Origin: Flavobacteriales bacterium
Lineage (GTDB): Bacteria > Bacteroidota > Bacteroidia > CAIKAF01
Assembly (NCBI GenBank): GCA_022402535.1
Contig: JAKRSD010000015.1
Coordinates: forward strand, 17,908 to 81,907
Length of the DNA: 64,000 bases
Direction: 5' to 3'
Part shown: in pieces, positions 1 to 64,000 of the stretch
Numbering within the stretch: the first letter of the stretch is position 1
Layout: each line of letters opens with the position of its first letter
The notes under the pieces: model-generated
What the model saw: the letters and a program-made list of their open reading frames with translations, nothing else
The model's database searches: none
What the model was told of the DNA's origin: nothing
Translations under genes and position numbers: made by a program

Positions 1-5
1 CAAAA

Positions 6-293
6 TATTGGATGAATGCAAGTTCTCTGCTTTCGCACGGATTTGTTGGGAATAATAACAATATGGGGCAAAATAAAAAGCCCCGTAGGGGCGACATATC
101 AGTAGCTAATATGCAACCCCATTCGAACAAAGCCCCGACATTTATCGTCGGGGTAGGGGCGAAATAAAAACATTATCTGTGTTTTTTGTTCGACCCCGCC
201 GGGGTCGTATTTTTTTTAATCTGGCTTTGCTATAAATCTTTGACCCCTCCGGGGTCAAACTATTGGATGAAAGCAAATTCTCCTCTCTCGCAC
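6..293. repeat. Palindrome array flanked by a 33-bp imperfect direct repeat
   Basis: Non-coding stretch before the first gene. Four short GC-rich palindromes lie at 81-91 (CCCC-gta-GGGG), 133-153 (CCCCGAC, 7-nt loop), 191-207 (CGACCCC-gcc-GGGGTCG) and 241-257 (TGACCCC-tcc-GGGGTCA). Positions 6-38 and 261-293 are a direct repeat matching at 28 of 33 bases and starting TATTGGATGAA. The 60-residue open frame across it (186-368) is explained by the repeats and is not called. A related array lies at 35119-35289. No transposase is associated. The type resembles the interspersed repeats common in Bacteroidota intergenic DNA; I cannot name the family. Confidence 0.7.
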
Positions 294-331
294 CCTCCCG
301 CTCTCGCTCTCCATTCACACACTGATTTCCG

Positions 332-1033
332 TTATTCCGCGTTTTTTACGCAGCGTACCGACTGGTAATTGGATGATTTTTCGGCGGCAAAGGGCCTTAC
401 CTGGTTTTCGAAGTAAAAAATGGCCCGCTGGGGCGTAATGGCAGCATTGGGAGTTACGGAGGTAATCCACCAGTAGGCGTATTGCCCCACACGGTCAAAG
501 TAGTTCCCGCTGTTTCCCAATCCGCCCGGCAGCGCATTGAATCCGCTTTCATTGGTTCCGTTGCTTCCTTCGGGCCAACCCTCGGTGGCTTTCAGTTTGG
601 CTACCGCGTTTTCGCCCAATACGCCAACCATCGTGTTCCAGTCGGCATCGGTGGCCACATGCCACCCGCTGGGACAAACATTCCGCGGATCCTGTACCGC
701 CGCATAATTGTAGAGCCGGCCGTAATTTTTTTCGTTTTCCGGATTGTACATATAGTGGCACCACGAAGGAACCGTTTTGTATTTGCTGCTCACAAAAGCC
801 GGATTTGTCGGCACTTCCTGTTTCATTTCCGTAATCGGTTCTCCGTTGCTGAATTTACCCGTTTTCAGGTTTTCGGCCATCCAGACGGCTTCCCCGATTT
901 TTACGGTTTTGTATTCGTTGCCTTCCTTATCTTTTACGGTGCCCATTGGCTGGGCAAAAAGCGGGGTAATGCCCAAAAGCAACACCATACCTGTCACGAA
1001 TCTGCGGGGTTGGAAAGAAGTGTTTCTACACAT
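332..1033 (-). CDS. Secreted FISUMP-domain protein
   Basis: A 233-residue exported protein of unknown function. Residues 1-27 form a signal peptide (basic start, then VLLLGITPLFA before Q); Met16 is a possible alternative start. The rest is one FISUMP domain (Fibrobacter succinogenes major paralogous domain): GTVKDKEGNEYKTVKIG, VWMAENL, YGRLYNY, CPSGWHVATDADW and the terminal SVRCVK are all present. The domain usually sits on extracellular or outer-membrane-associated proteins and has no known enzymatic activity. It lies 12 bp downstream of a second FISUMP gene in the same direction, so the two are probably co-transcribed tandem paralogues. No T9SS sorting domain is present. Confidence 0.85.
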   Translation of the reverse strand: MCRNTSFQPRRFVTGMVLLLGITPLFAQPMGTVKDKEGNEYKTVKIGEAVWMAENLKTGKFSNGEPITEMKQEVPTNPAFVSSKYKTVPSWCHYMYNPENEKNYGRLYNYAAVQDPRNVCPSGWHVATDADWNTMVGVLGENAVAKLKATEGWPEGSNGTNESGFNALPGGLGNSGNYFDRVGQYAYWWITSVTPNAAITPQRAIFYFENQVRPFAAEKSSNYQSVRCVKNAE

Positions 1034-1045
1034 AAGTACATGGAT

Positions 1046-1744
1046 TTATTCAACGGTTTTAACGCATCGGATGGGAAATCCGCTGTTTTTATAATCAAAA
1101 CGCCCGTAGGCTCTGAAGATAAATGCTTTTTTTACTTTAAAATCGGGACCTACCAGCCCCAACTCCACCAACACCTGAACCGGAAATTTATCATTCACCC
1201 AGTAAAGCCCTTTTACGTCTTTTTCGGTAAAATTTCCTTTTTCGTCGCGGCGGCCGGCATAAAGCAGGTTCAGTCCGGTGCTGTCGTTGCCTCCGTGTAT
1301 GGCAGGCAGAATTTTCTCGGCCGGTGCGCTATGATCGGGGTCGTATGTGTCGGGAGGATTCAGGGAAACAATCAGGCTTCTCCATACGCCGGAGCCGGCC
1401 ACCATCCAGCCTGTGGGGCATACGCCGCGCGAATCGCGCATAGCGGTATGGTTATACAGTTTTCCATAGATTTTGTCGTTTTGCGGGTTGTTGTCGTACC
1501 AACACCAGGCCGGTGTGGGATTAAATGGAGCTTCAGCCCATTTGGCGGCTTCTTTTACCTCCGGAATCGGATTTCCGTTCTGGAATTTGGTGGTGCGCAG
1601 GTTTTCGGCCATCCACCAGCGGCCGGCCACTTTCACGGTTTTATATACATTGCCCGAGGCATCCTTTACGGTGCCAAATTCCTGGGCCTGCACCCCGATA
1701 AACGGCAGCATAAGCCCCAACAACATCCAGAATCTTGATTTCAT
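1046..1744 (-). CDS. Secreted FISUMP-domain protein
   Basis: A 232-residue paralogue of the following gene. The signal peptide covers residues 1-20 (MLLGLMLPFIGVQA before Q). The FISUMP domain covers about residues 21-232 with GTVKDASGNVYKTVKVAG, WWMAENL, IYGKLYNH, CPTGWMVAGSGVW and PIRCVK. It diverges from its neighbour in the C-terminal half, where the other copy has the more usual G-N-S/G-x-Y core. Function is unknown; the family is typically secreted. It is the first gene of a two-gene leftward unit and is separated from the upstream lipoprotein gene by an intrinsic terminator. Confidence 0.85.
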   Translation of the reverse strand: MKSRFWMLLGLMLPFIGVQAQEFGTVKDASGNVYKTVKVAGRWWMAENLRTTKFQNGNPIPEVKEAAKWAEAPFNPTPAWCWYDNNPQNDKIYGKLYNHTAMRDSRGVCPTGWMVAGSGVWRSLIVSLNPPDTYDPDHSAPAEKILPAIHGGNDSTGLNLLYAGRRDEKGNFTEKDVKGLYWVNDKFPVQVLVELGLVGPDFKVKKAFIFRAYGRFDYKNSGFPIRCVKTVE

Positions 1745-1828
1745 GTGTTTGTTTTTTCAAAAATGGGAGTACGCCGGCGATTATGCAAATCGGTTTTGTG
1801 AACCGGGGGTTTGGATTTACCAAACGAA

Positions 1829-1856
1829 AAAAGCCGCTCCCTACGGAACGGCTTTT
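1829..1856 (-). terminator. Intrinsic terminator after the DUF5689-like lipoprotein gene
   Basis: AAAAGCCG and CGGCTTTT arms enclose a second TCC/GGA helix after one C-A mismatch, with a CTAC loop. On the minus strand the hairpin is followed by a T-rich run. It ends the leftward TonB receptor and lipoprotein unit before the FISUMP genes. Confidence 0.75.
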
Positions 1857-1877
1857 AAAAAAGTATGCTGTGTTTGG

Positions 1878-3224
1878 TTATTGCTCGCCGGTAACGATAA
1901 TATTGTCAATTTCCCACGTGGTAGTCTGGTTGGTAGCGGTACCTCCTTCATAGAGCCAGCCTAAACGAACGGTGCCGTCAAACGCACTGATGTCGATGAT
2001 GCCCGAACTGGCAAAAGGAGCAAATCCCGGATTTTGAGTCGGTAACGCATTAAAGCTGAGTTCGGTCCAGGTGGCGGTCCAGGGTGTGGCGCCTCCGTCG
2101 TAATTGTTTGATATAAACAGACGCAGTAAGGCTCCGTTGTGGAAACCGCCTGTTCCTCTGAATTCCAGTTTTTCCTGGGTGGTTTGGGTCAGGTCAATTT
2201 CGGGTGTAATCAGCCACGATTTTACGCTTGACTGATTGGTTCCGAAAGCAGAACATTCAGCCCAGGGGTTGGTGCCGTTGGCTCCGGCGGTTCCGCTTTT
2301 CCATTTTACGGTGCCCACTTCAGATGAATTCACCCAACCCGGTAAGGTAATAATGACATTATCTACCAATCCGTCAAATTTTTCCTCAAAGAGCGTAACG
2401 CTTCCGCCGCCACCGCCGCCGCTTCCGCAACGGGGTTGGTCAAACACCACATCGTACAGATCGCGGATGTATAATTGTTTGGTGGTACCGAACACGCTGT
2501 ACACCACGGTGAGCGTTCCTTTGCCCGAAGGCAGAATAGCATTGGCAAAGGTGGCGTATCCGCTGTTGCGCAGGATGATGGTGTTTCCGTTGCAATCCTG
2601 CACGGTTACGTTTTTGGTGAGCTGTAATGTGCCGTCGGCATAGGTAAAGCCGGTATCGGCCGGAGAAAACTGTACGTTTTCGAGTTTAATGAGGCGGTTT
2701 TGGTAGGCATCGTTCAGTTCGGGAATCGTTACCGTAATGGGTACGATTTCGTTGTTCAGCGAACCTTTAATGATGTGTCGGGTAATCAGGGAAGACGGTA
2801 AGGCATCCACTTCGGTAGGGGAACCCGCCGTGGCGGCTCCGCCCAGCTGAATCATATTGCCGTAAGAACCGAGGAATAATCCTTTGGTCTGTACATAAAT
2901 TTTACGGCCTATCATGTAGCTGTTGGCCAGTCCCGTGGCATCCAAACGGATGGCGATACCGGCCGTGGCATCCTGAAATACTAAGGTTTTGTAGAAATTA
3001 CCCGATTTGTCGTCGGCAATGATTACCCCCGCCAACAGAATAGAATCCTGAATTTCAACGCTGGTACCGGTGTACAATTGCTTAAACTCGGCAATGGTCA
3101 TGGTAGGCGTAAGATTGGGATCGGTTCCGTCGGTAGGCGGGGCATCGTATTTGGTTTTGATACATGCGGTAAGCAGGGTTACCGAGAATAGCATGAATGC
3201 GAGAATTCTGCTGCTGTTTTTCAT
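1878..3224 (-). CDS. Lipoprotein with OB-fold (DUF5689-like) and choice-of-anchor J domains
   Basis: A predicted outer-membrane lipoprotein. I start at the ATG at 3224 because it gives a compact lipoprotein signal ending LLTAC; a start at 3239 adds five residues. About residues 40-270 resemble the DUF5689/OB-like domain (IAEFKQLY, GVIIADDKSGNFYKTLVFQD, NRLIKLENVQF, PSGKGTLTVVYS, LYIRDLYDV), related to OB folds of secreted nucleases. A six-glycine linker leads to a cleaved-adhesin/choice-of-anchor J beta-sandwich (FEEKFDG, LPGWVN, KSWLITPEIDL, WEIDNI). It lies 41 bp downstream of a TonB receptor gene, like a SusD-type partner though it is not SusD. I infer it captures a ligand, plausibly nucleic acid, at the cell surface. 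Confidence 0.8.
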   Translation of the reverse strand: MKNSSRILAFMLFSVTLLTACIKTKYDAPPTDGTDPNLTPTMTIAEFKQLYTGTSVEIQDSILLAGVIIADDKSGNFYKTLVFQDATAGIAIRLDATGLANSYMIGRKIYVQTKGLFLGSYGNMIQLGGAATAGSPTEVDALPSSLITRHIIKGSLNNEIVPITVTIPELNDAYQNRLIKLENVQFSPADTGFTYADGTLQLTKNVTVQDCNGNTIILRNSGYATFANAILPSGKGTLTVVYSVFGTTKQLYIRDLYDVVFDQPRCGSGGGGGGSVTLFEEKFDGLVDNVIITLPGWVNSSEVGTVKWKSGTAGANGTNPWAECSAFGTNQSSVKSWLITPEIDLTQTTQEKLEFRGTGGFHNGALLRLFISNNYDGGATPWTATWTELSFNALPTQNPGFAPFASSGIIDISAFDGTVRLGWLYEGGTATNQTTTWEIDNIIVTGEQ

Positions 3225-3265
3225 ATGAAGAGATTGCATAGTATTTCTAAATTTTAAAATCTGTT

Positions 3266-6052
3266 TTACATTCTGAATGCCACGTTGAAAAAGGCATTGA
3301 TACCGAAGTTATAAAAATATTTGGGTGGAAATTTGTTCGGGTTCCGGTCGTCAAAATCAAAACGAAGCTGCTCAAATCCGGAAGAAATGAATTTGCGGTT
3401 GTTGGTCATGTTGTTCACGCTGAGTGAAAACACGAGGAACATGGGGCGTTTGATGGTTTTGAAAGTTTTGTCGAGTTTCCAGGAATAGCCTCCGAAAAGG
3501 TCCATGGTAAACTGTCCGGGCAGGCGCTCCTGATCAATGGTCTGGGCATATTGTTCGCTTTCGGTGTCCATCCCTTCCACAGCCGATTCGGTGCGGCGGA
3601 TGGGGTTGGTTTCAATCCAAATCCAATCAAAGTAGTTGAAGTTAACCCGCACAAACCAAAACTTAGGCGAGTTGTACGAAAGGCCTATGGTATTCGCCCA
3701 TTGCGGTCCCTGTGCCACGTTATAGTTTTTCAGATAAACGGTCTGGTTTTGGGCCAGCACTTCGTTGGTGTTATCCTGTGTAAGGGTAACTATGGGTCTG
3801 TCGGTATATTGAGAACGGCCAATACCCACGGCGGCATTCATGCCGAATCCTTTGTAAACTTTTACGTCGGCTCCGAATTCTCCCCCGTAATGTCTGCGGT
3901 CCAGATTGGAAAGCGACATATTTACGAAGGCATTGAAATCGTCGTGGAAGAAGCTTTTGGTTTCGATTCCATCCCAAAACTGGGTATAATATCCCGTGGC
4001 TTTAAAGCGGATGCGGGGCGAGTTCCAGATGTAACCGCCTTCTACGGACACAATTTTTTCGGAAGTCAGGTTTTCGTTAATGGTATTACGGGTTCTGGGC
4101 GAAAGGAACACATTGTTCACATACGGGGCGCGGGTGGTAAAGGCTCCGTTGGCATACACATAATGCCTTCCGTTGATTTTGTAGGTCAATCCGCCTTTTA
4201 CCCCGGGATTGATGAACATATTCTTTTCGGACTCGCCGAATGAATTGTCGGGGAATAAACCCACCCGGGTAAGTCCGTTTCTCCAGAACGAAGTAACCGA
4301 AATGCGTGCGGCCAGATAAAAATCTACCTTCTTGTACGAGAACTGGGCCTGCATCCAAGCCTGGGCTTTGTGCAGTTTAAACTGATACATGGTTCCGTAT
4401 TTGTCGCCCTCTTTCACAAGGCGGTTCGGATTGTCGAGGTCGTTTTGCAGGGAGTTGGTATCGAGCGGAATTCCGATTTGCCCGAAGCGGTTGTAATCCA
4501 CATAAAAATCGCCGCCGAGCAGGTCTTTCACGCGGTTAAAGTTTTCGGTCTGCTGGTATTGATAAATCAACCCGGCGGTAATGGAAATATGATCGTTAAA
4601 CGTGTGATTCAGCGTGCTGTTGAATCCGAAATCTTTCATGGTCTGCACTCGTTCGCCCAAAATGTAGTTGGAACGTTTTCCGGTTACGTTGTTTCCGGCA
4701 ATTCCGTTTACGTTGTTAATGGTTTCGGTGTTGTTGGCATTGGCCTCGTACATGGCATCCCAATTCAGCTGAATAAGGTTGGGGTCGGCCAGGATGGCTT
4801 CGCGAACGGCAAAAGCCAGGGCACTGTCTGTTTGAAAGCTGGGCAGATTCCGGTAATAATCGGGAGCGGGGTTTTGTCCGAAATACCAGTCAATGGCCGA
4901 GTTGGCCGTTTCGCCGATTTGGAAAGAAGCCGTGGTAGCTAAAGTGGTTTTTGTGGAAGGTTTCCACTCATGCGACAGCATAAATACGGGCTGAAAACTG
5001 TCGAATACGCGGGAGTTTCTTTTTTTGCCGTTCTGATAGCCCCAGTTGGGATTGTAGAAAGGCGTACCGGCCAGTTCGTACATTTCGGCAATGGCAGGGG
5101 CCATTTTTCCGCGGCGGGTAGGGGTGCCAAAGGTGGTGAAACTGAGCAGGTGTTTGCCCATTTTTTTGGAAACGCCCAGGTAATAGGCCTTGCTGTCGTA
5201 AAACGTACCGGGAACGTATCCTTCGCCGGCCGCTCTCCACGAAGCCGACACCGAAAGTGCCCATCCGTTCTTCTGCATACCGGTGCTGTAAGTTCCCATC
5301 AATCGGTGCGTGTAAGAACGATTTCCTACGGCATACGAAAGGCTCAGCTGTTTGCGCTGACGGGCTGCCACGATATCCATATTGGTGGCTCCTCCGATTT
5401 CCCCGAAGGAAAAGGTGTTCAGTTCCAAACCGTAAGAGTTATCGCGGAAGCGGAATACATCGTTCAACCCGCCCCAACGGCTCCAATATACTTCGCCGTT
5501 TTCAATGTTATTCATGGGCACTCCGTTCAGCAATACGCCAAAATTATCGGGGTCGTATCCGCGGGTGCGGAAACGGGCCTGTCCGAAGTTGAAGGAAGCG
5601 GTGCTTACATACACATCTCTGGACGCTGAGAGTACGCCTGAAATATTGTTATCGCCGGAACTTCCGGCAGCCGATTCGCTGTCGTTACCGGCTACAATGG
5701 GTACCAAATCATCGGAGTTGGTTACGCCGGGTTCATAGCTCTTTTTGATGCTGAGGACGCCCAAGTCGTTCACATCGGCATTTACGGTAATTTCTTTGCT
5801 GAACTTCTGGTATCCGTTGGCTATAATTTCCAGGGTGTATGTACCCGCGGGAATATTGTCGAATAAAAAGGAACCGTCGGGTCCGGAAGCGGTTTCGGTT
5901 TCCGAGGGCGTTAAGCTGAGTAAAGCAAATCGAACGGGAATTTTAGTTTCTTCTTCACTGATGATACCGGTAATCCGGCCTGTCTGGGCTTGTGTTTTTG
6001 CTGCGGTAATGGTAGTCAACAACACAAGAATAAACCCTTTAAAAAATCGCAT
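3266..6052 (-). CDS. TonB-dependent outer-membrane receptor (CarboxypepD_reg-like N-terminus)
   Basis: A 928-residue TonB-dependent transporter. The signal peptide is residues 1-22 (FILVLLTTITAAKTQA). A carboxypeptidase-regulatory-like beta-sandwich follows (about 25-100: GRITGIISEEETKIPV, GSFLFDNIPAGTYTLEI), then a plug domain (about 150-250: RFRTRGYDPDNFGVLLNGVP, GEVYWSRWGGLNDV) and a beta-barrel ending in an FRM-type C-terminus. Such receptors import large substrates with energy from TonB-ExbBD. The leftward promoter at 6073-6103 and the coupled OB-fold lipoprotein gene, with two secreted nuclease genes divergent, suggest uptake of nucleic-acid fragments; the substrate cannot be read from the sequence. 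Confidence 0.9.
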   Translation of the reverse strand: MRFFKGFILVLLTTITAAKTQAQTGRITGIISEEETKIPVRFALLSLTPSETETASGPDGSFLFDNIPAGTYTLEIIANGYQKFSKEITVNADVNDLGVLSIKKSYEPGVTNSDDLVPIVAGNDSESAAGSSGDNNISGVLSASRDVYVSTASFNFGQARFRTRGYDPDNFGVLLNGVPMNNIENGEVYWSRWGGLNDVFRFRDNSYGLELNTFSFGEIGGATNMDIVAARQRKQLSLSYAVGNRSYTHRLMGTYSTGMQKNGWALSVSASWRAAGEGYVPGTFYDSKAYYLGVSKKMGKHLLSFTTFGTPTRRGKMAPAIAEMYELAGTPFYNPNWGYQNGKKRNSRVFDSFQPVFMLSHEWKPSTKTTLATTASFQIGETANSAIDWYFGQNPAPDYYRNLPSFQTDSALAFAVREAILADPNLIQLNWDAMYEANANNTETINNVNGIAGNNVTGKRSNYILGERVQTMKDFGFNSTLNHTFNDHISITAGLIYQYQQTENFNRVKDLLGGDFYVDYNRFGQIGIPLDTNSLQNDLDNPNRLVKEGDKYGTMYQFKLHKAQAWMQAQFSYKKVDFYLAARISVTSFWRNGLTRVGLFPDNSFGESEKNMFINPGVKGGLTYKINGRHYVYANGAFTTRAPYVNNVFLSPRTRNTINENLTSEKIVSVEGGYIWNSPRIRFKATGYYTQFWDGIETKSFFHDDFNAFVNMSLSNLDRRHYGGEFGADVKVYKGFGMNAAVGIGRSQYTDRPIVTLTQDNTNEVLAQNQTVYLKNYNVAQGPQWANTIGLSYNSPKFWFVRVNFNYFDWIWIETNPIRRTESAVEGMDTESEQYAQTIDQERLPGQFTMDLFGGYSWKLDKTFKTIKRPMFLVFSLSVNNMTNNRKFISSGFEQLRFDFDDRNPNKFPPKYFYNFGINAFFNVAFRM

Positions 6053-6072
6053 GTATAGTGTATTTCGGGGGT

Positions 6073-6103
6073 CAAAAGTACGGGCATTTTGGTCACGTAC
6101 AAA
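6073..6103 (-). promoter_or_regulatory. Leftward Bacteroidota promoter for the TonB receptor
   Basis: On the minus strand this reads TTTG (6103-6100), a 19-bp spacer and TACTTTTG (6080-6073), the -33/-7 consensus of Bacteroidota sigma-ABfr promoters. It lies about 20 bp before the receptor start at 6052. It is arranged divergently from the promoter at 6153-6184. Confidence 0.75.
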
Positions 6104-6152
6104 CTTTTGACGGAATTTTCCTGAGGAATTAACCCTAAGTTAATTTAATGAC

Positions 6153-6184
6153 TTTGTGGACGGAGACATTTATCTTTACCTTTG
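6153..6184 (+). promoter_or_regulatory. Rightward Bacteroidota promoter for the nuclease genes
   Basis: TTTG at 6153-6156, a 20-bp spacer and TACCTTTG at 6177-6184. The predicted transcript begins near 6191, which supports the ATG at 6201 over the upstream GTG at 6156 lying inside the promoter. Confidence 0.75.
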
Positions 6185-6200
6185 CCGCAGATTTTTTGTA

Positions 6201-7253
6201 ATGCGCTCTATTCAACGAATTTTTTTCGCACTCCTGTTCCCCGTTTTACTCCCCGTTATTTTGCAGGCACAGGAAAAGCAATATCATGTGGTTTCTGCCG
6301 GATTTTATAATCTTGAAAATTTATACGATACGCTTAACGACCCAAACCGCAATGATGAAGAATTTTTACCCGAAGGCGATAAACGGTACACGGGCAAAAT
6401 ATACTTAGAAAAACTGGACAGACTGGCGGAAGTAATTTCGAAACTGGCCGTGGAAACCACACCCGACGGTCCGGCTTTGTTGGGTGTAGCTGAAATTGAA
6501 AATCGTTCGGTTTTGAAAGACTTAACGGCTCATCCGCTGTTGGCTTCGCGGGGTTACCGCATTTCGCATTTTGATTCGCCCGATATGCGTGGCGTAGATG
6601 TGGGTTTGCTGTACAATCCCAAATATTTTGTGCCGATTGCTTCCCATGCCATCAATCCGCAGATTCAGAATGAATCGGGCAATTATATTAAAACCCGTGA
6701 TATTCTTTGGGTGGAAGGATATCTGATGGGCGAAAAAATTCATGTATTTGTGGGACACTGGCCCTCGCGAAGAGGAGGAGAAGAAGCCAGTTCGCCGCTC
6801 AGGCAGCAGGCCGCAGCCCGTTGCAAACATACTATTGACAGCATCAAGGTGGCCGAACCCGGTGCTAAAGCCCTTATCATGGGCGACCTGAATGATGATC
6901 CCCTGAGCCCCAGCATAAAAAAAGTGCTGAATGCTGTGGGTAAAACCGAAAAACTTACGGAAGACCACATGTTCAATCCGTTTGAACCCTTCTATAAAAA
7001 AGGAATCGGCACACTGGCCTGGCAGGATTCCTGGAATTTATTTGACCAGGTGATTTTTACGCCTTCATGGGTAACTACCCCCCAAGAGGGTTGGTTTTTC
7101 AGCAAAGCGGAAGTATTTAACCGACCTTTTCTTACCCAAAAAACGGGCAACTTTAAAGGGTATCCGCTCAGAACCTATGTAGGCAATGAGTATCAGGGGG
7201 GATACAGCGACCACTTCCCGGTTTTGGTATATTTGCTCCGTGAAAAGAAGTAA
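6201..7253 (+). CDS. Secreted endonuclease/exonuclease/phosphatase-family protein
   Basis: A 350-residue exported enzyme of the EEP (DNase I-like) superfamily. The ATG at 6201 gives a clean signal peptide (IQRIFFALLFPVLLPVILQA before Q). Catalytic-type motifs are in order: FYNLENLYD, VAEIENRSVLKDL, GHWPSRRGGE, MGDLNDDP and the terminal SDHFPVL carrying the conserved Asp-His pair. Family members are Mg-dependent nucleases or phosphodiesterases. It heads a rightward unit with an endonuclease I gene 6 bp downstream, divergent from a TonB receptor. Extracellular DNA or RNA breakdown for phosphorus or nucleosides is the most likely role. It has no T9SS sorting domain, so it may stay in the periplasm. 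Confidence 0.88.
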   Translation: MRSIQRIFFALLFPVLLPVILQAQEKQYHVVSAGFYNLENLYDTLNDPNRNDEEFLPEGDKRYTGKIYLEKLDRLAEVISKLAVETTPDGPALLGVAEIENRSVLKDLTAHPLLASRGYRISHFDSPDMRGVDVGLLYNPKYFVPIASHAINPQIQNESGNYIKTRDILWVEGYLMGEKIHVFVGHWPSRRGGEEASSPLRQQAAARCKHTIDSIKVAEPGAKALIMGDLNDDPLSPSIKKVLNAVGKTEKLTEDHMFNPFEPFYKKGIGTLAWQDSWNLFDQVIFTPSWVTTPQEGWFFSKAEVFNRPFLTQKTGNFKGYPLRTYVGNEYQGGYSDHFPVLVYLLREKK

Positions 7254-7259
7254 TATATT

Positions 7260-8687
7260 ATGATCAGAGTCGCCGCATTTTCCTTTTTGTTTTTAGTCTC
7301 CTTGCATTTGGCGGCTCAGCAACCGGCTTCGCAGCCTACTAATTTGTCTTTTTCTAATGTAAAACCGTACGGTTTTATTCTTTCGTTTACCCCTTCTCAG
7401 GCAGACGGGTATCTCGTGGTACGTTCGCTTTCTCCTATTTCGTTTGTTCCCATTGATGGTATAGAATATCAAAAAGGGCAGGGGATTGCCCCCGGCATGA
7501 AAGTGTTTTCCATGTCGTCCACTTCGGCCATTTCCCTGCGGGAAACCTTGGAAGGCACCACCTACTACTTTGCCATTTACGCCTATAACGGCGCCGGAGA
7601 GCAAATCGACTATTTTAATGTGAATCCGCTGAGCGGTTCCGTCACCACGCCCTTCAGTAATCCCAATTCGTATTATACCAACCTCAGCGGGAATTCCCCT
7701 ACTTTTTTAAATGATTTAAAAACCCGTTTGAACAACGGAAGGGTATTTCAATCCTATACTCCCGGCTTTTTAAACACGGTAACCAAGAATATTTACATCC
7801 GCGATACGGTGGATGGGAAGGAAGTCATCAATTGCCAATACACGGGAGAAACCAAGGTATTTACCCCTCCGTTTTTCTGGAGCAGTTCATCGGGCGAATA
7901 TACCCGGGAACACTGTCTGCCCAAAAGTTGGATGTTTACGGGCGGAAATACCGACAATCAGGACGGGGCGGATTATCATAACCTGATTCCGGCCAATCAT
8001 GAAAAAGCCAACGGGAAACGCTCCAATGTGCCTTACGGTATTGTGCAAAATGTAACGTTTCAATATCTGGAAGGTAAATTGGGAACCAACAGCCAGGGAA
8101 TCACGGTGTATGAACCCCGGAATTCCATAAAAGGCGATGTGGCCCGCAGCCATTTTTATATGATGGTCTGTTATAATAACAACGGTGGGGTTTGGGGGTA
8201 TCAGAGTATGCCTTCGCTGGCGCCCCAGCAAAATCAGGATTTAATGAAAATGTGGCATGAGCAGGACCCGCCCGATGCCTTTGAACGCACCAAACATGAA
8301 TATATATTCAGCCTGCAATACAACCGGAATCCGTTTATCGATTACCCGGAATTGGCGGACTGCATCAACTTTAACAACATGACCCTGTATGCGGGTTGTA
8401 CCATTGGTTTACAAAATGAAGAAAATCCGTTAGTAAGTTCAACAGTATATGTATACCCCAATCCGGTAGCGGAAGGCGAACCCTTTCAGGTGGTTATTTC
8501 CGAAGGAAAAATTCTTACCTCGTATCAGCTAACCGATATACAGGGGCGTATTGTTTTGCAGAAAAATGGGCAGGAAACCGGATTGGTTTCTATTCCCACA
8601 ACCGGTATTGCATCGGGTGTGTACACCCTGCAGTGTCAGTTTCAAGACGGTTCCGTGGCTATTCAAAAATGTATAATACAAGACTAA
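7260..8687 (+). CDS. Endonuclease I-family secreted nuclease with T9SS sorting domain
   Basis: A 475-residue protein. The signal peptide is about residues 1-19 (FSFLFLVSLHLAA before QQ). Residues 25-115 look like a fibronectin-III/Ig-like module (ATNLSFSNVKPYGFILSFTP-type opening and TTYYFAIYAYNGAG). About residues 150-375 are the endonuclease I (EndA/NucM) domain with REHCLPKSWM and DYHNLIPANHEKANGKRSN, the latter holding the His and Asn of the beta-beta-alpha-metal nuclease core. Residues 400-475 are a T9SS sorting domain (VYVYPNPVAEGEPF ... GIASGVYTLQCQF). It should therefore be secreted across the outer membrane and cleave extracellular DNA non-specifically. It follows the EEP nuclease by 6 bp and precedes another T9SS protein by 11 bp. 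Confidence 0.9.
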   Translation: MIRVAAFSFLFLVSLHLAAQQPASQPTNLSFSNVKPYGFILSFTPSQADGYLVVRSLSPISFVPIDGIEYQKGQGIAPGMKVFSMSSTSAISLRETLEGTTYYFAIYAYNGAGEQIDYFNVNPLSGSVTTPFSNPNSYYTNLSGNSPTFLNDLKTRLNNGRVFQSYTPGFLNTVTKNIYIRDTVDGKEVINCQYTGETKVFTPPFFWSSSSGEYTREHCLPKSWMFTGGNTDNQDGADYHNLIPANHEKANGKRSNVPYGIVQNVTFQYLEGKLGTNSQGITVYEPRNSIKGDVARSHFYMMVCYNNNGGVWGYQSMPSLAPQQNQDLMKMWHEQDPPDAFERTKHEYIFSLQYNRNPFIDYPELADCINFNNMTLYAGCTIGLQNEENPLVSSTVYVYPNPVAEGEPFQVVISEGKILTSYQLTDIQGRIVLQKNGQETGLVSIPTTGIASGVYTLQCQFQDGSVAIQKCIIQD

Positions 8688-8698
8688 AATAAGCAAAA

Positions 8699-10639
8699 AT
8701 GAAAAAGACGTTTACCCTCGCATCCCTGGTTTTGGCTGGCGCCATAGCTTCACATGCACAGATTTCCCTGACGGGAAGCAGTCCTTCCTATACACAGGAC
8801 TTTAATACTTTAGCTTCTTCGGGTACTACCAACACTGCCGTGCCAGCAGGATGGGCTTTTGCAGAAGTAGGCAATAACGCCAACGGAGAATACCGCGCTG
8901 CCGACGGAGCAGGAAACACCGGAGATACTTACAGTTATGGAGCCGCCTCGGCATCAGACCGCGCTTTTGGCGGATTGGCATCCAACAACCTTACGGCCAA
9001 TATCGGAGCCTCTTTTGAAAACAATACCGGACAGGAAATCAACTCTTTTACGCTTTCTTATTTTGGTGAGCAATGGAGAAGAGGGAACACCACCGCCGGA
9101 AAACAAGATTCGTTGATGTTTGCCTACAGCACCAATGCTACTTCGTTAACCGATAACGGGGCTACCTGGACTCCGGTAAACGCACTCAGCTTTTTTTCCA
9201 TCAACACGCCTGCTACAGCTTCTGCGCTTGACGGAAACCTTTCCGGAAATCGTCAGAACTTAAACCAAACGGTTTCGATTTCCTTACAAAGCGGTTCTAA
9301 GCTTTGGATTCGCTGGACCGATATCAATATTTTTGGATCGGATGACGGATTGGCTATTGATGACCTGGAAATTAATTTCACCACGCAAGGCGGCGGCACA
9401 CCGGATACCTTGGTTCGTTTCAGCCCGGTTGCCGGTTCTGTGGCCGAAAATGCAGGAACGTATAACATCAACGTGGCATACAACCCCACCTCACAAACTA
9501 CTTCTTTCACGGCTCAGGTAGTGTTGAAATCAGGTAATGCGGCCGATATAGGAAACTACACCACACAAACCGCCACGTTCACTGCCGGTGCTAATTCAAC
9601 TACGGTACCTGTAACCATTACCGATAATGCCCTGGTAGATGGCAACAAAACGTTTGTATTTGCTTTACGTAATCCTTCTGCCGGAATGCTAAACGGAAAC
9701 GATTCACTTTTCACCCTTACGGTTACAGATAACGATGCGCCGGTTCTAGGTCCTCCGGTATACACCATTGCTCAGGTTCGTGGCGCCAACGCCAACGGAG
9801 GTCCTGATTCCTTGAACGTAACCTGCGAATTGCGCGGAACCGTTTATGGCATCAATTATCGTCCCGGCGGATTGGAATTTACCATTAACGACGGAACGGC
9901 CGGAATCAGCGTGTATGCTCCCGTAAATGCCAATACATTCGGATATACCGTTACGGAAGGTGACAGTATACGTGTTTGGGGTGATGTAATCACATTCCGC
10001 GGATTGGCCCAGATAGCCTTTTTGGATACCATCATTCCTGCCGGTCAGGGAAATCTCAGAAATCCGGCCTGGGTGAGCGCACTGAATGAAAGTACGGAGA
10101 GTTCGTTAATCCGTTTAAACAACTGTACGCTGGTAAATCCATCTCAGTGGACACCCGGAGGAAACTCCTTCAACGTGGATTGTAACTGTACAGGTGGAAC
10201 CTTTAAATTGAGAATTCATTCGGCTACCACGGCCATTAATGCCAATGCTCCCGTGGGTAATTTTGATGTAATCGGTATCGGCAGTCAGTTTGCCACCACC
10301 ACTTCGGCTCCTTTTAACGACGGTTATCAGATTATTCCCCGCAAACTGGAAGATATCCTTTACGGAGGAAGCATCAGCGAAAACGATGCCTCTGCGGCAT
10401 TGAATATTTACCCGAATCCATCGAACGGAATTTTCACCGTGGCTTTTGATTCAAAAGAAAGCGGAATGGCCGAAATTTCCATGATGGATATTCACGGCAA
10501 AACTATTCGTATCACAAACCGCGCTCTTACTGCCGGCATGAATTATATCAGCATGGACGAAAATGTAGCGTCCGGTGTATATATGATTCATATTTCGGTG
10601 AATGGGGTTCGCGCCGTTCAACGGGTAATGATTAAATAA
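8699..10639 (+). CDS. T9SS-secreted protein with Calx-beta and OB-fold-like domains
   Basis: A 646-residue secreted protein. After the signal peptide (to about residue 20, ASHAQ) come an ExeM/NucH-like beta-sandwich (about 22-228: YTQDFNTLASSG, PAGWAFAEVGNN, LAIDDLEINF), a Calx-beta domain (about 235-345: VRFSPVAGSVAENAGTYNI, GNKTFVFALRNPSA, LTVTDNDAP), a DUF5689/OB-like domain (about 355-555: VTCELRGTVYGINY, FTINDGTAGISVYAP, GDVITFRGLAQI) and a sorting domain (ALNIYPNPSNGIF ... VASGVYMIHI). These accessory domains commonly flank the catalytic domain of extracellular nucleases, but no nuclease domain is visible here. A nucleic-acid-binding surface or extracellular protein serving the adjacent nucleases is my inference. 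Confidence 0.82.
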   Translation: MKKTFTLASLVLAGAIASHAQISLTGSSPSYTQDFNTLASSGTTNTAVPAGWAFAEVGNNANGEYRAADGAGNTGDTYSYGAASASDRAFGGLASNNLTANIGASFENNTGQEINSFTLSYFGEQWRRGNTTAGKQDSLMFAYSTNATSLTDNGATWTPVNALSFFSINTPATASALDGNLSGNRQNLNQTVSISLQSGSKLWIRWTDINIFGSDDGLAIDDLEINFTTQGGGTPDTLVRFSPVAGSVAENAGTYNINVAYNPTSQTTSFTAQVVLKSGNAADIGNYTTQTATFTAGANSTTVPVTITDNALVDGNKTFVFALRNPSAGMLNGNDSLFTLTVTDNDAPVLGPPVYTIAQVRGANANGGPDSLNVTCELRGTVYGINYRPGGLEFTINDGTAGISVYAPVNANTFGYTVTEGDSIRVWGDVITFRGLAQIAFLDTIIPAGQGNLRNPAWVSALNESTESSLIRLNNCTLVNPSQWTPGGNSFNVDCNCTGGTFKLRIHSATTAINANAPVGNFDVIGIGSQFATTTSAPFNDGYQIIPRKLEDILYGGSISENDASAALNIYPNPSNGIFTVAFDSKESGMAEISMMDIHGKTIRITNRALTAGMNYISMDENVASGVYMIHISVNGVRAVQRVMIK

Positions 10640-10658
10640 ACGTCTTTTTCATACTTTG

Positions 10659-10687
10659 AAAAGCCTCGCCTTGTGCGGGGCTTTTTT
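10659..10687 (+). terminator. Intrinsic terminator after the nuclease operon
   Basis: AAGCCTCGC pairs with GCGGGGCTT (one T-G wobble) around a short loop and is followed by a run of seven T. It lies 20 bp after the stop of the Calx-beta protein gene and closes the rightward three-gene unit. Confidence 0.85.
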
Positions 10688-10733
10688 TATGTGATTTATC
10701 TTCACAATGGGTACAAACATGTAAGTTTAACCC

Positions 10734-11519
10734 ATGGATTTTTTGTTCCGTATTTTTCCGTTTACCCGCAAAGAAGTAAAAGAACTTCCGCTAAAACCCA
10801 TTGCCATTACCGTGGTAACGGCTTTTTCGCTTATCGGTATCCGTTATTTTTCGGGTTCGCATCGCATAGGCGAATACATGAGTTTGTGGCAAAGCCTGGG
10901 TATTGCCGGCTTGGCCGATCAACTGGAATATGCCACGAACCGGCATCCCGATGCACAACTTTGGGATTTGGTGTATTGGGCCTCGGTTTCTTTTTGCTTT
11001 TATGTGTTGCTTCCGGTATTGGTGATAAAATTGATTTTCAGGGAAAATATTTCGGATTACGGCTTAAAAATCAAAGGCATGTTGTTTGGCGCCAAAGGCT
11101 ATCTGTTGATGGCCACGGTGATGTTTCCGGTGGTGGTGATGGTTTCTTTTTCGCCGGAGTTTGTACACACCTATCCTTTTTATCGCTTCACTTCGCCCGA
11201 TAAATTATTTCCGCAGTTTTTCATCTGGGAAGTGTTTTACATCCTGCAGTTTTTTTCGCTTGAATTTTTCTTCCGGGGGTTTATGGTATTGGGCCTCAAA
11301 AAACACATGGGCGCCTATTCCATCCTCGCCATGACGGTACCCTATTGCATGATCCATTTCAGCAAACCGTTGCCTGAATGCATCGGTTCCATATTTGCCG
11401 GACTGATTTTAGGCGCCATGAGTTACCGCACGGGATCGGTATGGCTGGGCGCGGCGTTGCATGTGTTTGTGGCGCTTACCATGGATTTGCTCAGCCTTTG
11501 GCACCGAGGTATTATTTAG
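10734..11519 (+). CDS. CPBP/Abi-family intramembrane protein, catalytic motifs degenerate
   Basis: A 261-residue polytopic membrane protein with about six hydrophobic segments and a C-terminal CPBP (CAAX protease and bacteriocin-processing, Rce1-like) region. The hallmark EExxxR box reads LEFFFR, so the first Glu, which is catalytic in characterised Rce1, is Leu. The second box keeps His (CMIHFSKP). The third, normally HxxxN, reads HVFVA, so the Asn is missing. The family ranges from prenyl-protein peptidases to uncharacterised membrane proteins. With two of four active-site positions altered this copy may not be a peptidase. It stands alone between a terminator and a convergent phosphatase gene. 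Confidence 0.75.
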   Translation: MDFLFRIFPFTRKEVKELPLKPIAITVVTAFSLIGIRYFSGSHRIGEYMSLWQSLGIAGLADQLEYATNRHPDAQLWDLVYWASVSFCFYVLLPVLVIKLIFRENISDYGLKIKGMLFGAKGYLLMATVMFPVVVMVSFSPEFVHTYPFYRFTSPDKLFPQFFIWEVFYILQFFSLEFFFRGFMVLGLKKHMGAYSILAMTVPYCMIHFSKPLPECIGSIFAGLILGAMSYRTGSVWLGAALHVFVALTMDLLSLWHRGII

Positions 11520-11548
11520 CCCTAATATTCTTTAAAAAAGGATTGCAT

Positions 11549-12577
11549 TTATCGAAAGGTCAGCTCATGGGCCTGAATCGTTCTGCGGATTCTGACCGTG
11601 TTCTGCACATCACGGATTTCGGCTACAATGCTGTCGGGATAAATATGCAGCAAGCCAAAGTGATTATCCATAACAGGTCCTTCAATACGATTTTTATTGG
11701 GCGTGGCAAACAGCCAGGTAGAGGATAGGCCCGAAGCCGTAACATCATATAGAGGATACATATCCGAAGGATGAATTTTGGAAATTTCGGCATAATGCAC
11801 GTCGCCCGTTAAAAATAACACCCTTTCGGCGCGTGTTTTTTTAATCAGGTTAATGAAACGTTGCTGTTCATGAGGAAAATTGGCCCACGCTTCGTATCCG
11901 TTATATTCAATGCCAAATTGCGAACCCGAACCGATAATGCGCCAGTGGGCAGGCTGTTTGAGCTGTTCTTCGAGCCATTGCCATTGGGCCTTACCCAGCA
12001 GGGTTTTGGAGGTGTCTTTATGGGGAACATAATCGGGCCGGTATGGATACTTTTCTCCCTTTTTCAAAAATCCGGTAAACCGTTTCAGGTTGTCGCGAAA
12101 GGTGCGGTTATCCAACAAAATAATCTGTATGATTTTGCCTCCCGTTTCATACCGGTACGAGGTGTAAATGCCTTCTCTTTTTCGGCGTTCCGAGTGTTCC
12201 GGTTCTTTAAAAAATTCCAGAAAAATTTCTTTCGATTCTTTTTTGAACGGGTAATGTTTTCCGGCATCATTCCGCCCATAATCATGATCGTCCCAAGTCG
12301 CAATTACGGGCACCTGAGCAGTCATTTTCATATAATTTGGATTTTGGGCCAGCTTTTCATATTTACTCCGCAACACGTTCATATTTCGGGTATCTCCGTA
12401 AATATTATCGCCCAAAAACAAAAACAGATCGGGATTACATTCGGCAATGGTGGAAAAAACCGGCAGCGGATGGCTTTGCCTGGCGCAGGAACCGAATGCC
12501 ACACGAAAAGGCGCATGTTGTGCCAAAGTATTTATTGCTATAACACAAAGTGTGATGATGTTTAGTATGTTTTTCAT
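11549..12577 (-). CDS. PhoD-like metallophosphatase (alkaline phosphatase D family)
   Basis: A 342-residue secreted metallophosphoesterase. The signal peptide is residues 1-19 (ITLCVIAINTLA before Q). PhoD-type motifs run in order: RVAFGSCARQ, LFLGDNIYGD, IATWDDHDYGRNDAG, IQIILLDNRTFRD, IGSGSQFGIEYNG, LFLTGDVHYAEIS. These supply the usual Asp/His/Asn metal ligands. PhoD enzymes hydrolyse phosphate mono- or diesters outside the cytoplasm and often serve phosphate scavenging, which would fit the secreted nucleases upstream. The gene overlaps the upstream lipoprotein gene by 4 bp, indicating translational coupling, and converges with the CPBP gene. Confidence 0.88.
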   Translation of the reverse strand: MKNILNIITLCVIAINTLAQHAPFRVAFGSCARQSHPLPVFSTIAECNPDLFLFLGDNIYGDTRNMNVLRSKYEKLAQNPNYMKMTAQVPVIATWDDHDYGRNDAGKHYPFKKESKEIFLEFFKEPEHSERRKREGIYTSYRYETGGKIIQIILLDNRTFRDNLKRFTGFLKKGEKYPYRPDYVPHKDTSKTLLGKAQWQWLEEQLKQPAHWRIIGSGSQFGIEYNGYEAWANFPHEQQRFINLIKKTRAERVLFLTGDVHYAEISKIHPSDMYPLYDVTASGLSSTWLFATPNKNRIEGPVMDNHFGLLHIYPDSIVAEIRDVQNTVRIRRTIQAHELTFR

Positions 12578-13077
12578 AACGCAATATCCTTACCGGTTTG
12601 GGTGTACACGTCTTCTTCCAGATACAGAAAAACCAATTTCCAACCGGATTGATTTTTTTCAAATTCCATGGAAGCCACCGAGGCTTTGTTTTCGGAAGAT
12701 TTCATGGGTAACCGGCCTTCACGGAATATAATTTCCGGGTTTGCCTGAATATATTCTTTGTGGGTTTCGTTTAGGTTTTCCATATTCAACCCCGTGGGTG
12801 AAGCCATAAAGAGCGGAAATAAGGTTTCGAGTTCGGATTCGGAATATGCAATTTCTGGCATATCATCCATTACTCCCCGAGTTTTGAGCGGAGTTACGGT
12901 CATGCCGGTTAGCGTTTTCCAATCCTCCTTTAAAACGGCTTCGCGAAAGTGTGTCCAAAATTCAGCAAATTCCTGATAACCTGTCGGTTTATTCGTTGTT
13001 GGGGTGGGCTTTTGACCACATCCCAAAATCAATAACAAGAGCAGGAAAGTATGCCCGTATGTTTTAAGAAAATGCAT
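12574..13077 (-). CDS. Hypothetical lipoprotein
   Basis: A 167-residue lipoprotein of unknown function. The ATG at 13077 gives a short basic start, a leucine-rich segment and a lipobox (LLLILGC), then a low-complexity KPTPTTNKPTG linker; an upstream ATG at 13104 would add nine residues and weaken the signal. The mature part (about 40-167) is acidic and helical (FAEFWTHFREAVLKEDW, YSESELETLFPLF) and ends in a beta-rich WKLVFLYLEEDVY segment; the outline resembles small NTF2-like periplasmic proteins, but this is only an impression. It is the first gene of a coupled pair with the PhoD-like phosphatase (4-bp overlap). Confidence 0.75.
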   Translation of the reverse strand: MHFLKTYGHTFLLLLLILGCGQKPTPTTNKPTGYQEFAEFWTHFREAVLKEDWKTLTGMTVTPLKTRGVMDDMPEIAYSESELETLFPLFMASPTGLNMENLNETHKEYIQANPEIIFREGRLPMKSSENKASVASMEFEKNQSGWKLVFLYLEEDVYTQTGKDIAL

Positions 13078-13139
13078 ATTTTCAAATTTTACACAAAGTA
13101 GCACATTCCCTCATTATATTCGCCTCATAAACGGGGTTT

Positions 13140-13382
13140 ATGTCAGAACTTTTTATAGATGTTATCGGTTGGATTGGGGGAGCCATGGTGGTGTTGGCGT
13201 ATTTTCTGATTTCTTCCGGAAAAACCACGGCAAAGTCGGTTTTTTTTCAGTTTTTAAACCTTGCGGGAAGTGTATTTCTCATTATCAATACCTATGCAAA
13301 AGAAGCGTATCCATCCGCAGTGGTTAACGTAATTTGGGTGGGTATTGCGCTCTATGGTTTTTTCAGAATCTGGAAAAAGTAA
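13140..13382 (+). CDS. Small CBU_0592-like membrane protein
   Basis: An 80-residue protein made almost entirely of three membrane segments: DVIGWIGGAMVVLAYFLI, FQFLNLAGSVFLIINTY and VVNVIWVGIALYGFF, with SSGKTTAKS between the first two. This layout and the YFLISSGK signature match the CBU_0592-family small membrane proteins, which are of unknown function. The next gene, a larger membrane protein, starts 6 bp downstream, so the two are probably co-expressed. Confidence 0.82.
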   Translation: MSELFIDVIGWIGGAMVVLAYFLISSGKTTAKSVFFQFLNLAGSVFLIINTYAKEAYPSAVVNVIWVGIALYGFFRIWKK

Positions 13383-13388
13383 ATTTTC

Positions 13389-13988
13389 ATGAAAACATAC
13401 AGGGATAGCGGTTTTTGGATTCTTTTGATTGTAAATCTGGGTCTGCTTATCCGCTTTTTATTTTTTAATATGCCCATAGAATCGGTAATGATGGCATACT
13501 GGATGCAAAGTGTGATTATCGGATTATTTAATACGGCCCGCATTCTGTTATATCCAACTCAAAATATAACATCACCTCCTGAGATCAGTTTGAGAAAAAA
13601 GTCGCGCAATTTTACGGGTGTGTTTTTCTTTTTTCATTTTATGGGGTTTCATCTGGCCTATTTGTTTTTGCTTGTGGTAACTGTGGGTAGTCCCAACATG
13701 TTTCACGGTTTTTGGCTTACGGTGGGCGGTTTTTTATTTGCCGGTCTGGTGGAATTTATCAATGACCGAAAAGCGGATAAGGGTACAAATCCGCCGTTTA
13801 GCGTAGGTGGACTTATGTTTATGCCCTACCTGCGCATTATTCCCATGCATTTGTTCATTGCCGGTCCGCATTGGTTGGGTTGGTCGCACGGGGCCATGTT
13901 TTTAGCCTTAAAAATTCCTATGGATATTCTGTTATATTTAATTATGGCCGGAAGAATGCGTAAAACGCATAAAATATCAGGTATATAA
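13389..13988 (+). CDS. DUF6498-like multi-pass membrane protein
   Basis: A 199-residue integral membrane protein with about five hydrophobic helices. Recognisable features are an N-terminal ILLIVNLGLLIRFLFF segment, MMAYWMQSVIIGLFN (the aromatic, Trp-containing motif typical of DUF6498 proteins), FFFFHFMGFHLAYLFLL, an INDRKADK loop and a C-terminal MPYLRIIPMHLFI segment. Function is unknown. It follows the small CBU_0592-like protein by 6 bp. Confidence 0.75.
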   Translation: MKTYRDSGFWILLIVNLGLLIRFLFFNMPIESVMMAYWMQSVIIGLFNTARILLYPTQNITSPPEISLRKKSRNFTGVFFFFHFMGFHLAYLFLLVVTVGSPNMFHGFWLTVGGFLFAGLVEFINDRKADKGTNPPFSVGGLMFMPYLRIIPMHLFIAGPHWLGWSHGAMFLALKIPMDILLYLIMAGRMRKTHKISGI

Positions 13989-14026
13989 AGCAATATCCAT
14001 TATCTTTCCACAATAAAGAACATTGT

Positions 14027-15079
14027 ATGCAAAAATCAGGATGGTTACTATATGGCGCAACGGGCTACACCGGAAAATTAATGGTAAAACTGGCCGTGAG
14101 TAAAGGCATGAAACCCATTCTCGCCGGACGTACGGAAGCTCCGTTGAAAGAACTCGCAGAATCGTTTGGGCTTTCTTATTTGGTATTTTCGTTGGATTCC
14201 GTGGATGAGGTAGCGGAGAAAGTAAGTCCGTTTCAAATCGTGATGAACTGTGCCGGTCCCTTTATCCGTACGGCCGAAAATATGGTGAAAGCCTGTATAA
14301 AAGCAAAAACACATTACTTGGATATCACGGGTGAAATCGAGGTTTTTGAACGGGTAAAATCCTTTGATGTCCAAGCGAAAGAAGCAGGAATCATCCTGAT
14401 GTCGGGTACCGGATTTGATGTGGTGCCCACGGATTGTGCCGCCGCTTATCTGCATCAAAAATTACCGGATGCTACCCATTTGCAATTGGCATTTACCAGT
14501 ATCGGAGGAAGTATTTCACATGGCACCATGCAGACTATGGTCGAAAATTTGGGATCATCGGGGGCTGTGCGCGAAAACGGGAAAATTGTACCCAAACCTA
14601 CCGGGCATAAATCCATGACCGTAGATTTTGGCCGTAAAAAACGATTCTGTATGACCATTCCCTGGGGCGATGTTTCCACGGCGCATCATACCACCGGAAT
14701 TCCCAATATTGAAACCTATACGGCAGTTTCCAAATCGTCTCATACGTTCATGAAGTTTCAGATAATTTTTAATCCTATTATGCGTTCGGCATGGGTAAAA
14801 AACCGGGTGAAGGCGTATGTAACTAAAAACATCACCGGACCCACGGAAGAACAAAACCAAACGGGGCGTTCGTTGGTGTGGGGGAAAGCCTGGAATGCGG
14901 CCGGACAATCAGAAGAAGTGCGCATAGAAGGACCTGAAGGCTATAAACTTACAGCCGAAACCTCGGTATATATTGTTTCTGAACTGTTGAAGGGAACCGA
15001 TAAAAAAGGCTATCAGACACCCGCAGGTATGTTTGGGTATAAGCTTATTTTACAGATTGACGGAACCCGATTGTACTAA
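14027..15079 (+). CDS. Saccharopine dehydrogenase-like / trans-acting enoyl reductase-family protein
   Basis: A 350-residue Rossmann-fold protein. The dinucleotide-binding loop GATGYTGKLM is at residues 8-17, followed by PILAGRTEAPLKELAE, VMNCAGPFIRTAENMVKACI and HYLDITGEIEVFE, the hallmarks of the saccharopine-dehydrogenase-like family also represented by mycobacterial trans-acting enoyl reductases. The centre has GTGFDVVPTDCAAAYL. True saccharopine dehydrogenases are longer and differ in the substrate domain, so lysine metabolism is not implied; NAD(P)-dependent reduction of an unidentified substrate is the safest call. It stands alone, converging with an aminotransferase gene 5 bp beyond its stop. 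Confidence 0.83.
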   Translation: MQKSGWLLYGATGYTGKLMVKLAVSKGMKPILAGRTEAPLKELAESFGLSYLVFSLDSVDEVAEKVSPFQIVMNCAGPFIRTAENMVKACIKAKTHYLDITGEIEVFERVKSFDVQAKEAGIILMSGTGFDVVPTDCAAAYLHQKLPDATHLQLAFTSIGGSISHGTMQTMVENLGSSGAVRENGKIVPKPTGHKSMTVDFGRKKRFCMTIPWGDVSTAHHTTGIPNIETYTAVSKSSHTFMKFQIIFNPIMRSAWVKNRVKAYVTKNITGPTEEQNQTGRSLVWGKAWNAAGQSEEVRIEGPEGYKLTAETSVYIVSELLKGTDKKGYQTPAGMFGYKLILQIDGTRLY

Positions 15080-15084
15080 TCGGA

Positions 15085-16320
15085 TTACGCAGAATGCTGA
15101 TTGGTTACGGTTGACTCTTCGGCTACCAATCTACCCGGATAAACTTTTAAGGCTTCTTCCAGGCATTTCACGGCTTGTTGCAAATCTTCAATTTTGAGTA
15201 CATAGGCTATGCGGGCTTCCTGTTTACCCAAGCCCGGTGTGGCATAAAAACCCGAAGCGGGAGCCAACATCACGGTGCTTCCTTCGTAGCTGAAATCGCT
15301 CAGTAGCCATTGACAAAAATCGTCGGAATCCTGAACGGGTAATTTGATGGTGGCATAAAATGCACCTCCCGGTACTGGACAAACTACTCCGGGAATTTTG
15401 GACAGGGCTTCGGTAACAAAATTGCGTCGTTTTACATATTCACGGTTTACTTCTTCAAAATAAGATGCGGGTGTATCCATGGCGGCTTCGCCGGCAATCT
15501 GCCCTAAGGTGGGCGGACTCAGGCGCGCCTGTCCGAGTTTGAGCAGGGTTTGCATCAATTCGCGGTTTTTAGATACCACACAGCCGATACGAACCCCACA
15601 TAGACTATATCGTTTTGATACACTATCCACCACCACGGCATGTTGGTCTAATCCTTCCAGATTCATCACGGAGGTATGCACATGCCCGTCGTACACAAAT
15701 TCGCGGTATACTTCATCCGAAAACAGCCACAGGTCATGTTTCAGCACAATATCGCGCAGGCGTTCCAATTCTTCTTTGGAATATAAATATCCCGTGGGAT
15801 TGGAAGGATTGCAGATGAGAATGGCTTTGGTTTTTGGGGTAATCAGTTTTTCAAAATCCGAAATAGGCGGAAGGGCAAAACCGTCTTCAATTCGGGCGGT
15901 TACGGGAACAATGTTGGCGCCGGCCGCTTTGGCAAAACTGATATAATTGGCATAAAACGGTTCGGGAATAATGACTTCGTCTCCTTCGTTCAGGGTGCAC
16001 ATCATGGCAAACATAAGGGCTTCGCTTCCACCGGTGGTTACCATTACCTGCTCGTGATCTACTTCGATGCCCAGATTTTGATAATAGCCCGCCAATTTTC
16101 TCCGGTATGATTCAAATCCTGCAGAGTGGCTGTATTCAATCACTTCCATATTAAATCCGCGAATGGCATTGAGTACTTCTTGGGGCGAGTGAATATCGGG
16201 CTGCCCAATGTTCAGGTGAAATACTTTGGTGCCCCGCTTTTTGGCGGCTTCGGCAAAAGGAACCAATTTACGGATAGGGGAGCTGGGAAGTTCAAGACCT
16301 TTGGAAGAAATACCGGGCAT
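15085..16320 (-). CDS. Class I/II PLP-dependent aminotransferase (aspartate aminotransferase-like)
   Basis: A 411-residue fold-type I aminotransferase. Motifs in order: LNIGQPDIHSP near the N-terminus, VTTGGSEALMFAM for the PLP phosphate, ILICNPSNPTGYLYS with the conserved Asn, LFSDEVYREFVYDG with the Asp contacting the pyridine nitrogen, and DSVSKRYSLCGVRIG with the Schiff-base lysine at residue 236. Family members transfer amino groups between aspartate, or an aromatic or branched amino acid, and 2-oxoglutarate; the exact donor cannot be set from sequence. It is a single gene with a terminator-bearing gap upstream. Confidence 0.88.
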   Translation of the reverse strand: MPGISSKGLELPSSPIRKLVPFAEAAKKRGTKVFHLNIGQPDIHSPQEVLNAIRGFNMEVIEYSHSAGFESYRRKLAGYYQNLGIEVDHEQVMVTTGGSEALMFAMMCTLNEGDEVIIPEPFYANYISFAKAAGANIVPVTARIEDGFALPPISDFEKLITPKTKAILICNPSNPTGYLYSKEELERLRDIVLKHDLWLFSDEVYREFVYDGHVHTSVMNLEGLDQHAVVVDSVSKRYSLCGVRIGCVVSKNRELMQTLLKLGQARLSPPTLGQIAGEAAMDTPASYFEEVNREYVKRRNFVTEALSKIPGVVCPVPGGAFYATIKLPVQDSDDFCQWLLSDFSYEGSTVMLAPASGFYATPGLGKQEARIAYVLKIEDLQQAVKCLEEALKVYPGRLVAEESTVTNQHSA

Positions 16321-16398
16321 ACTGACAAATTTAAAATGTGGGTAAAATTAAGGTTATTCTGCGAGTCGGAAACAAAAAGAACCGCTATAAAAGAAAAA

Positions 16399-16423
16399 CC
16401 CTGTATTCGAAGTGAATACAGGG
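16399..16423 (-). terminator. Intrinsic terminator after the first DUF1573 gene
   Basis: A 10-bp perfect stem (CCCTGTATTC / GAATACAGGG) with a 5-nt loop; on the minus strand it is followed by TTTTTCTTTT. It lies between the stop of the DUF1573 gene at 16460 and the aminotransferase start. Confidence 0.88.
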
Positions 16424-16459
16424 CAATCAATTAAACAAACAAAAACAAAAAAACGCGGT

Positions 16460-16912
16460 TTACATACCTACAGGTGCTCCACCTTGTTCTTTCACGGGTA
16501 CTCCGTTGTTGGAGGGAGCGTCTTTTACATTTCCTTTTACCTTAATCACGTGTGTATTTGAACCTTCGGGTTCGTTGGTAGTAATAGTAACTGTTTTAGC
16601 AATAGGACCGGGACGTTTGGTGTCATACTTAATGGTGATTTCACCTGTTTTGCCCGGCATGATGGCTTCTTTAGGATAAGTGGGTACGGTGCATCCGCAA
16701 GACCCTTTTGCATTGGTAATCATGAGAGGCTCTTTTCCGGTGTTTTTAAATTTCCACACACGCTCACCGTTTCCGCTGAATTCTACGTCGCCGTAGTCTA
16801 CAAAATCTTGGTCAAAGGTGATTTTTGGTCCTAATACCGCTTGGGCAGAAACCTGAGTAGAAGCAGCGAATCCTACAGTAACAAAGCCGATTAATAGTGC
16901 AATTTTTTTCAT
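16460..16912 (-). CDS. DUF1573 secreted protein (paralogue 1)
   Basis: A 150-residue exported protein. The start at 16912 begins MKKIALL and gives a signal peptide ending VSAQ; the longer frame to 16999 runs through the promoter region. The mature part is one DUF1573 Ig-like (ASH/MSP-like) domain with FVDYGDVEFSGNGERVWKF, FKNTGKEPLMITNAKGSCGC, YPKEAIMPGKTGEI and VTITTNEPEGS. The SCGC motif and the fold are typical of the family, whose function is unknown and which usually locates to the periplasm or cell surface. It has a 30-residue tail after the domain and its own terminator. It is one of three paralogues in tandem. Confidence 0.88.
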   Translation of the reverse strand: MKKIALLIGFVTVGFAASTQVSAQAVLGPKITFDQDFVDYGDVEFSGNGERVWKFKNTGKEPLMITNAKGSCGCTVPTYPKEAIMPGKTGEITIKYDTKRPGPIAKTVTITTNEPEGSNTHVIKVKGNVKDAPSNNGVPVKEQGGAPVGM

Positions 16913-16957
16913 ACTGATAAATATTTTCTTTTGAATACTTGTTTTCAATTTGTGAGC

Positions 16958-16965
16958 CAAAGTTA
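16958..16965 (-). promoter_or_regulatory. Promoter -7 element for DUF1573 paralogue 1
   Basis: TAACTTTG on the minus strand, 45 bp before the start codon at 16912. No good -33 TTTG is seen at the ideal spacing (a partial ATTG lies at 16985-16982). Confidence 0.5.
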
Positions 16966-17052
16966 AGTCGAGAGGTGCGTACAATATTTCGATTAACAAA
17001 AAAATAACAGCAATGATGCGGCTTACAGAGGTATCGGCCTATTTGCCGGGTA

Positions 17053-17451
17053 TCATTTTTTGTTGGCCTGGGGTTCAATTTTTCCCATAATTTTTATGAC
17101 ATGAAAGTTTCCGGGTTCTTTTTCATTGGTGGTTATGGAAACGGTTTTTGCAAAGTTTCCGGGTCTTTTGGTATCATATTTCACTTTGATGAATGCTTCC
17201 TTTCCGGGCGCAATGGGCGCTTTAGGATATTTTGCTACCGTACATCCGCATGAACCTTTTACCTGGGTGATCAGCAGCGGCTCATTTCCTGTATTTTTAA
17301 AATGCCATATTCTTTCCCCGTCGGCCCCATAGGGCAAGGTTCCATAGTCTATCATAAATTCTTCAAAGGATAATTTCGGACCGTTTTGGCTATATACTGA
17401 AATAGAAGGCCAAATCACCGAAAGAAGAAGTATCAGTATCGTTTTGTTCAT
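17053..17451 (-). CDS. DUF1573 secreted protein (paralogue 2)
   Basis: A 132-residue paralogue with a signal peptide over residues 1-21 (ILILLLSVIWPSISVYS before Q). The DUF1573 domain shows FMIDYGTLPYGADGERIWHF, FKNTGNEPLLITQVKGSCGC, YPKAPIAPGKEAFI and VSITTNEKEPGN. It is the most divergent of the three copies: the domain Gly-Lys-Thr loop is GKEAF, and the C-terminus ends directly after the domain with PQANKK. No clear terminator separates it from the copy downstream, but that copy has its own -7 promoter element. Confidence 0.87.
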   Translation of the reverse strand: MNKTILILLLSVIWPSISVYSQNGPKLSFEEFMIDYGTLPYGADGERIWHFKNTGNEPLLITQVKGSCGCTVAKYPKAPIAPGKEAFIKVKYDTKRPGNFAKTVSITTNEKEPGNFHVIKIMGKIEPQANKK

Positions 17452-17467
17452 ACCTGTGTAAAATAAA

Positions 17468-17502
17468 AAATCCCGCTTCTGATCAAATAAGAAACGGGAT
17501 TT
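17468..17502 (-). terminator. Intrinsic terminator after DUF1573 paralogue 3
   Basis: AAATCCCG and CGGGATTT form an 8-bp stem extended by a second 4-bp helix after one mismatch, with a 9-nt loop; on the minus strand it runs into TTTTTTATTTT. It separates paralogue 3 from paralogue 2. Confidence 0.85.
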
Positions 17503-17517
17503 ACATGGTAAGATTGT

Positions 17518-17937
17518 CTATTTGGAGGCAGGCTGAGCAGCAGGGGCCGATTTAACCGTTCCTTTCACTTTGATGGTATGGCTGTTTGAACCATCGGGTT
17601 CGTTAGTGGTAATGGTTACCGTTTTTTCAAAAGCACCCTGACGGTTGGTGTCATAGTTGATTTTGATTTCGCCGGTTTTGCCTGGCATGATAGGCTCTTT
17701 GGGGAATGAAGGAACCGTACATCCGCAAGATCCGGTAGCGTTGGTAATCATCAGGGGCTCTTTACCCGTGTTTTTGAATGTCCAAACCCGTTCGCGGTTG
17801 CTGGCATATTCAACTTCACCATAATCTACCACATCTTTTTCAAATGAAATTTTGGGTCCGGTTGCAGTTTGGGCAGAAACGGTTTGTACACCAAATGCTG
17901 CAATAGCAAACGAAAAGAAAAGGATTGCTTTTTTCAT
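17518..17937 (-). CDS. DUF1573 secreted protein (paralogue 3)
   Basis: A 139-residue paralogue with a signal peptide over residues 1-22 (AILFFSFAIAAFGVQTVSA before Q). The DUF1573 domain has VVDYGEVEYASNRERVWTF, FKNTGKEPLMITNATGSCGC, FPKEPIMPGKTGEI and VTITTNEPDGSN, and is closest to paralogue 1. Function is unknown. It has its own -7 element (17975-17968) and terminator, so the three copies, although adjacent and in the same direction, look separately controlled. Confidence 0.88.
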   Translation of the reverse strand: MKKAILFFSFAIAAFGVQTVSAQTATGPKISFEKDVVDYGEVEYASNRERVWTFKNTGKEPLMITNATGSCGCTVPSFPKEPIMPGKTGEIKINYDTNRQGAFEKTVTITTNEPDGSNSHTIKVKGTVKSAPAAQPASK

Positions 17938-17967
17938 ATTAATTTTTACTTACTTGTTTTAATGATT

Positions 17968-17975
17968 CAAATGTA
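17968..17975 (-). promoter_or_regulatory. Promoter -7 element for DUF1573 paralogue 3
   Basis: TACATTTG on the minus strand, 30 bp before the start at 17937, matching TAnnTTTG. No convincing -33 element was found. Confidence 0.5.
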
Positions 17976-18020
17976 AATAGGCTTGTGAAATGATTTTATC
18001 ATTAACATAGTTATAACAGG

Positions 18021-18626
18021 CTAGTCCTGCACCACTTTCATGGTCATACGAATTTCTTCCAAGGGCCTGTCGCCCGGACGGGTGGGTGTGGCCGCAATGG
18101 CATCGAGTACATCCAACCCTTCTATGATTTCTCCAATCACGGTATAATCACCGTCTAAATGAGGCGTTCCGCCTATTTCTCCATAAATCTTTTTTTGCTC
18201 ATCGGTCCATGCAAATCCGGGTTTGGCGTATTGCATGCGCTTTTCAAATGCATTTAGCTGTTCAGTGGAATATGTATCTCCCTGCACGATATAAAACTGG
18301 GAACCGCTTGATCGTTTCTGTGGGTTAACGGCATCGCCTTGTCTTGCGGCGGCCAAAGCTCCTTTTTTATGAAAAAACTGGGGTTTGATTTCCGCTTCCA
18401 GGGTGTAACCCGGGCCGCCTGTTCCGGCCATACCCATGGTAGCTTCGCTTTTGGTATTGGGGTCGCCGCCCTGAATCATAAACGCTTTGATGATCCGATG
18501 AAACTGGGTTCCGTCATAATAACCTTCTTCGGCCAGTTTTAAAAAATTGTCTCTGTGGATAGGCGTTTCGTCATACAATTTTACTTTCATGACGCCCATC
18601 GGGGTGGAAATTTCTACCGTTTTCAT
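18021..18626 (-). CDS. Cyclophilin-type peptidyl-prolyl cis-trans isomerase
   Basis: A 201-residue cytoplasmic cyclophilin; no signal peptide is present. The active-site block is clear: YYDGTQFHRIIKAFMIQGGDP supplies the catalytic Arg and the Phe/Met/Gln contacts, SGSQFYIVQGD the second half, and DYTVIGEIIEGLDVLDAI the conserved C-terminal strand and helix. An insertion of about 35 residues (YSTEQLNAFEKRMQYAKPG to HLDG), common in Bacteroidota cyclophilins, precedes it. It catalyses Xaa-Pro isomerisation in protein folding. Its start codon shares one base with the stop of the upstream MerR gene, so the pair is translationally coupled. Confidence 0.93.
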   Translation of the reverse strand: MKTVEISTPMGVMKVKLYDETPIHRDNFLKLAEEGYYDGTQFHRIIKAFMIQGGDPNTKSEATMGMAGTGGPGYTLEAEIKPQFFHKKGALAAARQGDAVNPQKRSSGSQFYIVQGDTYSTEQLNAFEKRMQYAKPGFAWTDEQKKIYGEIGGTPHLDGDYTVIGEIIEGLDVLDAIAATPTRPGDRPLEEIRMTMKVVQD

Positions 18627-19027
18627 TATTCTATATTGTCGTATTTATCAAATGTGTCTTTTGGGGTCTGCACGGGTGATTCGTTTTCTATCGCGTTTCT
18701 GAGGCCATGCAGAAACATGCGTATTTCCTGCAAAGAACGGATGATTTTTTTGTCTTTACGGTTGTCAAAAAGTTTACCATCTATCACTTTTTTGGCTCCT
18801 TCCAGGGTATATCCTTCAATTTTTACCAGATTATATACCAACTGCAGATTCTCTAAATCGGTTTTCGTGTAAAGTCGTTTGCCGGTCGCATTTTTTTTAG
18901 GTCGAAGGGCTTCGAATTCTTTCTCCCAAAAGCGGATAAGCGAAGCGTTTACGCCAAATTTATCGGCTACTTCGCCAATGGTGTAATACAGTTTTATGTC
19001 CGTCTCCGATTTTTCTTTGTAGGGCAT
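18626..19027 (-). CDS. MerR-family transcriptional regulator
   Basis: A 133-residue regulator. Residues 13-85 are the MerR winged helix-turn-helix: YTIGEVADKFGVNASLIRFWEKEF, LRPKKNATGKRLYTKTDLENL and YNLVKIEGYTLEGAKKVI. A short helical tail (KKIIRSLQEIRMFLHGLRNAI) would provide the antiparallel dimerisation coiled coil. There is no cysteine cluster or ligand domain, so metal or drug sensing is not suggested. Members of this short type are widespread single-copy genes in Bacteroidota. It is expressed from the -7 element at 19111-19104 and coupled to the downstream cyclophilin. Confidence 0.9.
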   Translation of the reverse strand: MPYKEKSETDIKLYYTIGEVADKFGVNASLIRFWEKEFEALRPKKNATGKRLYTKTDLENLQLVYNLVKIEGYTLEGAKKVIDGKLFDNRKDKKIIRSLQEIRMFLHGLRNAIENESPVQTPKDTFDKYDNIE

Positions 19028-19103
19028 AATCTCTTTTGATTTGACTCAAATCTTAAGTGCGTGAAGCACTTAATGTTGAGAGGCCGTTCCTAAATAGATT
19101 GTT

Positions 19104-19111
19104 CAAATATA
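19104..19111 (-). promoter_or_regulatory. Promoter -7 element for the MerR gene
   Basis: TATATTTG on the minus strand, 76 bp before the start codon at 19027. No convincing -33 element was found. Confidence 0.4.
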
Positions 19112-19155
19112 GTGCTTTTGGTTTATGAGACTATCCATTCCTCAAAGAATTATCA

Positions 19156-19163
19156 TACATTTG
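19156..19163 (+). promoter_or_regulatory. Promoter -7 element for the T9SS protein gene
   Basis: TACATTTG, 22 bp before the ATG at 19186. The short distance and good match to TAnnTTTG support that start. Confidence 0.5.
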
Positions 19164-19185
19164 TTTTTCACAATGTTATATAATC

Positions 19186-20358
19186 ATGAAAAAACTTTTC
19201 CTAATTCCTGCCATGTTTACGGCCTTTGCCGTACAGGCACAAATTACATTAAATCAATCTGACTTTGCGGTAGCCGGCGATACGGTTTATATGGCTACAG
19301 ACAATTCGGTTACAGGACTTGCCGTGGGTAATGCAAGTGCAACTGCCCAAACCTGGAATTTTACCTCCCTGACTATTGATGCGTTTGATACGCTTTTATT
19401 TGTTAATCCTGCCGCCGCCCCCGGTGGTGCAGATTTTCCAAATGCCAACGTGGCCTTAATCACAGGAAGTGCAGCTACTTTTTTCAATAATACGGCTTCA
19501 GGAGCTGCCGTTTTGGGTAATGGCGGCGGATTCGGCGGATTTGCTTTCAGCGCGCCTTACAATCCTCCGTTTAATCTGTTAACCTATCCTACCGGTTTAG
19601 GAACCACCATAAATCAGAACTACAGTTTTGATGTGACTGAATACATCGGTATTGACACTACGGTGAATGTGCCTCTGGTGGGTAATATTACAATTCAGTT
19701 AGATTCATTGCGCCTGAAGAGACTGGGACAAGTGGACATTGATTTTGATGCATTCGGAACTATGCAGTTGCCTATCGGCAATTATCCGGCTTTGCGTTGT
19801 TTGAATACACAAACCAATAATGACACTACGTTTGCTTATCTGCTTCAGCCGGTGAGTATTCCTGTATTAGGGATTAATTTAGTAGCCGGTTGGAATGTAA
19901 TCACTAATGATATTGCCGCCAGCATTTCTATTATTGCTCCCGGTATTTTCTTAGGCAATACTACCGGTATCGTGGTTGAAAAATCATACGATTGGTTTGC
20001 TAATAACGGTGATTATAGAATTGTGTCCGTTGTATTGGATCCGGCCAATAACAATCCCCAGCGTGCTGAATTTAAATCAGATCCGATCTTTTTATCTACA
20101 CCCGCTTCGGCACTTCTGCCCAATGTTAATGTTTATCCAAACCCTTCATCGGAGTGGATTTCGCTGCAGGGTGTGCCTGAAGGATTTGCCGGAACGCTTC
20201 ATATTGTAGATATGAACGGTAAAACCGTTTACCAAACCGTATATAATGGACAATCTCTAATTTCAGTATCGGCATTAGCCAACGGAATGTATTCCGTTCG
20301 TTTAGCAAATACGGCCGGACAACTGGTTTATGCCGACAAAATTCAAGTGGTAAAATAA
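19186..20358 (+). CDS. T9SS sorting-domain protein of unknown function
   Basis: A 390-residue secreted protein. The signal peptide covers residues 1-18 (LFLIPAMFTAFAVQA before Q). The body (about 20-300) is beta-rich, rich in Asn, Thr and Ala, with no domain I can name (AVAGDTVYMATDNSV, TWNFTSLTIDAFDTLLF, SFDVTEYIGIDTTVNV). Residues 312-390 are a T9SS type A sorting domain (LPNVNVYPNPSSEWISLQGV, LHIVDMNGKTVYQTV, LANGMYSVRL). It should be secreted through the T9SS and perhaps anchored at the surface. The next gene, another secreted protein, follows 57 bp downstream and shares the terminator at 20807. Confidence 0.82.
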   Translation: MKKLFLIPAMFTAFAVQAQITLNQSDFAVAGDTVYMATDNSVTGLAVGNASATAQTWNFTSLTIDAFDTLLFVNPAAAPGGADFPNANVALITGSAATFFNNTASGAAVLGNGGGFGGFAFSAPYNPPFNLLTYPTGLGTTINQNYSFDVTEYIGIDTTVNVPLVGNITIQLDSLRLKRLGQVDIDFDAFGTMQLPIGNYPALRCLNTQTNNDTTFAYLLQPVSIPVLGINLVAGWNVITNDIAASISIIAPGIFLGNTTGIVVEKSYDWFANNGDYRIVSVVLDPANNNPQRAEFKSDPIFLSTPASALLPNVNVYPNPSSEWISLQGVPEGFAGTLHIVDMNGKTVYQTVYNGQSLISVSALANGMYSVRLANTAGQLVYADKIQVVK

Positions 20359-20415
20359 AAAGTATATTCCGGCATTGAAATTGAACATTCAGCACATTCA
20401 TAAATAATTAAGCAT

Positions 20416-20787
20416 ATGAAAAAGTCATGTTTATCAGCCGGTATGTTTGCAATAGCGTTAATGCTGGGAACTGCCGGTTTTGCCCAAACGGGTAAACCTT
20501 CAGATGCGGAAAGAAAAACAACACGCGAAGTGCCTGCTGCACAGCCTGTAAAACAGATGGAGCGTCCGCAGACGATTCCCGCAAGTCAGACACCTGCATC
20601 TACCCAGTCTAAAACATCGGTAAATACGCAGGCCCCGGCATCTACCAACCGACAGGCAGGTACGGCTCCTGTACAAAACAATGTACAGCAGTCCTCACAG
20701 ACCCGCCCTGCCAATACCTCTAACGGAAACAAACCTGCCCCCAGCGGCAAAGTAGTTCCCCGCGAAGCCATAAAAGAAGCCAAGTAA
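20416..20787 (+). CDS. Small secreted low-complexity protein
   Basis: A 123-residue protein not recognised as any family. Residues 1-23 are a signal peptide (LSAGMFAIALMLGTAGFA before Q). The rest is disordered and rich in Pro, Ala, Gln, Thr and Ser (for example REVPAAQPVKQMERPQT, STQSKTSVNTQAPASTNR) with scattered Lys/Arg and no cysteine, so it is likely extended and basic in the periplasm or envelope. It follows the T9SS protein gene and ends 20 bp before a strong terminator. Confidence 0.65.
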   Translation: MKKSCLSAGMFAIALMLGTAGFAQTGKPSDAERKTTREVPAAQPVKQMERPQTIPASQTPASTQSKTSVNTQAPASTNRQAGTAPVQNNVQQSSQTRPANTSNGNKPAPSGKVVPREAIKEAK

Positions 20788-20806
20788 AAAGGTAATAATA
20801 AATGAT

Positions 20807-20838
20807 AAGCCCTCTGTAGCATACAGGGGGCTTTTTTA
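20807..20838 (+). terminator. Intrinsic terminator after the small secreted protein gene
   Basis: A 12-bp stem (AAGCCCTCTGTA with TACAGGGGGCTT, one wobble) with a 3-nt loop and a run of T. It also faces the convergent ABC exporter operon and could act from both sides. Confidence 0.88.
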
Positions 20839-20877
20839 TTAGATTAATATTGAATCTGTTTATGTTTTTCCGAAAAT

Positions 20878-21558
20878 CTACACGATTATTTTGCCGTCGT
20901 CCATTTTGATTATTCGTTGTGTTCTATCTGCAAAATATAAATCATGGGTTACTACCAGAAGTGTTTTATTGAACGTTTCGGTAAGTTCTTTGAAGATTTC
21001 AAAAACCAGTTCCGTGTTTTTGCTGTCTAAATTTCCCGTAGGTTCATCACACATGATGATAAGCGGGTCATTGATCATGGAACGGGCAATTGCCACGCGT
21101 TGTTTTTCGCCTCCAGATAGTTGATAAGCCATTTTATGAGCCAACTTTTCTATTCCCAAGCTTTTAAGCAGATTGAGCGCATTTTGGTTTAGTTCTTCTT
21201 CAGATAATTTATTGGATTTAAAACCGGGTAGCATGACATTTTTTAAAACACTAAACTCATTGAGCAGATAATGAAACTGAAATACAAATCCTATTTTTTC
21301 ATTACGGATATAGGCTAATTCTTTTTCAGATTTATGTTCCATAGATTCATTGTCTATGATAAGTTTTCCTGTATAATCGGTATCCATAGTCGAAAGCACG
21401 TACAATAATGTAGATTTTCCACAGCCTGATTTACCGGTAATGGAAACAAATTCCCCGCGGCTAATCGTAAATGTAATATCCTTTAATACTTCTGTTTTTA
21501 CAGGGTCATAGAAGTATTTGCTTATGGATTGAGTTTCCAGTACAATATTGTTATCCAT
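20878..21558 (-). CDS. ABC transporter ATP-binding protein (MacB/LolD type)
   Basis: A 226-residue ATPase. Walker A is GKSGCGKST (about residues 42-50), the ABC signature LSGGEKQRVAIARS, Walker B LIIMCDEPTGNLD and the switch His in VVTHDL. The FQFHYLLNEFSVLKNVMLPG segment is typical of the LolD/MacB/FtsE group that powers non-canonical mechanotransmission exporters rather than importers. Its start codon directly abuts the stop of the permease gene (0-bp gap), the third gene of an adaptor, permease and ATPase operon. Confidence 0.92.
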   Translation of the reverse strand: MDNNIVLETQSISKYFYDPVKTEVLKDITFTISRGEFVSITGKSGCGKSTLLYVLSTMDTDYTGKLIIDNESMEHKSEKELAYIRNEKIGFVFQFHYLLNEFSVLKNVMLPGFKSNKLSEEELNQNALNLLKSLGIEKLAHKMAYQLSGGEKQRVAIARSMINDPLIIMCDEPTGNLDSKNTELVFEIFKELTETFNKTLLVVTHDLYFADRTQRIIKMDDGKIIV

Positions 21559-22818
21559 TTATTTTCCTCTGATAATTATAACGGGGTCAATTTTACTGGC
21601 CTTTCGGGCTGGTAACCAGCCTGCAAAATAGGTGGTCGCAACGGCAAATAATACGGCAATGGAATAATATTGTAATCCATAATCAATAGGGTATGTTTTA
21701 ATGGTTGGTAAAGAAGCCGTATTAAACGGAATGGCATCAATTAAAGAAGATAGAGCAAAACCTAAAATGGCCCCGGCTAATGCGCCTAAAATTCCGATAC
21801 TCAACGATATGGTTATAAAAATTTTCTTCACATCCGATCCTGCAAAGCCGGCTGCTTTTAAGATGGCAATGGTATCCATTTTTTCATAAATCATCATATT
21901 AAGAATATTGTAAATGCCGAATCCGGAAACAATCAACAACGTAATTCCAACAGCGTAGGAAATAATGGAACGCACACTGCTTCCTGTTTCAAACTGTGCA
22001 TTTGCTGTTTGTATATCTTCGGCATCGAGGTTAAAAAGTTGTTCGTATTCGCGGGCAATTACGGGCGCTTGGCTCATGTCGTTTAATTTTATTTGAATAT
22101 CGCTGATATAACTACTCGATTTGCCCATCAATTTTTGAGTTGTAGTTATACTTGCATAACTCTGTACTTTATCAATTTCTGCTATTCCTGATTGAAAAAA
22201 ACCGACTACTTTAAGCGAGAACTGTTCGCCGGTTGCAGTAGTTATTTTGATGATATCCCCTTTTTTAGCCAACATTTTTTCGGCGGCTCCTTTACCCAGA
22301 ATAATACTGTTCGAGGTGTTTTTTAAATCAAAATAATTGCCACCCACAATATAGTCTCTAAAACTAAAAAGTTTTGCCTCTTGGGTTACATCCACACCGT
22401 TAATTACTCCATTCAATTCAATATTTCCAAGATTGTAAAATACCTGAGCCGTTACTTTGGGAGCCACCCCCAACACGCGTTGGTCGGAGTTCAGTTTTTT
22501 GATGATTGCCTCCGCATTATATATTTCTTTTCTGGCATTTGCCGGTTTAACGGAGTTGACAAAGTTGTAAGTTTTGTTGAATTCAGGCGCCATATCAATC
22601 GGCTGTATTGCTGAAGGGCTAATGTCATTATATAACCGAATGTGGGGAGTGCGATTAAGAACCAGTCCGTCAAGCAGTTGATTTAAGCCCTCCATAAAAC
22701 CAAGTAATGTAATAAAAAGTCCCACGCTAAAGGTGATACCTACAGCGGCTACGAGGGTCTGTTTCCACCTTGCCAGTATTAAGGCCTTTGATATTTCTGT
22801 GATGTGTTTGATTCTCAT
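21559..22818 (-). CDS. ABC transporter permease (MacB/FtsX-like)
   Basis: A 419-residue permease of the MacB/LolC/FtsX type: one N-terminal membrane helix (about 15-40: ALILARWKQTLVAAVGITFSVG), a large periplasmic domain (about 40-285), then three C-terminal helices (SIISYAVGITLLIVSGFGIYN, IFITISLSIGILGALAGAI and LFAVATTYFAGWLPA). The coupling segment EKMDTIAILKAAGFAGSDV is conserved in this family. These permeases drive periplasmic adaptors to export peptides, lipoproteins or drugs. It overlaps the adaptor gene by 4 bp and abuts the ATPase gene. The transported substrate is unknown. Confidence 0.9.
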   Translation of the reverse strand: MRIKHITEISKALILARWKQTLVAAVGITFSVGLFITLLGFMEGLNQLLDGLVLNRTPHIRLYNDISPSAIQPIDMAPEFNKTYNFVNSVKPANARKEIYNAEAIIKKLNSDQRVLGVAPKVTAQVFYNLGNIELNGVINGVDVTQEAKLFSFRDYIVGGNYFDLKNTSNSIILGKGAAEKMLAKKGDIIKITTATGEQFSLKVVGFFQSGIAEIDKVQSYASITTTQKLMGKSSSYISDIQIKLNDMSQAPVIAREYEQLFNLDAEDIQTANAQFETGSSVRSIISYAVGITLLIVSGFGIYNILNMMIYEKMDTIAILKAAGFAGSDVKKIFITISLSIGILGALAGAILGFALSSLIDAIPFNTASLPTIKTYPIDYGLQYYSIAVLFAVATTYFAGWLPARKASKIDPVIIIRGK

Positions 22819-23912
22819 TTCTTAGGGAGGCTAATTTTTGAATCCGGATCTATCCCGCTGATTACTTCCACAAGGTTATAATCCATTAATCCTGTTTCTA
22901 TTTTTTGAATGGTTCCATTTTCAAGTATTACAGCAGTATCGCCCAAGAGGTAATTTCTTGGAATGGTCAGGGCTTTTTGTTTTGTATTTATAATGATATT
23001 AGCTTCCAAAGTTAGATTCGGATAAAGAATTACCGGCTTTTGGGTAAAAACGGCTTCAGCTCTAAACGTTCGGGTTCGTTCATTCATCATCGGGTCAATA
23101 GAGGATATAATGGCTTCAAACACTTTCGATTTGTAACTGTCCATTCGCACAATTACTTTTTGCCCGGGTTTTATTTTTACAATATCTAATTCATCAATAT
23201 TCAGTTCCAGAATAAAGTCATCAGCGCCTATTACAGCCAAAGCAGAAAGATTAGAAACCCATTCTCCCTGTTCTTTATTAATTTTATATACCACGCCGTC
23301 TGTTAAGCTTCGTATGATTAAATCCTCATCGGTTGATTTTGCCATTTTCAGGTTGTTTTTACTTATCCCGGAAGCCAGTTTTAATTGGCGTTTTAAATCA
23401 TCATAAACCATTTTTGTGCGTGCCAAATTAACTTTAGCATTTTCAAAGTTCAGTTCTCTCTGTTCCAGCTCCACGAGTGATCCGATTTCATTGCTCCAAA
23501 GTTTTTTTTGTCTATAATAGAGCATTGAGTCATTGATTAATTTTTTCTCAGCCAATTGAATAGCATTCCATGCATCATCCAAGCGCTGGGTATTAACCAT
23601 AAAATCGTTTGTTTCGGAAGTAAGCCGTGCATTATCCACCGATATTTCGGCACTTTTATTTTCAATTTTGAAAAGAGAATCTCCTTTTTTGATACGCATT
23701 CCTTCTTTTACAAATGTATTTTCTAATATGCCATTCGTTTTGCTGTAGATTTCATATTGGTTTTTGCTCTTGATGATACCGGAGGCATATACACTTTCTG
23801 TAATGTCTTTGAATTCCGGATTAATATTGTCTTTCCCATTTTTACAGGAAGTGAATGCGAAAAGGAGTATAATAGGCAGGGTGTAAAAAGGATTTTTCAA
23901 AGGGAAAGTCAT
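22815..23912 (-). CDS. HlyD/MacA-family periplasmic adaptor
   Basis: A 365-residue membrane-fusion protein. The start has a lipoprotein-like signal (ILLFAFTSCKNGK), so it may be lipid-anchored. A lipoyl/barrel-sandwich half-motif (KTNGILENTFVKEGMRIKKGDSL), a long alpha-hairpin (about 95-190), the second lipoyl half (SLTDGVVYKINKEQGEWV) and a beta-barrel domain (ILELNIDELDIVKIKPGQKVIV) follow in order. It should link the MacB-like permease to an outer-membrane TolC-like protein, which is not encoded nearby. It is the first gene of the operon, with a 4-bp overlap to the permease. Confidence 0.88.
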   Translation of the reverse strand: MTFPLKNPFYTLPIILLFAFTSCKNGKDNINPEFKDITESVYASGIIKSKNQYEIYSKTNGILENTFVKEGMRIKKGDSLFKIENKSAEISVDNARLTSETNDFMVNTQRLDDAWNAIQLAEKKLINDSMLYYRQKKLWSNEIGSLVELEQRELNFENAKVNLARTKMVYDDLKRQLKLASGISKNNLKMAKSTDEDLIIRSLTDGVVYKINKEQGEWVSNLSALAVIGADDFILELNIDELDIVKIKPGQKVIVRMDSYKSKVFEAIISSIDPMMNERTRTFRAEAVFTQKPVILYPNLTLEANIIINTKQKALTIPRNYLLGDTAVILENGTIQKIETGLMDYNLVEVISGIDPDSKISLPKK

Positions 23913-23992
23913 ATTATTCTTAGTTGTTTCTCTAACAAAACTGAACTTTTATTGAGTATAAAAGTATATTTTATTTAGGTACAAGAAATAAA

Positions 23993-24018
23993 AAAAAGCC
24001 CTCCGCTTGGAGGGCTTT
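23993..24018 (-). terminator. Intrinsic terminator after the T9SS protein gene
   Basis: AAGCCCTCC pairs with GGAGGGCTT around GCTT; on the minus strand it is followed by eight T. It isolates the upstream T9SS gene from the exporter operon. Confidence 0.88.
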
Positions 24019-24049
24019 TCTATATAAGAGGAAAACTAAAGAAAACGAC

Positions 24050-25714
24050 TTAGCGAACTACCAGTTTGCTGATTTGCTGCTCATTTCCTGATACTACACG
24101 GATCATATAGATACCGGAAGTTAGTTCAGAAATATTGCTCACAAAGGTGTTGCTTCCTTCCGATACACTTACGGTTTCAGATTTAACCGTGCGTCCGTTC
24201 AGGTCGATAATTTGAATGTTTGCCGAACCTCCGTTGTTAACGCCTAAGGTAATGGTAACGAACTGAGAAGCCGGGTTTGGATAAACAGAAAACTCGTTGA
24301 TACCCGTTACTTCATTGATAGATGAAACATCTAAGGGTAACAGTTTGCTGTTTGTAAACAAAGCACCCGATACCGCCGGTGAAGTAGAAGTGGGACGGAA
24401 ATCCGGATTGGTATTGCTGTTTCCGAACGGATTTACCAAATTTACATCGTTTGATGCGGCAAGAACAGAAGTGTTTTGAGGTGCAGAGGTAAAGAAAGTA
24501 CCTACTGAGGCCGCATCACTCAAGCATAATGTATCAGAATTTGAGGCGATAGCCCATGTAGTGGTCATACCGGCCATGATGTTGTTTTCAAAATCAGATA
24601 AGCTTTCGCATAAGTTGGCCGCAACCAAACGTCTGTCTACGGTGTAACCGGTAGGCCATCCTGTGATGATGGAGTTGAATACAGACAGGCGGCTGTTTCT
24701 GCGGTGGTGAATAGAGCGGGTAAACAAAGTGTTTGTAGTATCGGCATTTCCGGTATAATTCGGTCCGACGATGGTGAAGTTAGAAAATACGGGAGCAGAA
24801 ACAGGAGTATTGTTTGAACCGGCATTATCGTTATCGGCTTCAAATCCGCAAGAACCGGATTGGTCGGCAAAACGAGAGTCGCGGAATGCAACACCAAACT
24901 GAAGACGACCACGAAATCCGTTATCGGTATCAAAATCATCATCCCAAGTTTTGTAAGCCACTAAGTATTTACAATCTACTGTTCCGCCAAACCACTCAAA
25001 GGAGTCGTCGCCGCAGTAAGATACCTGAACGTGGTCAATTTTTGTTTGTTTTCCTACGGAGTACATGGTTAACCCATTAATCTCAGAGTTTGAAGCTGAA
25101 GTAAGGGGAATACCGCAGAATTCAATACGTACATAACTGAACACACCCGAGTTGTCATCATCATTCGTTCCACCATGACGTCCGTCGCCACTGGGCAAGG
25201 GTTTGGCAATACCGCCTTCTGCTGGAGCATCGGCTCCTGTAGAAATATTGTGTTGTGCAGCACCCAGAATAACGATTCCACCCCAGTCGCCATAATCACG
25301 GTCGCCGGGAGCTTCGTTTGAAGTAAATACGATGGGTTCATCAGCTGTACCTTGTGCATTAATTTTTGCACCACGGCAAATAATTAACGTACCTTTTCCT
25401 GTACCACGGATTACGGTTCCTGCTTCAATGGTAAGTGTGGCTCCGTTGGTTACATACACATATCCGTCATTTAACAAATAAACATTGTTCGATGTCCATG
25501 TGGTGTTGGTTGTGATATCGCCACCGGGAACGTTCACGGTAGTGGCAGGATATGCGGTGTTTTGAGGGTTAAAATTGGTCCATCCTGCAGTCCAGGGAGT
25601 AGCAGGTTCCGGAGCGAAAGCTCCGCGGTATGGCACGGCCTGAAAGAAAGGCGACTGTGCAACAGCAGCAAATGAAGCTAAAGCGAAGGCTCCGATCAGT
25701 AATTGTTTTTTCAT
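24050..25714 (-). CDS. T9SS sorting-domain protein, likely beta-helix
   Basis: A 554-residue secreted protein. The signal peptide covers residues 1-19 (LIGAFALASFAAVA before Q). The body has repeated short beta segments characteristic of surface beta-helix proteins paired with TonB receptors (LTIEAGTVIRGTGKGTLIICRGAKI, DWGGIVILGAAQ, SYVRIEFCGI, IDHVQVSYCGDDSFEWFGG, DNGFRGRLQFGV). Residues 475-554 form a T9SS sorting domain (EFSVYPNPASQFVTI, IQIIDLNGRTV, LTSGIYMIRV). It lies downstream of a TonB receptor with a terminator between and shares an upstream motif with it. A role as a surface capture protein for the same nutrient is inferred. Confidence 0.82.
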   Translation of the reverse strand: MKKQLLIGAFALASFAAVAQSPFFQAVPYRGAFAPEPATPWTAGWTNFNPQNTAYPATTVNVPGGDITTNTTWTSNNVYLLNDGYVYVTNGATLTIEAGTVIRGTGKGTLIICRGAKINAQGTADEPIVFTSNEAPGDRDYGDWGGIVILGAAQHNISTGADAPAEGGIAKPLPSGDGRHGGTNDDDNSGVFSYVRIEFCGIPLTSASNSEINGLTMYSVGKQTKIDHVQVSYCGDDSFEWFGGTVDCKYLVAYKTWDDDFDTDNGFRGRLQFGVAFRDSRFADQSGSCGFEADNDNAGSNNTPVSAPVFSNFTIVGPNYTGNADTTNTLFTRSIHHRRNSRLSVFNSIITGWPTGYTVDRRLVAANLCESLSDFENNIMAGMTTTWAIASNSDTLCLSDAASVGTFFTSAPQNTSVLAASNDVNLVNPFGNSNTNPDFRPTSTSPAVSGALFTNSKLLPLDVSSINEVTGINEFSVYPNPASQFVTITLGVNNGGSANIQIIDLNGRTVKSETVSVSEGSNTFVSNISELTSGIYMIRVVSGNEQQISKLVVR

Positions 25715-25848
25715 AACGATTTTGTTCTTTTAAATTCTGATGCAATGTTCGGGATTGCGGATTAACTGAAATGCAGTTTCATGTTATGGATGGGTTAACC
25801 TTACCTGTGTTATGCTAATTTAGTATTAACCGTTTTTTCATAACATAA

Positions 25849-25874
25849 AAAACCCCGGTGTTTACCGGGGTTTT
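25849..25874 (-). terminator. Intrinsic terminator after the TonB receptor gene
   Basis: An 11-bp perfect stem AAAACCCCGGT / ACCGGGGTTTT with a 4-nt loop; on the minus strand it is followed by TTTTTTATG. It lies 19 bp after the receptor stop codon. Confidence 0.88.
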
Positions 25875-25892
25875 CTGTTTATTGTGTTTTCA

Positions 25893-28748
25893 TTATAATT
25901 TAAATCCAACGGAGAAGGAGTAGGTCGCTCCGGGAACAATGCGCAGAATTTCATTATCTATCCCGGCATCAAATCCGGTTTTCACATCATTGTTTTGATA
26001 CCAGATGGTAGGATTCGCCAAGATATCGCGGGCATTGAATTTCAACTCCATTTTTTTCCAGAAGGTTTTGGTAATCTGGAAATCCAACACGTTTCTGGGG
26101 GTTTCCCAAAACGATGGGTAGGTGTCAAAACCGATACTTACGATACGCTGTCCGATTCGGTTGTAGGAAAGGCTGACACCGAAATCATATTTAGAGTCAT
26201 TATACTGTACCCCGGCATTCACAATGTAGGGCGACTGACCCTGAAGCGGACGTTTTCCTTCCGTACCCGCAAATCCGGCCAGGTTCACTTCTGATTTTAT
26301 AAGGGCTACGTTTCCGAAAAGATAAAACCCATGGAAAAATCCTTTTTCGGTGGTAGTGCCTCTAAACCATTTATAGAATGTACCCAGACTTAAACGATAC
26401 TCAAGTTCTGCTCCGTATGTATAGGCCGAAGGGGCATTTACATAACGCATCAGGTTAAAGGAACCGGCGTTTTCGAGTTTTTTCTCAATCGGGTTTTCAA
26501 AATATTTTCCAAATACGGTGGCCGATAACAACTGACCTGAACCGGGATAAAACTCATAACGCAGATCCAGGTTTGTGATTTTGGTACGCTGCAGGTTCGG
26601 ATTTCCTTCCACCACCAGGAATACGCTGTAATCATAAAACTGGAATGGGGCCAATTCGCGGGCCTCGGGACGGCAAACAGTTTGTGAGGCAGCAAAACGC
26701 AGATTCATTTTTTCGGTAAGTCCGCCGATGATGTTGATGGATGGCAATACATCGAATTTACCCATGTTCACGTTTACGGGGCTTTCATCGGCCACGGTAA
26801 ACGAGTTCAGGTTTTGTTGCCAGTATTCAAAGCGCGGTCCTAAAATTACTTTCAGGCGGTTTTCTAAGGCTGATAATTCATACTGCAAGTAGCCGGCATA
26901 TATAGAACTATTGGCGGTGTATGTGTCTGATTTACGTGAGGCTTCACGGATCATAAATCCGTTCTCATCAAAATTTCTGGGGTCAAATAAAGAATCTATG
27001 GCGTGGAAGGGAAGGGAATTGTTGAACAAAGAAGACTGGTATTTCACGTATGAAAAGGTTCGGGCCTGAAAATCGCGGTCTTTGTACTGGGCAAAGCCCC
27101 CAAATTTCACTTCATGACGAACCGGGCCGGTTATAAACGGAATGGCTACATCAACAGCTCCGGAATAAATATTATCAAGCATGGTAGAATAGAATCTACC
27201 GTTGATATCATTGAATGAAGGTTGTGTACTGAAAGGTACCGCCCATAGTCCGGCTGTATCGCCTATGGCTCTTTTGTAGGTTACCTGACGGTAATCGGGC
27301 ACATCGCGCTTCAGGTTATTATAACCGGCATTCCATTCAATTTTAATTTTTCCTTTCGGGATAAAATGTTCCCCCATTAACTGGGTACTGATTAACCGGT
27401 TTTGGGTGTAAAGCGTATTGTACGATTTAATATCCTGTCCCTGATCGGCCCGGTAACCTTCGCGCAGAATGGTTTGGTCAGAAGAATTTACATTCAACAG
27501 ATTTTTGAGAGAAATTCTGTGGTTACTTCCGTTTTCTTTTGAGCTGAGGAACGAAAGATTCCAGATACCGCCGCTCATCACATTTTTGGTATAGGTGTCA
27601 TCCTGAAATTCAAGTTCCAGGTCGTTGGTGCTGGTATAGTCATAACGTTTACGCATGGTGTATGCGTTGTTGTTCATGTAGGTAAGAGCAAATACACTTC
27701 CCAGTTCTTTTTTGTTCCGGGTATTTTCGCGTTTTGATTTGGGGATAAAGTTGATTTTATGTCCCATGGAAAATTGTCCGTTGAAATTGGGTAGTGCTTT
27801 GCTTTGGTTCAGTTTCCAATTGTTGCCGAACAATTTAGAATATTCCAATCGCTCCGGCTTGGTGAGGCTGGGGTCGTTAAAGGTTTCCACATCGGGAAAA
27901 CCGGAAGGCATGGCGCGGGTTCCGTCATCAATGCCCAAAAAGTCATATTTGCCTCCGTTTCCACGGTAAAAATCTCTTCCTGTGGTTACGGTGTTATAAC
28001 CTACGCTGAGTGAAGCCGCATAAAAATTACTTTCAGGAATATCTTTTGTTTTGAGTTGAATCAAACCGCCGGCAAATTCACCTGAAAGGGAAGGCATGGC
28101 GGTTTTAATTACTTTTATATCATTGATAAAGGAGGCCGGAAAAATATCGAAGGCAAAGGCTTTGCGGTCAGGCTCAGAACTTGGCAGGGGAGCATTATTA
28201 ATAAATACGGCATTATAACGGTCAGGAAGACCGCGAACCACCACAAACGAATTATCCTGAATGGTGGCCCCGCTTACCCGGCGAAGTACATCGGCAGTGG
28301 TGCGGTCTGGCGTTTTTTTAATCTGATCGCTGCTGAATCCGTCAAACAGCACTACGGAATTCTTTTGTTCCAGCACAATCGTGGATACAGAACCCCTTTC
28401 AGAAGCCGCTTCAATTTCAATAACTCCCAGCGTTTTGTCGGCAGAAGAAAGGGTGGTATTTAATGTAGTGGTTTGCCCTGCTTTAATTTCCACGCCGGTA
28501 AACACTTTGGTTTCAAAAGCAATGGATGAAATCTGAATATCATATTTGCCGGGATCCAGAGTTAGAGAATAGTATCCGTCTATATCGGTGGCGGTTCCTT
28601 TAGTAGAACCTTTCACCACCACGGTGGCGCCGATTACGGTTTGTCCGGAGGGTTCTAAAATTTTTCCGGAGAGTTTGCCTGTTTGGGCGTTTGCAGCGGT
28701 ATAAGCCAGTGTAATTAAAAATACTGCAACGAGTTTGAATAGTTTCAT
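25893..28748 (-). CDS. TonB-dependent outer-membrane receptor
   Basis: I start at 28748 (MKLFKLVAVFLITLAYTAAN, signal peptide ending NAQ) because the -7 promoter element at 28777-28770 lies upstream of it; the longer frame to 28772 overlaps that element. The protein has 951 residues. A CarboxypepD_reg-like domain (GKLSGKILEPSGQTVIGATV, GYYSLTLDPGKYDIQI) precedes a plug (DQIKKTPDRTTADVLRRVSG, VVRGLPDRYNAVFINNAPLP) and a barrel ending in FSVGFKL. This group has an extended linker with an unusual IVLEQKNSVVLFDGFSSD segment before the plug, seen in receptors of the Oar/CirA-like set. The neighbours (T9SS beta-helix protein, OprP-like porin) hint at phosphate or another anion-linked nutrient, but the ligand is unproven. 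Confidence 0.9.
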   Translation of the reverse strand: MKLFKLVAVFLITLAYTAANAQTGKLSGKILEPSGQTVIGATVVVKGSTKGTATDIDGYYSLTLDPGKYDIQISSIAFETKVFTGVEIKAGQTTTLNTTLSSADKTLGVIEIEAASERGSVSTIVLEQKNSVVLFDGFSSDQIKKTPDRTTADVLRRVSGATIQDNSFVVVRGLPDRYNAVFINNAPLPSSEPDRKAFAFDIFPASFINDIKVIKTAMPSLSGEFAGGLIQLKTKDIPESNFYAASLSVGYNTVTTGRDFYRGNGGKYDFLGIDDGTRAMPSGFPDVETFNDPSLTKPERLEYSKLFGNNWKLNQSKALPNFNGQFSMGHKINFIPKSKRENTRNKKELGSVFALTYMNNNAYTMRKRYDYTSTNDLELEFQDDTYTKNVMSGGIWNLSFLSSKENGSNHRISLKNLLNVNSSDQTILREGYRADQGQDIKSYNTLYTQNRLISTQLMGEHFIPKGKIKIEWNAGYNNLKRDVPDYRQVTYKRAIGDTAGLWAVPFSTQPSFNDINGRFYSTMLDNIYSGAVDVAIPFITGPVRHEVKFGGFAQYKDRDFQARTFSYVKYQSSLFNNSLPFHAIDSLFDPRNFDENGFMIREASRKSDTYTANSSIYAGYLQYELSALENRLKVILGPRFEYWQQNLNSFTVADESPVNVNMGKFDVLPSINIIGGLTEKMNLRFAASQTVCRPEARELAPFQFYDYSVFLVVEGNPNLQRTKITNLDLRYEFYPGSGQLLSATVFGKYFENPIEKKLENAGSFNLMRYVNAPSAYTYGAELEYRLSLGTFYKWFRGTTTEKGFFHGFYLFGNVALIKSEVNLAGFAGTEGKRPLQGQSPYIVNAGVQYNDSKYDFGVSLSYNRIGQRIVSIGFDTYPSFWETPRNVLDFQITKTFWKKMELKFNARDILANPTIWYQNNDVKTGFDAGIDNEILRIVPGATYSFSVGFKL

Positions 28749-28769
28749 ACCTTGTATTATAACTTGCCG

Positions 28770-28777
28770 CAAAGGTA
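28770..28777 (-). promoter_or_regulatory. Promoter -7 element for the TonB receptor
   Basis: TACCTTTG on the minus strand, 21 bp before the ATG at 28748. A TGTTATG-type motif lies further upstream at 28851-28862. No perfect -33 TTTG is seen, which would be compatible with an activator-dependent promoter. Confidence 0.6.
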
Positions 28778-28887
28778 TCCCGGCAATATGGGGAGTCTGT
28801 TAACCGATTATTATCATAGTATCCCGGTAATTTTACTATACCATTAACAATGTTATGGCAAAGTTAATAAGCGGTTGTTGATGTTTT

Positions 28888-30159
28888 CTAAAAGTTAAGC
28901 TGGGCCTGCAATCGCAATAATCCGCCTTCCTGAAAATTTGCCTGGGTTTTGAAGTCTTCAAATCGTCTTTTTGAATACGTATACATAGCTACAAATTCAA
29001 AATACTTGATGGGTTGCCATTCCACGCCCAGTTCATATTCATTCACCCAATGGTAACGTGCGTCGGTTTCGTGTTTTTTGCCTCCCGTGTAAAAATGTGC
29101 CCTGCCAAACGGAATTAACACCTGTTTTTTAATATTGATCATGTAACTGGCCATTACATAACCTCCATGCAGAAACCGGGTTTCAATGCTGTCGGTATGG
29201 CGGTTAAATTGAGGTCCGCGCCCTATATTATATTCTGCCAGGATACCGAAAGGTTTGGGATACAGGATAAAAGAAGCCGCCGCCCGCTGATCGGTGTAAA
29301 GCATATCGGCTCTGTACTTTGTGCCTTCTGAAATACGTGCACGGTCCAACTGATATTTTCCCGTATAGCCTTGTAATGAGGCCTCAATAATTTGATTTTT
29401 AACCACGAAAGGGTATGTAACCCTGGCGGCAATATGAACGCCTTTATTCAACGTAGGCTGATTGGCGGTTTGTCCGTTATACACCCCTACACCTACCACT
29501 CCATAATCTCCGCTGCCTTTCAGCCCTTCGTTTACCAGCATAGAAAAACGCTGACGGATTTTTTCGGGTGCCCAATAAAAGAAAACACCCAGATCCCGCT
29601 CATTACTTACGGCACTGTTGAGCGCATCATTCCGGTCAAGTGGGAGCCGGTTCTGGCTCGATTGCATATTTTCAAACCCGAACGGCACTTTGCTTTGTCC
29701 GATACGGAACCGGTATTCATTTTTCTTGTCAACACCTATATCCAAATAAGCATCGCGTAATTGGGCAAAATTGCCTGCACCGCTGCCGGGTGAACTGGCG
29801 AAATCGGGTTGGATATAGAAAAACACCCGCTCATGAATTTTTCCGAAAATAATTACCCGCATACGACGGATCGAAATTCCACCACCATCTCCCCACGAGC
29901 GGTCACATTGTTCACATCGTAATTTCGGATTGGTCTCCAATAACCGGTTATACCGAACCTGCATATAGCCTCGGATGGAAATATTCTGAAACCAGCCCAC
30001 TACATTTTTTTTCATTTCTTCTATTCCGTTTTTAGGTTTGGCTTTCCCCTGATTTACGGAGGTACTGTCCACCTGACTCCAAAGAGAAATGGAAACGAAA
30101 GTTATTCCCAGAACTATGAAAAACGATTTGGTAAGGATACTCTTGGATGAATTGTTCAT
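28888..30159 (-). CDS. OprO/OprP-like porin
   Basis: A 423-residue outer-membrane porin. The ATG at 30159 gives a signal peptide (FFIVLGITFVSISLWS before Q); the longer frame to 30201 is less likely. The mature protein matches the phosphate-selective porin O/P family: RGYMQVRYNRLLE, ISIRRMRVIIFGKIHERVFFYIQPDF, QLRDAYLDI, FRIGQSKVPFGFENMQSSQNRLPLDRND-type segments split over the centre, and a C-terminal F (LQAQLNF). A CEQCDRSWGDGGG insertion in the first loop carries two cysteines. The family takes up anions such as phosphate or polyphosphate, although many Bacteroidota members are uncharacterised. It lies directly upstream of the TonB receptor gene on the same strand. Confidence 0.83.
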   Translation of the reverse strand: MNNSSKSILTKSFFIVLGITFVSISLWSQVDSTSVNQGKAKPKNGIEEMKKNVVGWFQNISIRGYMQVRYNRLLETNPKLRCEQCDRSWGDGGGISIRRMRVIIFGKIHERVFFYIQPDFASSPGSGAGNFAQLRDAYLDIGVDKKNEYRFRIGQSKVPFGFENMQSSQNRLPLDRNDALNSAVSNERDLGVFFYWAPEKIRQRFSMLVNEGLKGSGDYGVVGVGVYNGQTANQPTLNKGVHIAARVTYPFVVKNQIIEASLQGYTGKYQLDRARISEGTKYRADMLYTDQRAAASFILYPKPFGILAEYNIGRGPQFNRHTDSIETRFLHGGYVMASYMINIKKQVLIPFGRAHFYTGGKKHETDARYHWVNEYELGVEWQPIKYFEFVAMYTYSKRRFEDFKTQANFQEGGLLRLQAQLNF

Positions 30160-30515
30160 GAAAAACGGTTTCGGAATTGTTAAGGTGTTTTGGGTAAGCA
30201 TGCGCCGGATAAAATACTTTTTAAAATATTGTAAATTAATTGATTGTATGCTTACTTTAAAATCACTGCCTGATTAACGGCGGCAAAAGTAGGGTGCAAA
30301 ACAAAGGCTAATGTTATGCAAACTTTAATTCAGAATGCCTGAATCATTATAATAAGGTTAACTATGTTAATTTAATATTAACAAAATTGTAATCAATTGA
30401 AAATCAAATAAAAGGAAAGGTTGAATTACGCAGGCAATGTTAATCAGATATTAATACCAAGAAAATCAGTTGTTTGCCGATGTAAGTTGACTTTAAATGA
30501 GAAATGAAATGGTAG
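30160..30515. other. AT-rich intergenic region upstream of the porin gene
   Basis: A 356-bp gap without a credible gene. It contains the -7 element TACTTTTG on the minus strand (30291-30284), the TGTTATGCAAA motif (30312-30322) shared with the TonB receptor and T9SS gene upstream regions, and a cluster of TTAA(C/T) half-sites between about 30358 and 30385. No terminator hairpin for the epimerase gene was found. Confidence 0.5.
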
Positions 30516-31568
30516 TTATTTGCCGTAAAATGCTCTATACCAATCAATGAATTGGTCTATTCCTTCCTGAATGGAGGTTTTGGGCCGGTAACCGAAATCG
30601 CGTTCCAGGGCGCTTACATCGGCATAGGTTTCGGGTACGTCTCCGGGCTGCAGGGGTAACAGGTTTTTCTCGGCTTTCATGCCCAGTTTGTGCTCAATGG
30701 CTTCAATAAAATCGAGCAGTTTCACCGGGTTATTGTTTCCGATATTGTATATCCGGAATGGGGCAGAAGAAATCGCCGGATCCGGTTTGGCCGGATTAAA
30801 TTCTGGAGACGATGAGGCAGGTTTTAATGCCGTGCGGTAAATACCTTCCACTATATCATCCACATAGGTGAAGTCGCGGAGCATATTTCCGTGATTGTAC
30901 ACATCAATGGGTTTGCCTTCCAGCATGGCTTTGGTAAACAGAAAAAGCGCCATATCGGGTCTTCCCCAGGGGCCATACACCGTGAAAAAACGTAATCCCG
31001 TGGTGGGCAGACCAAATAAATGGCTGTAAACGTGAGCCATCATCTCATTACTCTTTTTTGATGCGGCATACAAGCTCATGGGGTGATCGGTATGATGCGA
31101 AACCGAAAACGGATTGGTTTTATCTAAACCATAAACCGAAGAGGAACTGGCATATACCAGATTGTTAACCCCTTGATGCCGGCAGTTTTCCAATATATTC
31201 AGAAAACCCTGTATGTTGCTGTCAATATAAGCTTGCGGATTGGTAAGGGAATACCTTACGCCGGCCTGCGCCGCCAGGTTAATGACGATTTCGGGCCTGA
31301 ACTCCAAAAACACTTGTTCCAGCCCGGATTTGTCGCAGAGGTCTGATTTATAAAAGGTAAGATTATTGTGCTTTTCTGAATGGTTGATCCCGTTTTGGAT
31401 GTTATCCCGGGCGAATCCCAGATTGGCTAAACGTCCGTATTTAACCCGGGTATCGTAATAGTCATTGATTATATCCAGCCCGGCAACGGTAAATCCTTCT
31501 TTAATAAGCCTTTCGGTAAGATGATATCCGATAAATCCGGCCGTACCGGTAACCAAAACTCTTTTCAT
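30516..31568 (-). CDS. NAD-dependent epimerase (UDP-glucuronate 4-epimerase-like)
   Basis: A 350-residue extended short-chain dehydrogenase. The NAD loop [10 protein letters not shown] is near the N-terminus, then [17 protein letters not shown], the structural [13 protein letters not shown], the catalytic Ser segment YASSSSVYG, and [13 protein letters not shown] with the Tyr-x-x-x-Lys pair. The [16 protein letters not shown] and [12 protein letters not shown] segments are typical of UDP-glucuronate 4-epimerases (UDP-glucuronate to UDP-galacturonate), making precursors for capsule, O-antigen or other surface glycans. It is divergent from a UbiA-type prenyltransferase gene. Substrate assignment is by similarity only. 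Confidence 0.88.
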
Positions 31569-31705
31569 AGGTCAGTTTAAAAACAATGAATCCACCATTA
31601 ATTGAATAATACACACCAATCGATAGGATGAATTTCCTTGCAATTCGGCGCAAATCATTTTCTTTGGAGAAAATTTCCCACAAATCTAAAGAAGCAAATC
31701 AATTT

Positions 31706-32599
31706 ATGCTGATTTTTTTCCGACTCATGCGGGTTCATCAATGGGTAAAGAATCTTTTTCTGCTGTTACCCCTGTTTTTTGCGGGCAAACTTTTTGAATA
31801 CGACTTGCTGCTCAACGTATTTTGGGGATTTCTTTGTTTTTCGATGGCTGCTTCAGCGGTTTATATTCTCAATGATTATAAGGACATCGAAAGTGACCGG
31901 AACCATCCTTCCAAGAAAAACAGGCCGCTGGCTTCGGGTGCAGTAAAACCTTCTACGGCGATCATTCTGGGTATTTTATTATTGGTTTTGGCATTTAGCG
32001 GAGCCTGGTTTTTATCACTTCGCTTTTTGGTGATTCTGGCAGCCTATTTTGTAATGAATGTCGCTTACACCTTCGGACTTAAACATATTGCCGTGCTGGA
32101 TACCACCATCATTGCCACGGGTTTTGTGCTTCGTGTGATGGCAGGCGGTGCCGTGGCCGATATTCCCGTTTCACAATGGATTGTGCTGATGACTTTCCTG
32201 CTGGCTCTGTTACTGGGTTTTGCCAAACGACGCGATGATGTATTGATTTACATGGACAGCGGCAAAAAAATGCGCAAATCCGTGGACGGATATAATCTTG
32301 AATTTATCAATCTCAGCATGGTGATGATGGCGGGGGTTGTCATTGTTTCTTACATCATGTACGTGTTATCGGATGAGGTAGCGGAACGTTGGGACGCCCA
32401 TAATTTATATATCACGGCTTTTCCCGTGATTTTGGGTGTGCTCAGGTACTTACAGCTTACATTCGTACGTGGAAAAACCGGAAATCCTACTAAAATTTTA
32501 TTGAAAGACCGCGTTATTCAGGTGGTAATCATCAGTTGGGTGGCTTTGTTTTACCTGATTATATACATGAGAGCCCTACGGGAGCCTTTGGGGCTATAG
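31706..32599 (+). CDS. UbiA-type prenyltransferase (decaprenyl-phosphate phosphoribosyltransferase-like)
   Basis: I start at 31706 (MLIFFRLMRVHQWVKNLFLL); the 78 bp before it encode a polar, low-quality extension. The 297-residue protein has about eight or nine membrane helices. The first prenyl-diphosphate/Mg motif is NDYKDIESDRNHPSKKNRPLASG and the second loop is AKRRDDVLIYMDSGKKMRKSVDGY, as in the DPPR synthase branch (arabinogalactan precursor enzymes in mycobacteria) and its many bacterial relatives. It should transfer a sugar phosphate or aromatic group to or from a polyprenyl phosphate at the membrane. Its position beside a nucleotide-sugar epimerase supports a role in surface polysaccharide precursors, but the substrate is not set. 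Confidence 0.85.
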   Translation: MLIFFRLMRVHQWVKNLFLLLPLFFAGKLFEYDLLLNVFWGFLCFSMAASAVYILNDYKDIESDRNHPSKKNRPLASGAVKPSTAIILGILLLVLAFSGAWFLSLRFLVILAAYFVMNVAYTFGLKHIAVLDTTIIATGFVLRVMAGGAVADIPVSQWIVLMTFLLALLLGFAKRRDDVLIYMDSGKKMRKSVDGYNLEFINLSMVMMAGVVIVSYIMYVLSDEVAERWDAHNLYITAFPVILGVLRYLQLTFVRGKTGNPTKILLKDRVIQVVIISWVALFYLIIYMRALREPLGL

Positions 32600-32600
32600 T

Positions 32601-32834
32601 CTGCAGTAGTTTTTAAGATAAAAGGACAAGCTTGTTTACCTGTTTTTATGTTTCAATGTTCTCTTGTTCAAGCTTTCTGAAAATCAATTTTTAAAACAGC
32701 ATTTAAACGTTAAGAATTCTGCAGTAGTTTTAAGATGCAATGAGAAACTTGTTTACCTGTTTTTTTGTTTCAAGGTTCTATTGTTCAGGTTTTCTGAAAA
32801 ACAATTTTCAAAACACCCTCAAACGTTAAGAAAT
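32601..32834. repeat. Tandem duplication of a 118-bp intergenic unit
   Basis: Two consecutive copies (32601-32718 and 32719-32834) start CTGCAGTAGTTTT and end AAACGTTAAGAA, with the conserved blocks CTTGTTTACCTGTTTTT and GTTTCAA-GTTCT between. They differ at scattered single bases and by a two-base length difference. The DNA after the second copy (32835-32855) keeps a faint resemblance to the next unit start. No coding potential is seen. This fills the 319-bp gap between the convergent prenyltransferase and mevalonate kinase genes. Confidence 0.75.
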
Positions 32835-32918
32835 AAAGATGGGCTTGTTTAAACACGACGTTATTCAGTATTTGAAGGATTAAAGTCTAAATACTCAATA
32901 CTAAATACCCAATGCTAA

Positions 32919-33866
32919 CTAAAAACGGTGTATCACTTCAATTTTTACGTCTTTCAGTTCCTGACGCGTTTTTTCTAAATCTTCAGTAAACCCTAATAGA
33001 TAACCACCGCCCCCTGAGCCGCATAGTTTCAGGTAATAGGTTTCGGTTTCCAATCCCTGTTTCCAGATGCGTTGATATTTCTCGGGAATCATCGGATTTA
33101 AGTATTCTAACAGGAATTTAGAAAGTTCCTTCACATTACTCAGCAACTCTTTTACCTCTCCTTTCAAAAAGGCTTTGATGCAGTTGTTGTTGAAGGGAAT
33201 CATTTCTTTACGAACCAGATTCACAAACCCGTCTTCGCGGCATTTATCTAAAAAGATATTTACCATGGGCTGTGTTTTTCCCGGGTTTCCGGTATTTATC
33301 AGGAATATTCCGCGGTTTCCGTCGGTTTCGGTAGAACCGGGCATGCCCACGGGGTTGATGGAGGTTTTGCTGTTGATGAGCAAAGGTTCCTGCAGGTAAC
33401 AGATTAATGGGTCGATACCCGAACTTGTACCGTGGAAATAAGATTCCATCTGCGCAAAATGGCTTTTCAGCTCAATGATTTTTTCGCCGGACGGTGCCTC
33501 TTCGTTGATAATTTTATCAAACGCATAGCGGTCGTAAAGAGCCGCTACCAAAGCACCCGAACTGCCCACGCCAAAACCTTGGGGAATGGTGGAGTCGAAT
33601 AGAATTCCTTTTTCGATGTCTTTTTCGAGCGCTTCAATGTCGAATTTGAAATTCAACTCCCCGTTATCCACTTTGCTGCGCAAAAAGGTGGCATACTCTT
33701 TCAGGTGTCTGTTAGACTCTGCAGCCTGTTCGGCCGAAAAATTGCGGCTTTTGAAGGTGAGTTTCCCTTTGAAAAAATCAAAAGGGATGGTCAACCCCAT
33801 GGAATCGTGGATGATGCTGTATTCTCCGAAAAGGAGAATTTTTGATTTGAAGAACTTCTTGGCCAC
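32919..33866 (-). CDS. Mevalonate kinase (GHMP family)
   Basis: A 315-residue GHMP kinase. N-terminal SKILLFGEYSIIHDSMGLTIP matches the substrate/ATP start of mevalonate kinases, the glycine-rich ATP loop is STIPQGFGVGSSGALVAAL, FHGTSSGIDPLICYL carries the catalytic-type Asp, and LKLCGSGGGGYLLGF is motif 3. It phosphorylates mevalonate for isopentenyl diphosphate synthesis. It lies 5 bp downstream of the diphosphomevalonate decarboxylase gene, so the organism makes isoprenoids by the mevalonate route. It is shorter and divergent compared with eukaryotic enzymes, as usual for Bacteroidota. Confidence 0.88.
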   Translation of the reverse strand: MAKKFFKSKILLFGEYSIIHDSMGLTIPFDFFKGKLTFKSRNFSAEQAAESNRHLKEYATFLRSKVDNGELNFKFDIEALEKDIEKGILFDSTIPQGFGVGSSGALVAALYDRYAFDKIINEEAPSGEKIIELKSHFAQMESYFHGTSSGIDPLICYLQEPLLINSKTSINPVGMPGSTETDGNRGIFLINTGNPGKTQPMVNIFLDKCREDGFVNLVRKEMIPFNNNCIKAFLKGEVKELLSNVKELSKFLLEYLNPMIPEKYQRIWKQGLETETYYLKLCGSGGGGYLLGFTEDLEKTRQELKDVKIEVIHRF

Positions 33867-33871
33867 TTTGT

Positions 33872-34975
33872 TTAAGTTAATGAGTTCGTGCGCACGGGGC
33901 CTGTTCCGACAAAATCCCTAATGATGGAATTCGGTGGCAAAGATATGGAAATTTCGGTTTCCAAAAATTTGTCCACTTTTTCTGCTTCCGCCTCGGGGTA
34001 AAGTAGGTGTATATTGGGTCCGGCATCGAGTGTAAAACATACTCGGGTGCCGGTTTGTTTGCGGAATTCCCAAATTTTCTCGATAAATTCGAGGGTTTTG
34101 GGCCGCATGAGGATGAAATACGGATCGCTGGTCATCATCATGGCATGAAGCGTGAGCGCTTCGGTTTCCACAATCTTGCAGAAGGTGTCGAAATCGTTTG
34201 TTTTCATGGCGCTGAATAAATCCACGATGTTGCGGTTGGCCTGTTCAATACGGCTTTGTGCAAAGGGATTGGTATTCATGAGTGCATGACCGGCCCGGCT
34301 CGACACACTTTTTTCTCCCGGGTCGCAGATTATAACCGTATCGCGGTAAGTGAAAAATTCCGGATGAATGCCTTCCGTAAGCGGAGAACCGTACAAGTCA
34401 GACGTGTATTCGTAACCCGGAGCGTTTACCTTGCCCCAGCTCACCAGTCCGCCATAAACCGAGCGGCACGCGCTACCGGAGGCCAGGCGTGAGAGGTACG
34501 AGGCTTTTTGCCCGAACTCTTCGGGTGTTTGTAGGGTGCCGAACAGTTCTTTTTCCATTTCGCAGATACAGAGGCAGAGTGCGCTCATGGCCGAAGCCGA
34601 TGAGGCAATACCCGCTGAATGCGGAAAGGTATTGTGGGAATGGATGCTCAGTTTAAGTTGGCGAAGGTAGGGATGTGAATCGGCGATGCTTTCCAGAAAC
34701 TTTTCGATTTTGGCGGCAAAAAGGGGATTGGCTTTCTGTTCAAAATAGAAATCGACCTGTACTTTTCCGGTATCGGAATAGGCGTATTCCAGTACCGTTT
34801 CGGTGTGGCATGCGGAAAGTGTGAAGCTCACCGAAGGATTCATGGGAATCTGCACCTCGCGTTTACCCCAGTATTTTACCAGGGCAATATTGGAAGGACT
34901 GCGGAAAGTGATCTTTCCGGGAATACATTCGTGCGGCATGAGGCTGAGTGAAGCGGATGCTTGTAAATCCATCAT
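33872..34975 (-). CDS. mvaD: Diphosphomevalonate decarboxylase
   Basis: I start at 34975 (MMDLQASASLS) because the promoter -7 element at 35007-35000 lies between it and the upstream frame start at 35032. The protein has 367 residues. Signatures are SPSNIALVKYWGKRE (substrate-binding start), NPSVSFTLSAC, the ATP loop SHNTFPHSAGIASSASAMSAL, SRLASGSACRSVYGGLVSW with the decarboxylation Arg/Ser, and FTLDAGPNIHLL with the catalytic Asp. It converts mevalonate 5-diphosphate to isopentenyl diphosphate with ATP. It forms an operon with mevalonate kinase. Confidence 0.92.
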   Translation of the reverse strand: MMDLQASASLSLMPHECIPGKITFRSPSNIALVKYWGKREVQIPMNPSVSFTLSACHTETVLEYAYSDTGKVQVDFYFEQKANPLFAAKIEKFLESIADSHPYLRQLKLSIHSHNTFPHSAGIASSASAMSALCLCICEMEKELFGTLQTPEEFGQKASYLSRLASGSACRSVYGGLVSWGKVNAPGYEYTSDLYGSPLTEGIHPEFFTYRDTVIICDPGEKSVSSRAGHALMNTNPFAQSRIEQANRNIVDLFSAMKTNDFDTFCKIVETEALTLHAMMMTSDPYFILMRPKTLEFIEKIWEFRKQTGTRVCFTLDAGPNIHLLYPEAEAEKVDKFLETEISISLPPNSIIRDFVGTGPVRTNSLT

Positions 34976-34999
34976 ATAAGTACTCAACGTTTGGGGCGG

Positions 35000-35030
35000 C
35001 AAAGGTACGGAATTTTCGGGGTTTGGCAAC
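35000..35030 (-). promoter_or_regulatory. Leftward promoter for the mevalonate pathway pair
   Basis: On the minus strand: GTTG (35030-35027), a 19-bp spacer and TACCTTTG (35007-35000), close to TTTG-N19-TAnnTTTG. The predicted start of transcription is near 34994, 19 bp before the mvaD ATG. Confidence 0.7.
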
Positions 35031-35032
35031 AT

Positions 35033-35423
35033 ATTTCTTCAGGCGGTTGATTTTAGCGGGTTGACAGCTATTTTTAGATTTGAACTTATGATACCGTTGT
35101 TGCCTTTTTTGTTCGGTTTCCCTGCGCAATTCCGCAGGGATTTAGTATGTATAGGTCAGCATGAAATGCGGCCATTAGAGAAGTTGTTCAATTTTTGGCG
35201 ACTTAATCCCGAAGGGATTGAATATGCATAGCCCGCATGAAATGCGGTGCACAAAATGAGCAATTTACAACACAACCGCGGAGCGGTTGAATAATACTGA
35301 TGATACATTTAAAATGGGAGTCGAATTTCGATTTTATCTCATTGCCCTATTACCATTTTATATCGGCATTAGCCATTGTAAAATTTTGAAATAGATTGGT
35401 CTATTTCAAAATTACAATTGGTA
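35033..35423. repeat. Intergenic palindrome array
   Basis: A 391-bp gap between mvaD and the peptide-exporter adaptor gene. It holds five short palindromes: 35119-35140 (TCCCTGCG/CGCAGGGA), 35159-35169 (GCAT-gaa-ATGC), 35205-35219 (AATCCC-gaa-GGGATT), 35233-35247 (CCGCAT-gaa-ATGCGG) and 35273-35289 (CAACCGC-gga-GCGGTTG). Four of them have the same style of three-base centre, as in the array at 81-257. A separate AT-rich hairpin is at 35376-35417. No gene is supported here. Confidence 0.65.
35376..35417 (-). terminator. Long AT-rich hairpin after the RiPP operon
   Basis: ATTTTGAAATAGA-type arms form 14 bp of uninterrupted pairing around a TTGG loop, then a two-base bulge and four more pairs (TTGT/ACAA). 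It begins 7 bp after the stop of the adaptor gene in the direction of transcription. There is no strong U-run after it, so it may be a terminator of unusual kind or a 3-prime stabilising hairpin. Confidence 0.45.
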
Positions 35424-36707
35424 TTAAATCCGCTTACCGGTAAACAACAGCAAAAACCTGCGGGCCAGGGTGTACTCTTTTGTAAAAATGGTTGCCCGGG
35501 CCTGCATTTCCGGGGTAAACGGAATCTTTTTCCCTATATCGGTCTGTAAATCCGTATCCAGTTTAACTTTAATGCGGTAGGAACTGTCTTGTGGCAAATC
35601 AGAAATGAGCATCACCGTTCCGTTGAGGTAACCGTATTCTTCGGGCGGAAAAGAGGGTAATTCAATCTGAACACGGTTGCCCTTATTTATTTTTCCTATT
35701 CCTTCGGCTGGCAGGTTACCCGAGTAAATCAAATTTTCATATTCGGGGAGTATGTAAAACATGGGTTTATTGGGTTGAAAATGCCTGTTTACCTCTATGT
35801 TATTTCCTATGTAAAATAGTCTTCCCTCTTCTGGTGCCGATATCGAATAATTAAAATCAAGTTTGTTTTTAAAATCGCTTATGGCATAAATGGCGTTAAA
35901 AATATTTTCTTTTAAGGTTCTTTGTTTTTCATCTTCTTCAAATTCCAGTTCAATCTGTTGCTTCAGCATTGCTTCCAATTGAAGTTCAAGCGCGTTTATC
36001 TGCTCCTTGCCCGCTTCGAATGCCTTTCCTGCGGAAAGGAAATCTCCTTCGGCCTTTATAAAATCCATTTTTGAAATGGCTCCTTTTTCATACAGTTTTT
36101 TTTCTGTTTCAAATTTAAGGACAGCATTTTCATACTCTTTTTCGGTCAGTTTATTTTTCCTTTTTGAAACCGCTATATTCTGCTTAAGCAGCCATGCGGT
36201 AGCTTTTATGGATTGACTTCGTTTCTCAAATATTTTGGTGTCGTTCAGGGATTGAAGTTCTTTCCATGCCGAAACCATGCCGTAGTAGGTGTTGCTCAAA
36301 TCGCCCAGAATAAGTGTGGTATCGGGGTTTATGAAATAGAATTCGGGAAGTCCCGTTATATTTTCCTGAATCATTTTGGCTACCCGGCCCGCATAATCGA
36401 GGGCTGCCGTATCGGTTGTGTTTTTGAACGTTCCGATAATGTCTCCCTGTTTTACCTGTTCCCCATTTTTAACAGTCAGGGTTAATAATTCTCCCCCTGC
36501 ATTTGAGTTTAAAATGATCGGCGGGTTTTCGGGGCCTATATTCCCCGTGGAGTTCAGTTTGTCGGGGTAGCTGATAAACAAAGATATGCTTCCCAGCAGC
36601 AGGATAAACAAGGTAATGGTAATGCTTCCGTAAAGCACGAAGCCCCCGGGCGGCGAGGATAGAATTTCATCCAATTCTTCGGTACGGTTAGTATTCGGCA
36701 ACGGCAT
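35424..36707 (-). CDS. HlyD-family adaptor of the peptide exporter
   Basis: A 427-residue membrane-fusion protein of the bacteriocin-secretion type. One membrane helix near the N-terminus (about 25-47: VLYGSITITLFILLLGSISLFI) is followed by a lipoyl half-motif (NAGGELLTLTVKNGEQVKQGDIIG), a long coiled-coil hairpin (about 140-285), the second half (SAPEEGRLFYIGNNIEVNRHF) and a beta-barrel (NKGNRVQIELPSFPPEEYGYLNGTV). It should join the C39-peptidase ABC exporter to an outer-membrane channel. The gene starts 2 bp after the exporter gene and is the last of the operon that begins with the double-glycine precursor. Base composition resembles the core genome more than that of the precursor end. Confidence 0.9.
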   Translation of the reverse strand: MPLPNTNRTEELDEILSSPPGGFVLYGSITITLFILLLGSISLFISYPDKLNSTGNIGPENPPIILNSNAGGELLTLTVKNGEQVKQGDIIGTFKNTTDTAALDYAGRVAKMIQENITGLPEFYFINPDTTLILGDLSNTYYGMVSAWKELQSLNDTKIFEKRSQSIKATAWLLKQNIAVSKRKNKLTEKEYENAVLKFETEKKLYEKGAISKMDFIKAEGDFLSAGKAFEAGKEQINALELQLEAMLKQQIELEFEEDEKQRTLKENIFNAIYAISDFKNKLDFNYSISAPEEGRLFYIGNNIEVNRHFQPNKPMFYILPEYENLIYSGNLPAEGIGKINKGNRVQIELPSFPPEEYGYLNGTVMLISDLPQDSSYRIKVKLDTDLQTDIGKKIPFTPEMQARATIFTKEYTLARRFLLLFTGKRI

Positions 36708-36709
36708 TT

Positions 36710-38968
36710 TTAAGCTCCCAGTTCTAATTGGTTTTTAACTAAATTCCAGTAGGCCCCTTTTTGGTTTACCAACCCGGCGTGTGTGCCGGTTTCCATAATT
36801 TTCCCTTTTTCCAGTACCACAATCTGGTGGGCATTTTTAACGGTACTCAGCCGGTGGGCTATGATTACCACGGTTTTTCCCTGATAAAAATTTTCAAGGT
36901 TTTTACTGATTTCGTTTTCATTTTTTGCATCCAGCGCACTGGTGGCTTCGTCAAAAAACAAAAACAGGGGGTTTTTATACACGGCCCTCGCTATTAAAAT
37001 ACGTTGTTTTTGACCCGTGCTTAGCCCAATGCCCTCCCGGCCTATTTTGGTTTGGTAGGCCAGCGGTAATTGTTCTATAAACTCATTTATATTGGCCAGT
37101 TTGGCGGCTTCGGCCAGTTTGGCCGGATCCGGAGCATCTTCGCCGGGGGCAATGTTACCCGCTATCGTGTCCGAAAAAATATACCCTTCCTGCATTACGG
37201 TTCCGCAGCAGCTTCTCCAATACCCGTGCGGGATAAATTTCAGGTCGGTCGGACCCACTTTAATGCGTCCTTCGGTAGGTTCGTAAAACTGGAGCAGCAG
37301 TTTGAGCAACGTGGTTTTGCCGCTGCCGCTGGAGCCTACGATGGCCGTTATTTTTCCTTCGGGTATCTCCAAATCCAGGTTGTTCAGTACATTTTCGTTT
37401 CCGGCTCCCTCGTATCGGAATGATATGCCGGACAGCTGAATATTTTTACGTTCGGGCAGTGTTACGTGGTTTTCCGTCAGGCGGGGGTCTGTTTCGTCGG
37501 GTTTGTTTCTGATTTCATCCAGACGTTCCGCACTTATTTTGGCATCCTGATAGCCGCGCAGCAAATCTACCAACTGCAATACCGGCGCATTAAGCTGACC
37601 GGCAATATAGGAAACCGACAGCATCATGCCCAGGGTCATATCTCCTTTAATTACGGCCATGGCGGCGGCCACGGTGATGAGCATGTTCTTCAGTTCATTG
37701 ATGAGTCCGCTTCCGCTTTGCTGCCATTGATCTAGTTTCAGGCTTTGCAGGTTCAGGTTGAAAATTTTTACCTGTAATTTTTCCCATGCCCAGCGCAGGC
37801 TCAGTTCTGCATTATGCAGTTTTATTTCCTGCATGCCGTGTATCATTTCCACTACCTGGCTTTGGTTTGCACCCTGTTTGGCAAACCGCTTATAGTCCAG
37901 GTCGCGGCGTTTTTTCAAAAACAGGCTTATCCATAATGCATAGAGTAAACTGCCTGCCAAAAACAGAAAAAAGATGGGCGGGTGGTACACATACATTACC
38001 CCGCTCAGCACCAATAAATTTAGGAGAGAAAACGCCGTATTGAGTCCGGAGCCGGTTAAAAACTGCTCTATACGCTGTTGATCGCTTATGCGCTGCATGA
38101 TGTCGCCGGTGAGTTTAACATCAAAGTACGATGCCGGCAGCCGCATGAGTTTGGCAAAAAAATCGCTTACCATAGCCATGTTTACCCGGCTGCTTAGATG
38201 CATGAGCAGTTGCTGCCGTATAATGTCGAGCACGGTGCGGCCCGTAAATAACAAAAGCTGGGCCAGCAGTATAAGCCAAACAAAATGGATGTCGCGGTTG
38301 CGAATGCCGGTATCTACTATGCTCTGGGTAAGAAACGGCAGTGCCAGTTGTAGCAATGCGGCTCCGGCCAGCCCCGTTAAAATTTGAAGGGCTATTCTTT
38401 TATAGCGGAAAAAGTAGGGCAACAGCGCCCGTATTCCCTCGGATTTGCCGGGTATTTCTTCCGGGTTTGATTCTTCTTCGTGGGTGTAAAAGGCGGGTGT
38501 GGGTTCCAGCAGCAGCAATATTCCTTCGGGGCCTTCCGTGCCGTTTTCACCGGCCCAGTTTTGTATAAACTCTTCCCGGGTGTAGCTGAGCAGCCCGTGC
38601 CCCGGATCGGCCACGTGTACCCGGGTTCTGGGTTTGCCGAACAGGCGGTATGTAACCGAAATTTTGTATACTACCACAAAATGGTTTTGATTCCAGTGGG
38701 CAATGCAGGGCAAGAGAACCTCTTTTTTGAGCAGTACAAATGGCACTTTTACCCCTAGGCTGTGTAAGCCTATTTTTTCGGCGGCTTCGCTCATTCCCAA
38801 CATACTGGACCCCTGCCGGGTGGTTTGGCTCATGCGGCGCAGGTAAGGCAGCGAATAACTTTTACCGTAGTGTTTGGCCACCATGCGTATGCAGGTGGGA
38901 CCGCAGTCCATTATATCGGGTTGTTGGTAAAACGGAAAGGATATTTTTACGCTATTTCTTATTCCCAT
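36710..38968 (-). CDS. C39-peptidase ABC exporter (peptide processing and export)
   Basis: A 752-residue bifunctional exporter. Residues 10-150 are a C39 cysteine peptidase: Gln16 and Cys22 in QQPDIMDCGPTC, the His in IAHWNQNHFVVV and the Asp in VHVADPGHG are all present, so it should cut leaders after Gly-Gly. Membrane helices lie at about 195-455. The nucleotide-binding domain has GSSGSGKTT (Walker A), LSTGQKQRILIARA (signature), LFLFFDEATSALD (Walker B) and AHRLSTV. It overlaps the upstream TPR gene by 17 bp and lies 2 bp from the adaptor gene. The precursor at 41035-41247 has a matching double-glycine leader. Confidence 0.94.
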   Translation of the reverse strand: MGIRNSVKISFPFYQQPDIMDCGPTCIRMVAKHYGKSYSLPYLRRMSQTTRQGSSMLGMSEAAEKIGLHSLGVKVPFVLLKKEVLLPCIAHWNQNHFVVVYKISVTYRLFGKPRTRVHVADPGHGLLSYTREEFIQNWAGENGTEGPEGILLLLEPTPAFYTHEEESNPEEIPGKSEGIRALLPYFFRYKRIALQILTGLAGAALLQLALPFLTQSIVDTGIRNRDIHFVWLILLAQLLLFTGRTVLDIIRQQLLMHLSSRVNMAMVSDFFAKLMRLPASYFDVKLTGDIMQRISDQQRIEQFLTGSGLNTAFSLLNLLVLSGVMYVYHPPIFFLFLAGSLLYALWISLFLKKRRDLDYKRFAKQGANQSQVVEMIHGMQEIKLHNAELSLRWAWEKLQVKIFNLNLQSLKLDQWQQSGSGLINELKNMLITVAAAMAVIKGDMTLGMMLSVSYIAGQLNAPVLQLVDLLRGYQDAKISAERLDEIRNKPDETDPRLTENHVTLPERKNIQLSGISFRYEGAGNENVLNNLDLEIPEGKITAIVGSSGSGKTTLLKLLLQFYEPTEGRIKVGPTDLKFIPHGYWRSCCGTVMQEGYIFSDTIAGNIAPGEDAPDPAKLAEAAKLANINEFIEQLPLAYQTKIGREGIGLSTGQKQRILIARAVYKNPLFLFFDEATSALDAKNENEISKNLENFYQGKTVVIIAHRLSTVKNAHQIVVLEKGKIMETGTHAGLVNQKGAYWNLVKNQLELGA

Positions 38969-39791
38969 TTACTAACATTTCGTAATATTTTTTTTTTGAT
39001 TTATCTGCTAAACAGGTTTTTCCTTCTAAATAATTTAAAGCTAAAGTGAAAAATTGTGTTTTGATATTGTCAGGAATAGGATTTTTTTCAATTAAACTTT
39101 CATTTTCTAAAAAAATTTTTAAAGCAATTTCTTTAAAATAATCATTGTCAATTACCTTTTCTAAAAGGTAATTATTATATTGTATAATTCGATCGTCATT
39201 GCCTGATTTATACCAAATGTTATTTGCTTTCGTTATGTATGCTATGGTTGAATCTAAATTTTTGTTTTTTTCATAAGATATTGCTAAGTCAAAATAGCAA
39301 ACAGCGACTCCTTGATCAAACTCATTATTTTTAAAAATCTCTATAGCCATGTATATATGTGATTTTGCTTCCTCTATATTACTTTTTAATCCCCATATCA
39401 TACCTTCAAATTTCAACATATTTGCTTTTTTTAAATCATTTCCTGATAAGTGATACTTTTCAACTGACAAGTCGGCATAATAAACTGCACTATCAAGATT
39501 GTTTAGTTTTTCAAAGAAGATGAATGAAATATTTTGATGACATATTCCTACGTTTTCTAAATTTTCAAAATTGTTCCCAAAGTATAAGATAGCCTTTTTG
39601 AAATAATGTAGTGATGAATCGGGAGATATAAAATAATATTTTTCTCCGTCTCTTAGATATTCTTTTGCTTCAATAATGCTATCCTTAGATTCAATTATGC
39701 TTGAATTATAATTAGTTGTTTGGCAATGCGCAGCAATTGCGGTTTTTGATAGAAATATAGTAATGTAAACTATTTTTGCTATATTATTCAT
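38952..39791 (-). CDS. Secreted TPR-like protein in the graspetide operon
   Basis: A 279-residue protein of unknown function. Residues 1-24 form a signal peptide (KIVYITIFLSKTAIAAHC before Q), so it acts outside the cytoplasm; an alternative reading of the Cys as a lipid anchor is weak. The rest consists of helix-turn-helix repeats resembling tetratricopeptides (SSLHYFKKAILYFGN, NLDSAVYYADLSVEKY, EEAKSHIYMAIEIFKNN, GVAVCYFDLAISYEKNKNLD, STIAYITKANNIW). It overlaps the ligase gene by 8 bp and the exporter gene by 17 bp, so it is translationally embedded in the operon. It is strongly AT-rich. It might be an immunity, receptor or assembly factor; nothing in the sequence decides this. Confidence 0.8.
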   Translation of the reverse strand: MNNIAKIVYITIFLSKTAIAAHCQTTNYNSSIIESKDSIIEAKEYLRDGEKYYFISPDSSLHYFKKAILYFGNNFENLENVGICHQNISFIFFEKLNNLDSAVYYADLSVEKYHLSGNDLKKANMLKFEGMIWGLKSNIEEAKSHIYMAIEIFKNNEFDQGVAVCYFDLAISYEKNKNLDSTIAYITKANNIWYKSGNDDRIIQYNNYLLEKVIDNDYFKEIALKIFLENESLIEKNPIPDNIKTQFFTLALNYLEGKTCLADKSKKKYYEMLVNGNKK

Positions 39792-40977
39792 ATTTATCTA
39801 CTTTTAGTTTACTTATTTCCATTATAATTTCTTTTGTTATATCTAATCCAATGAAAGGGGCTAGCCAATAGTGGGCTCCAGGTCGATTTAATTCTAAAAA
39901 ATAATACTCTGAATTTTTACTTAAAATCAAATCTACACTACACCAAGTTAAATTTAATTCCTTGCATATATTAATTAATTTTGAATTAATATTTTCAGGA
40001 AGTTTAATGAGCTCCCATTTTACATTTGAATCATCATGGACTCTCCAATCATCTTTTGCTAGTTCTGAGTCTTGCGAATATATTTTACATCCAAATACCC
40101 TTTCAAATAAGACAATTGCCCGAATTTCATATTCTTTTTCTATATATTCTTGGAAACAGCACGGTGAATTTTTTAATTTGGATAAATTCATGCTGTTCAA
40201 ATCAATTTTTATAGGAGGAAATGAGAAAGGAGGTGTTGAAAATTCTCTTAGTAAAACATGGCTGTGTTTTTTCGCAAAATTCTTTGCTTCTCCGATTTTG
40301 TTAGTTAGGATAGTTTCTGGCACATTAAATCCTATTTTTTTTGCAAGATTCAATTCACTTATTTTATCCTGCCACTCTTGAGAGCCAACAAAAGGATTAC
40401 CAGGGATCCAAATAGCATCCTTTCTTATAAACTTAGATATCTCTTTTAACGATTGTTTCCAACGCTTTTTAAATAAAAATTTATTTCGGCCTTTAAACTG
40501 AGGAATCATCTCGAAATCGACTAGAGGAAATGGATATTTTGGAGTATTCCATATCACTATCGAAACATCATCAAGATCTAAATAAACGTCATCAACATTT
40601 AGTATAGATTTTGTTTCATTATCATTTATTATGAATTTTATCTCACCTTCAAATATAAAGCGTACAAAATCAATAAAAAAGAATTTTAGATTATTGTTTT
40701 TTAATTGATTGATTATGCCATAGCTAAGGTTGCCAATTGCAAACACGAGTACAATGTTCTGCTTTTTATCACTTGGCTCATAATTAGTTATAATAGTATA
40801 ATCAACTTCTTTTTTTTCTTTTTCAACTTCTTGTACTATGTTTTTTATTTTCTTAGGATCATGAGGCTTCCATGTCCATTTCTCTGGATTTGACTTGTTT
40901 TCAACTTGTTTTTTCAGTAATTCGGGTACTTTTTTGCTTAATTCAGCCAGTCCAAAAACGTAATATTCTTTCTCCAT
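39784..40977 (-). CDS. ATP-grasp peptide ligase, graspetide (MvdC/MvdD/GwsG-like) type
   Basis: A 397-residue ligase. The C-terminal two thirds match ATP-grasp macrocyclases that form omega-ester or omega-amide links: NPFVGSQEWQDKISELNLAKK, GFNVPETILTNK, HVLLREFSTPPF, CFQEYIEKEYEIRAIV, DWRVHD (Arg312) and YFLELNRPGAHYW. Asp349, Glu362 and Asn364 are the expected Mg/ATP ligands. Known enzymes join Thr/Ser or Lys side chains to Asp/Glu of a precursor, using ATP. The N-terminal ~110 residues are unfamiliar (WTWKPHDPKKIKNIVQ). It is AT-rich, starts 57 bp after the precursor stop and overlaps the TPR gene. No radical-SAM SPASM partner lies nearby, unlike grasp-with-spasm loci. Confidence 0.85.
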   Translation of the reverse strand: MEKEYYVFGLAELSKKVPELLKKQVENKSNPEKWTWKPHDPKKIKNIVQEVEKEKKEVDYTIITNYEPSDKKQNIVLVFAIGNLSYGIINQLKNNNLKFFFIDFVRFIFEGEIKFIINDNETKSILNVDDVYLDLDDVSIVIWNTPKYPFPLVDFEMIPQFKGRNKFLFKKRWKQSLKEISKFIRKDAIWIPGNPFVGSQEWQDKISELNLAKKIGFNVPETILTNKIGEAKNFAKKHSHVLLREFSTPPFSFPPIKIDLNSMNLSKLKNSPCCFQEYIEKEYEIRAIVLFERVFGCKIYSQDSELAKDDWRVHDDSNVKWELIKLPENINSKLINICKELNLTWCSVDLILSKNSEYYFLELNRPGAHYWLAPFIGLDITKEIIMEISKLKVDKYE

Positions 40978-40998
40978 TTTGTCTTAATAATTTATTTA

Positions 40999-41030
40999 GG
41001 GGGCATGTACCTCTCAAGGCACATGCCCTC
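40999..41030 (-). promoter_or_regulatory. Stem-loop between precursor and ligase genes
   Basis: GGGCATGT (41001-41008) pairs with ACATGCCC (41021-41028); after an A-C mismatch CCT pairs with AGG around a CTCA loop, and one wobble plus one G-C pair extend the base. On the minus strand it lies 5 nt after the precursor stop codon and is followed by CCTAAATAAATT, not a U-run. It looks like a leaky terminator or an mRNA-stabilising hairpin that keeps precursor message in excess of enzyme message. Confidence 0.6.
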
Positions 41031-41034
41031 ATTT

Positions 41035-41247
41035 TTATCTTTCTGTATCAGTGGTAGTACCACCAGATGCAAGTTCACTTGTAACATCCTGATTGTCAGA
41101 TCCAGTATTGTCAGTATCAGTGGTTGTTCCACCAGATGCTAATTCGCTTGTAACATCCTGACTGTCATTAGAACCACCTGGTCTTGATCCTCCAATTAGA
41201 GACGATAGTTTGCTTGTAGATAAGCTCTTAACTTTTTTAATTTTCAT
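41035..41247 (-). CDS. Candidate graspetide precursor with double-glycine leader and two core repeats
   Basis: A 70-residue peptide. The leader (1-20) is basic and ends LSSLIGG, a double-glycine site for the C39 peptidase of the operon. The core (21-70) is rich in Thr, Ser, Asp, Glu and Gly. The 16-residue unit QDVTSELASGGTTTDT occurs at 30-45 and 53-68 without any residue change, with a period of 23 residues. Thr/Ser hydroxyls as donors and Asp/Glu carboxyls as acceptors would suit the adjacent ATP-grasp ligase. There is no Cys, and no Lys after the leader, so ester rather than amide or thioether links are expected. It lacks the microviridin TxRxPSDxDE and PFFARFL motifs. Start and frame were checked codon by codon. 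Confidence 0.85.
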   Translation of the reverse strand: MKIKKVKSLSTSKLSSLIGGSRPGGSNDSQDVTSELASGGTTTDTDNTGSDNQDVTSELASGGTTTDTER

Positions 41248-41361
41248 TTTATGAATAATTTTGAAACAGCCTTTTTAATATTCCGTTGGCTTTTAATTAC
41301 GTACCATTTAAACCAGACTCACGTGCGCCTAGCCCTTATGTTAGCCATAAATTTCGAACTT

Positions 41362-41403
41362 TTTGGTTACATTTCCGTTCACTTTGGCGAAGTGTTAACC
41401 AAA
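41362..41403. promoter_or_regulatory. Candidate operator dyads for the XRE regulator
   Basis: An inner dyad CACTT-tggcg-AAGTG (41380-41394) spans the predicted start of transcription of the precursor operon. An outer inverted repeat TTTGGTTA (41362-41369) / TAACCAAA (41396-41403) overlaps the -7 box. It lies in the divergent gap between the precursor and XRE genes, so the XRE protein is the likely ligand (inference). Confidence 0.5.
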
Positions 41404-41432
41404 TTTATATTGTTTAGCATTTGTTTTCCAAA
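41400..41432 (-). promoter_or_regulatory. Promoter of the RiPP operon
   Basis: On the minus strand: TTTG (41432-41429), a 21-bp spacer and TAAATTTG (41407-41400). Transcription would start near 41394, leaving an unusually long 5-prime leader of about 145 nt before the precursor ATG. Confidence 0.65.
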
Positions 41433-41483
41433 ACTTTAAGCCTGTAAATTATTGAAAAATTCCGATATTTTATCAATATCATA

Positions 41484-41491
41484 TACTTTTG
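41484..41491 (+). promoter_or_regulatory. Promoter -7 element for the XRE regulator
   Basis: TACTTTTG directly upstream of an AAGGAG ribosome-binding site (41498-41503) and the ATG at 41509. The 5-prime leader would be only about 10-12 nt. No matching -33 TTTG was found. The strong Shine-Dalgarno sequence, unusual in this phylum, decides the start codon. Confidence 0.5.
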
Positions 41492-41508
41492 GTAAAAAAG
41501 GAGTGCTT

Positions 41509-41868
41509 ATGTACGGAAGCAAAATTGCCAGTATTAGAAAGGCCAGAGGCCTTAAACAAGGGGAAGTAGCCGAAAAATTGGGTATGAGTCAGGCTTCTTA
41601 CTCGGATATTGAGAACAATAATCGCAAATACCTGGATGAAGCCCTTATTGAAAAAATTGCCGAGGCTTTGGGTGTAAAAACGGAAGATATCAAAAGCCAA
41701 AGCCCCATAGTCATGAATTTTCATGAAAGCCCGAACAGTAACGGATATCAAACAAATCAAAATGATTCAAGGGTAATTGATGCGCTGCTTGATCAGTTGA
41801 GGGTAAAAGATGAACAATTGGCTGCCAAGGATGAAATTATAAAAAGGCTTTTAGATTCAAAAAGCTGA
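41509..41868 (+). CDS. XRE-family regulator with C-terminal coiled coil
   Basis: A 119-residue regulator. The start at 41509 follows AAGGAG by 5 nt; the frame upstream to a TTG at 41452 is rejected. Residues 5-58 are a Cro/C1-type helix-turn-helix (IASIRKARGLKQGEVAEKLG, MSQASYSDIENNNRKY, IEKIAEALGV). After a Ser/Asn-rich linker, residues 85-119 form a short heptad-like coiled coil (VIDALLDQLRVKDEQLAAKD), likely for dimerisation. This architecture is common beside phage and RiPP genes in Bacteroidota. It is divergent from the precursor gene with dyads in the shared gap and probably controls that operon. Confidence 0.85.
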   Translation: MYGSKIASIRKARGLKQGEVAEKLGMSQASYSDIENNNRKYLDEALIEKIAEALGVKTEDIKSQSPIVMNFHESPNSNGYQTNQNDSRVIDALLDQLRVKDEQLAAKDEIIKRLLDSKS

Positions 41869-41886
41869 TTGAATACGTTTGTTACA

Positions 41887-42023
41887 TTTCACCCCGCGTG
41901 AGGGATGGAAGCGGATAGCCCGCAATGCAGCGAAGCGGAATGAGGACTTGCAGCGGACAGCCCGGCCCGGAGGGACACGCCCCAATGCAGCGCTTTAAGC
42001 ACCCGGTTGATTTGCGGGTTTTT
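41887..42023 (+). ncRNA. Candidate structured RNA or conserved intergenic element
   Basis: A GC-rich block unlike its flanks. Two related units, GGAAGCGGATAGCCCG (41907-41922) and GCAGCGGACAGCCCG (41950-41964), lie between GCGTG (41896-41900) and CACGC (41976-41980), which could form a closing helix. It ends with a small hairpin ACCCG/CGGGT (42001-42019) and TTTT, like a weak terminator. The block lies upstream of the predicted amidophosphoribosyltransferase transcription start, so it is not that gene's leader. It resembles intergenic sequence I associate with other Bacteroidota, but I cannot name a family. Confidence 0.35.
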
Positions 42024-42038
42024 GAGCCGGAAAAATAG

Positions 42039-42046
42039 TACCTTTG
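42039..42046 (+). promoter_or_regulatory. Promoter -7 element for amidophosphoribosyltransferase
   Basis: TACCTTTG, 17 bp before the ATG at 42064. TTTG copies at 42011 and 42021 give spacers of 24 and 14 bp, neither ideal. Confidence 0.6.
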
Positions 42047-42063
42047 CGCTTCCATTCTGAACA

Positions 42064-43965
42064 ATGAGCGACCAAATAAAACACGAGTGCGGAATTGCCT
42101 TTCTGCGTCTCTTAAAACCGCTGGAATTTTACCGTCAGAAGTACGGTACTCCACTTTACGGCCTGAACAAAATGTACCTCCTGATGGAGAAACAGCATAA
42201 CCGGGGTCAAGACGGCGCCGGAATTGCCAACATTAAGTTTGACCCCGAACCGGGTCACCGTTTCATCAGCCGCTCACGATCCATTGCCCAAACGCCCATC
42301 AAAGATTTGTTTGAACGAATCAGCAGCCGCGTGAATGAGGCCCGCCGTGCCGATAAGGACATTTTATACAATATTCCCAAACTGAAACGCGAAGTGCCTT
42401 TTGCCGGGGAGCTCTATCTGGGGCATCTGCGCTATGGCACTTACGGACGAAACAGCATTGAAAGCTGCCACCCGTTTTTGCGGCAGAACAACCGCATGAC
42501 CCAAAACCTGATTGTGGCCGGGAACTTTAACCTCACCAATGTGGATGAGCTTTTTGATGAGCTGATAGAACTGGGTCAGCATCCGAAAGAGAAGGCCGAC
42601 ACGGTTACGGTGATGGAAAAAATCGGTCACTTCTTGGATAAGGAAAATGAAAAACTGTATCGCGAATACCGCGATGCGGGTATTGACAGAAAAGAGGCGG
42701 TGGAAAAAATTGCTGAAAATCTGGATATTGAAACCATTCTGAAAAAAGCCACCGAACGCTTTGACGGTGGATATGTGATGTCAGGGTTAATGGGACATGG
42801 CGACGGTTTTGTGTTGCGCGATCCTAATGGAATCCGCCCTGCGTATTACTACCACGATGATGAAATTGCGGTGGTATGTTCAGAAAGGGCGGTGATACAG
42901 ACCGTGTTCAACGTGGCTTATGAAGGTATTCACGAACTGCCTCCGGGTCATGCCTTTATTGTGAAGAAAAGCGGGAAAATTTCCATTTCTGATATTTTGA
43001 ATCCGGCCGAGCGGAAAGCCTGTTCTTTTGAACGAATTTATTTTTCGAGGGGCAGTGATGCCGAAATATACAGTGAGCGTAAAGAATTGGGGAATTTGGT
43101 AGTGCCGCAGATTTTGAACAAAATTGAACATGATCTGGACAATACGGTTTTCTCCTTTATTCCCAATACGGCCGAAACCGCCTTTTACGGTATGCTGAAA
43201 GGGGTAGAAAACTACCTGAATACGCTGAAAGCCGATAAAATTAAAGCCTTAGGAAATACATTTACGGCGGAACAGATAACCGAAATTTTGGCCGAAAGAC
43301 CCCGGGTGGAAAAACTGGCCATTAAAGACGTAAAACTGCGCACGTTTATTACTGATGATGAACACCGCGACGACATGGTAACCCACGTATATGATATCAC
43401 CTACGGAACCGTAAAACCGGGTACGGATAATGTGGTGGTGATTGACGACAGTATTGTGCGCGGTACCACACTCAAAAAGAGTATCATCCGGATGCTTGAC
43501 CGGTTAAATCCGAAGCATATCGTAATTGTTTCTTCTGCTCCGCAAATCCGATATCCCGACTGCTACGGTATTGATATGGCCAAAATTCAGGATTTTATTG
43601 CCTTTAAAGCGGCCACGGCCCTGTTGGAAGAACGTGGATTATGGCATGTGATTACGGATGCCTACACCGAAGCCAAAGAACTGGAAAAACAAGGGCTTTT
43701 GCACACGAAAAACTGCGCAAAACAGATATACGCGCCCTTTACCGATGAAGAAATTTCGGATAAAATTGCGGAGTTGGTATCGCCGCCCGATATAAAATCT
43801 AAGGTATCGGTGGTGTATCAGTCGGTGGATAATCTTCACAAGGCGTGTCCGCTGAATTTAGGCGATTGGTATTTTACGGGTGATTATCCCACACCAGGAG
43901 GCATGCGGGTGAGTAACAGGGCGCTCATCAATTTTGTGGAAGGTAAAAATGCCCGTGCCTACTAA
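42064..43965 (+). CDS. Amidophosphoribosyltransferase-family protein (PurF-like)
   Basis: A 633-residue class II glutamine amidotransferase fused to a phosphoribosyltransferase. Cys9 in HECGIAF is the likely N-terminal nucleophile after propeptide removal; QHNRGQDGAGIA, YLGHLRYGTYG and DPNGIRPAYYY follow. The PRPP loop is VVVIDDSIVRGTTLKKS (about 455-471), and ISSAPQIRYPDCYGIDM-type sequence follows. It would make 5-phosphoribosylamine, the first step of purine synthesis. It is longer than E. coli PurF (about 505 residues) by extra segments between the two glutaminase halves (about 140-230) and at the C-terminus, as in a Bacteroidota subgroup that may coexist with a canonical PurF, so I leave the symbol empty. 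Confidence 0.85.
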   Translation: MSDQIKHECGIAFLRLLKPLEFYRQKYGTPLYGLNKMYLLMEKQHNRGQDGAGIANIKFDPEPGHRFISRSRSIAQTPIKDLFERISSRVNEARRADKDILYNIPKLKREVPFAGELYLGHLRYGTYGRNSIESCHPFLRQNNRMTQNLIVAGNFNLTNVDELFDELIELGQHPKEKADTVTVMEKIGHFLDKENEKLYREYRDAGIDRKEAVEKIAENLDIETILKKATERFDGGYVMSGLMGHGDGFVLRDPNGIRPAYYYHDDEIAVVCSERAVIQTVFNVAYEGIHELPPGHAFIVKKSGKISISDILNPAERKACSFERIYFSRGSDAEIYSERKELGNLVVPQILNKIEHDLDNTVFSFIPNTAETAFYGMLKGVENYLNTLKADKIKALGNTFTAEQITEILAERPRVEKLAIKDVKLRTFITDDEHRDDMVTHVYDITYGTVKPGTDNVVVIDDSIVRGTTLKKSIIRMLDRLNPKHIVIVSSAPQIRYPDCYGIDMAKIQDFIAFKAATALLEERGLWHVITDAYTEAKELEKQGLLHTKNCAKQIYAPFTDEEISDKIAELVSPPDIKSKVSVVYQSVDNLHKACPLNLGDWYFTGDYPTPGGMRVSNRALINFVEGKNARAY

Positions 43966-43975
43966 ATAAAGCAAC

Positions 43976-44572
43976 ATGTCCACAGAAAAAACGGATACCT
44001 ATATTGCGAAGTCAGCTCCTTTTGCCCGGCCGGTTTTAGCCCATTTTCGCCACCTGGTTCACAGTGTTTGTGCCGATGCGGAAGAAACCCTGAAATGGGG
44101 ATTTCCCCATTTTATTAAGGACGGCAAAGTGATCTGTTATATGGCTGCATTCAAACAACATTGTGCCATAGGATTTCGCAATGCAGAATTAATGCCCGAT
44201 CCCGAAGGCATTCTGCATAAAGTGGGCGAATCAGGTATGGGCAGTCTGGGAAAAATTACCGGATTGCAGGATTTACCTCCCGATGTGATATTGAAGAAAT
44301 ATATAGCCGAAGCGGTAGAAGTGAATCATCTTTCGGTTCCTAAAAAGAAAACAGTGTCCACGGCTGTAGAAATTCCTGCTGACTTCGCGGAAGCAATTGC
44401 GGCGAAAACAGAAGCTAAAGCTCAATTTGATAAATTCAGTAATTCGCACCGAAAAGAATATGTGGAATGGATAATGGAAGCCAAACGCGAAGAAACCCGA
44501 AGAAACCGGATTGCCCAGGCTGTGGAATGGATTGCTGAAGGCAAATCCAGAAACTGGAAGTATATGAAATAA
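43976..44572 (+). CDS. YdeI/OmpD-associated-type protein (DUF1801 plus C-terminal helical domain)
   Basis: A 198-residue cytoplasmic protein. Residues 15-115 are a DUF1801/YdhG-like domain (FARPVLAHFRHLVHSVC, EETLKWGFPHFIKDGKVICYMAAFKQHCAIGF). The C-terminal part has the YdeI/OmpD-associated signature: IPADFAEAIAAKTEAKAQFD, FSNSHRKEYVEWIMEAKREETR and RIAQAVEWIAEGKSRNWKY. Function is unknown; homologues are common small stress or housekeeping proteins in soil and aquatic bacteria. It follows the amidophosphoribosyltransferase gene by 10 bp and may be co-transcribed. Confidence 0.85.
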   Translation: MSTEKTDTYIAKSAPFARPVLAHFRHLVHSVCADAEETLKWGFPHFIKDGKVICYMAAFKQHCAIGFRNAELMPDPEGILHKVGESGMGSLGKITGLQDLPPDVILKKYIAEAVEVNHLSVPKKKTVSTAVEIPADFAEAIAAKTEAKAQFDKFSNSHRKEYVEWIMEAKREETRRNRIAQAVEWIAEGKSRNWKYMK

Positions 44573-44632
44573 CCTGAAAATCCATTAAGCAATGGTTTGG
44601 GTGGTTTGAATTTTCTTTCATTAAACTGTTAG

Positions 44633-45886
44633 ATGATTATGCATGTAGAGAAAACAACTTTATCTAATGGATTGCGCGTTATTGTGCATCCGGATAAAAA
44701 TACGGCACTTAGTGTGGTAAATGTGTTATACGATGTAGGTGCCCGCGACGAAAATCCGCATCGCACCGGTTTTGCCCACCTGTTTGAACACCTGATGTTT
44801 GAAGGCACTCAAAACGTGAAACATTTTGACCGGCATGTGCAGGATGCAGGCGGAACCAATAATGCCTTCACCAGCAACGACATTACCAATTATTATATCT
44901 CGCTTCCGGCAGGAAATACCGAAACCGGCTTGTGGCTCGAAGCCGACCGTATGGGTTTTCTGGATATCACGCAGGAAAAACTGGATATTCAGAAAAAAGT
45001 GGTGATTGAAGAGTTTAAAGAACGATACCTGAACCAGCCATACGGTGATGTATGGGCAGAACTCCGGAAACTGGCGTATACGGTGCATCCGTATCAATGG
45101 CCCACCATAGGTAAAAATACGGATCATGTAGCCGAAGCTACTTTGGAAGAAGTACAGGCTTTTCACCGGAAATTTTATAATCCGTGCAATGCCGTGTTAT
45201 GTGTAGCCGGAAATGTAAATCCCGAGGAGGTGTTTCAAATGACTGAAAAGTGGTTTGGTGCACTGCCCGGAGGGGAAAAATATGTACGAAATCTGCCTCA
45301 GGAGCCGGAACAGACCGTTGCCCGAAAACACGAAGTGCTAAGGCCCGTGCCGCAGGATCTATTTATGTTGGCCTTTCCCTGTCCGGCCTATCTGGCTCCC
45401 GGCTATGCCGAGTTGGATTTAGCTTCAGATATTTTAGGCGGTGGCGAAAGTTCACGGTTATATCAGGCATTAATTGTGAAAAAACGAATATTTACCCAAG
45501 TAGGCGCTTATGTGCTGGGTTCGTTAGACAGAGGCCTGCTGGTTATCTCCGGAAGACTAATGCCGGGCGTTACATTTGAAAAGGCAGAAAAAGCCGTTTG
45601 GGAAGAATTAGACCGTTTACAATCTGCGGGAACCGACCTGCGCGAACTGGAAAAAATCCGGAATAAAATGTTGACAGGGCGTGCTTTTGAAAATGACAGC
45701 ATCATGAACAAAGCCACCAAACTCTGCGCTTTTGAACTGCTGGGCGATGCCAATATGATTACCCGGGAAGAAGCCTTTTACGCGGCGGTAACCCCCGATT
45801 CGCTTCGCGAAAACTTATCGCAGATCGTTCCCGAAAAATCAACCACATTGTACTACAAATCCCAAAATGGATATGAAACCAATTAA
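44633..45886 (+). CDS. M16-family zinc metallopeptidase (catalytic partner)
   Basis: A 417-residue peptidase of the pitrilysin family; a second ATG at 44639 could also serve as start. The inverted zinc site HLFEHLMFEG (HxxEH) lies at about residues 49-58 with the third ligand in KKVVIEEFKERY. GGTNNAFTSNDITNYYISLP and HPYQWPTIGKNTDHV are typical. The second half has the R/Y substrate-anchoring region (LGGGESSRLYQALIVKKRI). No signal peptide is seen. The gene overlaps the next M16 gene by 20 bp, and the two should form a heterodimer like mitochondrial processing peptidase. Confidence 0.9.
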   Translation: MIMHVEKTTLSNGLRVIVHPDKNTALSVVNVLYDVGARDENPHRTGFAHLFEHLMFEGTQNVKHFDRHVQDAGGTNNAFTSNDITNYYISLPAGNTETGLWLEADRMGFLDITQEKLDIQKKVVIEEFKERYLNQPYGDVWAELRKLAYTVHPYQWPTIGKNTDHVAEATLEEVQAFHRKFYNPCNAVLCVAGNVNPEEVFQMTEKWFGALPGGEKYVRNLPQEPEQTVARKHEVLRPVPQDLFMLAFPCPAYLAPGYAELDLASDILGGGESSRLYQALIVKKRIFTQVGAYVLGSLDRGLLVISGRLMPGVTFEKAEKAVWEELDRLQSAGTDLRELEKIRNKMLTGRAFENDSIMNKATKLCAFELLGDANMITREEAFYAAVTPDSLRENLSQIVPEKSTTLYYKSQNGYETN

Positions 45887-47144
45887 TTTTGTAGAAGGCC
45901 CGGAAAAACGTGCATTTGCCATTCCGGAATTTGTACATCCCAATATGTTTACGCTGGATAACGGAATCGAAGTATATTCCGTGTTATCTGAAGAAACCGA
46001 AACCCTGAAAATAGAATGGGTGTTTGAAGCGGGTTCTGTTTTTGCCGAAAAAGTAATGCAGAGTGCAGCCTGTGCCGAATTAATCAATAAAGGAACGTTC
46101 ACGCGAAACGGGTTTGAACTCATTGAATCGTTGGAATATTATGGTTCCTACTTTTCGGCGGATTCAGGCAGAGATGAACTGACCATGCGATTGTTCACCA
46201 TGCGTCGTTTTTTGCCGGATGTATTACCCATAGTGGCTGAGATGATGCTGGAAGCGGCTTATCCGCAGCATGAATTTGAGGTGTGGCTCGATGCCCGTAA
46301 AAGTGCGTATGAAATCAATCGTAAAAAAACAGACTATCTGGCTTCTTCCCGTTTTCCCGGGGTATTGTTTGGCGAAGATTCGGGTTATGGAAAATATGTA
46401 AAGCCAGAGCATTTTACGCAGCTCTCGGCCAATGATGCCCTGGTTTTTCACAAAAAAGTATTGGCTTCTCCCTGCCGCATGTATGTGAGCGGAAATGTCC
46501 CCGCCGGATGGGAATCGCTGCTGAATTCCTTATTTGGCAGTTTAATCCGCGACGAACGAATTCCCGTTGAAGCATTTGCCAGTAAACATAATCCACCGCA
46601 GGAATTATTTCTTCCCGTGGACGATTCGGTGCAGCATTCCCTCATTATAGGTCGAAGACTTTGGGTGCGGAATGTGGAAGAATATGTACCGCTCATGATT
46701 ATGAATACCGCATTGGGCGGGTATTTCGGAAGCCGTCTGATGGCCAATCTCCGGGAAAAAAATGGCTTCACCTACGGTGTGGGGTCGGGTGTGGCCCGGT
46801 TATATTTTTCGGATATGTTTAAAATCAGTACCGATGTGGGTGCCGAAGTTTCTGAACAAGCCCGGAAGGAAATTTTTCATGAAATAGATGTACTCCAAAA
46901 TGAGTTATTGTCTGAAGAGGAACTGCAGCGGGTGAAAACCTATATCAACGGGTCTTTCTTGCGTTCGTTTGATGGTCCGCAGGCCATTATGGACCGGTAT
47001 AAAAGTTTAATACAATATAATCTGCCCCTTACTTTTTTTAGCCGTTATGTAGAGGGAATTAAAGGAGTAACTGCAGAACAGGTCCGCGAAAGCGCACAGA
47101 AACACCTTACGGGTTTGAGCACCGTGGTGGCAGGGAAAAAATAA
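45867..47144 (+). CDS. M16-family protein (non-catalytic partner)
   Basis: A 425-residue M16 homologue lacking the HxxEH zinc site: the equivalent position reads CAELINKGT. It keeps the family fold (TLDNGIEVYSVL, SYFSADSGRDELTMRLFTM) and the C-terminal R/Y pair region (ALGGYFGSRLMANLREKNGFTYGVGSG), which anchors substrate in heterodimeric M16 enzymes. It should be the regulatory, substrate-binding subunit of the preceding peptidase, whose gene overlaps it by 20 bp. The pair is usual in Bacteroidota; the substrates are unknown. Confidence 0.9.
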   Translation: MDMKPINFVEGPEKRAFAIPEFVHPNMFTLDNGIEVYSVLSEETETLKIEWVFEAGSVFAEKVMQSAACAELINKGTFTRNGFELIESLEYYGSYFSADSGRDELTMRLFTMRRFLPDVLPIVAEMMLEAAYPQHEFEVWLDARKSAYEINRKKTDYLASSRFPGVLFGEDSGYGKYVKPEHFTQLSANDALVFHKKVLASPCRMYVSGNVPAGWESLLNSLFGSLIRDERIPVEAFASKHNPPQELFLPVDDSVQHSLIIGRRLWVRNVEEYVPLMIMNTALGGYFGSRLMANLREKNGFTYGVGSGVARLYFSDMFKISTDVGAEVSEQARKEIFHEIDVLQNELLSEEELQRVKTYINGSFLRSFDGPQAIMDRYKSLIQYNLPLTFFSRYVEGIKGVTAEQVRESAQKHLTGLSTVVAGKK

Positions 47145-47176
47145 CCCTGTCCATTCAGTAGCGGTATTTAAACCAT

Positions 47177-47184
47177 TACCTTTG
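47177..47184 (+). promoter_or_regulatory. Promoter -7 element for the aldo/keto reductase
   Basis: TACCTTTG, 66 bp before the ATG at 47251. This position argues against the in-frame start at 47182, which would lie inside the element. Confidence 0.6.
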
Positions 47185-47250
47185 CACATTGTTGGTATGC
47201 GGGCGGGGTCATTGACCTTCGCCCCGAACTTGTTTAAAAAAATAGAGAAT

Positions 47251-48240
47251 ATGGAATATAAAAATTTGGGCCGTTCGGGCCTTAAGGTAAGCCGCCTTTC
47301 CTTGGGTTCTTGGGTTACATTCGGAAATCAGATCGGCGATGATGTAGCCGAACAGCTTATGGTGAAAGCGTATGATGCAGGAGTTAATTTTTTCGATAAT
47401 GCCGAAGTGTATGCTAATGGAAAATCGGAGGAAGTGATGGGTTCCATTTTGAAAAAAATGGGATGGAGCCGCGATACGTTTGTGGTGTCCAGCAAAGTGT
47501 TCTGGGGCGGAAAATTACCCAATCAATATGGACTGAGCCGTAAACATGTTACCGAAGCCTGTCATGCCGCACTCAAAAGGTTACAGGTAGATTATCTGGA
47601 TTTGTTTTTTTGCCACAGGGCCGATATTGAAACCCCGCTCGAAGAAACGGTTTTTGCCATGAATGATCTTATTCGTCAGGGTAAAATTTTATACTGGGGA
47701 ACCAGTGAATGGGATGCCCAGCGTATTACGGAAGCCATCGGCATTGCCAAGGAAAATCATTTGGTTCCGCCCGTTATGGAGCAGCCTCAATATAACATGT
47801 TTCACCGCGACCGGTTTGAGTTGGAATACCGTAATCTGTATAAAAATTTTGGTTACGGAACCACCATCTGGTCTCCGCTGGCTTCGGGTATGCTCACCGG
47901 AAAATATAACCACGGACTTCCTGCTGATACCCGTGCGCATTTACCCGAACTGACCTGGCTCAAAGAACGATTCTCGGGACCGGAAGGCGAAGAAATGGTG
48001 CGCAAAGTACAGGCGCTTCAACAAATTGCCGATGAACTGGGAACCTCTCTGCCTAAACTGGCCATTGCCTGGTGCCTCAAAAATCCGAATGTAAGCACGG
48101 TAATTCTGGGCGCATCCAAAGTATATCAGCTGGAAGAAAATCTGGCGGCATTAGAAGTGGTGGAACAACTCAACGAAGAACTCATGCAGCGCATAGAAAC
48201 TATTTTGAATAATCGCCCCAAATTTCCGGTTTACGGATAA
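47251..48240 (+). CDS. Aldo/keto reductase (potassium-channel beta-subunit-like)
   Basis: A 329-residue TIM-barrel oxidoreductase starting MEYKNLGRSGLKVSRLSLG. The catalytic tetrad is visible as FDNAEVYANGKSE (Asp and Tyr), VVSSKVFWGGKL (Lys) and LFFCHRADIETPLEE (His). WSPLASGMLTGKY and VILGASKVYQLEENL bind NADPH. The sequence is of the Kv-beta/YghZ type, which reduces aldehydes and ketones such as methylglyoxal. It is transcribed from the -7 element at 47177-47184 and ends 9 bp before the mfd start, so mfd could be expressed from the same transcript. Confidence 0.9.
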   Translation: MEYKNLGRSGLKVSRLSLGSWVTFGNQIGDDVAEQLMVKAYDAGVNFFDNAEVYANGKSEEVMGSILKKMGWSRDTFVVSSKVFWGGKLPNQYGLSRKHVTEACHAALKRLQVDYLDLFFCHRADIETPLEETVFAMNDLIRQGKILYWGTSEWDAQRITEAIGIAKENHLVPPVMEQPQYNMFHRDRFELEYRNLYKNFGYGTTIWSPLASGMLTGKYNHGLPADTRAHLPELTWLKERFSGPEGEEMVRKVQALQQIADELGTSLPKLAIAWCLKNPNVSTVILGASKVYQLEENLAALEVVEQLNEELMQRIETILNNRPKFPVYG

Positions 48241-48249
48241 TGCCATAAC

Positions 48250-51200
48250 ATGTTCAGCACACCGGAAGATATTTTAAAGCGTTTTATCGGCTCCGAAACC
48301 CTCCGCAAAGGGACACAGCGATTAGATCATGCCCAAAGTACCCTGCATGTGAAAGGCATAACGGGTTCTGCGGGCGCTTTTGTGGTTGCGGCGATTCATT
48401 CGATAACTTCGCAAAAATTAGTGGTTATATTTCCCGATAAAGAAGAAGCCGCCTATTTTTTCAATGATTTGGAAGTGTTATTGCCCGGGAAAAGTATTTT
48501 GTTTTTTCCGGCCAGTTTCCGCAGGGTGTATCAAACCGAAGAAACCGATAATGCCAATATCATGCTGCGCACGGAAGTGCTCGAAAAAATCTCGGAAAAC
48601 CGTGCTGATATTATTGTTACTTATCCATCGGCAATCAGTGAAAAAGTGGTAACCCGCGAAAAAATTGCGGAAGTTACCCTCACCCTGAAAAAAGGCGAAG
48701 CCGTAGATTTGGATTTTATCACCGACCTGTTGATCGAATATAACTTTGAGCGCGAAGATTTTGTCTATGAAGCGGGTCAGTTTGCCCTTCGGGGCGGTAT
48801 TGTGGATGTGTTTTCGTATGCGGAAGAACTGCCATATCGTATCGAATTTGATGGGGATAAGGTGTATTCCATCCGGACATTCAAGCCGGAAGATCAGCTT
48901 TCGGTAAAGGAATTTAATGAAGCCAAAATTATTCCCAATCTGGAGAATAAACAGGCTCAGGAAACCCGTCAGGGATTTTTTGAATTCATTTCCGAAGATA
49001 CCATTTTGGTTTTATCCGAACCCGACCGTCTGACGGCACTGGTGGAAGATGTGTTTCACAAAGCCGAAAAAGAATTTCAATCGTTGAGCGGTCAGGTTAA
49101 GCGGAGCGAACCCGCCGATTTGTTTTTATCTGCCGCGGCGTATAACCAAGAAATTAAGCCATTTCGTAAACTCATTTACGGAAATTATTCCGGCCCTGCC
49201 GATGAATATTTACATCTGTCCTGCGAACCGCAGCCGGTCATCAACAAGAATTTCGATTTGTTATATCAGCTCTTGGAAAGTCAGGCGGAAAAAGGATGTG
49301 TAAATTATATTTTATCCGATGCGGAAAAACAATTTGAACGTCTTTCTGCCATTTTTGATGATTTACATAAAAGCCAAAAAACAACCGAACAGGATTCATT
49401 CCATCAGGTGTTTGTGCCGGTTCTGGGTTCCCTGCAGGACGGATTTATCTGCCAGGAACTCGAAATCGCCTGCTTTTGCGACCACCGTATTTTTGAGCGC
49501 TACAGAAGATTCAAATTAAAAAGTCAGTTCACCAAAGACCAGGCCATTACCCTAAAGGAATTGGGCAGTTTACAACCTGGCGATTATATAACTCATATCG
49601 ACCACGGAATCGGGGTATTTGCCGGATTGGAAAAAACTGAAGTCAACGGCAAAATTCAGGAAGCCGTAAAATTGGTGTATAAGGATAAAGATGTGTTATA
49701 TGTGAGCATCCACTCCCTGCACCGCATTGCCAAATATACCGGTAAGGAGGGAACGGCACCTTCTCTGCATAAATTAGGCGGTACGGCTTGGGCAGCCACC
49801 AAGGCGAAAACGAAAAAACGCATCCGCGAACTGGCTTTCGACCTGATTAAATTATACGCCAAACGGAAAGCCGAAAAAGGCTTTGCCTACCATCCCGATA
49901 CCTATTTACAACATGAATTGGAGGCTTCGTTCATTTACGAAGATACACCCGATCAAAATAAAGCTACCCGCGACGTAAAAACCGATATGGAAAAACCCTG
50001 GCCTATGGATCGTCTGGTTTGTGGTGATGTGGGTTTCGGAAAAACGGAAGTGGCCATACGTGCGGCATTCAAAGCCGCCACCGACGGAAAACAGGTAGCC
50101 GTATTGGTACCCACCACCATTCTGGCATTACAGCATTTTAAAACCTTCTCGTCGCGTTTAAAAGAGTTTCCGGTTACGGTAGATTATATCAACCGTTTTA
50201 AATCGGCTAAAGCGCAAAAAGAAACCTTGGAAAAATTGGCCAACGGAAAGGTGGATATCATCATCGGAACCCACCGGTTGGTGGGGAAAGATGTACAATT
50301 TAAAGATTTGGGTCTGCTGGTGGTGGATGAAGAACAGAAATTCGGGGTGAACGTAAAAGACAAACTGAAAACCCTGAAAGCTAATGTGGATAGTCTAACG
50401 CTAACGGCAACCCCCATTCCGCGTACGCTGCAATTTTCATTGATGGGAGCCCGCGATTTATCCATCATCCGCACGCCTCCGCCCAACCGTTACCCCATTG
50501 TTACGGAATTGCTCACCTTTAACGAGGAAGCTATCCGCGATGCCGTGCATTACGAAATATCGCGCAACGGACAGGTGTTTTTTATCCATAACCGGGTAAA
50601 TGATATTAAAGATATCGCCGGCATGGTGCAGCGCCTCGTGCCGCAGGCTAAAATTCGGGTGGCCCACGGACAGATGGGCGGGGAGGAACTTGAAGAAGTG
50701 ATGCTCGAATTTATTGAAGGCGAATTTGATGTGCTCGTTTCCACCGCTATTGTGGAAGCCGGATTGGATGTACCTAACGCCAATACCATCATCATCAATC
50801 AGGCGCAGAATTTCGGGTTGAGCGATTTACATCAGCTCCGCGGAAGGGTAGGACGTAGCAACAAAAAAGCCTTTTGTTATCTGATTACGCCTCCGCTTAC
50901 CGTACTCACCGAAGAAGCCCGAAAGCGTATGAAAGCCATTGTGGAATTTTCTGAACTCGGCAGCGGATTTAATATTTCCATGCGCGATTTAGATATACGC
51001 GGTGCAGGCGATCTGCTGGGTGGCGAACAGAGCGGATTTATTAATGATATCGGGTATGAAACCTATCAGCGGATTCTTAACGAAACCATCGCCGAATTAA
51101 AGGAAAACGAATTTGCCGAGTTATTCCACGAAGAAAATAACCGCGAAGGAAAAGAATGGACCGATGACTGTGTGATAGATACTGATCTGGAAATATTAAT

Positions 51201-51627
51201 TCCAGCCGATTATGTGGATAATATTCCCGAGCGTTTAAACTTATACAAGGAGTTGGATTCACTTACTTCGGAAGAAGAACTTGATGCTTTTTCGCAACGA
51301 TTGCATGACCGTTTCGGGAAAATTCCATCCCAAACGGAAGAGCTTATCCAGACCATGCATTTGCGCTTAATTGCCCGCCGCTGCGGAGTAGAAAAAATGG
51401 TTTTTAAAAAGAATACACTCATTTTACAATTTACTTCCAAAGCGGATTACTATAACAGTGCGGTATTCAGTCGGGTTTTGCAATACCTGCAAACCCATAA
51501 ACGAGGCGAAATGAAACAGAAAAACGACCGCCTGCAGATTGTATTTAAGCCTGTGGAAACGGTTTCGGAATGTTTGGGGATTTTGTCTTCTATTCAAAAA
51601 GCAGAATTATTGCACGAAGAAAAGTAG
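48250..51627 (+). CDS. mfd: Transcription-repair coupling factor Mfd
   Basis: A 1125-residue SF2 translocase that removes stalled RNA polymerase and recruits the UvrABC repair system. The UvrB-homology module occupies the N-terminus (about 1-330). A CarD/RID-type polymerase-binding domain follows (about 435-530: LGSLQPGDYITHIDHGIG, YVSIHSLHRIAKYTG). The motor has GDVGFGKTEVA (Walker A, about 591), VVDEEQKFGV (motif II), LTATPIPRTL (motif III), STAIVEAGLDVPNANTIII and QLRGRVGRS (motif VI). The C-terminal TRCF domain is at about 985-1090. Length is close to E. coli Mfd (1148). It follows the reductase gene by 9 bp. Confidence 0.97.
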   Translation: MFSTPEDILKRFIGSETLRKGTQRLDHAQSTLHVKGITGSAGAFVVAAIHSITSQKLVVIFPDKEEAAYFFNDLEVLLPGKSILFFPASFRRVYQTEETDNANIMLRTEVLEKISENRADIIVTYPSAISEKVVTREKIAEVTLTLKKGEAVDLDFITDLLIEYNFEREDFVYEAGQFALRGGIVDVFSYAEELPYRIEFDGDKVYSIRTFKPEDQLSVKEFNEAKIIPNLENKQAQETRQGFFEFISEDTILVLSEPDRLTALVEDVFHKAEKEFQSLSGQVKRSEPADLFLSAAAYNQEIKPFRKLIYGNYSGPADEYLHLSCEPQPVINKNFDLLYQLLESQAEKGCVNYILSDAEKQFERLSAIFDDLHKSQKTTEQDSFHQVFVPVLGSLQDGFICQELEIACFCDHRIFERYRRFKLKSQFTKDQAITLKELGSLQPGDYITHIDHGIGVFAGLEKTEVNGKIQEAVKLVYKDKDVLYVSIHSLHRIAKYTGKEGTAPSLHKLGGTAWAATKAKTKKRIRELAFDLIKLYAKRKAEKGFAYHPDTYLQHELEASFIYEDTPDQNKATRDVKTDMEKPWPMDRLVCGDVGFGKTEVAIRAAFKAATDGKQVAVLVPTTILALQHFKTFSSRLKEFPVTVDYINRFKSAKAQKETLEKLANGKVDIIIGTHRLVGKDVQFKDLGLLVVDEEQKFGVNVKDKLKTLKANVDSLTLTATPIPRTLQFSLMGARDLSIIRTPPPNRYPIVTELLTFNEEAIRDAVHYEISRNGQVFFIHNRVNDIKDIAGMVQRLVPQAKIRVAHGQMGGEELEEVMLEFIEGEFDVLVSTAIVEAGLDVPNANTIIINQAQNFGLSDLHQLRGRVGRSNKKAFCYLITPPLTVLTEEARKRMKAIVEFSELGSGFNISMRDLDIRGAGDLLGGEQSGFINDIGYETYQRILNETIAELKENEFAELFHEENNREGKEWTDDCVIDTDLEILIPADYVDNIPERLNLYKELDSLTSEEELDAFSQRLHDRFGKIPSQTEELIQTMHLRLIARRCGVEKMVFKKNTLILQFTSKADYYNSAVFSRVLQYLQTHKRGEMKQKNDRLQIVFKPVETVSECLGILSSIQKAELLHEEK

Positions 51628-51794
51628 ATGTGAAATGTTAAATTTTCACATTTCGTAAAAATATTTTACATCAAAATTTTCGCTTTGTTGATTTATCATT
51701 TTACTGATAAATAGCATATTGTGCTGTATATTATTATTTAATATTATAATGTATTGATATATAATTATATATAAATTATTTCAGGGGTAAAATA

Positions 51795-51827
51795 GTTGCC
51801 TCTTCGAATAATTTGTCTTTACCTTTG
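51795..51827 (+). promoter_or_regulatory. Promoter for the three-gene coupled operon
   Basis: GTTG (51795-51798), a 21-bp spacer and TACCTTTG (51820-51827), ending 28 bp before the ATG at 51856. The preceding 51628-51790 is very AT-rich and holds no recognised feature. Confidence 0.6.
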
Positions 51828-51855
51828 TGGCATAATTAATCCCAATAAATAAAAA

Positions 51856-52569
51856 ATGAAAAAAGAAATTATTGTATTAAACCCTTCAAATGATGGTAAA
51901 TTAAATGAATTTAAAAAGTTAATTCAGGGCTTAACGGCTAATGAGAATGTTGAAGAGTATTTTGACAAAATAGCTGAATTGCTTATGAATTCAATTTGCT
52001 TAGAAGTAGGAAGAAGTCTTTACAGAATAATTGAAATTGAATTTTATTATAATGACAAAAATGGGCATAATGACCCTTATGTTCATAATGATGATATGCA
52101 GCTTTCAGCAGGTATGTGGTATTTTAACGGAATGGGACTAGATATTACAATAGGTGGAGATAATGTTTTTGGTGGGATATTAATCAGAGGGATAAGAACA
52201 ATAGAAGAAAAGCCAAAATATATCAGTGGTCCTTCAAATGTGCTCAAAGAATTATTTTCCAAGATAGGAGATGTTTTTTCTTTCGAAAAAATGGAAGGCG
52301 GATTGATGGGAATGGCTTTAAGGGAAGTTGATTCAAATGATTTTAAATATGAAGCTACTAAGCTTTTTAAATCTAAACGTATTGGTTTAACAAGAAAGCC
52401 AGAGGATGTTAAAGGATTTATCGATTTCTCTTACAGATATTTAGTAGATGTGGATAGGGGTCATAAATTTAAGGATAAAACTAAGGTTGTATTGGAATTG
52501 TTTAATCAGAAGAAAATTGATAATCCCGAACTTATAAATAAGATTATGGGATACAAAGTGATAAAATGA
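51856..52569 (+). CDS. Hypothetical protein resembling 3-methyladenine DNA glycosylase (AAG/MPG fold)
   Basis: A 237-residue, AT-rich gene I cannot assign with confidence. The order of segments recalls alkyladenine DNA glycosylases: RIIEIEFYYNDKNGHNDPYVH (compare the Glu-containing E-x-E-A-Y ... D-x-A-x-H block), MQLSAGMWYFNGMGLDITIGG (compare M-x-x-x-G-x-x-Y-V-Y-x-x-Y-G), VFGGILIRGIRTIEEK (compare G-A-V-L-I-R-A) and SGPSNVLKELF (compare G-P-G-x-L-x-x-A-L). The Tyr/His intercalation positions are not all conserved, so the activity may differ. The stop overlaps the next start by 4 bp. It is expressed from the promoter ending at 51827. Confidence 0.55.
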   Translation: MKKEIIVLNPSNDGKLNEFKKLIQGLTANENVEEYFDKIAELLMNSICLEVGRSLYRIIEIEFYYNDKNGHNDPYVHNDDMQLSAGMWYFNGMGLDITIGGDNVFGGILIRGIRTIEEKPKYISGPSNVLKELFSKIGDVFSFEKMEGGLMGMALREVDSNDFKYEATKLFKSKRIGLTRKPEDVKGFIDFSYRYLVDVDRGHKFKDKTKVVLELFNQKKIDNPELINKIMGYKVIK

Positions 52570-53405
52570 TTCCCGACTCCCAAACCAATTTTCTTTACCT
52601 AGCGGATACACTTCCCGAATTTTATCCCACATTTTTTAAACGGTTTAAACAGATTCTTGAGCAATCCAACACGCCTTTTGCGTTCATTCCCAAAACAAAA
52701 GATGTGTGGGCGGTAGATTATATGCCTATTCAAACAGATGATGAACAATTTGTTCAGTTTGAATATAATCCATCCTATCTAAAAGGAATGCTCCAATACC
52801 GTTCAGATGTGGATACAATTTGTGAATCTTTATCGCTGAGAACGACAAAATGCCCGATTATTTTAGACGGTGGAAATGTCATTCATTCTCAAAATAAAGT
52901 GATTATTACGGAACGGGTGTTTAGAGATAATCCTCATTTTACGAAGAAAAAACTTACCTCGTTGTTATATGAATATTTAAAAGTTGACAGCATTTATTTC
53001 ATTCTCGAATTACCCGATGATTTTACGGGACATGCAGATGGCATGATACTGTTTTTAGATGAACACACCCTTTTGGTGAATGATTTTAAAGACGAGTCCA
53101 TTTCTTTTCAAAAAGATTTTGAAAATGCAGTAAGAAAAATAAACATAGATTGGATTACTGTACCCAGAAATATACTGAGTAATACAAATCTGATGCAGGC
53201 AAATGGTGAATACATAAACTATCTGCATATGAAAAACTTCGTTTTTATTCCTGTTTATAATTTGCCTGAAGATGACTTAGCATTCAATCTGTTTGATAAA
53301 CATTTTACTCATTATAATATAATTCCAATTGATTGTAATGAAATAGCCAACGACGGAGGTGTATTGAACTGTATTTCTTGGAACATTAAATTAAATACTA
53401 TATGA
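52566..53405 (+). CDS. Agmatine-deiminase-like protein (guanidino-modifying family)
   Basis: A 279-residue protein of the pentein fold. Family positions are visible: WAVDYMPIQ (compare W-x-R-D-x-G-P), ILDGGNVIHS (G-G-N), DFTGHADGMILFLD (catalytic His in G-H-x-D-G) and DGGVLNCISW with the terminal catalytic Cys; the usual HC before T-x-Q is here NC. Agmatine deiminases convert agmatine to N-carbamoylputrescine; relatives act on peptidyl-arginine. This copy is about 90 residues shorter than typical and has lost the RD of the first motif, so its substrate is uncertain. It overlaps both neighbours by 4 bp. Confidence 0.78.
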   Translation: MIPDSQTNFLYLADTLPEFYPTFFKRFKQILEQSNTPFAFIPKTKDVWAVDYMPIQTDDEQFVQFEYNPSYLKGMLQYRSDVDTICESLSLRTTKCPIILDGGNVIHSQNKVIITERVFRDNPHFTKKKLTSLLYEYLKVDSIYFILELPDDFTGHADGMILFLDEHTLLVNDFKDESISFQKDFENAVRKINIDWITVPRNILSNTNLMQANGEYINYLHMKNFVFIPVYNLPEDDLAFNLFDKHFTHYNIIPIDCNEIANDGGVLNCISWNIKLNTI

Positions 53406-54049
53406 AACCCAAACGAATTATTTTAATCAGACACGGCGAATCAGAAGGAAATGTAAACAGACATGCCTATGAAACAATTCCCGACTATAAACTGAATTTA
53501 ACAGAAAATGGAATAAATCAAGCATTTGCCTGCGGAGCAGATTTGCGAAAAATCACCGGAAATGAGTCGTGTTTTTTCTATGTTTCTCCTTTGTGGAGAA
53601 CCCGGCAGACTTTTCAAGAAATCATAAAGTCCTTTGACCCGGTTTCCATTATTTCAAGGGAGGAACCTCGCATTCGCGAACAGGAGTGGGGTCATTTGAA
53701 AAACATAGATGAATGTAAACGAATAGATGCGGAACGAGACCATTACGGTACTTTTTATTACAGAATTCCCGATGGAGAATCCGCTGCAGATGTGTATGAC
53801 CGTGTCAGCGATTTTTTCGGCACGTTACACCGAGATTTTGAAAAGCCGGATTTCCCCGAGAATTGCATTATTGTAACGCATGGAATGACATTACGTTTGT
53901 TTTTGATGAAATGGTTTCATTGGACTGTTGAAGAATTTGAAAGGCTCAAAAACCCTAAAAATTGCTCTATCATAATTATAGAAAATATCGGGAATGGGAA
54001 GTATACAATGCTTTCACAATTGGAAACTCATTCTCCGCAGAATCATTAG
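53402..54049 (+). CDS. Histidine phosphatase (phosphoglycerate mutase-like)
   Basis: A 215-residue branch-1 histidine phosphatase. The nucleophile motif is LIRHGESEGNVNRHAY near residue 10, the second Arg is in YVSPLWRTRQTF, the acid is in REQEWGHLKN and the C-terminal His is in IVTHGMTLRLFLM. The motif IPDGESAADVYDRVSDFF is typical of the broad-specificity members. It probably dephosphorylates a small metabolite or a sugar phosphate. Its start overlaps the agmatine-deiminase-like gene by 4 bp, so three unrelated enzymes are translationally coupled. Confidence 0.87.
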   Translation: MKPKRIILIRHGESEGNVNRHAYETIPDYKLNLTENGINQAFACGADLRKITGNESCFFYVSPLWRTRQTFQEIIKSFDPVSIISREEPRIREQEWGHLKNIDECKRIDAERDHYGTFYYRIPDGESAADVYDRVSDFFGTLHRDFEKPDFPENCIIVTHGMTLRLFLMKWFHWTVEEFERLKNPKNCSIIIIENIGNGKYTMLSQLETHSPQNH

Positions 54050-54171
54050 TGGCTTTTATCGTTCACACAGATGTATATCCTATAAGGTCAGTTATCCAAT
54101 TTGTATTTGATATTGGCTTCCAGTCTTTTTTCTGGTAAAAAAGCTTACATTCGGCTAATTGATTATATACC

Positions 54172-55662
54172 ATGTCTTCTAAATACATTTTAGCCCTAGA
54201 TCAGGGAACCACGAGTTCGCGCAGTGTGTTGTTCGATGCCGATTACAATGTGATTGAAACGGCACAGAAGGAATTTACCCAATATTTTCCCAAGCCGGGT
54301 TGGGTAGAACATGACCCGCTCGAAATATGGGAAACCCAACTCTTCACGGCCCGCGAAGTCCTCCGGAAATCGGGATTGAATCCTTCGCAGATTAAAGCCA
54401 TTGGCATTACCAACCAACGCGAAACGACGGTGGTTTGGAACCGGCACACGGGTAAACCCTATGGGCATGCCTTGGTTTGGCAGGATCGCCGCACGGCTTC
54501 CATCTGTGAGGAACTGAAAAAGGGCGGACATGAAACCGAAATCAGGGAAAAAACCGGCCTGATTGCCGATTCGTATTTTTCGGGAACCAAACTGCATTGG
54601 ATACTCCAACATGTGGAAGGCGCCAAAGAAGCAGCCCAAAAAGGGGAGGTATTGTTCGGCACGATAGATTGTTGGCTGTTATGGAATTTAACCGGCGGGA
54701 AAGTACATGCCACCGAAGTGTCCAATGCTTCGCGGACCATGTTATATAACATTCATACCCTTTCGTGGGATGAATCCCTGTGCACTATATTGCAGATTCC
54801 GGTCTCGGTTTTACCGGCGGTGTATGATTCAGCGCATGCTTTTGGAAAAACGGAAGTTTCCCTTTTCGGAGCAGAAATTCCCATTACGGGAATTTTGGGT
54901 GATCAGCAGGCGGCCCTTTTCGGACAGGGCTGTTATGAACCCGGCATGGTAAAAAACACCTATGGAACCGGATGTTTTATGCTGATGAATACGGGCAATC
55001 AGTCTATTCAGTCTAAACATGGCATGTTGACCACACTTGCCTGGAAAATAGGCAACGAAACCCGCTATGCACTTGAAGGCAGCATATTTATTGCCGGTGC
55101 GGCCATTCAATGGTTGCGCGACGGACTTCGGTTTTTTGAAAAAGCATCCCAATCCGAAGAATTTGCCATGCGCGTTCCTGATTCAGGCGGTGTATATGTC
55201 GTGCCTGCGTTTGCAGGGTTGGGTGCTCCTTATTGGGATATGTATGCACGCGGCGGCATTTTGGGCCTTACCCGCGGCACAACCGCCGAACATATTACCC
55301 GGGCCACCCTGGAATCATTGGCTTATCAGACCAAAGATATATTGGATGCTATGCAGCAGGATTCGGGCATTACATTGCAGACCCTGCGGGTAGATGGAGG
55401 CGCCACACTGAATGATTTTTTGATGCAGTTTCAGGCCGATATGGTTCAGGTACCCGTGCACAGGGCTTCCATGGTGGAAACTACCGTATTGGGTGCGGCG
55501 CATATGGCGGCTGTTCAGGCGGGTATTAATTCGCTGGAAGCCATTAATCGAAACGGAAGATTCCGCGTGTTTTTACCCCATGAAGACAAAGAAAAATCCG
55601 CTGAGAAATATGCCGGCTGGCAAAAGGCCGTGCAGCGCTGTATGAAGTGGGAAGAGGAATAA
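54172..55662 (+). CDS. glpK: Glycerol kinase
   Basis: A 496-residue FGGY-family kinase, the usual length for GlpK. Signatures: ILALDQGTTSSRSVLFD, GWVEHDPLEIWETQ, GITNQRETTVVWNRHTGKPYG, WQDRRTA, YFSGTKLHWIL, GILGDQQAALFGQ, YGTGCFMLMNTG and the FGGY signature ending LRVDGGATLNDFLMQFQAD. It phosphorylates glycerol to sn-glycerol 3-phosphate. Glycerol-3-phosphate dehydrogenase is encoded at 57324, but no transporter is in the window. The gene is preceded by TACATTCG (54146-54153), a variant of the -7 element. Confidence 0.97.
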   Translation: MSSKYILALDQGTTSSRSVLFDADYNVIETAQKEFTQYFPKPGWVEHDPLEIWETQLFTAREVLRKSGLNPSQIKAIGITNQRETTVVWNRHTGKPYGHALVWQDRRTASICEELKKGGHETEIREKTGLIADSYFSGTKLHWILQHVEGAKEAAQKGEVLFGTIDCWLLWNLTGGKVHATEVSNASRTMLYNIHTLSWDESLCTILQIPVSVLPAVYDSAHAFGKTEVSLFGAEIPITGILGDQQAALFGQGCYEPGMVKNTYGTGCFMLMNTGNQSIQSKHGMLTTLAWKIGNETRYALEGSIFIAGAAIQWLRDGLRFFEKASQSEEFAMRVPDSGGVYVVPAFAGLGAPYWDMYARGGILGLTRGTTAEHITRATLESLAYQTKDILDAMQQDSGITLQTLRVDGGATLNDFLMQFQADMVQVPVHRASMVETTVLGAAHMAAVQAGINSLEAINRNGRFRVFLPHEDKEKSAEKYAGWQKAVQRCMKWEEE

Positions 55663-55689
55663 TAAATGTAATCCCTAATAATTAAGGTA

Positions 55690-56337
55690 ATGGAAAATAA
55701 ACCCAATTTTTTTATATACTCTGAAAATAAATTTTCTTACACCGCAGCCTCTTTAATTGCATTTGGTTATGATGTATATAGAAATAGTAAGATAATAAAA
55801 GATTTTGGTAAGCTTAAAAAAATCACTCATGATTTAAATATCAGTCCTCATTCAACGGATTCTCATAAGTTAATTCAAGAATTTATGTTTGAATATTTAA
55901 TAGATTCAATTCGAATTCTCATTTTTTTTGAAAACTATATGAAAGCTCGTCTAATTTATAAAGGTTTTATTGTTCACTTGATTAAAGATGAAGATCCATT
56001 CAAGAAATTAAGAAAAAAACAATTCAAAGAACCTGTATTATATGGTGAAATTCAGGTAATTGAGCCTTTTATCATGGAAAGTGGCGAGTTTCATACTAAT
56101 AGTTGTTTATCAGATAAAACTTTAGGGATGTCTATTTTATTGAAAAGTGGCTATACTATGCATTATAATATAGATTTTAATCTTTTAAAATTTATAGGTG
56201 AATTAAACAAGTATAGGAATAGACTTCATTTTTCAGATAAGTATGAACTAACTTTAAATCAAGAGTTTTTAAAGAACTTAAGTGAGTTAATAGTATTTGT
56301 AAACAAAGTTATGCTACAATTACAAAAGAAGCCGTAA
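55690..56337 (+). CDS. Hypothetical AT-rich helical protein
   Basis: A 215-residue protein I do not recognise. It is predicted all-helical, with hydrophobic stretches (DSIRILIFFENYMKARLIY) but no signal peptide or clear membrane segment. The segment LNKYRNRLHFSDKY recalls the R-N-x-x-x-H style of HEPN ribonucleases, though the Arg-His spacing (RNRLH) is one short. Its composition is much AT-richer than glpK and glpD, suggesting a recent insertion between them. It starts 27 bp after the glpK stop. Confidence 0.55.
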   Translation: MENKPNFFIYSENKFSYTAASLIAFGYDVYRNSKIIKDFGKLKKITHDLNISPHSTDSHKLIQEFMFEYLIDSIRILIFFENYMKARLIYKGFIVHLIKDEDPFKKLRKKQFKEPVLYGEIQVIEPFIMESGEFHTNSCLSDKTLGMSILLKSGYTMHYNIDFNLLKFIGELNKYRNRLHFSDKYELTLNQEFLKNLSELIVFVNKVMLQLQKKP

Positions 56338-56341
56338 TTGT

Positions 56342-56893
56342 TTAAACATCCATAAGCCTTCTTTTAACCTGAAAGTGCGGTTTGTATTCGGGGCGGATAT
56401 CTTCATTTTCCAGTAACCAGCCCATCATCATGGATTCCGGAATATGTACTTTTTCTACCGGTTTAAACGTGCCGAAAACGCGGTCCCAAAGTCGGGTGGT
56501 AACCCCATAATTGGATTTTGGATTATGAAAGTGATGATAAAAGTGATGTTTGCGCAAGATGATGAAAATGTGGGCGACGGGTTTACGCGAATGATAACGA
56601 AAATGGGTAAGTTCATAAAGCAGCGCCATACCCAGAAAACCCGTCAGGAAAGGAATAACCACTTTTAAGGGTAAAAACAGACTGCCCAAAAATGTAAACA
56701 CGGAAAATAATACGGCCAAAAGCACGATTTTTTTTGAAACGGGGGCAAAATAATTAAATAGGGCATGGTGCAGGGTATGTTCTTTTTTGAAGAAGTTTTT
56801 CCCCTCTGCTTCGTGTCCCAAAAACCGGTGTAATAAATACTCCATAAACGTCCAAAGAAGTAAACCGGCGGCTAAGCTGAATAATATGATCAT
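56342..56893 (-). CDS. Fatty acid hydroxylase / sterol desaturase-family membrane protein
   Basis: A 183-residue integral membrane di-iron enzyme. The histidine clusters are in place: HRFLGHEAEG, HTLHHALFN, ELTHFRYHSRK and HHFYHHFHNP. Hydrophobic helices lie at about 1-20, 55-95. Small Bacteroidota members of this family include fatty acid 2-hydroxylases and carotenoid-type hydroxylases; the substrate is not fixed by sequence. It is convergent with the preceding hypothetical gene (4-bp gap) and divergent from the Kunitz-like lipoprotein gene. Confidence 0.88.
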   Translation of the reverse strand: MIILFSLAAGLLLWTFMEYLLHRFLGHEAEGKNFFKKEHTLHHALFNYFAPVSKKIVLLAVLFSVFTFLGSLFLPLKVVIPFLTGFLGMALLYELTHFRYHSRKPVAHIFIILRKHHFYHHFHNPKSNYGVTTRLWDRVFGTFKPVEKVHIPESMMMGWLLENEDIRPEYKPHFQVKRRLMDV

Positions 56894-56989
56894 GGTGCAG
56901 GATGTTAAAATTTGACTTAAAATTAATCAACCCCCGGGCACTTTTTTTACCTTAACACACATTTAACCGCTTATCAGACGTTAAAGGGA

Positions 56990-57259
56990 ATGTATAATAA
57001 AATGGTATCAATAATGAGAAATAGTATGCTGACCGTTTTTTTGATTTCGGGAATGCTGTTTTCCTGCAAATCCGATTGCGAACCGGGGCCGGATCCCACC
57101 TGTGCCGATGCCGTTCCGGTGGGTGAACTCTGCCAGGCGTATTTTCAACGCTGGTTTTTCAGCACCGAAACTAAGTCCTGTTCGCAGATCAGTTATTCGG
57201 GTTGCAGTCAGAAAGGTTTCGCCACCAAAGCGGAATGCGAAGCCTGCAGTTGTAACTAG
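56990..57259 (+). CDS. Small lipoprotein with Kunitz/BPTI-like cysteine pattern
   Basis: An 89-residue lipoprotein; ATG codons at 57002 and 57014 are alternative starts, and the last (MRNSMLTVF) would give the tightest signal. The lipobox is MLFSC. The mature domain runs CADAVPVGELCQAYFQRWFF then STETKSCSQISYSGC and AECEAC. Spacings of 15 and 7 residues between the second, third and fourth cysteines match Kunitz/BPTI domains, and RWFF / SYSGC match the R-x-F-Y and Y-G-G-C motifs. The last helix loop is shorter (10 rather than 12). It may inhibit a serine protease at the cell surface. The P1-equivalent residue after the second Cys is Gln. Confidence 0.7.
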   Translation: MYNKMVSIMRNSMLTVFLISGMLFSCKSDCEPGPDPTCADAVPVGELCQAYFQRWFFSTETKSCSQISYSGCSQKGFATKAECEACSCN

Positions 57260-57288
57260 AGAGCATACTTTCGTAAACTCTATAATTC

Positions 57289-57296
57289 TACCTTTG
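57289..57296 (+). promoter_or_regulatory. Promoter -7 element for glpD
   Basis: TACCTTTG, 27 bp before the ATG at 57324. The -33 region has only a weak match (TTTC at 57269-57272). Confidence 0.55.
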
Positions 57297-57323
57297 TTTA
57301 CTTATAGAGAAACACGATAGAAT

Positions 57324-58970
57324 ATGTCATTACCCACGGCAGCAGCACTCAGAAGCCGGAAACTTGCGGAAATTCAAAATACAACTTACGACCTGCTGAT
57401 TATCGGTGGAGGAATTACCGGTGCCGGTATTGCCTTGGATGCCTCCTCGCGGGGGCTGAAAACCCTGCTGATAGAAAAGAATGACTTTGCATCGGGAACC
57501 AGCAGCAAAAGTACCAAACTCATCCACGGCGGCCTTCGCTATCTGAAAAATTTTGAATTCGGGCTGGTGCGCGAAGTGGGGCACGAACGGGCTATCGTAT
57601 GGAAAAACGCTCCCCATCTGGTTCATCCCGAAAAAATGCTGTTGCCGATAGTAGAAGGGGGTTCTTTATCCAAATTAGGCGCTTCGGTGGGCATTTATCT
57701 ATATGATTACCTCGCCGGAGTGAAAGCCTCCGAACGACGGAAAATGCTTTCTGCCGAAGAAACGGCCAAAACAGAACCGTTCTTAAACAAACAGATACTC
57801 AAAGGTGGGGCTTTATACACGGAATATCGCACGGATGACGCCCGGCTTACGGTTGAAATTTTAAAAACTGCCGAACGTTTTGGGGCTACGGTGATTAATT
57901 ATGCCAAAGCCGAAAAACCCGTGTATCAAGGAAAAAAAATAGGAGGTTTTGAAATCCGGGACGAGCTGACCGGCGATACATTTTCGGTGAAAGCCTCCGG
58001 AGTCATTAATGCCGCGGGCCCCTGGGTAGATGAAATCCGCAAAGCGGATGGTTCATTATCGGGTAAATACCTTAAACTTTCTAAAGGGGTGCATCTGGTT
58101 TTTCCGTTCAAAAAGTTGCCGGTAAATCAATCCCTTTATTTTGATGTGAAAGGCGATAAAGGGCGCATGATCTTTTTAATTCCCCGCGGAAGGGCCGTGT
58201 ATGCGGGCACTACGGATACGTTTTACGATTATGCCGATAATCCGAATGTTACCCAAGAGGATGTGTGTTATATTTTGGATGCGGTGAATGCGCTTTTCCC
58301 CGAGGCCAAACTGACGGAAAACGATGTGGAATCTACCTGGAGTGGGGTAAGACCCTTGATTATGGAAGAAGGAAAATCGGCTTCCGAGTTGTCCCGAAAA
58401 GATGAATTGTTTGTTTCAGAAACCGGAATGATAACCATTGCCGGCGGCAAACTGACGGGCTACCGGCAGATGGCCCGAAAAAGTGTGGATACATTTTTAC
58501 GTAATACCCCTGAATTGCAGGCAAAATGCAAACCTTGTTTTACTGAAACCATTAAACTGGCGGGTGCCGGTTTTGAATCTAAAACACAATTTCTGCAAAC
58601 GTTAAAAGATTCTGCGGGGCAGATTCCGGGTTCGCTTTTGGTGTTGGAATCGTTGTTTGATAAATACGGTTCCGAAACGGATGTAATCCTGAATATGGCG
58701 TATGATATCTATTCAGAAAACCGTACATTGGAAAACCCGCTGGTTTTAGCTGAATTGTTATATACCATTCAGCACGAATGGGTGGTAAAACCTTCCGATT
58801 TTTATAATCGTCGTACGGGTTTGTTATATTTTAACCGTCCCAAAGTGACTGAAACGGCCCGTTTGATAGACGCTCATTTTGCTGAATGGAGCGGATTTTC
58901 TCCGACACAATGGGCAGAATTCAACAAGCAGTGGAATCATGAATACAACGAAGTGCTAAATTTTCAATAA
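57324..58970 (+). CDS. glpD: Glycerol-3-phosphate dehydrogenase (FAD-dependent)
   Basis: A 548-residue flavoprotein. The FAD-binding start is LLIIGGGITGAGIALDASSRG, followed by LIEKNDFASGTSSKSTKLIHGGLRYL, the GlpD signature. GVINAAGPWVDEIRK, YAGTTDTFYDYADNP and VESTWSGVRPLIMEEG are typical, and TIAGGKLTGYRQMARK closes the FAD site. The C-terminal DAO_C helical domain is at about 400-530. It oxidises sn-glycerol 3-phosphate to dihydroxyacetone phosphate, passing electrons to the quinone pool, and is functionally linked to glpK at 54172. It has its own -7 element. Confidence 0.96.
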   Translation: MSLPTAAALRSRKLAEIQNTTYDLLIIGGGITGAGIALDASSRGLKTLLIEKNDFASGTSSKSTKLIHGGLRYLKNFEFGLVREVGHERAIVWKNAPHLVHPEKMLLPIVEGGSLSKLGASVGIYLYDYLAGVKASERRKMLSAEETAKTEPFLNKQILKGGALYTEYRTDDARLTVEILKTAERFGATVINYAKAEKPVYQGKKIGGFEIRDELTGDTFSVKASGVINAAGPWVDEIRKADGSLSGKYLKLSKGVHLVFPFKKLPVNQSLYFDVKGDKGRMIFLIPRGRAVYAGTTDTFYDYADNPNVTQEDVCYILDAVNALFPEAKLTENDVESTWSGVRPLIMEEGKSASELSRKDELFVSETGMITIAGGKLTGYRQMARKSVDTFLRNTPELQAKCKPCFTETIKLAGAGFESKTQFLQTLKDSAGQIPGSLLVLESLFDKYGSETDVILNMAYDIYSENRTLENPLVLAELLYTIQHEWVVKPSDFYNRRTGLLYFNRPKVTETARLIDAHFAEWSGFSPTQWAEFNKQWNHEYNEVLNFQ

Positions 58971-58979
58971 CTTAACGCC

Positions 58980-59756
58980 GTGATACGATTTACATTTCTT
59001 TACTTTTTATCGTTTTTTCTCGGGATTGGAACACTTCGTGCCGATATGGGTCCGAAGCCTACCATGAAGTTTCATATTGAAATGAGTGCGGAATTATCGG
59101 CGCGTTATGTACGTGCATATCAATTACAGTATGACAATGCCGACGGTATGGGAAACGCTGACACCCTGCATGATAACATGAGCAAAGGCCCGGAAGGATT
59201 TTTTTGTGAAGGACCGGGTACATGCCGCTCGTTGGCCTATGGTTATAAACCATTTCACCGGCTGTTATTTGTATTTGAAGACGACACCCTGTTAAGCCCC
59301 GTTTTTGAAAAGCAGGCATTTAATTCTACCTATAAAGTCGCGGTAAATGCATCGGGGATTGAGGTGAAAAATGAAACCCCCTGGTTTGTGCGCGATGTAA
59401 ATCCTTATGCATTTATCCGTGCATTTTTAATGACCTTAATTATTGAGCTGTCTGCGTTATTTATTTTGCTTTCGCTTTTTAAATATGCTCCCAAACGAAA
59501 TTTTTTACTGGGTGTTTTGCTAGCTAATTGTATTTCACATCCGATATTTTGGTTCGGCATTATGGGGATATTCAATTCGGGAATGGGTTGGTTTATCGGC
59601 GAATTTTTGGTTTTGGCATTTGAAACCGTATTTGTATGGCTGTTTTTGAAAAAGAGCATTCCGTTTGGAAAAGTGTTGGCAATGGTGTTTATTTTAAACT
59701 TTCTGAGCATAATGGCAGGTGGAGCTTGGTTGTTTTTATCTCTGGTGCTGAGTTGA
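58980..59756 (+). CDS. Membrane protein with exported N-terminal domain
   Basis: A 258-residue protein I do not recognise by name. A signal-like segment (FLYFLSFFLGIGTLRA) is followed by DMGPKPTMKF, a short conserved-looking motif, and an exported domain of about 110 residues with a Cys pair (FFCEGPGTCRS). Four membrane helices complete it (FLMTLIIELSALFILLSLF, FLLGVLLANCISHPIFW, GEFLVLAFETVFVWLF, VFILNFLSIMAGGAWLF). It starts 10 bp after glpD and ends 3 bp before the large histidine kinase gene, so it may be a sensor accessory for that kinase. Confidence 0.75.
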   Translation: MIRFTFLYFLSFFLGIGTLRADMGPKPTMKFHIEMSAELSARYVRAYQLQYDNADGMGNADTLHDNMSKGPEGFFCEGPGTCRSLAYGYKPFHRLLFVFEDDTLLSPVFEKQAFNSTYKVAVNASGIEVKNETPWFVRDVNPYAFIRAFLMTLIIELSALFILLSLFKYAPKRNFLLGVLLANCISHPIFWFGIMGIFNSGMGWFIGEFLVLAFETVFVWLFLKKSIPFGKVLAMVFILNFLSIMAGGAWLFLSLVLS

Positions 59757-59759
59757 TAC

Positions 59760-62700
59760 ATGGGTGCATCCAATAAAATAAAAGTAAAAATACTGGTTAC
59801 CGCAGGTATATTTCTATTGCTTACGGGTATTTTGACTTTCCTGACGGTTGATGCAGAAAGAAAGAATAGTCCGCAATACATTGCTCAAAAATTTTCCGAA
59901 GTTTTAGAGAATAAAATCCAGGAGGCTAATCAAGGCATTAAGCGACTAACCCAAGCTTCCGAGACATATTCGGCCAATGAGATGAATAATCTTTTTGGTA
60001 CGGAATATATGTATTTGGATAAGGGAAGAAATATTTTCTACTATATTTTTGAGGATGATAAAATGATTTTTTGGACGGATAGAAGTATACCTATCCCATC
60101 CTATTATCCGTATAATTTTTATACCCGCAGCATTATAAATCCCGGAAACGGATTGTATTACCCGATTGTAGAAAAAGTGGGCTCAAGAAAGTATTTGGCT
60201 CTGATTAAAATCAAAGAAGAATACTCCGTTTCGAATACCTATCTACAAAATTATTTTTTACCCGATTTTGGTGTACCCAAAACCGCCCAGGTCGTTACCG
60301 ATGATCTTGCAACCGTGTATTTGTCCAACAAAGAAGGTAAAGCGTTGTTGCCGATATTGTACGAAAGGGAATATACCGATGCCACTGACTTTTCTATCAC
60401 CTTGTTATTATTCGCTTCGGTGGCTGCTTTTTTTCTTTTCATGCATTTTCTTCTTCGCAGTATTACTCGAAGAAAATCAGTGCTTGGAGTGTTTTTAATA
60501 CTGGCGGTAGTAACCGGCTATGTCCTTTTCTCAGGCAGGTTGTATGGTATCCTCCCTTTTTCTGAATTAGTGATTTTTGGCCCCAGTCTTTATGCAGGTA
60601 GCTTTTTTAATTCCTTGGGTGGTTTTGTCCTTTTTTCATTTTGGATATTATTTGTTTTCGATGGAATTAAATACATTTTTAATGGTTTATTGAAAGGATT
60701 TAAAATATCCAACCGGTACCTGGTATCCTTCGCCGTTTTGAGTTTTGTAATGATATTCTTTTTGTTTTTTTACAAACTGGTAACGGATCTCATCTTGAAT
60801 TCAACGGTTTTCCCGGACACCGATAACCTTACCGACTTTTCTTTCTACTCAATCTGGGTGGCGCTGGCATTGCTCAATTGCTTACTGGCACTTAAAAATG
60901 GCGTAGGAAATTGGATTGAACATTTTGTAAGTAACGATTCTAAAAAACTTACCCGGCGTTTTTTTCTGTTATTAATTCCTTTTTTAGCATTGGGAATTTG
61001 GGTTAATCCGGCGTTTTTAATTTTTGCTCCTTCTATTCTTTTTTCTTTTGTCCTGTTTACCCCCTCATCGGCACGAAATCTATTTCATAATTTATTGTTG
61101 GGTTTAAGCGGTGGGTTACTCTTTGTAATGGGTTCGGTGGCTGCGATTGATTCCAAAAATGACAATGAAGCCGCCGTTTTGGCGTCTAAAATGGTATTAG
61201 AAAACGATCCGGTTACTGAATATTTATATTCCGTGGCCTACGATAACATCAACAAAGATGAGGTGTTCTTTACCGGCATATTTTCTCCGTCTAAAATCAC
61301 GGGAGAATTTACTGAACAGCTGATTAAAAAACACTTTGGTGGTTATTGGTTGAAATACAATGTCAGTGCCGGTATTTTTGATGGTAAAACCCGCTCTCGT
61401 TTAAACCTGAGTAATACCGGTGTTTATGATTATGAATATTATCAGGAAATAATAGATAATTCGGGTTTGCCTACCGAAATTCCGGGATTTTTTTTCGTTA
61501 GAAAACCTACAGGCCGAGTATCTTATATTGGTAAGTTGGATTTTGTGGATTCTTCTAAAACGGGTTTTCCGGAAAGAACGCTGTTTTTGGAATTTAATTC
61601 ACGCACCATTACAGAAACGGCCGGTTTGCCGGATGTTTTGATGGATAACTCTTTTCTGGCCAATCAGTTGATGTACGGCTACAGTTATGCACGGTATACA
61701 CGGGGCCGGTTAACCAATAAAAGCGGTGACTTTCCCTATTTTGTAGAGTTTGATAAATGGGCTGAATTAGGAGATTTAAAGGCAAAAATTAAATTAGGTG
61801 GACATTGGCATTACATTCAAAAAAATTCTGTAAATGATTATTTGGTAATCAGCAGAGAAGCGCAAACCCTCACGGATTATTTAAGTCGTTTTTCCTGGTG
61901 GTTTTTAGCCTTTTTATTGTTACTCTCTATAGATTATTTATTATCGTCTGATAAACGTTTTCGGCATTCCCTTCGCGATTTGGGTTTTAAGCGGAAAATA
62001 CAAATCGTGATATTAATCACCGTTTCCGCCTTTTTTGTTGTGATGGTTTCGGGAAGTATTTATTTTTTAAAACGACAGCATGCTATGCAGAATAATGATT
62101 CTGTTATTGAAAAAGTACATGCCGTCACCTTAAATATTGAAGAAACGATGGGCGGTAAAATGTCCCGTATTCGTGACCAAAAGGGTTATTTGGAATATAA
62201 ACTTTCAGAACTTGGAAACCTCTTCGGAACAGATATTAATGTATATAATACGGAAGGATTCCTGATTTCGGGTTCCCGCCCGGAATTGTATACTTCCGGG
62301 TTCCTTTCAGAACGTATTTCTCCGGATGCGTTTCGCGATTTGGACAATAAAAAAATCACCGAGTTTGTCAGAGAAGAAAATATTGGAGAGTTAAAATATA
62401 TATCTGCATACGCCTCACTGTTAGATGAAGATGGTAAAACTGCAGCGTATTTAAATATTCCTCATTTTTTAAAACAGAAAGAAATCAGTGAAGAACTTTC
62501 GGGATCGATAAATTCACTGGTGAATATTTTTATGGCAGCCATTACCTTGTTATTGTCTGTTGTACTGTTGGTCACTAATCGGATTACTGACCCGTTGCGC
62601 GAGCTGGGCGAACGTTTGCGCGAACTACGATACGGAACCAAATCGCAAAAAATTAAGTATGAGGGAAGCGATGAAATCGGAGATTTAGTAAATGAATATA

Positions 62701-63443
62701 ACAGGCTTTCCGATGAGTTGGAGGCGAGTGCTAAACTTTTGGCCGAAAAAGAACGAGACAGTGCCTGGCGCGAAATGGCCCGTCAGGTGGCACATGAAAT
62801 TAAAAATCCACTTACTCCCATGAAACTGAATGTGGAGTTTTTAGAAAAGGCTTGGCGCGATGGTGCCGATGATTTTTTTGAAAGATTGGTTCGCTTTAAA
62901 ACCATGATGATTGAGCAGATTGATACACTTTCTCATATTGCGGATGAGTTTTCGAATTTTGCTAAGTTGCCGCCACCGGTAAATGAAAAAACTAACCTGA
63001 ATGAAGTGCTGAAAGGGGTTGTCGCACTTTATGAAAAAAACGAACAGGGAGTAAGGATAAGCTATAAAGAACCTTCTTTCCCTATGGATGTTTGGGCGGA
63101 TAAGGAACACTTACTCCGTGTGTTTAATAATCTTATTAAAAATGCCATTCAGGCTATTCCTTCCCATGTGCAAGGTCAGGTAGAAGTTTTTGCTTTTACG
63201 GATCGTGCTACGGTAACCGTATTGGTAAAAGATAACGGTACGGGGATTCCAGAAGCGTTGAGAGACCGTATTTTCATTCCAAATTTTACGACCAAATCCA
63301 GTGGTTCGGGTTTAGGATTAGCTATTTGTCGCAATATTGTCCGTGAAGCGGGCGGTAACATCAATTTTATCACTGAAGATGGGAAAGGAACTACTTTCAG
63401 GGTTATGTTGCCTTTGTATGATAAAGTGGAGAAGTCAAATTAA
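59760..63443 (+). CDS. NtrY-like sensor histidine kinase
   Basis: A 1227-residue multi-domain kinase. An N-terminal helix (10-28), an exported region (30-205), a cluster of membrane helices (about 208-465), a second exported region (about 480-710), another helix and a third sensory region lead to a HAMP domain (about 940-990: ITDPLRELGERLREL). HisKA has the phospho-accepting His1012 in RQVAHEIKNPLTPMKL; ATPase boxes are NNLIKNAIQAIP (N), DNGTGIP (G1) and GSGLGLAI (G2). The LTPMKL H-box is typical of NtrY. No response regulator gene is adjacent in the window. It is co-oriented with and 3 bp after the membrane protein gene. Confidence 0.92.
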   Translation: MGASNKIKVKILVTAGIFLLLTGILTFLTVDAERKNSPQYIAQKFSEVLENKIQEANQGIKRLTQASETYSANEMNNLFGTEYMYLDKGRNIFYYIFEDDKMIFWTDRSIPIPSYYPYNFYTRSIINPGNGLYYPIVEKVGSRKYLALIKIKEEYSVSNTYLQNYFLPDFGVPKTAQVVTDDLATVYLSNKEGKALLPILYEREYTDATDFSITLLLFASVAAFFLFMHFLLRSITRRKSVLGVFLILAVVTGYVLFSGRLYGILPFSELVIFGPSLYAGSFFNSLGGFVLFSFWILFVFDGIKYIFNGLLKGFKISNRYLVSFAVLSFVMIFFLFFYKLVTDLILNSTVFPDTDNLTDFSFYSIWVALALLNCLLALKNGVGNWIEHFVSNDSKKLTRRFFLLLIPFLALGIWVNPAFLIFAPSILFSFVLFTPSSARNLFHNLLLGLSGGLLFVMGSVAAIDSKNDNEAAVLASKMVLENDPVTEYLYSVAYDNINKDEVFFTGIFSPSKITGEFTEQLIKKHFGGYWLKYNVSAGIFDGKTRSRLNLSNTGVYDYEYYQEIIDNSGLPTEIPGFFFVRKPTGRVSYIGKLDFVDSSKTGFPERTLFLEFNSRTITETAGLPDVLMDNSFLANQLMYGYSYARYTRGRLTNKSGDFPYFVEFDKWAELGDLKAKIKLGGHWHYIQKNSVNDYLVISREAQTLTDYLSRFSWWFLAFLLLLSIDYLLSSDKRFRHSLRDLGFKRKIQIVILITVSAFFVVMVSGSIYFLKRQHAMQNNDSVIEKVHAVTLNIEETMGGKMSRIRDQKGYLEYKLSELGNLFGTDINVYNTEGFLISGSRPELYTSGFLSERISPDAFRDLDNKKITEFVREENIGELKYISAYASLLDEDGKTAAYLNIPHFLKQKEISEELSGSINSLVNIFMAAITLLLSVVLLVTNRITDPLRELGERLRELRYGTKSQKIKYEGSDEIGDLVNEYNRLSDELEASAKLLAEKERDSAWREMARQVAHEIKNPLTPMKLNVEFLEKAWRDGADDFFERLVRFKTMMIEQIDTLSHIADEFSNFAKLPPPVNEKTNLNEVLKGVVALYEKNEQGVRISYKEPSFPMDVWADKEHLLRVFNNLIKNAIQAIPSHVQGQVEVFAFTDRATVTVLVKDNGTGIPEALRDRIFIPNFTTKSSGSGLGLAICRNIVREAGGNINFITEDGKGTTFRVMLPLYDKVEKSN

Positions 63444-63471
63444 ATAATAGATTTGTTTAAAATTTACACAC

Positions 63472-64000
63472 ATGAGCACACAAACTACTCCACAAACCGC
63501 ATCATCACCCAAGAAATCAGGAGGAAATATAGCCTTAATTGTTGTGTTGGCCGTACTGGTTATCATCATGTCAGGTGCAGCCCTTTTTCTGGGTTATTTA
63601 TACTTAGGCAATGCATCCGAAGTGGAAAAGGTAAGGGCAGAACAAATAAAAATTGAGCAGGAGAAAAAAGAACTGAATGACGAACTCATCAACCTTCAGG
63701 CTCAATATGATCTGCTTCGCGAATTGCAAAACACTTCGCTCGACAGTTTAGCAGATGTAAAAGACCGTGAAATTGAAAGTTTACGAATGCAAATCCGTTC
63801 CGGTTCCGGCAATTCAGGCGGTTCAGCTAAAATTAAAGCAGAGGTGGCTAAACTACGTTCTCAACTCTCATTATATGAAGAAGAACTGGCCGCTCTCAAA
63901 AAGCAAAACGCTGATTTAAAAAATGAAAAAGCCCTGTTGGCCGATGAACTAAAAACGGTAACGGATGATAACAACCAGCTGAAATCGACTAATAAAAACC
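63472..64000 (+). CDS. Coiled-coil membrane protein, 3-prime end beyond the window
   Basis: A partial gene: the frame is open from the ATG at 63472 to the window edge (176 residues). A Ser/Thr/Gln-rich cytoplasmic start is followed by one membrane helix (NIALIVVLAVLVIIMSGAAL, about residues 19-38) and a long charged coiled coil rich in Glu, Lys, Leu and Gln (VRAEQIKIEQEKKELNDELI, YEEELAALKKQNADLKNEKA) interrupted by a Gly/Ser-rich patch (RSGSGNSGGSAK). No family is recognised. It lies 28 bp after the histidine kinase gene and may be part of the same unit. Confidence 0.75.
   Translation, partial: MSTQTTPQTASSPKKSGGNIALIVVLAVLVIIMSGAALFLGYLYLGNASEVEKVRAEQIKIEQEKKELNDELINLQAQYDLLRELQNTSLDSLADVKDREIESLRMQIRSGSGNSGGSAKIKAEVAKLRSQLSLYEEELAALKKQNADLKNEKALLADELKTVTDDNNQLKSTNKN

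Follow-up and report, generated by a model that had tools for sequence, protein, structure and literature searches.

A TonB-dependent receptor, a DUF5689 lipoprotein and a linked EEP-family nuclease: a candidate locus for DNA import across the outer membrane in Bacteroidota

The window, that is, the whole stretch of 64,000 nucleotides that was analysed, comes from a Flavobacteriales bacterium and carries in its first 11 kb five intact open reading frames in the layout first described. The gene coordinates and family calls of the preliminary description were confirmed by a check of the open reading frames and by Pfam and NCBIfam searches. The features of the locus are the following.

1878-3239, minus strand: lipoprotein with DUF5689 (3.7e-67) and choice-of-anchor J domains, orthologue of Riemerella anatipestifer RA0C_RS04920
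3266-6052, minus strand: TonB-dependent outer-membrane receptor with CarboxypepD_reg, Plug and barrel, orthologue of RA0C_RS04915
6073-6103, minus strand: Bacteroidetes-type promoter-like site facing the receptor gene (motif match)
6153-6184, plus strand: Bacteroidetes-type promoter-like site facing the EEP gene (motif match)
6156-7253, plus strand, probable true start ATG 6201: EEP-family nuclease (PF19580, 1.8e-109) with a signal-peptide-like start
7260-8687, plus strand: endonuclease I (PF04231, 4.7e-34) with an fn3 domain and a type IX tail
8699-10639, plus strand: Calx-beta, partial DUF5689 and OB-like protein with a type IX tail; its OB-fold match is sub-threshold
11549-12577: PhoD-type phosphatase adjoining the five-gene block

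Only two DUF5689 matches were found in the whole genome and both lie within this locus; comEC, dprA and a DUF1343 gene are also present in the genome. The receptor gene followed by the DUF5689 lipoprotein gene on the same strand is the arrangement of the Riemerella pair, and the best NCBIfam model for the lipoprotein was NF052645 (lipo_M949_1556), which matched over the full length with 239.5 bits, below its cut-off of 475. M949 tags occur in the text of R. anatipestifer papers. When the window receptor was searched against two Riemerella genomes the best matches scored 380-386 bits and the next best 121-125, and in the reverse search the Riemerella receptor had a sole match in the window's genome, at 383 bits. 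Judged by sequence, the two receptors are reciprocal best hits by a wide margin and thus orthologues. The subfamily is a distinct one, its intact members scoring 845-1271 bits, against no more than 310 for any other receptor in those loci. The Riemerella locus was recovered in our sample (L098 and L099); the L098 receptor shares 93% identity with that of R. anatipestifer CCUG25054 (NZ_QXHU01000005.1), and the Pfam domains of the L098 proteins agree with those given in PMC8459023. The Riemerella and window loci share the gene order, a lipoprotein with DUF5689 and a second C-terminal domain, and an EEP gene lying divergently upstream, whereas the receptor identity is about 32-33%, the window adds the endonuclease I and Calx-beta/OB genes, and comEC is not adjacent to the locus in the window's genome.

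The orthology matters because of what is reported for the Riemerella pair. PMC8459023 describes RA0C_RS04915 as a protein of the outer membrane that contains a carboxypeptidase-regulatory domain and RA0C_RS04920 as DUF5689 plus DUF5017, and reports that markerless deletion of either gene lowered natural transformation of R. anatipestifer below detection, whereas clean deletion of a SusC/RagA-type TonB-linked gene left it unaltered. According to PMC8383284 tonBA and tonBB mutants are poorly transformable, and comEC and tonB are likewise needed for Riemerella transformation in the published accounts.

When 392 genomes of the phylum were searched with NF052645, 66 were positive at E <= 1e-20; of these, 65 were examined, G146 being left out because it matched through choice-of-anchor J only. 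One genome (G265, L064) has a contig edge beside the receptor and was scored as not linked, and two loci with unreliable gene calls (L189 and L191) entered neither the tree nor the rates. The receptor adjoins the lipoprotein in 61 of the 65 genomes, and 43 of them have an EEP gene linked to the receptor gene (42 divergent, 1 in the same direction), representing 26 of 30 genera. When the neighbours in 81 loci were clustered, every cluster other than those of the trio occurred in 22 loci or fewer. Consistent non-nuclease partners, which would speak against a nucleic-acid locus as the preliminary description had it, were looked for in this way, and the outcome favoured that description: apart from the lipoprotein, the receptor has no conserved partner but the EEP nuclease.

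The exceptions are concentrated in one genus, g6, to which 17 of the 22 unlinked genomes belong and in which 17 of 24 genomes are unlinked; in Flavobacterium-like genomes the EEP gene is mostly unlinked. Two unlinked g6 genomes were checked (G206 and G285) and both keep an EEP of the linked type elsewhere (L225 and L226). Likewise, two genomes with a stray lipoprotein (G304 and G391) have a divergent EEP-receptor pair elsewhere (L227 and L228), and family f12 has one-strand runs in the order EEP-receptor-lipoprotein (L233 and L234) and receptor-lipoprotein-EEP (L092). The linkage thus survives rearrangement, as a divergent pair, as an operon with the EEP gene first and as an operon with it last. 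In an EEP tree of 59 rows all 38 linked EEPs fell into one clade of 45 rows (support 95/94) with 7 unlinked EEPs nested inside it; outside lay the second EEP of the window's genome (L194) and the EEPs of distant families. The module is patchy, the lipoprotein being present in 13 of 80 relatives, the window's own genome included. Adjacency of comEC was considered as a general signal and rejected; it lies within the examined flanks of only 3 loci, all of genus g180, is absent from those of 3 other g180 loci, and is a Riemerella peculiarity.

The window EEP matches PF19580 with 366 bits against a cut-off of 27, and the residues invariant in 28 EEP sequences include E99, H187, D230, N232, D338 and H339, which we take to belong to a DNase I-type active site. 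Most EEPs are basic (median pI 8.65, n=62). No match to the type IX sorting domains PF18962 or TIGR04183 was found on the window EEP in Pfam and NCBIfam searches, and in 59 of 60 receptor-linked EEPs the C-terminus lies 14-27 residues from where an SDHxP motif starts, the remaining one carrying a variant motif close to its C-terminus, so that a type IX tail is missing in all 60. Read by eye, the linked EEPs open with a hydrophobic signal-peptide-like stretch, preceded in some by an extended predicted N-terminus, and two or more of them resemble lipoproteins. Because of the missing tail, the simplest reading is a probable location of the EEP in the periplasm. Of the pair of secreted nucleases originally described, endonuclease I thus keeps its extracellular assignment, since PF18962 and TIGR04183 were over the cut-off on it, and the EEP does not.

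By gene order and tags the Riemerella EEP should be RA0C_RS04910, which the main text of PMC8459023 brings in only as the upstream gene of an expression test. As reported there, the transformation screen did not recover the EEP, nor was the 1.4 kb lipoprotein gene, essential by deletion, hit in it, and therefore the screen is silent on the EEP. For 3,000 insertions spread uniformly over about 2.16 Mb, about 1.65 would be expected in the 1.19 kb EEP gene and the chance of none would be about 0.19. No paper naming the EEP as a transformation gene was found in a literature search outside subscription papers and preprints.

ComEC was found in 80 of 80 genomes whether the locus was present or absent. 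The domains of 31 ComEC proteins were scanned (those of the best-scoring 29 new loci, the window's own and that of Riemerella), and all 31 consist of Competence and DUF4131 only, with no Lactamase_B nuclease domain in any. This short form was also found in genomes without the locus, and the presence of ComEC was for these reasons rejected as a discriminator. DUF4131 plus Competence is given as the usual state of Bacteroidetes ComEC in PMC6299819, and some transformable species lack the ComEC nuclease domain according to PMC12455585. In the account of PMC8579336 almost half of ComEC proteins are without it, and the fate of the second strand in these cases is an open question there. As these ComEC proteins lack a nuclease domain and second-strand removal is open in print, the EEP of the trio would be a natural candidate for the missing nuclease.

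The remaining two genes of the block have a narrower distribution. Among 15 other genomes of the window's family, 3 have the lipoprotein; one of these is a contig fragment, and the two informative ones (L184 and L186) both repeat the five-gene order. In the wider sample of 81 loci an endonuclease homologue was found in only 3, one of them that of the window. Conservation of the five genes as a block, which the preliminary description named as a check, therefore holds within the family; endonuclease I and the Calx-beta/OB gene were added at the level of this family, and the wider core is the trio of receptor, lipoprotein and EEP. The endonuclease I has the REHCLP and H-N motifs in its sequence, and because type IX tails score over the cut-off of the sorting-domain models both on it and on the Calx-beta protein, the two are probably extracellular.

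The AF2 model of the lipoprotein is a confident one (pLDDT 90.9). Its C-terminal half is a jelly roll that matched the cleaved adhesin K3 of Kgp (Z 15.1, rmsd 2.7, 152 aligned), a fold that in structure comparison is shared by many unrelated ligand-binding domains; the fold matches concern this jelly roll, which filled the match lists, with the DUF5689 half outside them. The receptor model (pLDDT 88.2) is a barrel with a plug, as in a TonB-dependent transporter, and its best structural match was BtuB (Z 28.1, rmsd 3.1, 499 aligned), closely followed by the Bacteroides BtuB-BtuG complexes at Z 25.8-26.3. The modelled receptor is an ordinary plugged transporter with no special DNA-channel feature, neither model gave any sign of DNA binding, and sequence searches found no solved relatives of either protein. 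SusC structures were absent among the best 50 receptor matches listed, which excludes nothing. The lipobox Cys26 is invariant across 47 lipoprotein sequences. The lipoprotein is acidic (pI 4.84; median 5.21, n=52), which is unlike a typical DNA binder, and the receptors are mildly basic (median pI 8.01, n=85). The lipoprotein had originally been called an OB-fold protein, which finds weak support in the family, where PF01336 was matched by 4 of 47 members at E<=1, the best at 0.0036.

The gap between the receptor and EEP genes was searched for TTTG-N(17-23)-TAnnTTTG, which we take to be the Bacteroidetes-type promoter motif. It contains two matches, both pointing outward, and their placement in a divergent gap is striking; in the window there are 7 matches in total compared to 4.3 expected, an excess that is not significant. 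The full motif is kept on the receptor side of 4 of 60 gaps and on the EEP side of 3 of 60, the window's own gap counted. The -7 element alone occurs in 43 and 38 of the 60 gaps compared to 77 and 74 of 126 other divergent gaps of the same loci, and with frequencies so nearly equal it was rejected as a special conserved signal. A sigma-70 scan found no promoter in the gap and 13 across 13 kb, where 19.6 were expected. Of the two back-to-back promoters proposed earlier, the outward-facing motif pair is thus present, but the full motif is not conserved and has no sigma-70 match to go with it.

Taken together, we think it rather likely that the locus is a TonB-driven, pilus-independent outer-membrane DNA importer with a dedicated periplasmic EEP that trims the DNA and feeds ComEC. 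DNA itself as the substrate of the receptor, all the localisations and the role of the EEP are what we infer here. Endonuclease I, exported by the type IX route, would cut extracellular DNA, which the Calx-beta/OB protein may hold; the DUF5689 lipoprotein would hand DNA to the receptor and the receptor would draw it into the periplasm. There the EEP would trim the duplex or strip one strand, and a single strand would then enter through the nuclease-less ComEC, to serve recombination or nutrition. Points that weigh against this reading are the acidity of the lipoprotein, the ordinary fold of the receptor model, the unlinked EEP genes of genus g6, the confinement of comEC adjacency to a few g180 loci, the occurrence of ComEC irrespective of the locus, the patchy spread of the module, and the absence of the EEP from the hits of the Riemerella screen. 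A wider statement, that there is a Bacteroidota-wide module for TonB-powered, pilus-independent DNA uptake in which a co-inherited periplasmic EEP replaces the ComEC nuclease domain, is offered tentatively, with the odds somewhat against it. How DNA passes the outer membrane without a pilus is an open question on which the locus bears, and if the wider statement is true the EEP module would answer that of second-strand removal for Bacteroidota. The locus points to one gene, that of the EEP, whose divergent neighbour is essential for transformation of R. anatipestifer in the report of PMC8459023.

The preliminary description proposed that nucleic acid is cut, bound and imported, the last step through the receptor, and this is well supported, given that the sole conserved partner of the pair is a nuclease and that the Riemerella orthologues are needed for DNA uptake. 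It also proposed scavenging, which is only one possible use, whereas the experiments found on orthologues deal with natural transformation and the EEP probably sits in the periplasm. As the main rival, scavenging for food would mean that nucleases break DNA or RNA outside and in the periplasm, the receptor imports the pieces and phosphatases free phosphate and nucleosides. It fits the two type IX-tailed proteins that join the trio in the window's family, the PhoD-type phosphatase adjoining the block, and the second EEP and type I phosphodiesterase that follow the lipoprotein in L186. Against this, the phosphatase adjoins the block in only 1 of 81 loci; the flanks of 40 loci, with 134 proteins, gave no recurrent family for nucleotide transport or salvage among the first 25 families listed, and none of those families accounted for more than 6 of the 134; and transformation depends on the orthologous pair in Riemerella. 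The published effects of phosphate run in opposite directions: R. columbina is said to transform better when peptone or phosphate is restricted (PMC7965970), which favours food, and R. anatipestifer less well when phosphate is removed (PMC8383284), which speaks against it. We consider food unlikely as the explanation, but it could coexist with transformation, as DNA import may serve both ends.

Another explanation is that the receptor imports some other nutrient, that the loss of transformation is indirect and that the EEP acts on this nutrient as a phosphatase or phosphodiesterase. The predicted canonical plugged fold with BtuB as best match would suit it, as would an acidic lipoprotein with a jelly roll like that of the Kgp adhesin, and iron too is reported to affect Riemerella transformation (PMC8383284). 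We nevertheless regard it as quite improbable: as described in PMC8459023, the transformation loss was complete and deletion of another TonB-linked gene made no change, the conserved partner is a PF19580 protein with DNase I-like invariant residues, and in the window's family endonuclease I lies in the same block.

DNA import as favoured here can be set beside known systems. EndA, the competence nuclease of Streptococcus pneumoniae (PMC8579336), resembles the EEP in the role proposed, to clear away the strand that is not translocated before it crosses the inner membrane, while the window enzyme is of the PF19580 EEP family, is probably periplasmic and has a role that is only proposed. SusCD-type polysaccharide utilisation loci also combine a TonB receptor, a lipoprotein and hydrolases, but the earlier analogy with them is loose: the lipoprotein is of the DUF5689 type instead of SusD, no SusD or SusC/RagA model was matched among ten neighbouring proteins in Pfam and NCBIfam searches, and a standard plugged transporter fold is predicted. 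BtuB-BtuG of Bacteroides thetaiotaomicron likewise pairs a plugged receptor with a lipoprotein; its ligand is vitamin B12, and BtuG presumably belongs to a different family than the window lipoprotein.

When the trio of TonB receptor, DUF5689 lipoprotein and EEP nuclease genes was compared among genomes, its arrangement was found to vary. The DUF5689 lipoprotein gene occurs in tandem copies after the receptor gene in loci of several families (L190, L192 and L193), and in three loci of family f12 (L233, L234 and L092) the trio genes lie in co-directional runs in two different orders. These two orders within a single family show that linkage of the trio survives rearrangement.

A second receptor family, which is related to the trio's receptor, scored 275-310 bits against the receptor profile, compared to 845-1271 bits for intact members, and three genera of family f5 carry a member of it near the trio. 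Riemerella (genome G439) has a second receptor of a related kind, which is unlinked there.

L038:15043-17679, second-family receptor near the trio
L068:142-2781, second-family receptor near the trio
L077:1745-4372, second-family receptor near the trio
G439:C1:1569187-1570002, related second receptor, Riemerella

The five-gene block in the window is flanked as follows.

332-1033 and 1046-1744, minus strand, two tandem Fib_succ_major (FISUMP) proteins, directly 3' of the lipoprotein gene
10734-11519, plus strand, CPBP/Rce1-like membrane protease, whose best NCBIfam match, an archaeomyxosortase-type model, is far under the cut-off
11549-12577, minus strand, PhoD-like phosphatase (pI 9.2), adjoining the block

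The FISUMP tandem pair is absent from the trio's conserved neighbour clusters, and the PhoD-like phosphatase had no match in the 80 other loci compared.

In the stretch fetched from a distant genome (L115), the trio-type receptor family was not found. That stretch encodes a lamin-tail-domain type IX protein (L115:7940-9901) and then an endonuclease I (L115:10493-12343) that combines a DUF5017 domain with a weak type IX tail, a pair made up of parts of the same kind as those of the window's block.

Follow-up and report, generated by a model that had tools for sequence, protein, structure and literature searches.

A six-gene cluster lies between positions 35424 and 41868 of the window, the 64,000-nt stretch of Flavobacteriales DNA that was analysed. 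Five open reading frames run leftward and one, for an XRE-type regulator, runs rightward, which confirms the gene positions proposed in the initial annotation. Together they most likely make and export a small peptide that is ring-closed by an ATP-using enzyme. The cluster contains the following features:

35424–36707, minus strand: HlyD-type periplasmic adaptor, 427 aa
36710–38968, minus strand: C39 peptidase-containing ABC exporter (PCAT), 752 aa, with C39 (Pfam E = 3e-30), ABC_membrane and ABC_tran domains
38952–39791, minus strand: predicted exported TPR protein, 279 aa, with weak TPR matches
39784–40977, minus strand: ATP-grasp ligase of 397 aa, a predicted graspetide synthetase with ~70 additional aa at the N-terminus
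41001–41028, minus strand: RNA hairpin with a 12-bp stem between precursor and ligase (-22 kcal/mol, z = -5.3)
41035–41247, minus strand: open reading frame for the precursor peptide, 70 aa, with leader MKIKKVKSLSTSKLSSLIGG and then two core repeats; orthologues (45–49% identity) lie beside each related ligase
41044–41091, minus strand: core repeat 2, QDVTSELASGGTTTDT (aa 53–68), with six silent differences from repeat 1
41113–41160, minus strand: core repeat 1, QDVTSELASGGTTTDT (aa 30–45), a motif conserved in four genomes
41188–41247, minus strand: leader with a double-glycine site (aa 1–20), candidate C39 cleavage after Gly20; the GG is in the same place in 4 of 4 precursors
41400–41431, minus strand: promoter-like site of the Bacteroidota type (TTG ... 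TAAATTTG) upstream of the precursor, from a pattern scan (consensus match only)
41509–41868, plus strand: XRE-type regulator, divergent from the precursor (HTH_3 E = 4e-14)

Recomputing the spacing gave overlaps of 8 bp and 17 bp and a 2-bp gap, as reported before, and a gap of 57 nt between precursor and ligase. The leftward genes had been described as one tightly packed unit, which is correct from the ligase onwards but not for the precursor, set apart from the ligase by the strong hairpin. This hairpin is likely to lower read-through or to stabilise the precursor mRNA. At the regulator, the TTG at 41452 need not be the start of the gene, because the earliest ATG that leaves the HTH domain intact is at 41509.

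The core noted in the initial annotation is present in the precursor, but in two copies. These start 69 nt apart and are identical in 16 of 16 residues, and the nucleotide differences between them (6 of 48) are all silent. Since random sets of six substitutions were entirely silent in only 27 of 200,000 cases, the repeat is under constraint at the protein level and not a matter of chance.

Three other Bacteroidota contigs encode relatives of the ligase (50–56% identical), each with a precursor carrying the shared core directly beside the ligase:

L041 (the same as L008): Vicingaceae MAG JAHYJH010000198.1
L042: Chitinophagaceae MAG JAEUVD010000014.1
L043 (the same as L037): Bacteroidetes MAG JABDFU010000024.1

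All three come from metagenomes; two of the contigs are short or broken, and the organism names rest on binning. The order precursor, hairpin, ligase is conserved: the hairpin is strong in L042 (z = -3.8) and L043 (z = -5.3), and one was read by eye at the same place in L041, where the order of precursor, ligase, TPR and C39-ABC genes is also that of the window. The ligase in L043 (1–2070) is split, with residues 1 to ~154 on the minus strand and, at the contig edge, 166–397 on the plus strand, by either an inversion or an assembly artefact.

The core common to the four precursors is D-x-[TY]-S-E-x3-GG-TTTDT, with the individual sequences DVTSELASGGTTTDT (twice) in the window, DTTSENTSGGTTTDT in L041, DTYSEDTSGGTTTDT in L042 and DCTSEVACGGTTTDT in L043. 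Residues D1, S4, E5, G9, G10, T11, T12, T13, D14 and T15 are invariant in all five copies. The core lacks the microviridin motif TxRxPSDxDE, as the initial annotation had said.

The four genomes that share this ligase and core are distantly related Bacteroidota, and the branch is rare. There is one ligase copy in the source genome, and neither the ligase nor the HlyD gene was found in 15 genomes of the same family, bar one weak partial match to the latter. Among 395 genomes of the class, two have a ligase relative of 55–56% identity, the next best match being at 37%; a scan of GTDB r220, which used two short peptide patterns only and was not exhaustive, returned the same two contigs and one more. 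No further member was found in the orders of two of the relatives' genomes or in 395 genomes of the phylum. A precursor profile matched only the three ligase-bearing genomes among the 395 of the class; it was built from those same sequences, and its informative part is that no precursor without a ligase was found. With the precursor alone as query, the 395 phylum genomes yielded the window itself and three weak matches. Viral contigs contained no relative that we could find, and plasmids only distant ligases (at most 31% identity among the matches listed). A short ligase fragment in L049 (56% over 36 aa), which is broken by stop codons and has no precursor nearby, was left out.

The profile search proposed in the initial annotation gave the best ligase scores with graspetide HMMs (MvdD 121, MvdC 120.6, SAV_5884 114 and GwsG 76.9 bits, with RimK at 36 bits). 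However, every curated NCBIfam cut-off (425/475 bits for MvdC/MvdD, 350 for SAV_5884/TgmB and 230 for GwsG) was missed by a wide margin, which counts against a graspetide assignment. The Pfam RimK-like ATP-grasp domain is slightly over its cut-off. Matches to PDB sequences are CdnC, MdnC (5ig9), AMdnB, MdnB (5ig8), PruB (9bou) and PsnB (7drm), with CdnC the best (E = 3e-23 by sequence, 3.5e-27 by profile). An AlphaFold model of the ligase (pLDDT 72.6, pTM 0.74; the N-terminal ~60 residues, at pLDDT <60, not interpretable) was used for a fold search, in which the top 31 matches are chains of MdnC, AMdnB, CdnC, MdnB, PruB and PsnB (E from 1.5e-21), followed by RimK (E = 8.5e-12).

In a maximum-likelihood tree of 60 sequences, the window ligase and its three relatives form one group with 100/100 support, and the stem leading to it measures 2.35 changes per site. 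The group is located inside the graspetide ligases, separated with 98/96 support from RimK plus one odd long-branch sequence; it does not group with non-peptide ATP-grasp enzymes, an outcome that the initial annotation had said would refute its reading. Asp349, Glu362 and Asn364, the ligands proposed there, fall in alignment columns where 54, 55 and 55 of the 55 other graspetide ligases have the same residue; R286 and R312 are kept as well, and apart from column 244 the metal and phosphate residues are conserved. Scores, solved-sequence matches, fold matches and tree all favour graspetide synthetases over RimK and place the ligase in the graspetide branch of the ATP-grasp enzymes; the original reading as a graspetide system is well supported. 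The adjoining precursor, with its leader and a core of conserved Ser/Thr and Asp/Glu, is what a graspetide system is expected to have.

A RimK-like or PGM1-like ATP-grasp enzyme could instead attach an amino acid or small group without forming rings, the Thr-rich core being a recognised substrate only. A shifted active site would fit such a reaction. Column 244, which in the established picture of the ATP-grasp fold is the ATP-binding Lys, is Arg in all four ligases of the group and Lys in all 55 other graspetide ligases, which speaks against the graspetide reading, and NRPGAHYW replaces N-P-x-G-[QE]; the donor and acceptor order of the core is unusual as well. We consider simple ligation very improbable, given that macrocyclases match better than RimK in both fold and sequence and that a macrocyclase uses just those Ser, Thr, Asp and Glu residues that are invariant here. 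In a graspetide synthetase, the Lys-to-Arg change would be a direct test of how far the ATP site can alter.

The ABC exporter has Gln16 and Cys22 in its C39 domain, as reported before, with a His of HWNQNHF and the Asp of ADPG downstream. It aligns over its full length (residues 7–745) to the bacteriocin transporter 4ry2, and the C39 domain is 64% identical in L041. The protein is an intact PCAT, in which a C39 domain with Gln, Cys, His and Asp is fused to an ABC exporter. PCATs such as PDB 4ry2 have the same four residues, whereas the exporter here is paired with an HlyD adaptor for a two-membrane cell.

We regard it as highly probable that the cluster directs graspetide biosynthesis, with side-chain rings made by the ligase, cutting by the C39 domain and export through the ABC transporter and HlyD. 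The ligase would bind the precursor and use ATP to phosphorylate Asp/Glu side chains of each core repeat; the activated Asp/Glu would then be joined to Thr/Ser to give side-chain ester rings, each of the two repeats probably being cyclised on its own. Known graspetide synthetases phosphorylate the carboxylate, which is attacked by Ser, Thr or Lys (PMC13097080). During export, the C39 domain of the exporter would cut after Gly19-Gly20, and HlyD would bridge the periplasm. The TPR protein may act outside the cytoplasm, as a partner or in self-protection, and the XRE protein would control expression.

The leaders of two precursor orthologues have weak matches to double-glycine leader families. 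The precursor has no Phhx(1,2)h leader motif, which counts against the graspetide reading; the motif is present in about half of known graspetide precursors (PMC8939145). The internal SGG might be a second C39 site that releases short TTTDT peptides, in which case the GG would not be where a ring system turns. Multiple GG sites in a single precursor have been described (PMC8939145), and the GG is invariant in every core copy. However, four places before this cut the residue is Ala or Thr, in contrast to a large hydrophobic residue at the leader site, and in the five core copies the conservation of D-x-[TY]-S-E ahead of the GG comes close to that of TTTDT behind it. A second cleavage site therefore seems improbable to us.

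In the core, two invariant acids, Asp31 and Glu35, come before the Thr triplet, which departs from the usual order, leaves more than one ring topology conceivable and counts against the graspetide reading. Donors normally precede acceptors in graspetides, and one synthetase left a reversed-order variant unmodified (PMC12291112). The acceptors downstream of the Thr triplet are D44 and, one to three residues beyond T45, a single Asp/Glu; donor-first pairs are possible from Ser34 to Asp44, or from Thr41–43 to the Asp/Glu past Thr45. We tentatively put forward, as a doubtful but possible model, that the cores fold as hairpins round the GG, with two nested esters linking the doublets S34-E35 and T43-D44, namely S34–D44 in the usual direction and T43–E35 in reverse, or with two reverse rings, D31–T45 and E35–T41, formed by an Arg-for-Lys synthetase. 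If true, the nested or reverse rings would make this a graspetide with acceptor-before-donor linkage, produced by a synthetase that uses Arg for the ATP-binding Lys. Acceptor-first or mixed-direction rings, if real, would break the donor-before-acceptor pattern of the class and provide a new cyclase for peptide engineering. The short core repeats are easily expressed and measured.

Chryseoviridin and microviridin systems (MdnB/MdnC, CdnC; TIGR04184/TIGR04185) share with the cluster the ATP-grasp fold, the Mg-binding D/E/N and a precursor beside the ligase. They have a pair of ligases, whereas the cluster has one, with a fold match of at most 25% identity, ~70 extra residues at the N-terminus and Arg for the ATP-site Lys. 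Plesiocin (group 2, PsnB), with the core motif TTxxxxEE, is alike in having repeated donor- and acceptor-rich core units in one precursor, but the core here is SE-x7-TD with an invariant GG, and PsnB is only distant (15–17% in the fold match). Grasp-with-spasm (GwsG/GwsS, TIGR04192) also combines Bacteroidota hosts, a GG leader and an ATP-grasp ligase. The SAV_5884/TgmB type (TIGR04187) differs from the cluster both by score (114 versus 350 bits) and by its O-methyltransferase, of which there is none among the cluster genes.

The cluster could be an ordinary member of a described class, of microviridin/chryseoviridin or grasp-with-spasm type, given the common ligase superfamily, CdnC as the nearest solved structure, the Bacteroidota hosts and the GG leader. 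We see only a slim chance of this, since the ligase group belongs neither to the GwsG clade nor to either of the two clades of paired chryseoviridin-type ligases and has a long stem to itself, scores 77–121 bits against cut-offs of 230–475, and comes with neither a TxRxPSDxDE core nor a PFFARFL leader, nor with a SPASM radical-SAM gene among the cluster genes. In the tree the ligase is not GwsG-like, GwsG being one of the enzymes that the initial annotation had invoked along with MvdC and MvdD.

The ligase and its putative ring-forming core apparently constitute a rare, undescribed branch of the graspetides. Published surveys distinguish 24 plus 19 graspetide groups and 174 families (Makarova et al. 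2022). That the initial annotation knew of no described class with this core agrees with the absence of GGTTTDT from the graspetide literature searched, a search that did not extend to the supplements listing the 43 groups and 174 families. Core motif and ligase may already be listed there without a name, as the 2026 RODEO survey holds >20,000 predicted precursors and that of Makarova et al. (2022) 2,174, small Bacteroidota families included. We think this unlikely, if by no means negligible: only four members were found, the three relatives all being metagenome assemblies, and each of the 19 new groups of the RODEO survey has at least 20 members. An undescribed branch would enlarge the graspetide synthetases by a deep, rare group that has a core motif of its own, shared by four distant Bacteroidota genomes.

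Other graspetide loci were also observed. L002, L046 and L070 contain a different family, whose precursors each have three core repeats (form TxTxT...EPSDSD); after the ligase, L002 and L046 also encode a membrane protein of ~255 aa. L044, L047 and L048 have ligases of another clade, and their precursors, which have no evident GG leader, contain a Thr run and then N-G-P-R-G and spaced Asp. Upstream of graspetide precursors in L041 (45–368) and L029 are genes for small HTH proteins whose C-terminal half contains a double-glycine motif.

The TPR protein is a candidate partner or immunity protein. An orthologue with 28% identity occupies the same place in L041, and a search of solved structures gave nothing useful. 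It may not be a fixed part of the cluster, because the C-terminal part of the ligase in L043 precedes a Fib_succ_major (FISUMP) gene and not a TPR gene; this gene (688–1386), for an exported protein, overlaps the ligase end by 19 bp. The ligase and TPR genes have a GC content of 0.29 and 0.26 and a GC3 of 0.21–0.23, versus 0.47–0.49 and 0.52–0.56 for the ABC exporter and flanking genes. The low GC and GC3, together with the patchy distribution, suggest separate acquisitions for the biosynthetic genes and the exporter genes. An empty site was not found in the family relatives examined, where the flanking genes (diphosphomevalonate decarboxylase and amidophosphoribosyltransferase) are split between contigs or widely spaced, by ~50 kb in G001. 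Elsewhere in the window, at 332–1744, there are two tandem exported FISUMP-like paralogues.

Follow-up and report, generated by a model that had tools for sequence, protein, structure and literature searches.

Identical cores in a small precursor

A 70 aa open reading frame that spells the same 16 residues twice in different codons raises the question of what keeps the peptide so constant, and of how an enzyme encoded beside it might recognize its substrate. The frame lies on the minus strand of the 64,000 nt stretch of Flavobacteriales DNA that was analysed (hereafter, the window), and its features are as follows.

41035-41247, minus strand: gene for a 70 aa precursor peptide, present once in the genome, with homologues at loci L004, L032 and L038
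41188-41247, minus strand: C39-type double-glycine leader, residues 1-20, ending LSTSKLSSLIGG, assigned by pattern and found in four of four homologous precursors
41113-41160, minus strand: core copy 1, residues 30-45, from translation and homologue comparison
41044-41091, minus strand: core copy 2, residues 53-68, from translation and homologue comparison
41111-41167, minus strand: DNA repeat copy 1, 57 nt, 88% identical to copy 2
41042-41098, minus strand: DNA repeat copy 2

The sequence QDVTSELASGGTTTDT occupies residues 30-45 and again residues 53-68, with 16/16 identity. The codons of the two copies differ at 6 of 48 bases, in five codons (Ser AGC/AGT, Leu TTA/CTT, Gly GGA/GGT, Thr ACA/ACT and Thr ACT/ACA), and every change is synonymous, exactly as the original prediction from the letters of this DNA had described. 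Beneath the cores lies a direct DNA repeat of 57 nt with 88% identity and a spacing of 69 nt. When six random substitutions were placed in the core 48-mer, the peptide stayed intact in 0.0135% of 200,000 trials; when the same 16 residues were encoded twice independently with the codon usage of the operon, the encodings differed by a mean of 12.3 bases, and by six or fewer in 0.8% of 20,000 trials. Both chance values are low, so the two cores are of common descent and were subsequently kept at the protein level. Site counting gave six differences over 12.5 synonymous sites and none over 35.5 non-synonymous sites, supporting a duplication followed by strong purifying selection, which is the old duplication under selection on the peptide that had been proposed. 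In itself, the duplication is modest and local.

A family of four loci

The gene next to the precursor encodes an ATP-grasp ligase, and homologues of the precursor were sought through this enzyme. A class-wide sample of 395 genomes held 22 with a ligase match at E 1e-14, the source genome included, and two of the others were near relatives: G702, a Vicingaceae metagenome-assembled genome (MAG) (locus L004, ligase 55% identical over residues 5-390), and G511 (locus L032, 56% over residues 166-386, plus a separate N-terminal piece). A ligase profile run against genome contigs gave nine loci from 97 pattern matches, among them a fourth family member, L038, from a Chitinophagaceae MAG, as well as L037 and L039, which repeat L004 and L032. 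A first contig scan with the single ligase protein had confirmed none of 49 pattern matches. The family therefore stands at four loci, including L032 with a broken ligase gene and L038, which is cut by a contig end. At L032 (1-2067) the ligase gene is in two pieces on opposite strands at a contig edge, and the N-terminal piece runs into stops; this is either a broken gene or an assembly fault. Separately, L045:8001-8108 holds a 36-residue stretch 56% identical to the ligase, inside a 49-residue open frame, which is perhaps a remnant of a fifth family member.

A phylum-wide sample of 395 genomes gave three matches at 1e-30, namely the source genome and two distant ones, and the family and order searches, which covered the same 16 genomes, matched the source genome alone. 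No ligase relative was found in 45 other genomes from the family of G702 or in five from that of G511 (both at E 1e-30), nor in 323 from that of G762 (E 1e-40). A viral origin was rejected, with no relative on viral contigs (0 of 9 pattern matches for the single protein, 0 of 212 for the profile), as was a plasmid origin, with none of 38 plasmid records returned by tblastn covering 80% of the ligase.

At all four loci the small ORF directly upstream of the ligase is a precursor of 58-70 aa. A chance open frame, which the original prediction had held to be very unlikely, is ruled out by the homologues with a like leader and core that adjoin homologous ATP-grasp ligases at three Bacteroidota loci in other genomes. 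Several precursors in the source genome were likewise ruled out, as a genome search with the precursor returned the gene at 41035-41247 alone, its two matches being the two repeats. The five core copies agree at 10 of 16 positions (D31, S34, E35, G39, G40, T41, T42, T43, D44 and T45); T or Y stands at position 33, S or C at position 38, and the flanks vary. Free drift of the repeats among homologues, named beforehand as the observation that would count against the claim, is thus not what we see, and on these alignments selection acts on the core within the source genome as well as across genomes. Each repeat has three invariant carboxylates and five invariant hydroxyls, so it could carry more than one link. 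The single ring per repeat that had been proposed is therefore one possible pattern among others, the donors and acceptors being too many for the connectivity to be predicted by eye from the sequence. The predicted multi-core character holds for the window precursor, which has two cores where a multi-core graspetide has at least two, but not as a trait of the family, since the three homologues have one core each; the duplication is therefore particular to the source genome among the four.

A probable graspetide-type operon

The gene order in the window is precursor, RNA hairpin, ATP-grasp ligase, TPR protein, C39 peptidase/ABC exporter and HlyD adaptor.

41001-41028, minus strand: RNA hairpin between the precursor and ligase genes, -22.0 kcal/mol, z -6.7
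39784-40977, minus strand: ATP-grasp ligase, 397 aa, from sequence, domain and fold matches
38952-39791, minus strand: TPR protein with an apparent N-terminal signal sequence (by eye) and a homologue at the equivalent place in L004
36710-38968, minus strand: ABC transporter with a C39 peptidase domain, from domain scans, putatively for GG cleavage and export
35424-36707, minus strand: HlyD-type periplasmic adaptor, from domain scans

L004 matches this order from precursor through ligase and TPR protein to C39 ABC exporter; the TPR proteins of the two loci are 28% identical, and their C39 domains 64% identical over a 95-residue stretch. A strong hairpin stands between precursor and ligase at four of four loci (L004, -24.5 kcal/mol, z -6.3; L032, -25.8, z -6.0; L038, -18.2, z -5.4), and the hairpin sequences are unrelated. 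The hairpin is probably an attenuator or processing signal, and would suit an element that keeps the precursor in excess over the enzyme. With the hairpin taken into account, M21 is also the likelier start of the L004 ligase, which takes away a 20-residue over-extension. Within 38952-41247, GC content is 0.385 in the precursor, 0.293 in the ligase and 0.258 in the TPR gene, against 0.488 in the C39 transporter, and L004 has a similar contrast (0.333, 0.288 and 0.222 against 0.437), which points to transfer of the module or to another kind of constraint. A divergent XRE-type HTH gene adjoins the operon (41452-41868, plus strand), and a similarly sized HTH gene lies ahead of the ligase at L034:6415-6810.

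The top NCBIfam matches of the ligase were MvdD/MvdC (E 6e-35), at scores far below the curated equivalog cut-offs (TIGR04184, 121 against 475; TIGR04185, 120.6 against 425). Five PDB entries matched its sequence at E 0.01, all RiPP ATP-grasp ligases with CdnC first, and its predicted fold aligned to nine entries of graspetide-synthetase type at Z 25.8-23.2, against 20.2 for RimK. The window ligase retains 14 positions at which 28 aligned ligase rows hardly vary. Sequence and model together place residues of about 71-394 with CdnC, MdnC, AMdnB, PsnB and PruB, and the closeness to MdnC, AMdnB, CdnC and PsnB bears out the graspetide-type setting that had been suggested for the peptide. The operon thus has an MdnC/PsnB-type ATP-grasp ligase and a short adjacent precursor with a conserved core of Ser/Thr and Asp/Glu, and on sequence and predicted fold its graspetide reading is well founded.

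That the ATP-grasp enzyme adds amino acids in the manner of RimK, or makes some other amide in place of side-chain rings, is improbable. The Pfam RimK model does score above its cut-off for the ligase (24.2 against 21) and RimK folds come next in the structural ranking at Z 20.2, but the graspetide synthetases exceed them by 3 to 5 Z units, the PDB sequence matches at E 0.01 comprise RiPP ATP-grasp ligases only, and a core rich in invariant Ser/Thr and Asp/Glu speaks against such an activity. We give still less credence to the view that the GG inside each repeat (ASGG, followed by TTTDT) is an extra C39 site, from which several short peptides would result in place of one product with two modified cores. 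Although both repeats carry the GG, and Bacteroidetes precursors with several GG motifs have been described (in PMC8939145), the hydrophobic residues of the repeats do not, by eye, line up with the C39 consensus, which the true leader does follow. The GG is moreover invariant within the single-copy core of the three homologues, so cleavage there would split a conserved unit.

A leader-like extension on the ligase

Graspetide leaders can carry a ligase-recognition motif, Phhx(1,2)h, which is described in PMC8939145 as present in about half of precursors and so is not class-defining. All four family precursors have leaders that fit the C39 double-glycine pattern, and none of these four precursors contains Trp, WxWxP or Phhx(1,2)h. 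The ligase model, in turn, aligns only from residue 63-75 to the very start of graspetide-synthetase chains, so that in the fold alignment about 70 residues lie ahead of the first residue of the solved MdnC and CdnC.

40768-40977, minus strand: ligase N-terminal extension, residues 1-70, candidate fused leader and linker, in four of four members
40837-40896, minus strand: leader-like motif, ligase residues 28-47, KSNPEKWTWKPHDPKKIKNI

The extension is present in all four family members, with 22 invariant columns, and is most conserved at KxPELL, NK and P..WTWxP..PxKIKNI; the other ligases compared with the family begin at the pre-ATP-grasp domain. Neither the precursors nor the extension matched a Pfam or NCBIfam model above its cut-off. 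At two further loci, L034 (genome G221) and L063 (G456), a ligase without the extension adjoins a 66 aa precursor (L034:8041-8241 and L063:7128-7328) that starts with MKVF and contains KWNWEP. Alignment of the extensions with the leaders of these stand-alone WxWxP precursors by hhalign gave a probability of 86% (E 5e-6, 20 columns, 40% identity). Among 601 ORFs of 30-150 aa from 28 extension-free loci, an HMM of the extension ranked the L034 and L063 precursors first and second, a ranking that is not blind, because L063 had been picked beforehand by motif search, and whose E-values are modest (0.016 and 0.042, with the third ORF at 0.35). The reciprocal model of the stand-alone leaders ranked the four extensions 1-4. 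In genome-wide use the profiles were silent: that of the extension found no stand-alone leader at E 0.05 in 395 phylum genomes, a draw that very probably included G221 (G221 is in the matching phylum draw), and that of the stand-alone leaders found no extension at E 0.01.

Across the six loci the two traits exclude each other, four having the extension with a C39 precursor leader and two a WxWxP leader with a bare enzyme; neither of the two WxWxP precursors has a C39 motif. In the ligase tree the four family enzymes form one clade (100/100, stem 2.14), which joins the WxWxP ligases only within a weak group (60/82). Homology of the short motif, which covers 20 columns and was noticed after the fact, is suggestive. 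In these comparisons the family precursor has no recognizable ligase-binding leader, and it is the ligase that carries a leader-like segment, which we read as a leader transferred from substrate to enzyme.

Loci outside the family also revealed other precursors. The L034/L063 type forms a separate graspetide-like family, with leader MKVFA...KWNWEP...KKIYASG and core KTxTRxSTYASEKDNExDxDRPNEGA, and its sequences, from genomes of two different bacterial families, share 67% identity. Another type adjoins extension-free ligases in Flavobacteriales MAGs (L040:1386-1571 and L043:7639-7824), where MSKKYKITLEVEEGQETTIKPLGETM is followed by a Thr-rich stretch and a DxDTDM end. At L033:6510-6857, a 115 aa precursor-like ORF with repeated Thr-rich blocks and then EP.D.D lies beside a 314 aa ligase.

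How the ligase may find its substrate

We consider it probable that the locus is a graspetide-type RiPP operon in which the recognition leader has moved onto the ligase and the N-terminus of the precursor is left for export cleavage. The ligase would join Asp/Glu to Ser/Thr side chains inside each core, D.(T/Y)SE..(S/C)GGTTTDT, a pattern in which position 32 and others are free and T33 and S38 are not invariant, and the duplicated core would let one precursor offer two identical substrates. Activation would come in cis from the leader fused to the enzyme's own N-terminus (about residues 1-47, joined through some 25 linker residues to the domain that begins at about 71) and not from a precursor leader. 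With the leader on the ligase, the precursor N-terminus would therefore be free to act as a plain C39 leader, cleaved after LIGG during export.

Alternatively, the ligase might recognize the precursor's own N-terminus (MKxxKK..LS..EL..I.GG), with the extension, as a segment peculiar to this family, serving an unrelated role such as stability or oligomerisation and resembling WxWxP by chance or through a shared docking mode. That leader is conserved in four of four homologues, but its conserved residues are those of the C39 consensus, and export alone explains them. The absence of Phhx(1,2)h is nothing special, because branch-5 Bacteroidetes precursors also lack it in the account of Makarova et al. 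(PMC8939145). In two AlphaFold models, built on four covering sequences only, the extension had pLDDT block means of 31-64 over residues 1-60. Such low confidence in both models would suit ordinary leader use; it also means that docking of the extension was not placed, and the models say nothing either way. Against this alternative, the model of the extension and that of the stand-alone leaders each place the other's sequences at the top of about 600 ORFs, and we regard it as unlikely.

Known systems and significance

A leader on a graspetide ligase has a precedent in the laboratory, where MvdD and MvdC with a fused leader and a 30-residue linker are reported to be constitutively active on core peptides (PMC9826346; restated in PMC13003496). 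The window ligase resembles these LP-MvdD and LP-MvdC constructs in having a leader, here a candidate one, N-terminal to the enzyme through a linker (30 aa there, about 25 here). As those reports describe them, the constructs are man-made and carry a microviridin leader, whereas the window ligase is natural, has a WxWxP motif, is paired with a C39-leader precursor and has a predicted activity. No natural leader-ligase fusion in graspetides was found in searches of the open-licence PMC literature, and the arrangement seems so far to be known only from engineering.

Repeated cores served by one ATP-grasp ligase are shared with the microviridin AMdnA, reported to have three cores and one ligase (PMC5934393), and with the system of the chryseoviridin ligase CdnC (PDB 7mgv). 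Precursors of both are described as carrying a recognized leader, unlike the window precursor, and their core sequences differ. GG-leader precursors without Phhx(1,2)h are also described for the branch-5, grasp-with-SPASM graspetides of Bacteroidetes (PMC8939145), but in that account a SPASM enzyme, and in most cases also a small LPL protein, is encoded at branch-5 loci. The grasp-with-SPASM model TIGR04192 scored 76.9 for the ligase against a cut-off of 230, and none of the ten window proteins scanned (within 33872-48240, minus 45867-47144) had a radical SAM match.

We lean slightly towards a natural family of graspetide ligases that carry an activating leader of their own in cis, and whose precursor, freed from recognition by the ligase, has taken on a leader for C39 export alone and was able to duplicate its core. 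It is the leader-like extension, with the clear and cheap prediction that it makes, that raises the interest of this case. As a RiPP leader is normally part of the substrate, a leader-carrying ligase, if true, would show an evolutionary loss of leader dependence. The enzyme would then be predicted to act on short leader-free cores and might be a ready-made natural tool for peptide cyclisation, while rules that find precursors by seeking a recognition motif in the peptide would fail on such a family. If so, nature would have made a leader-fused ligase before engineers did.
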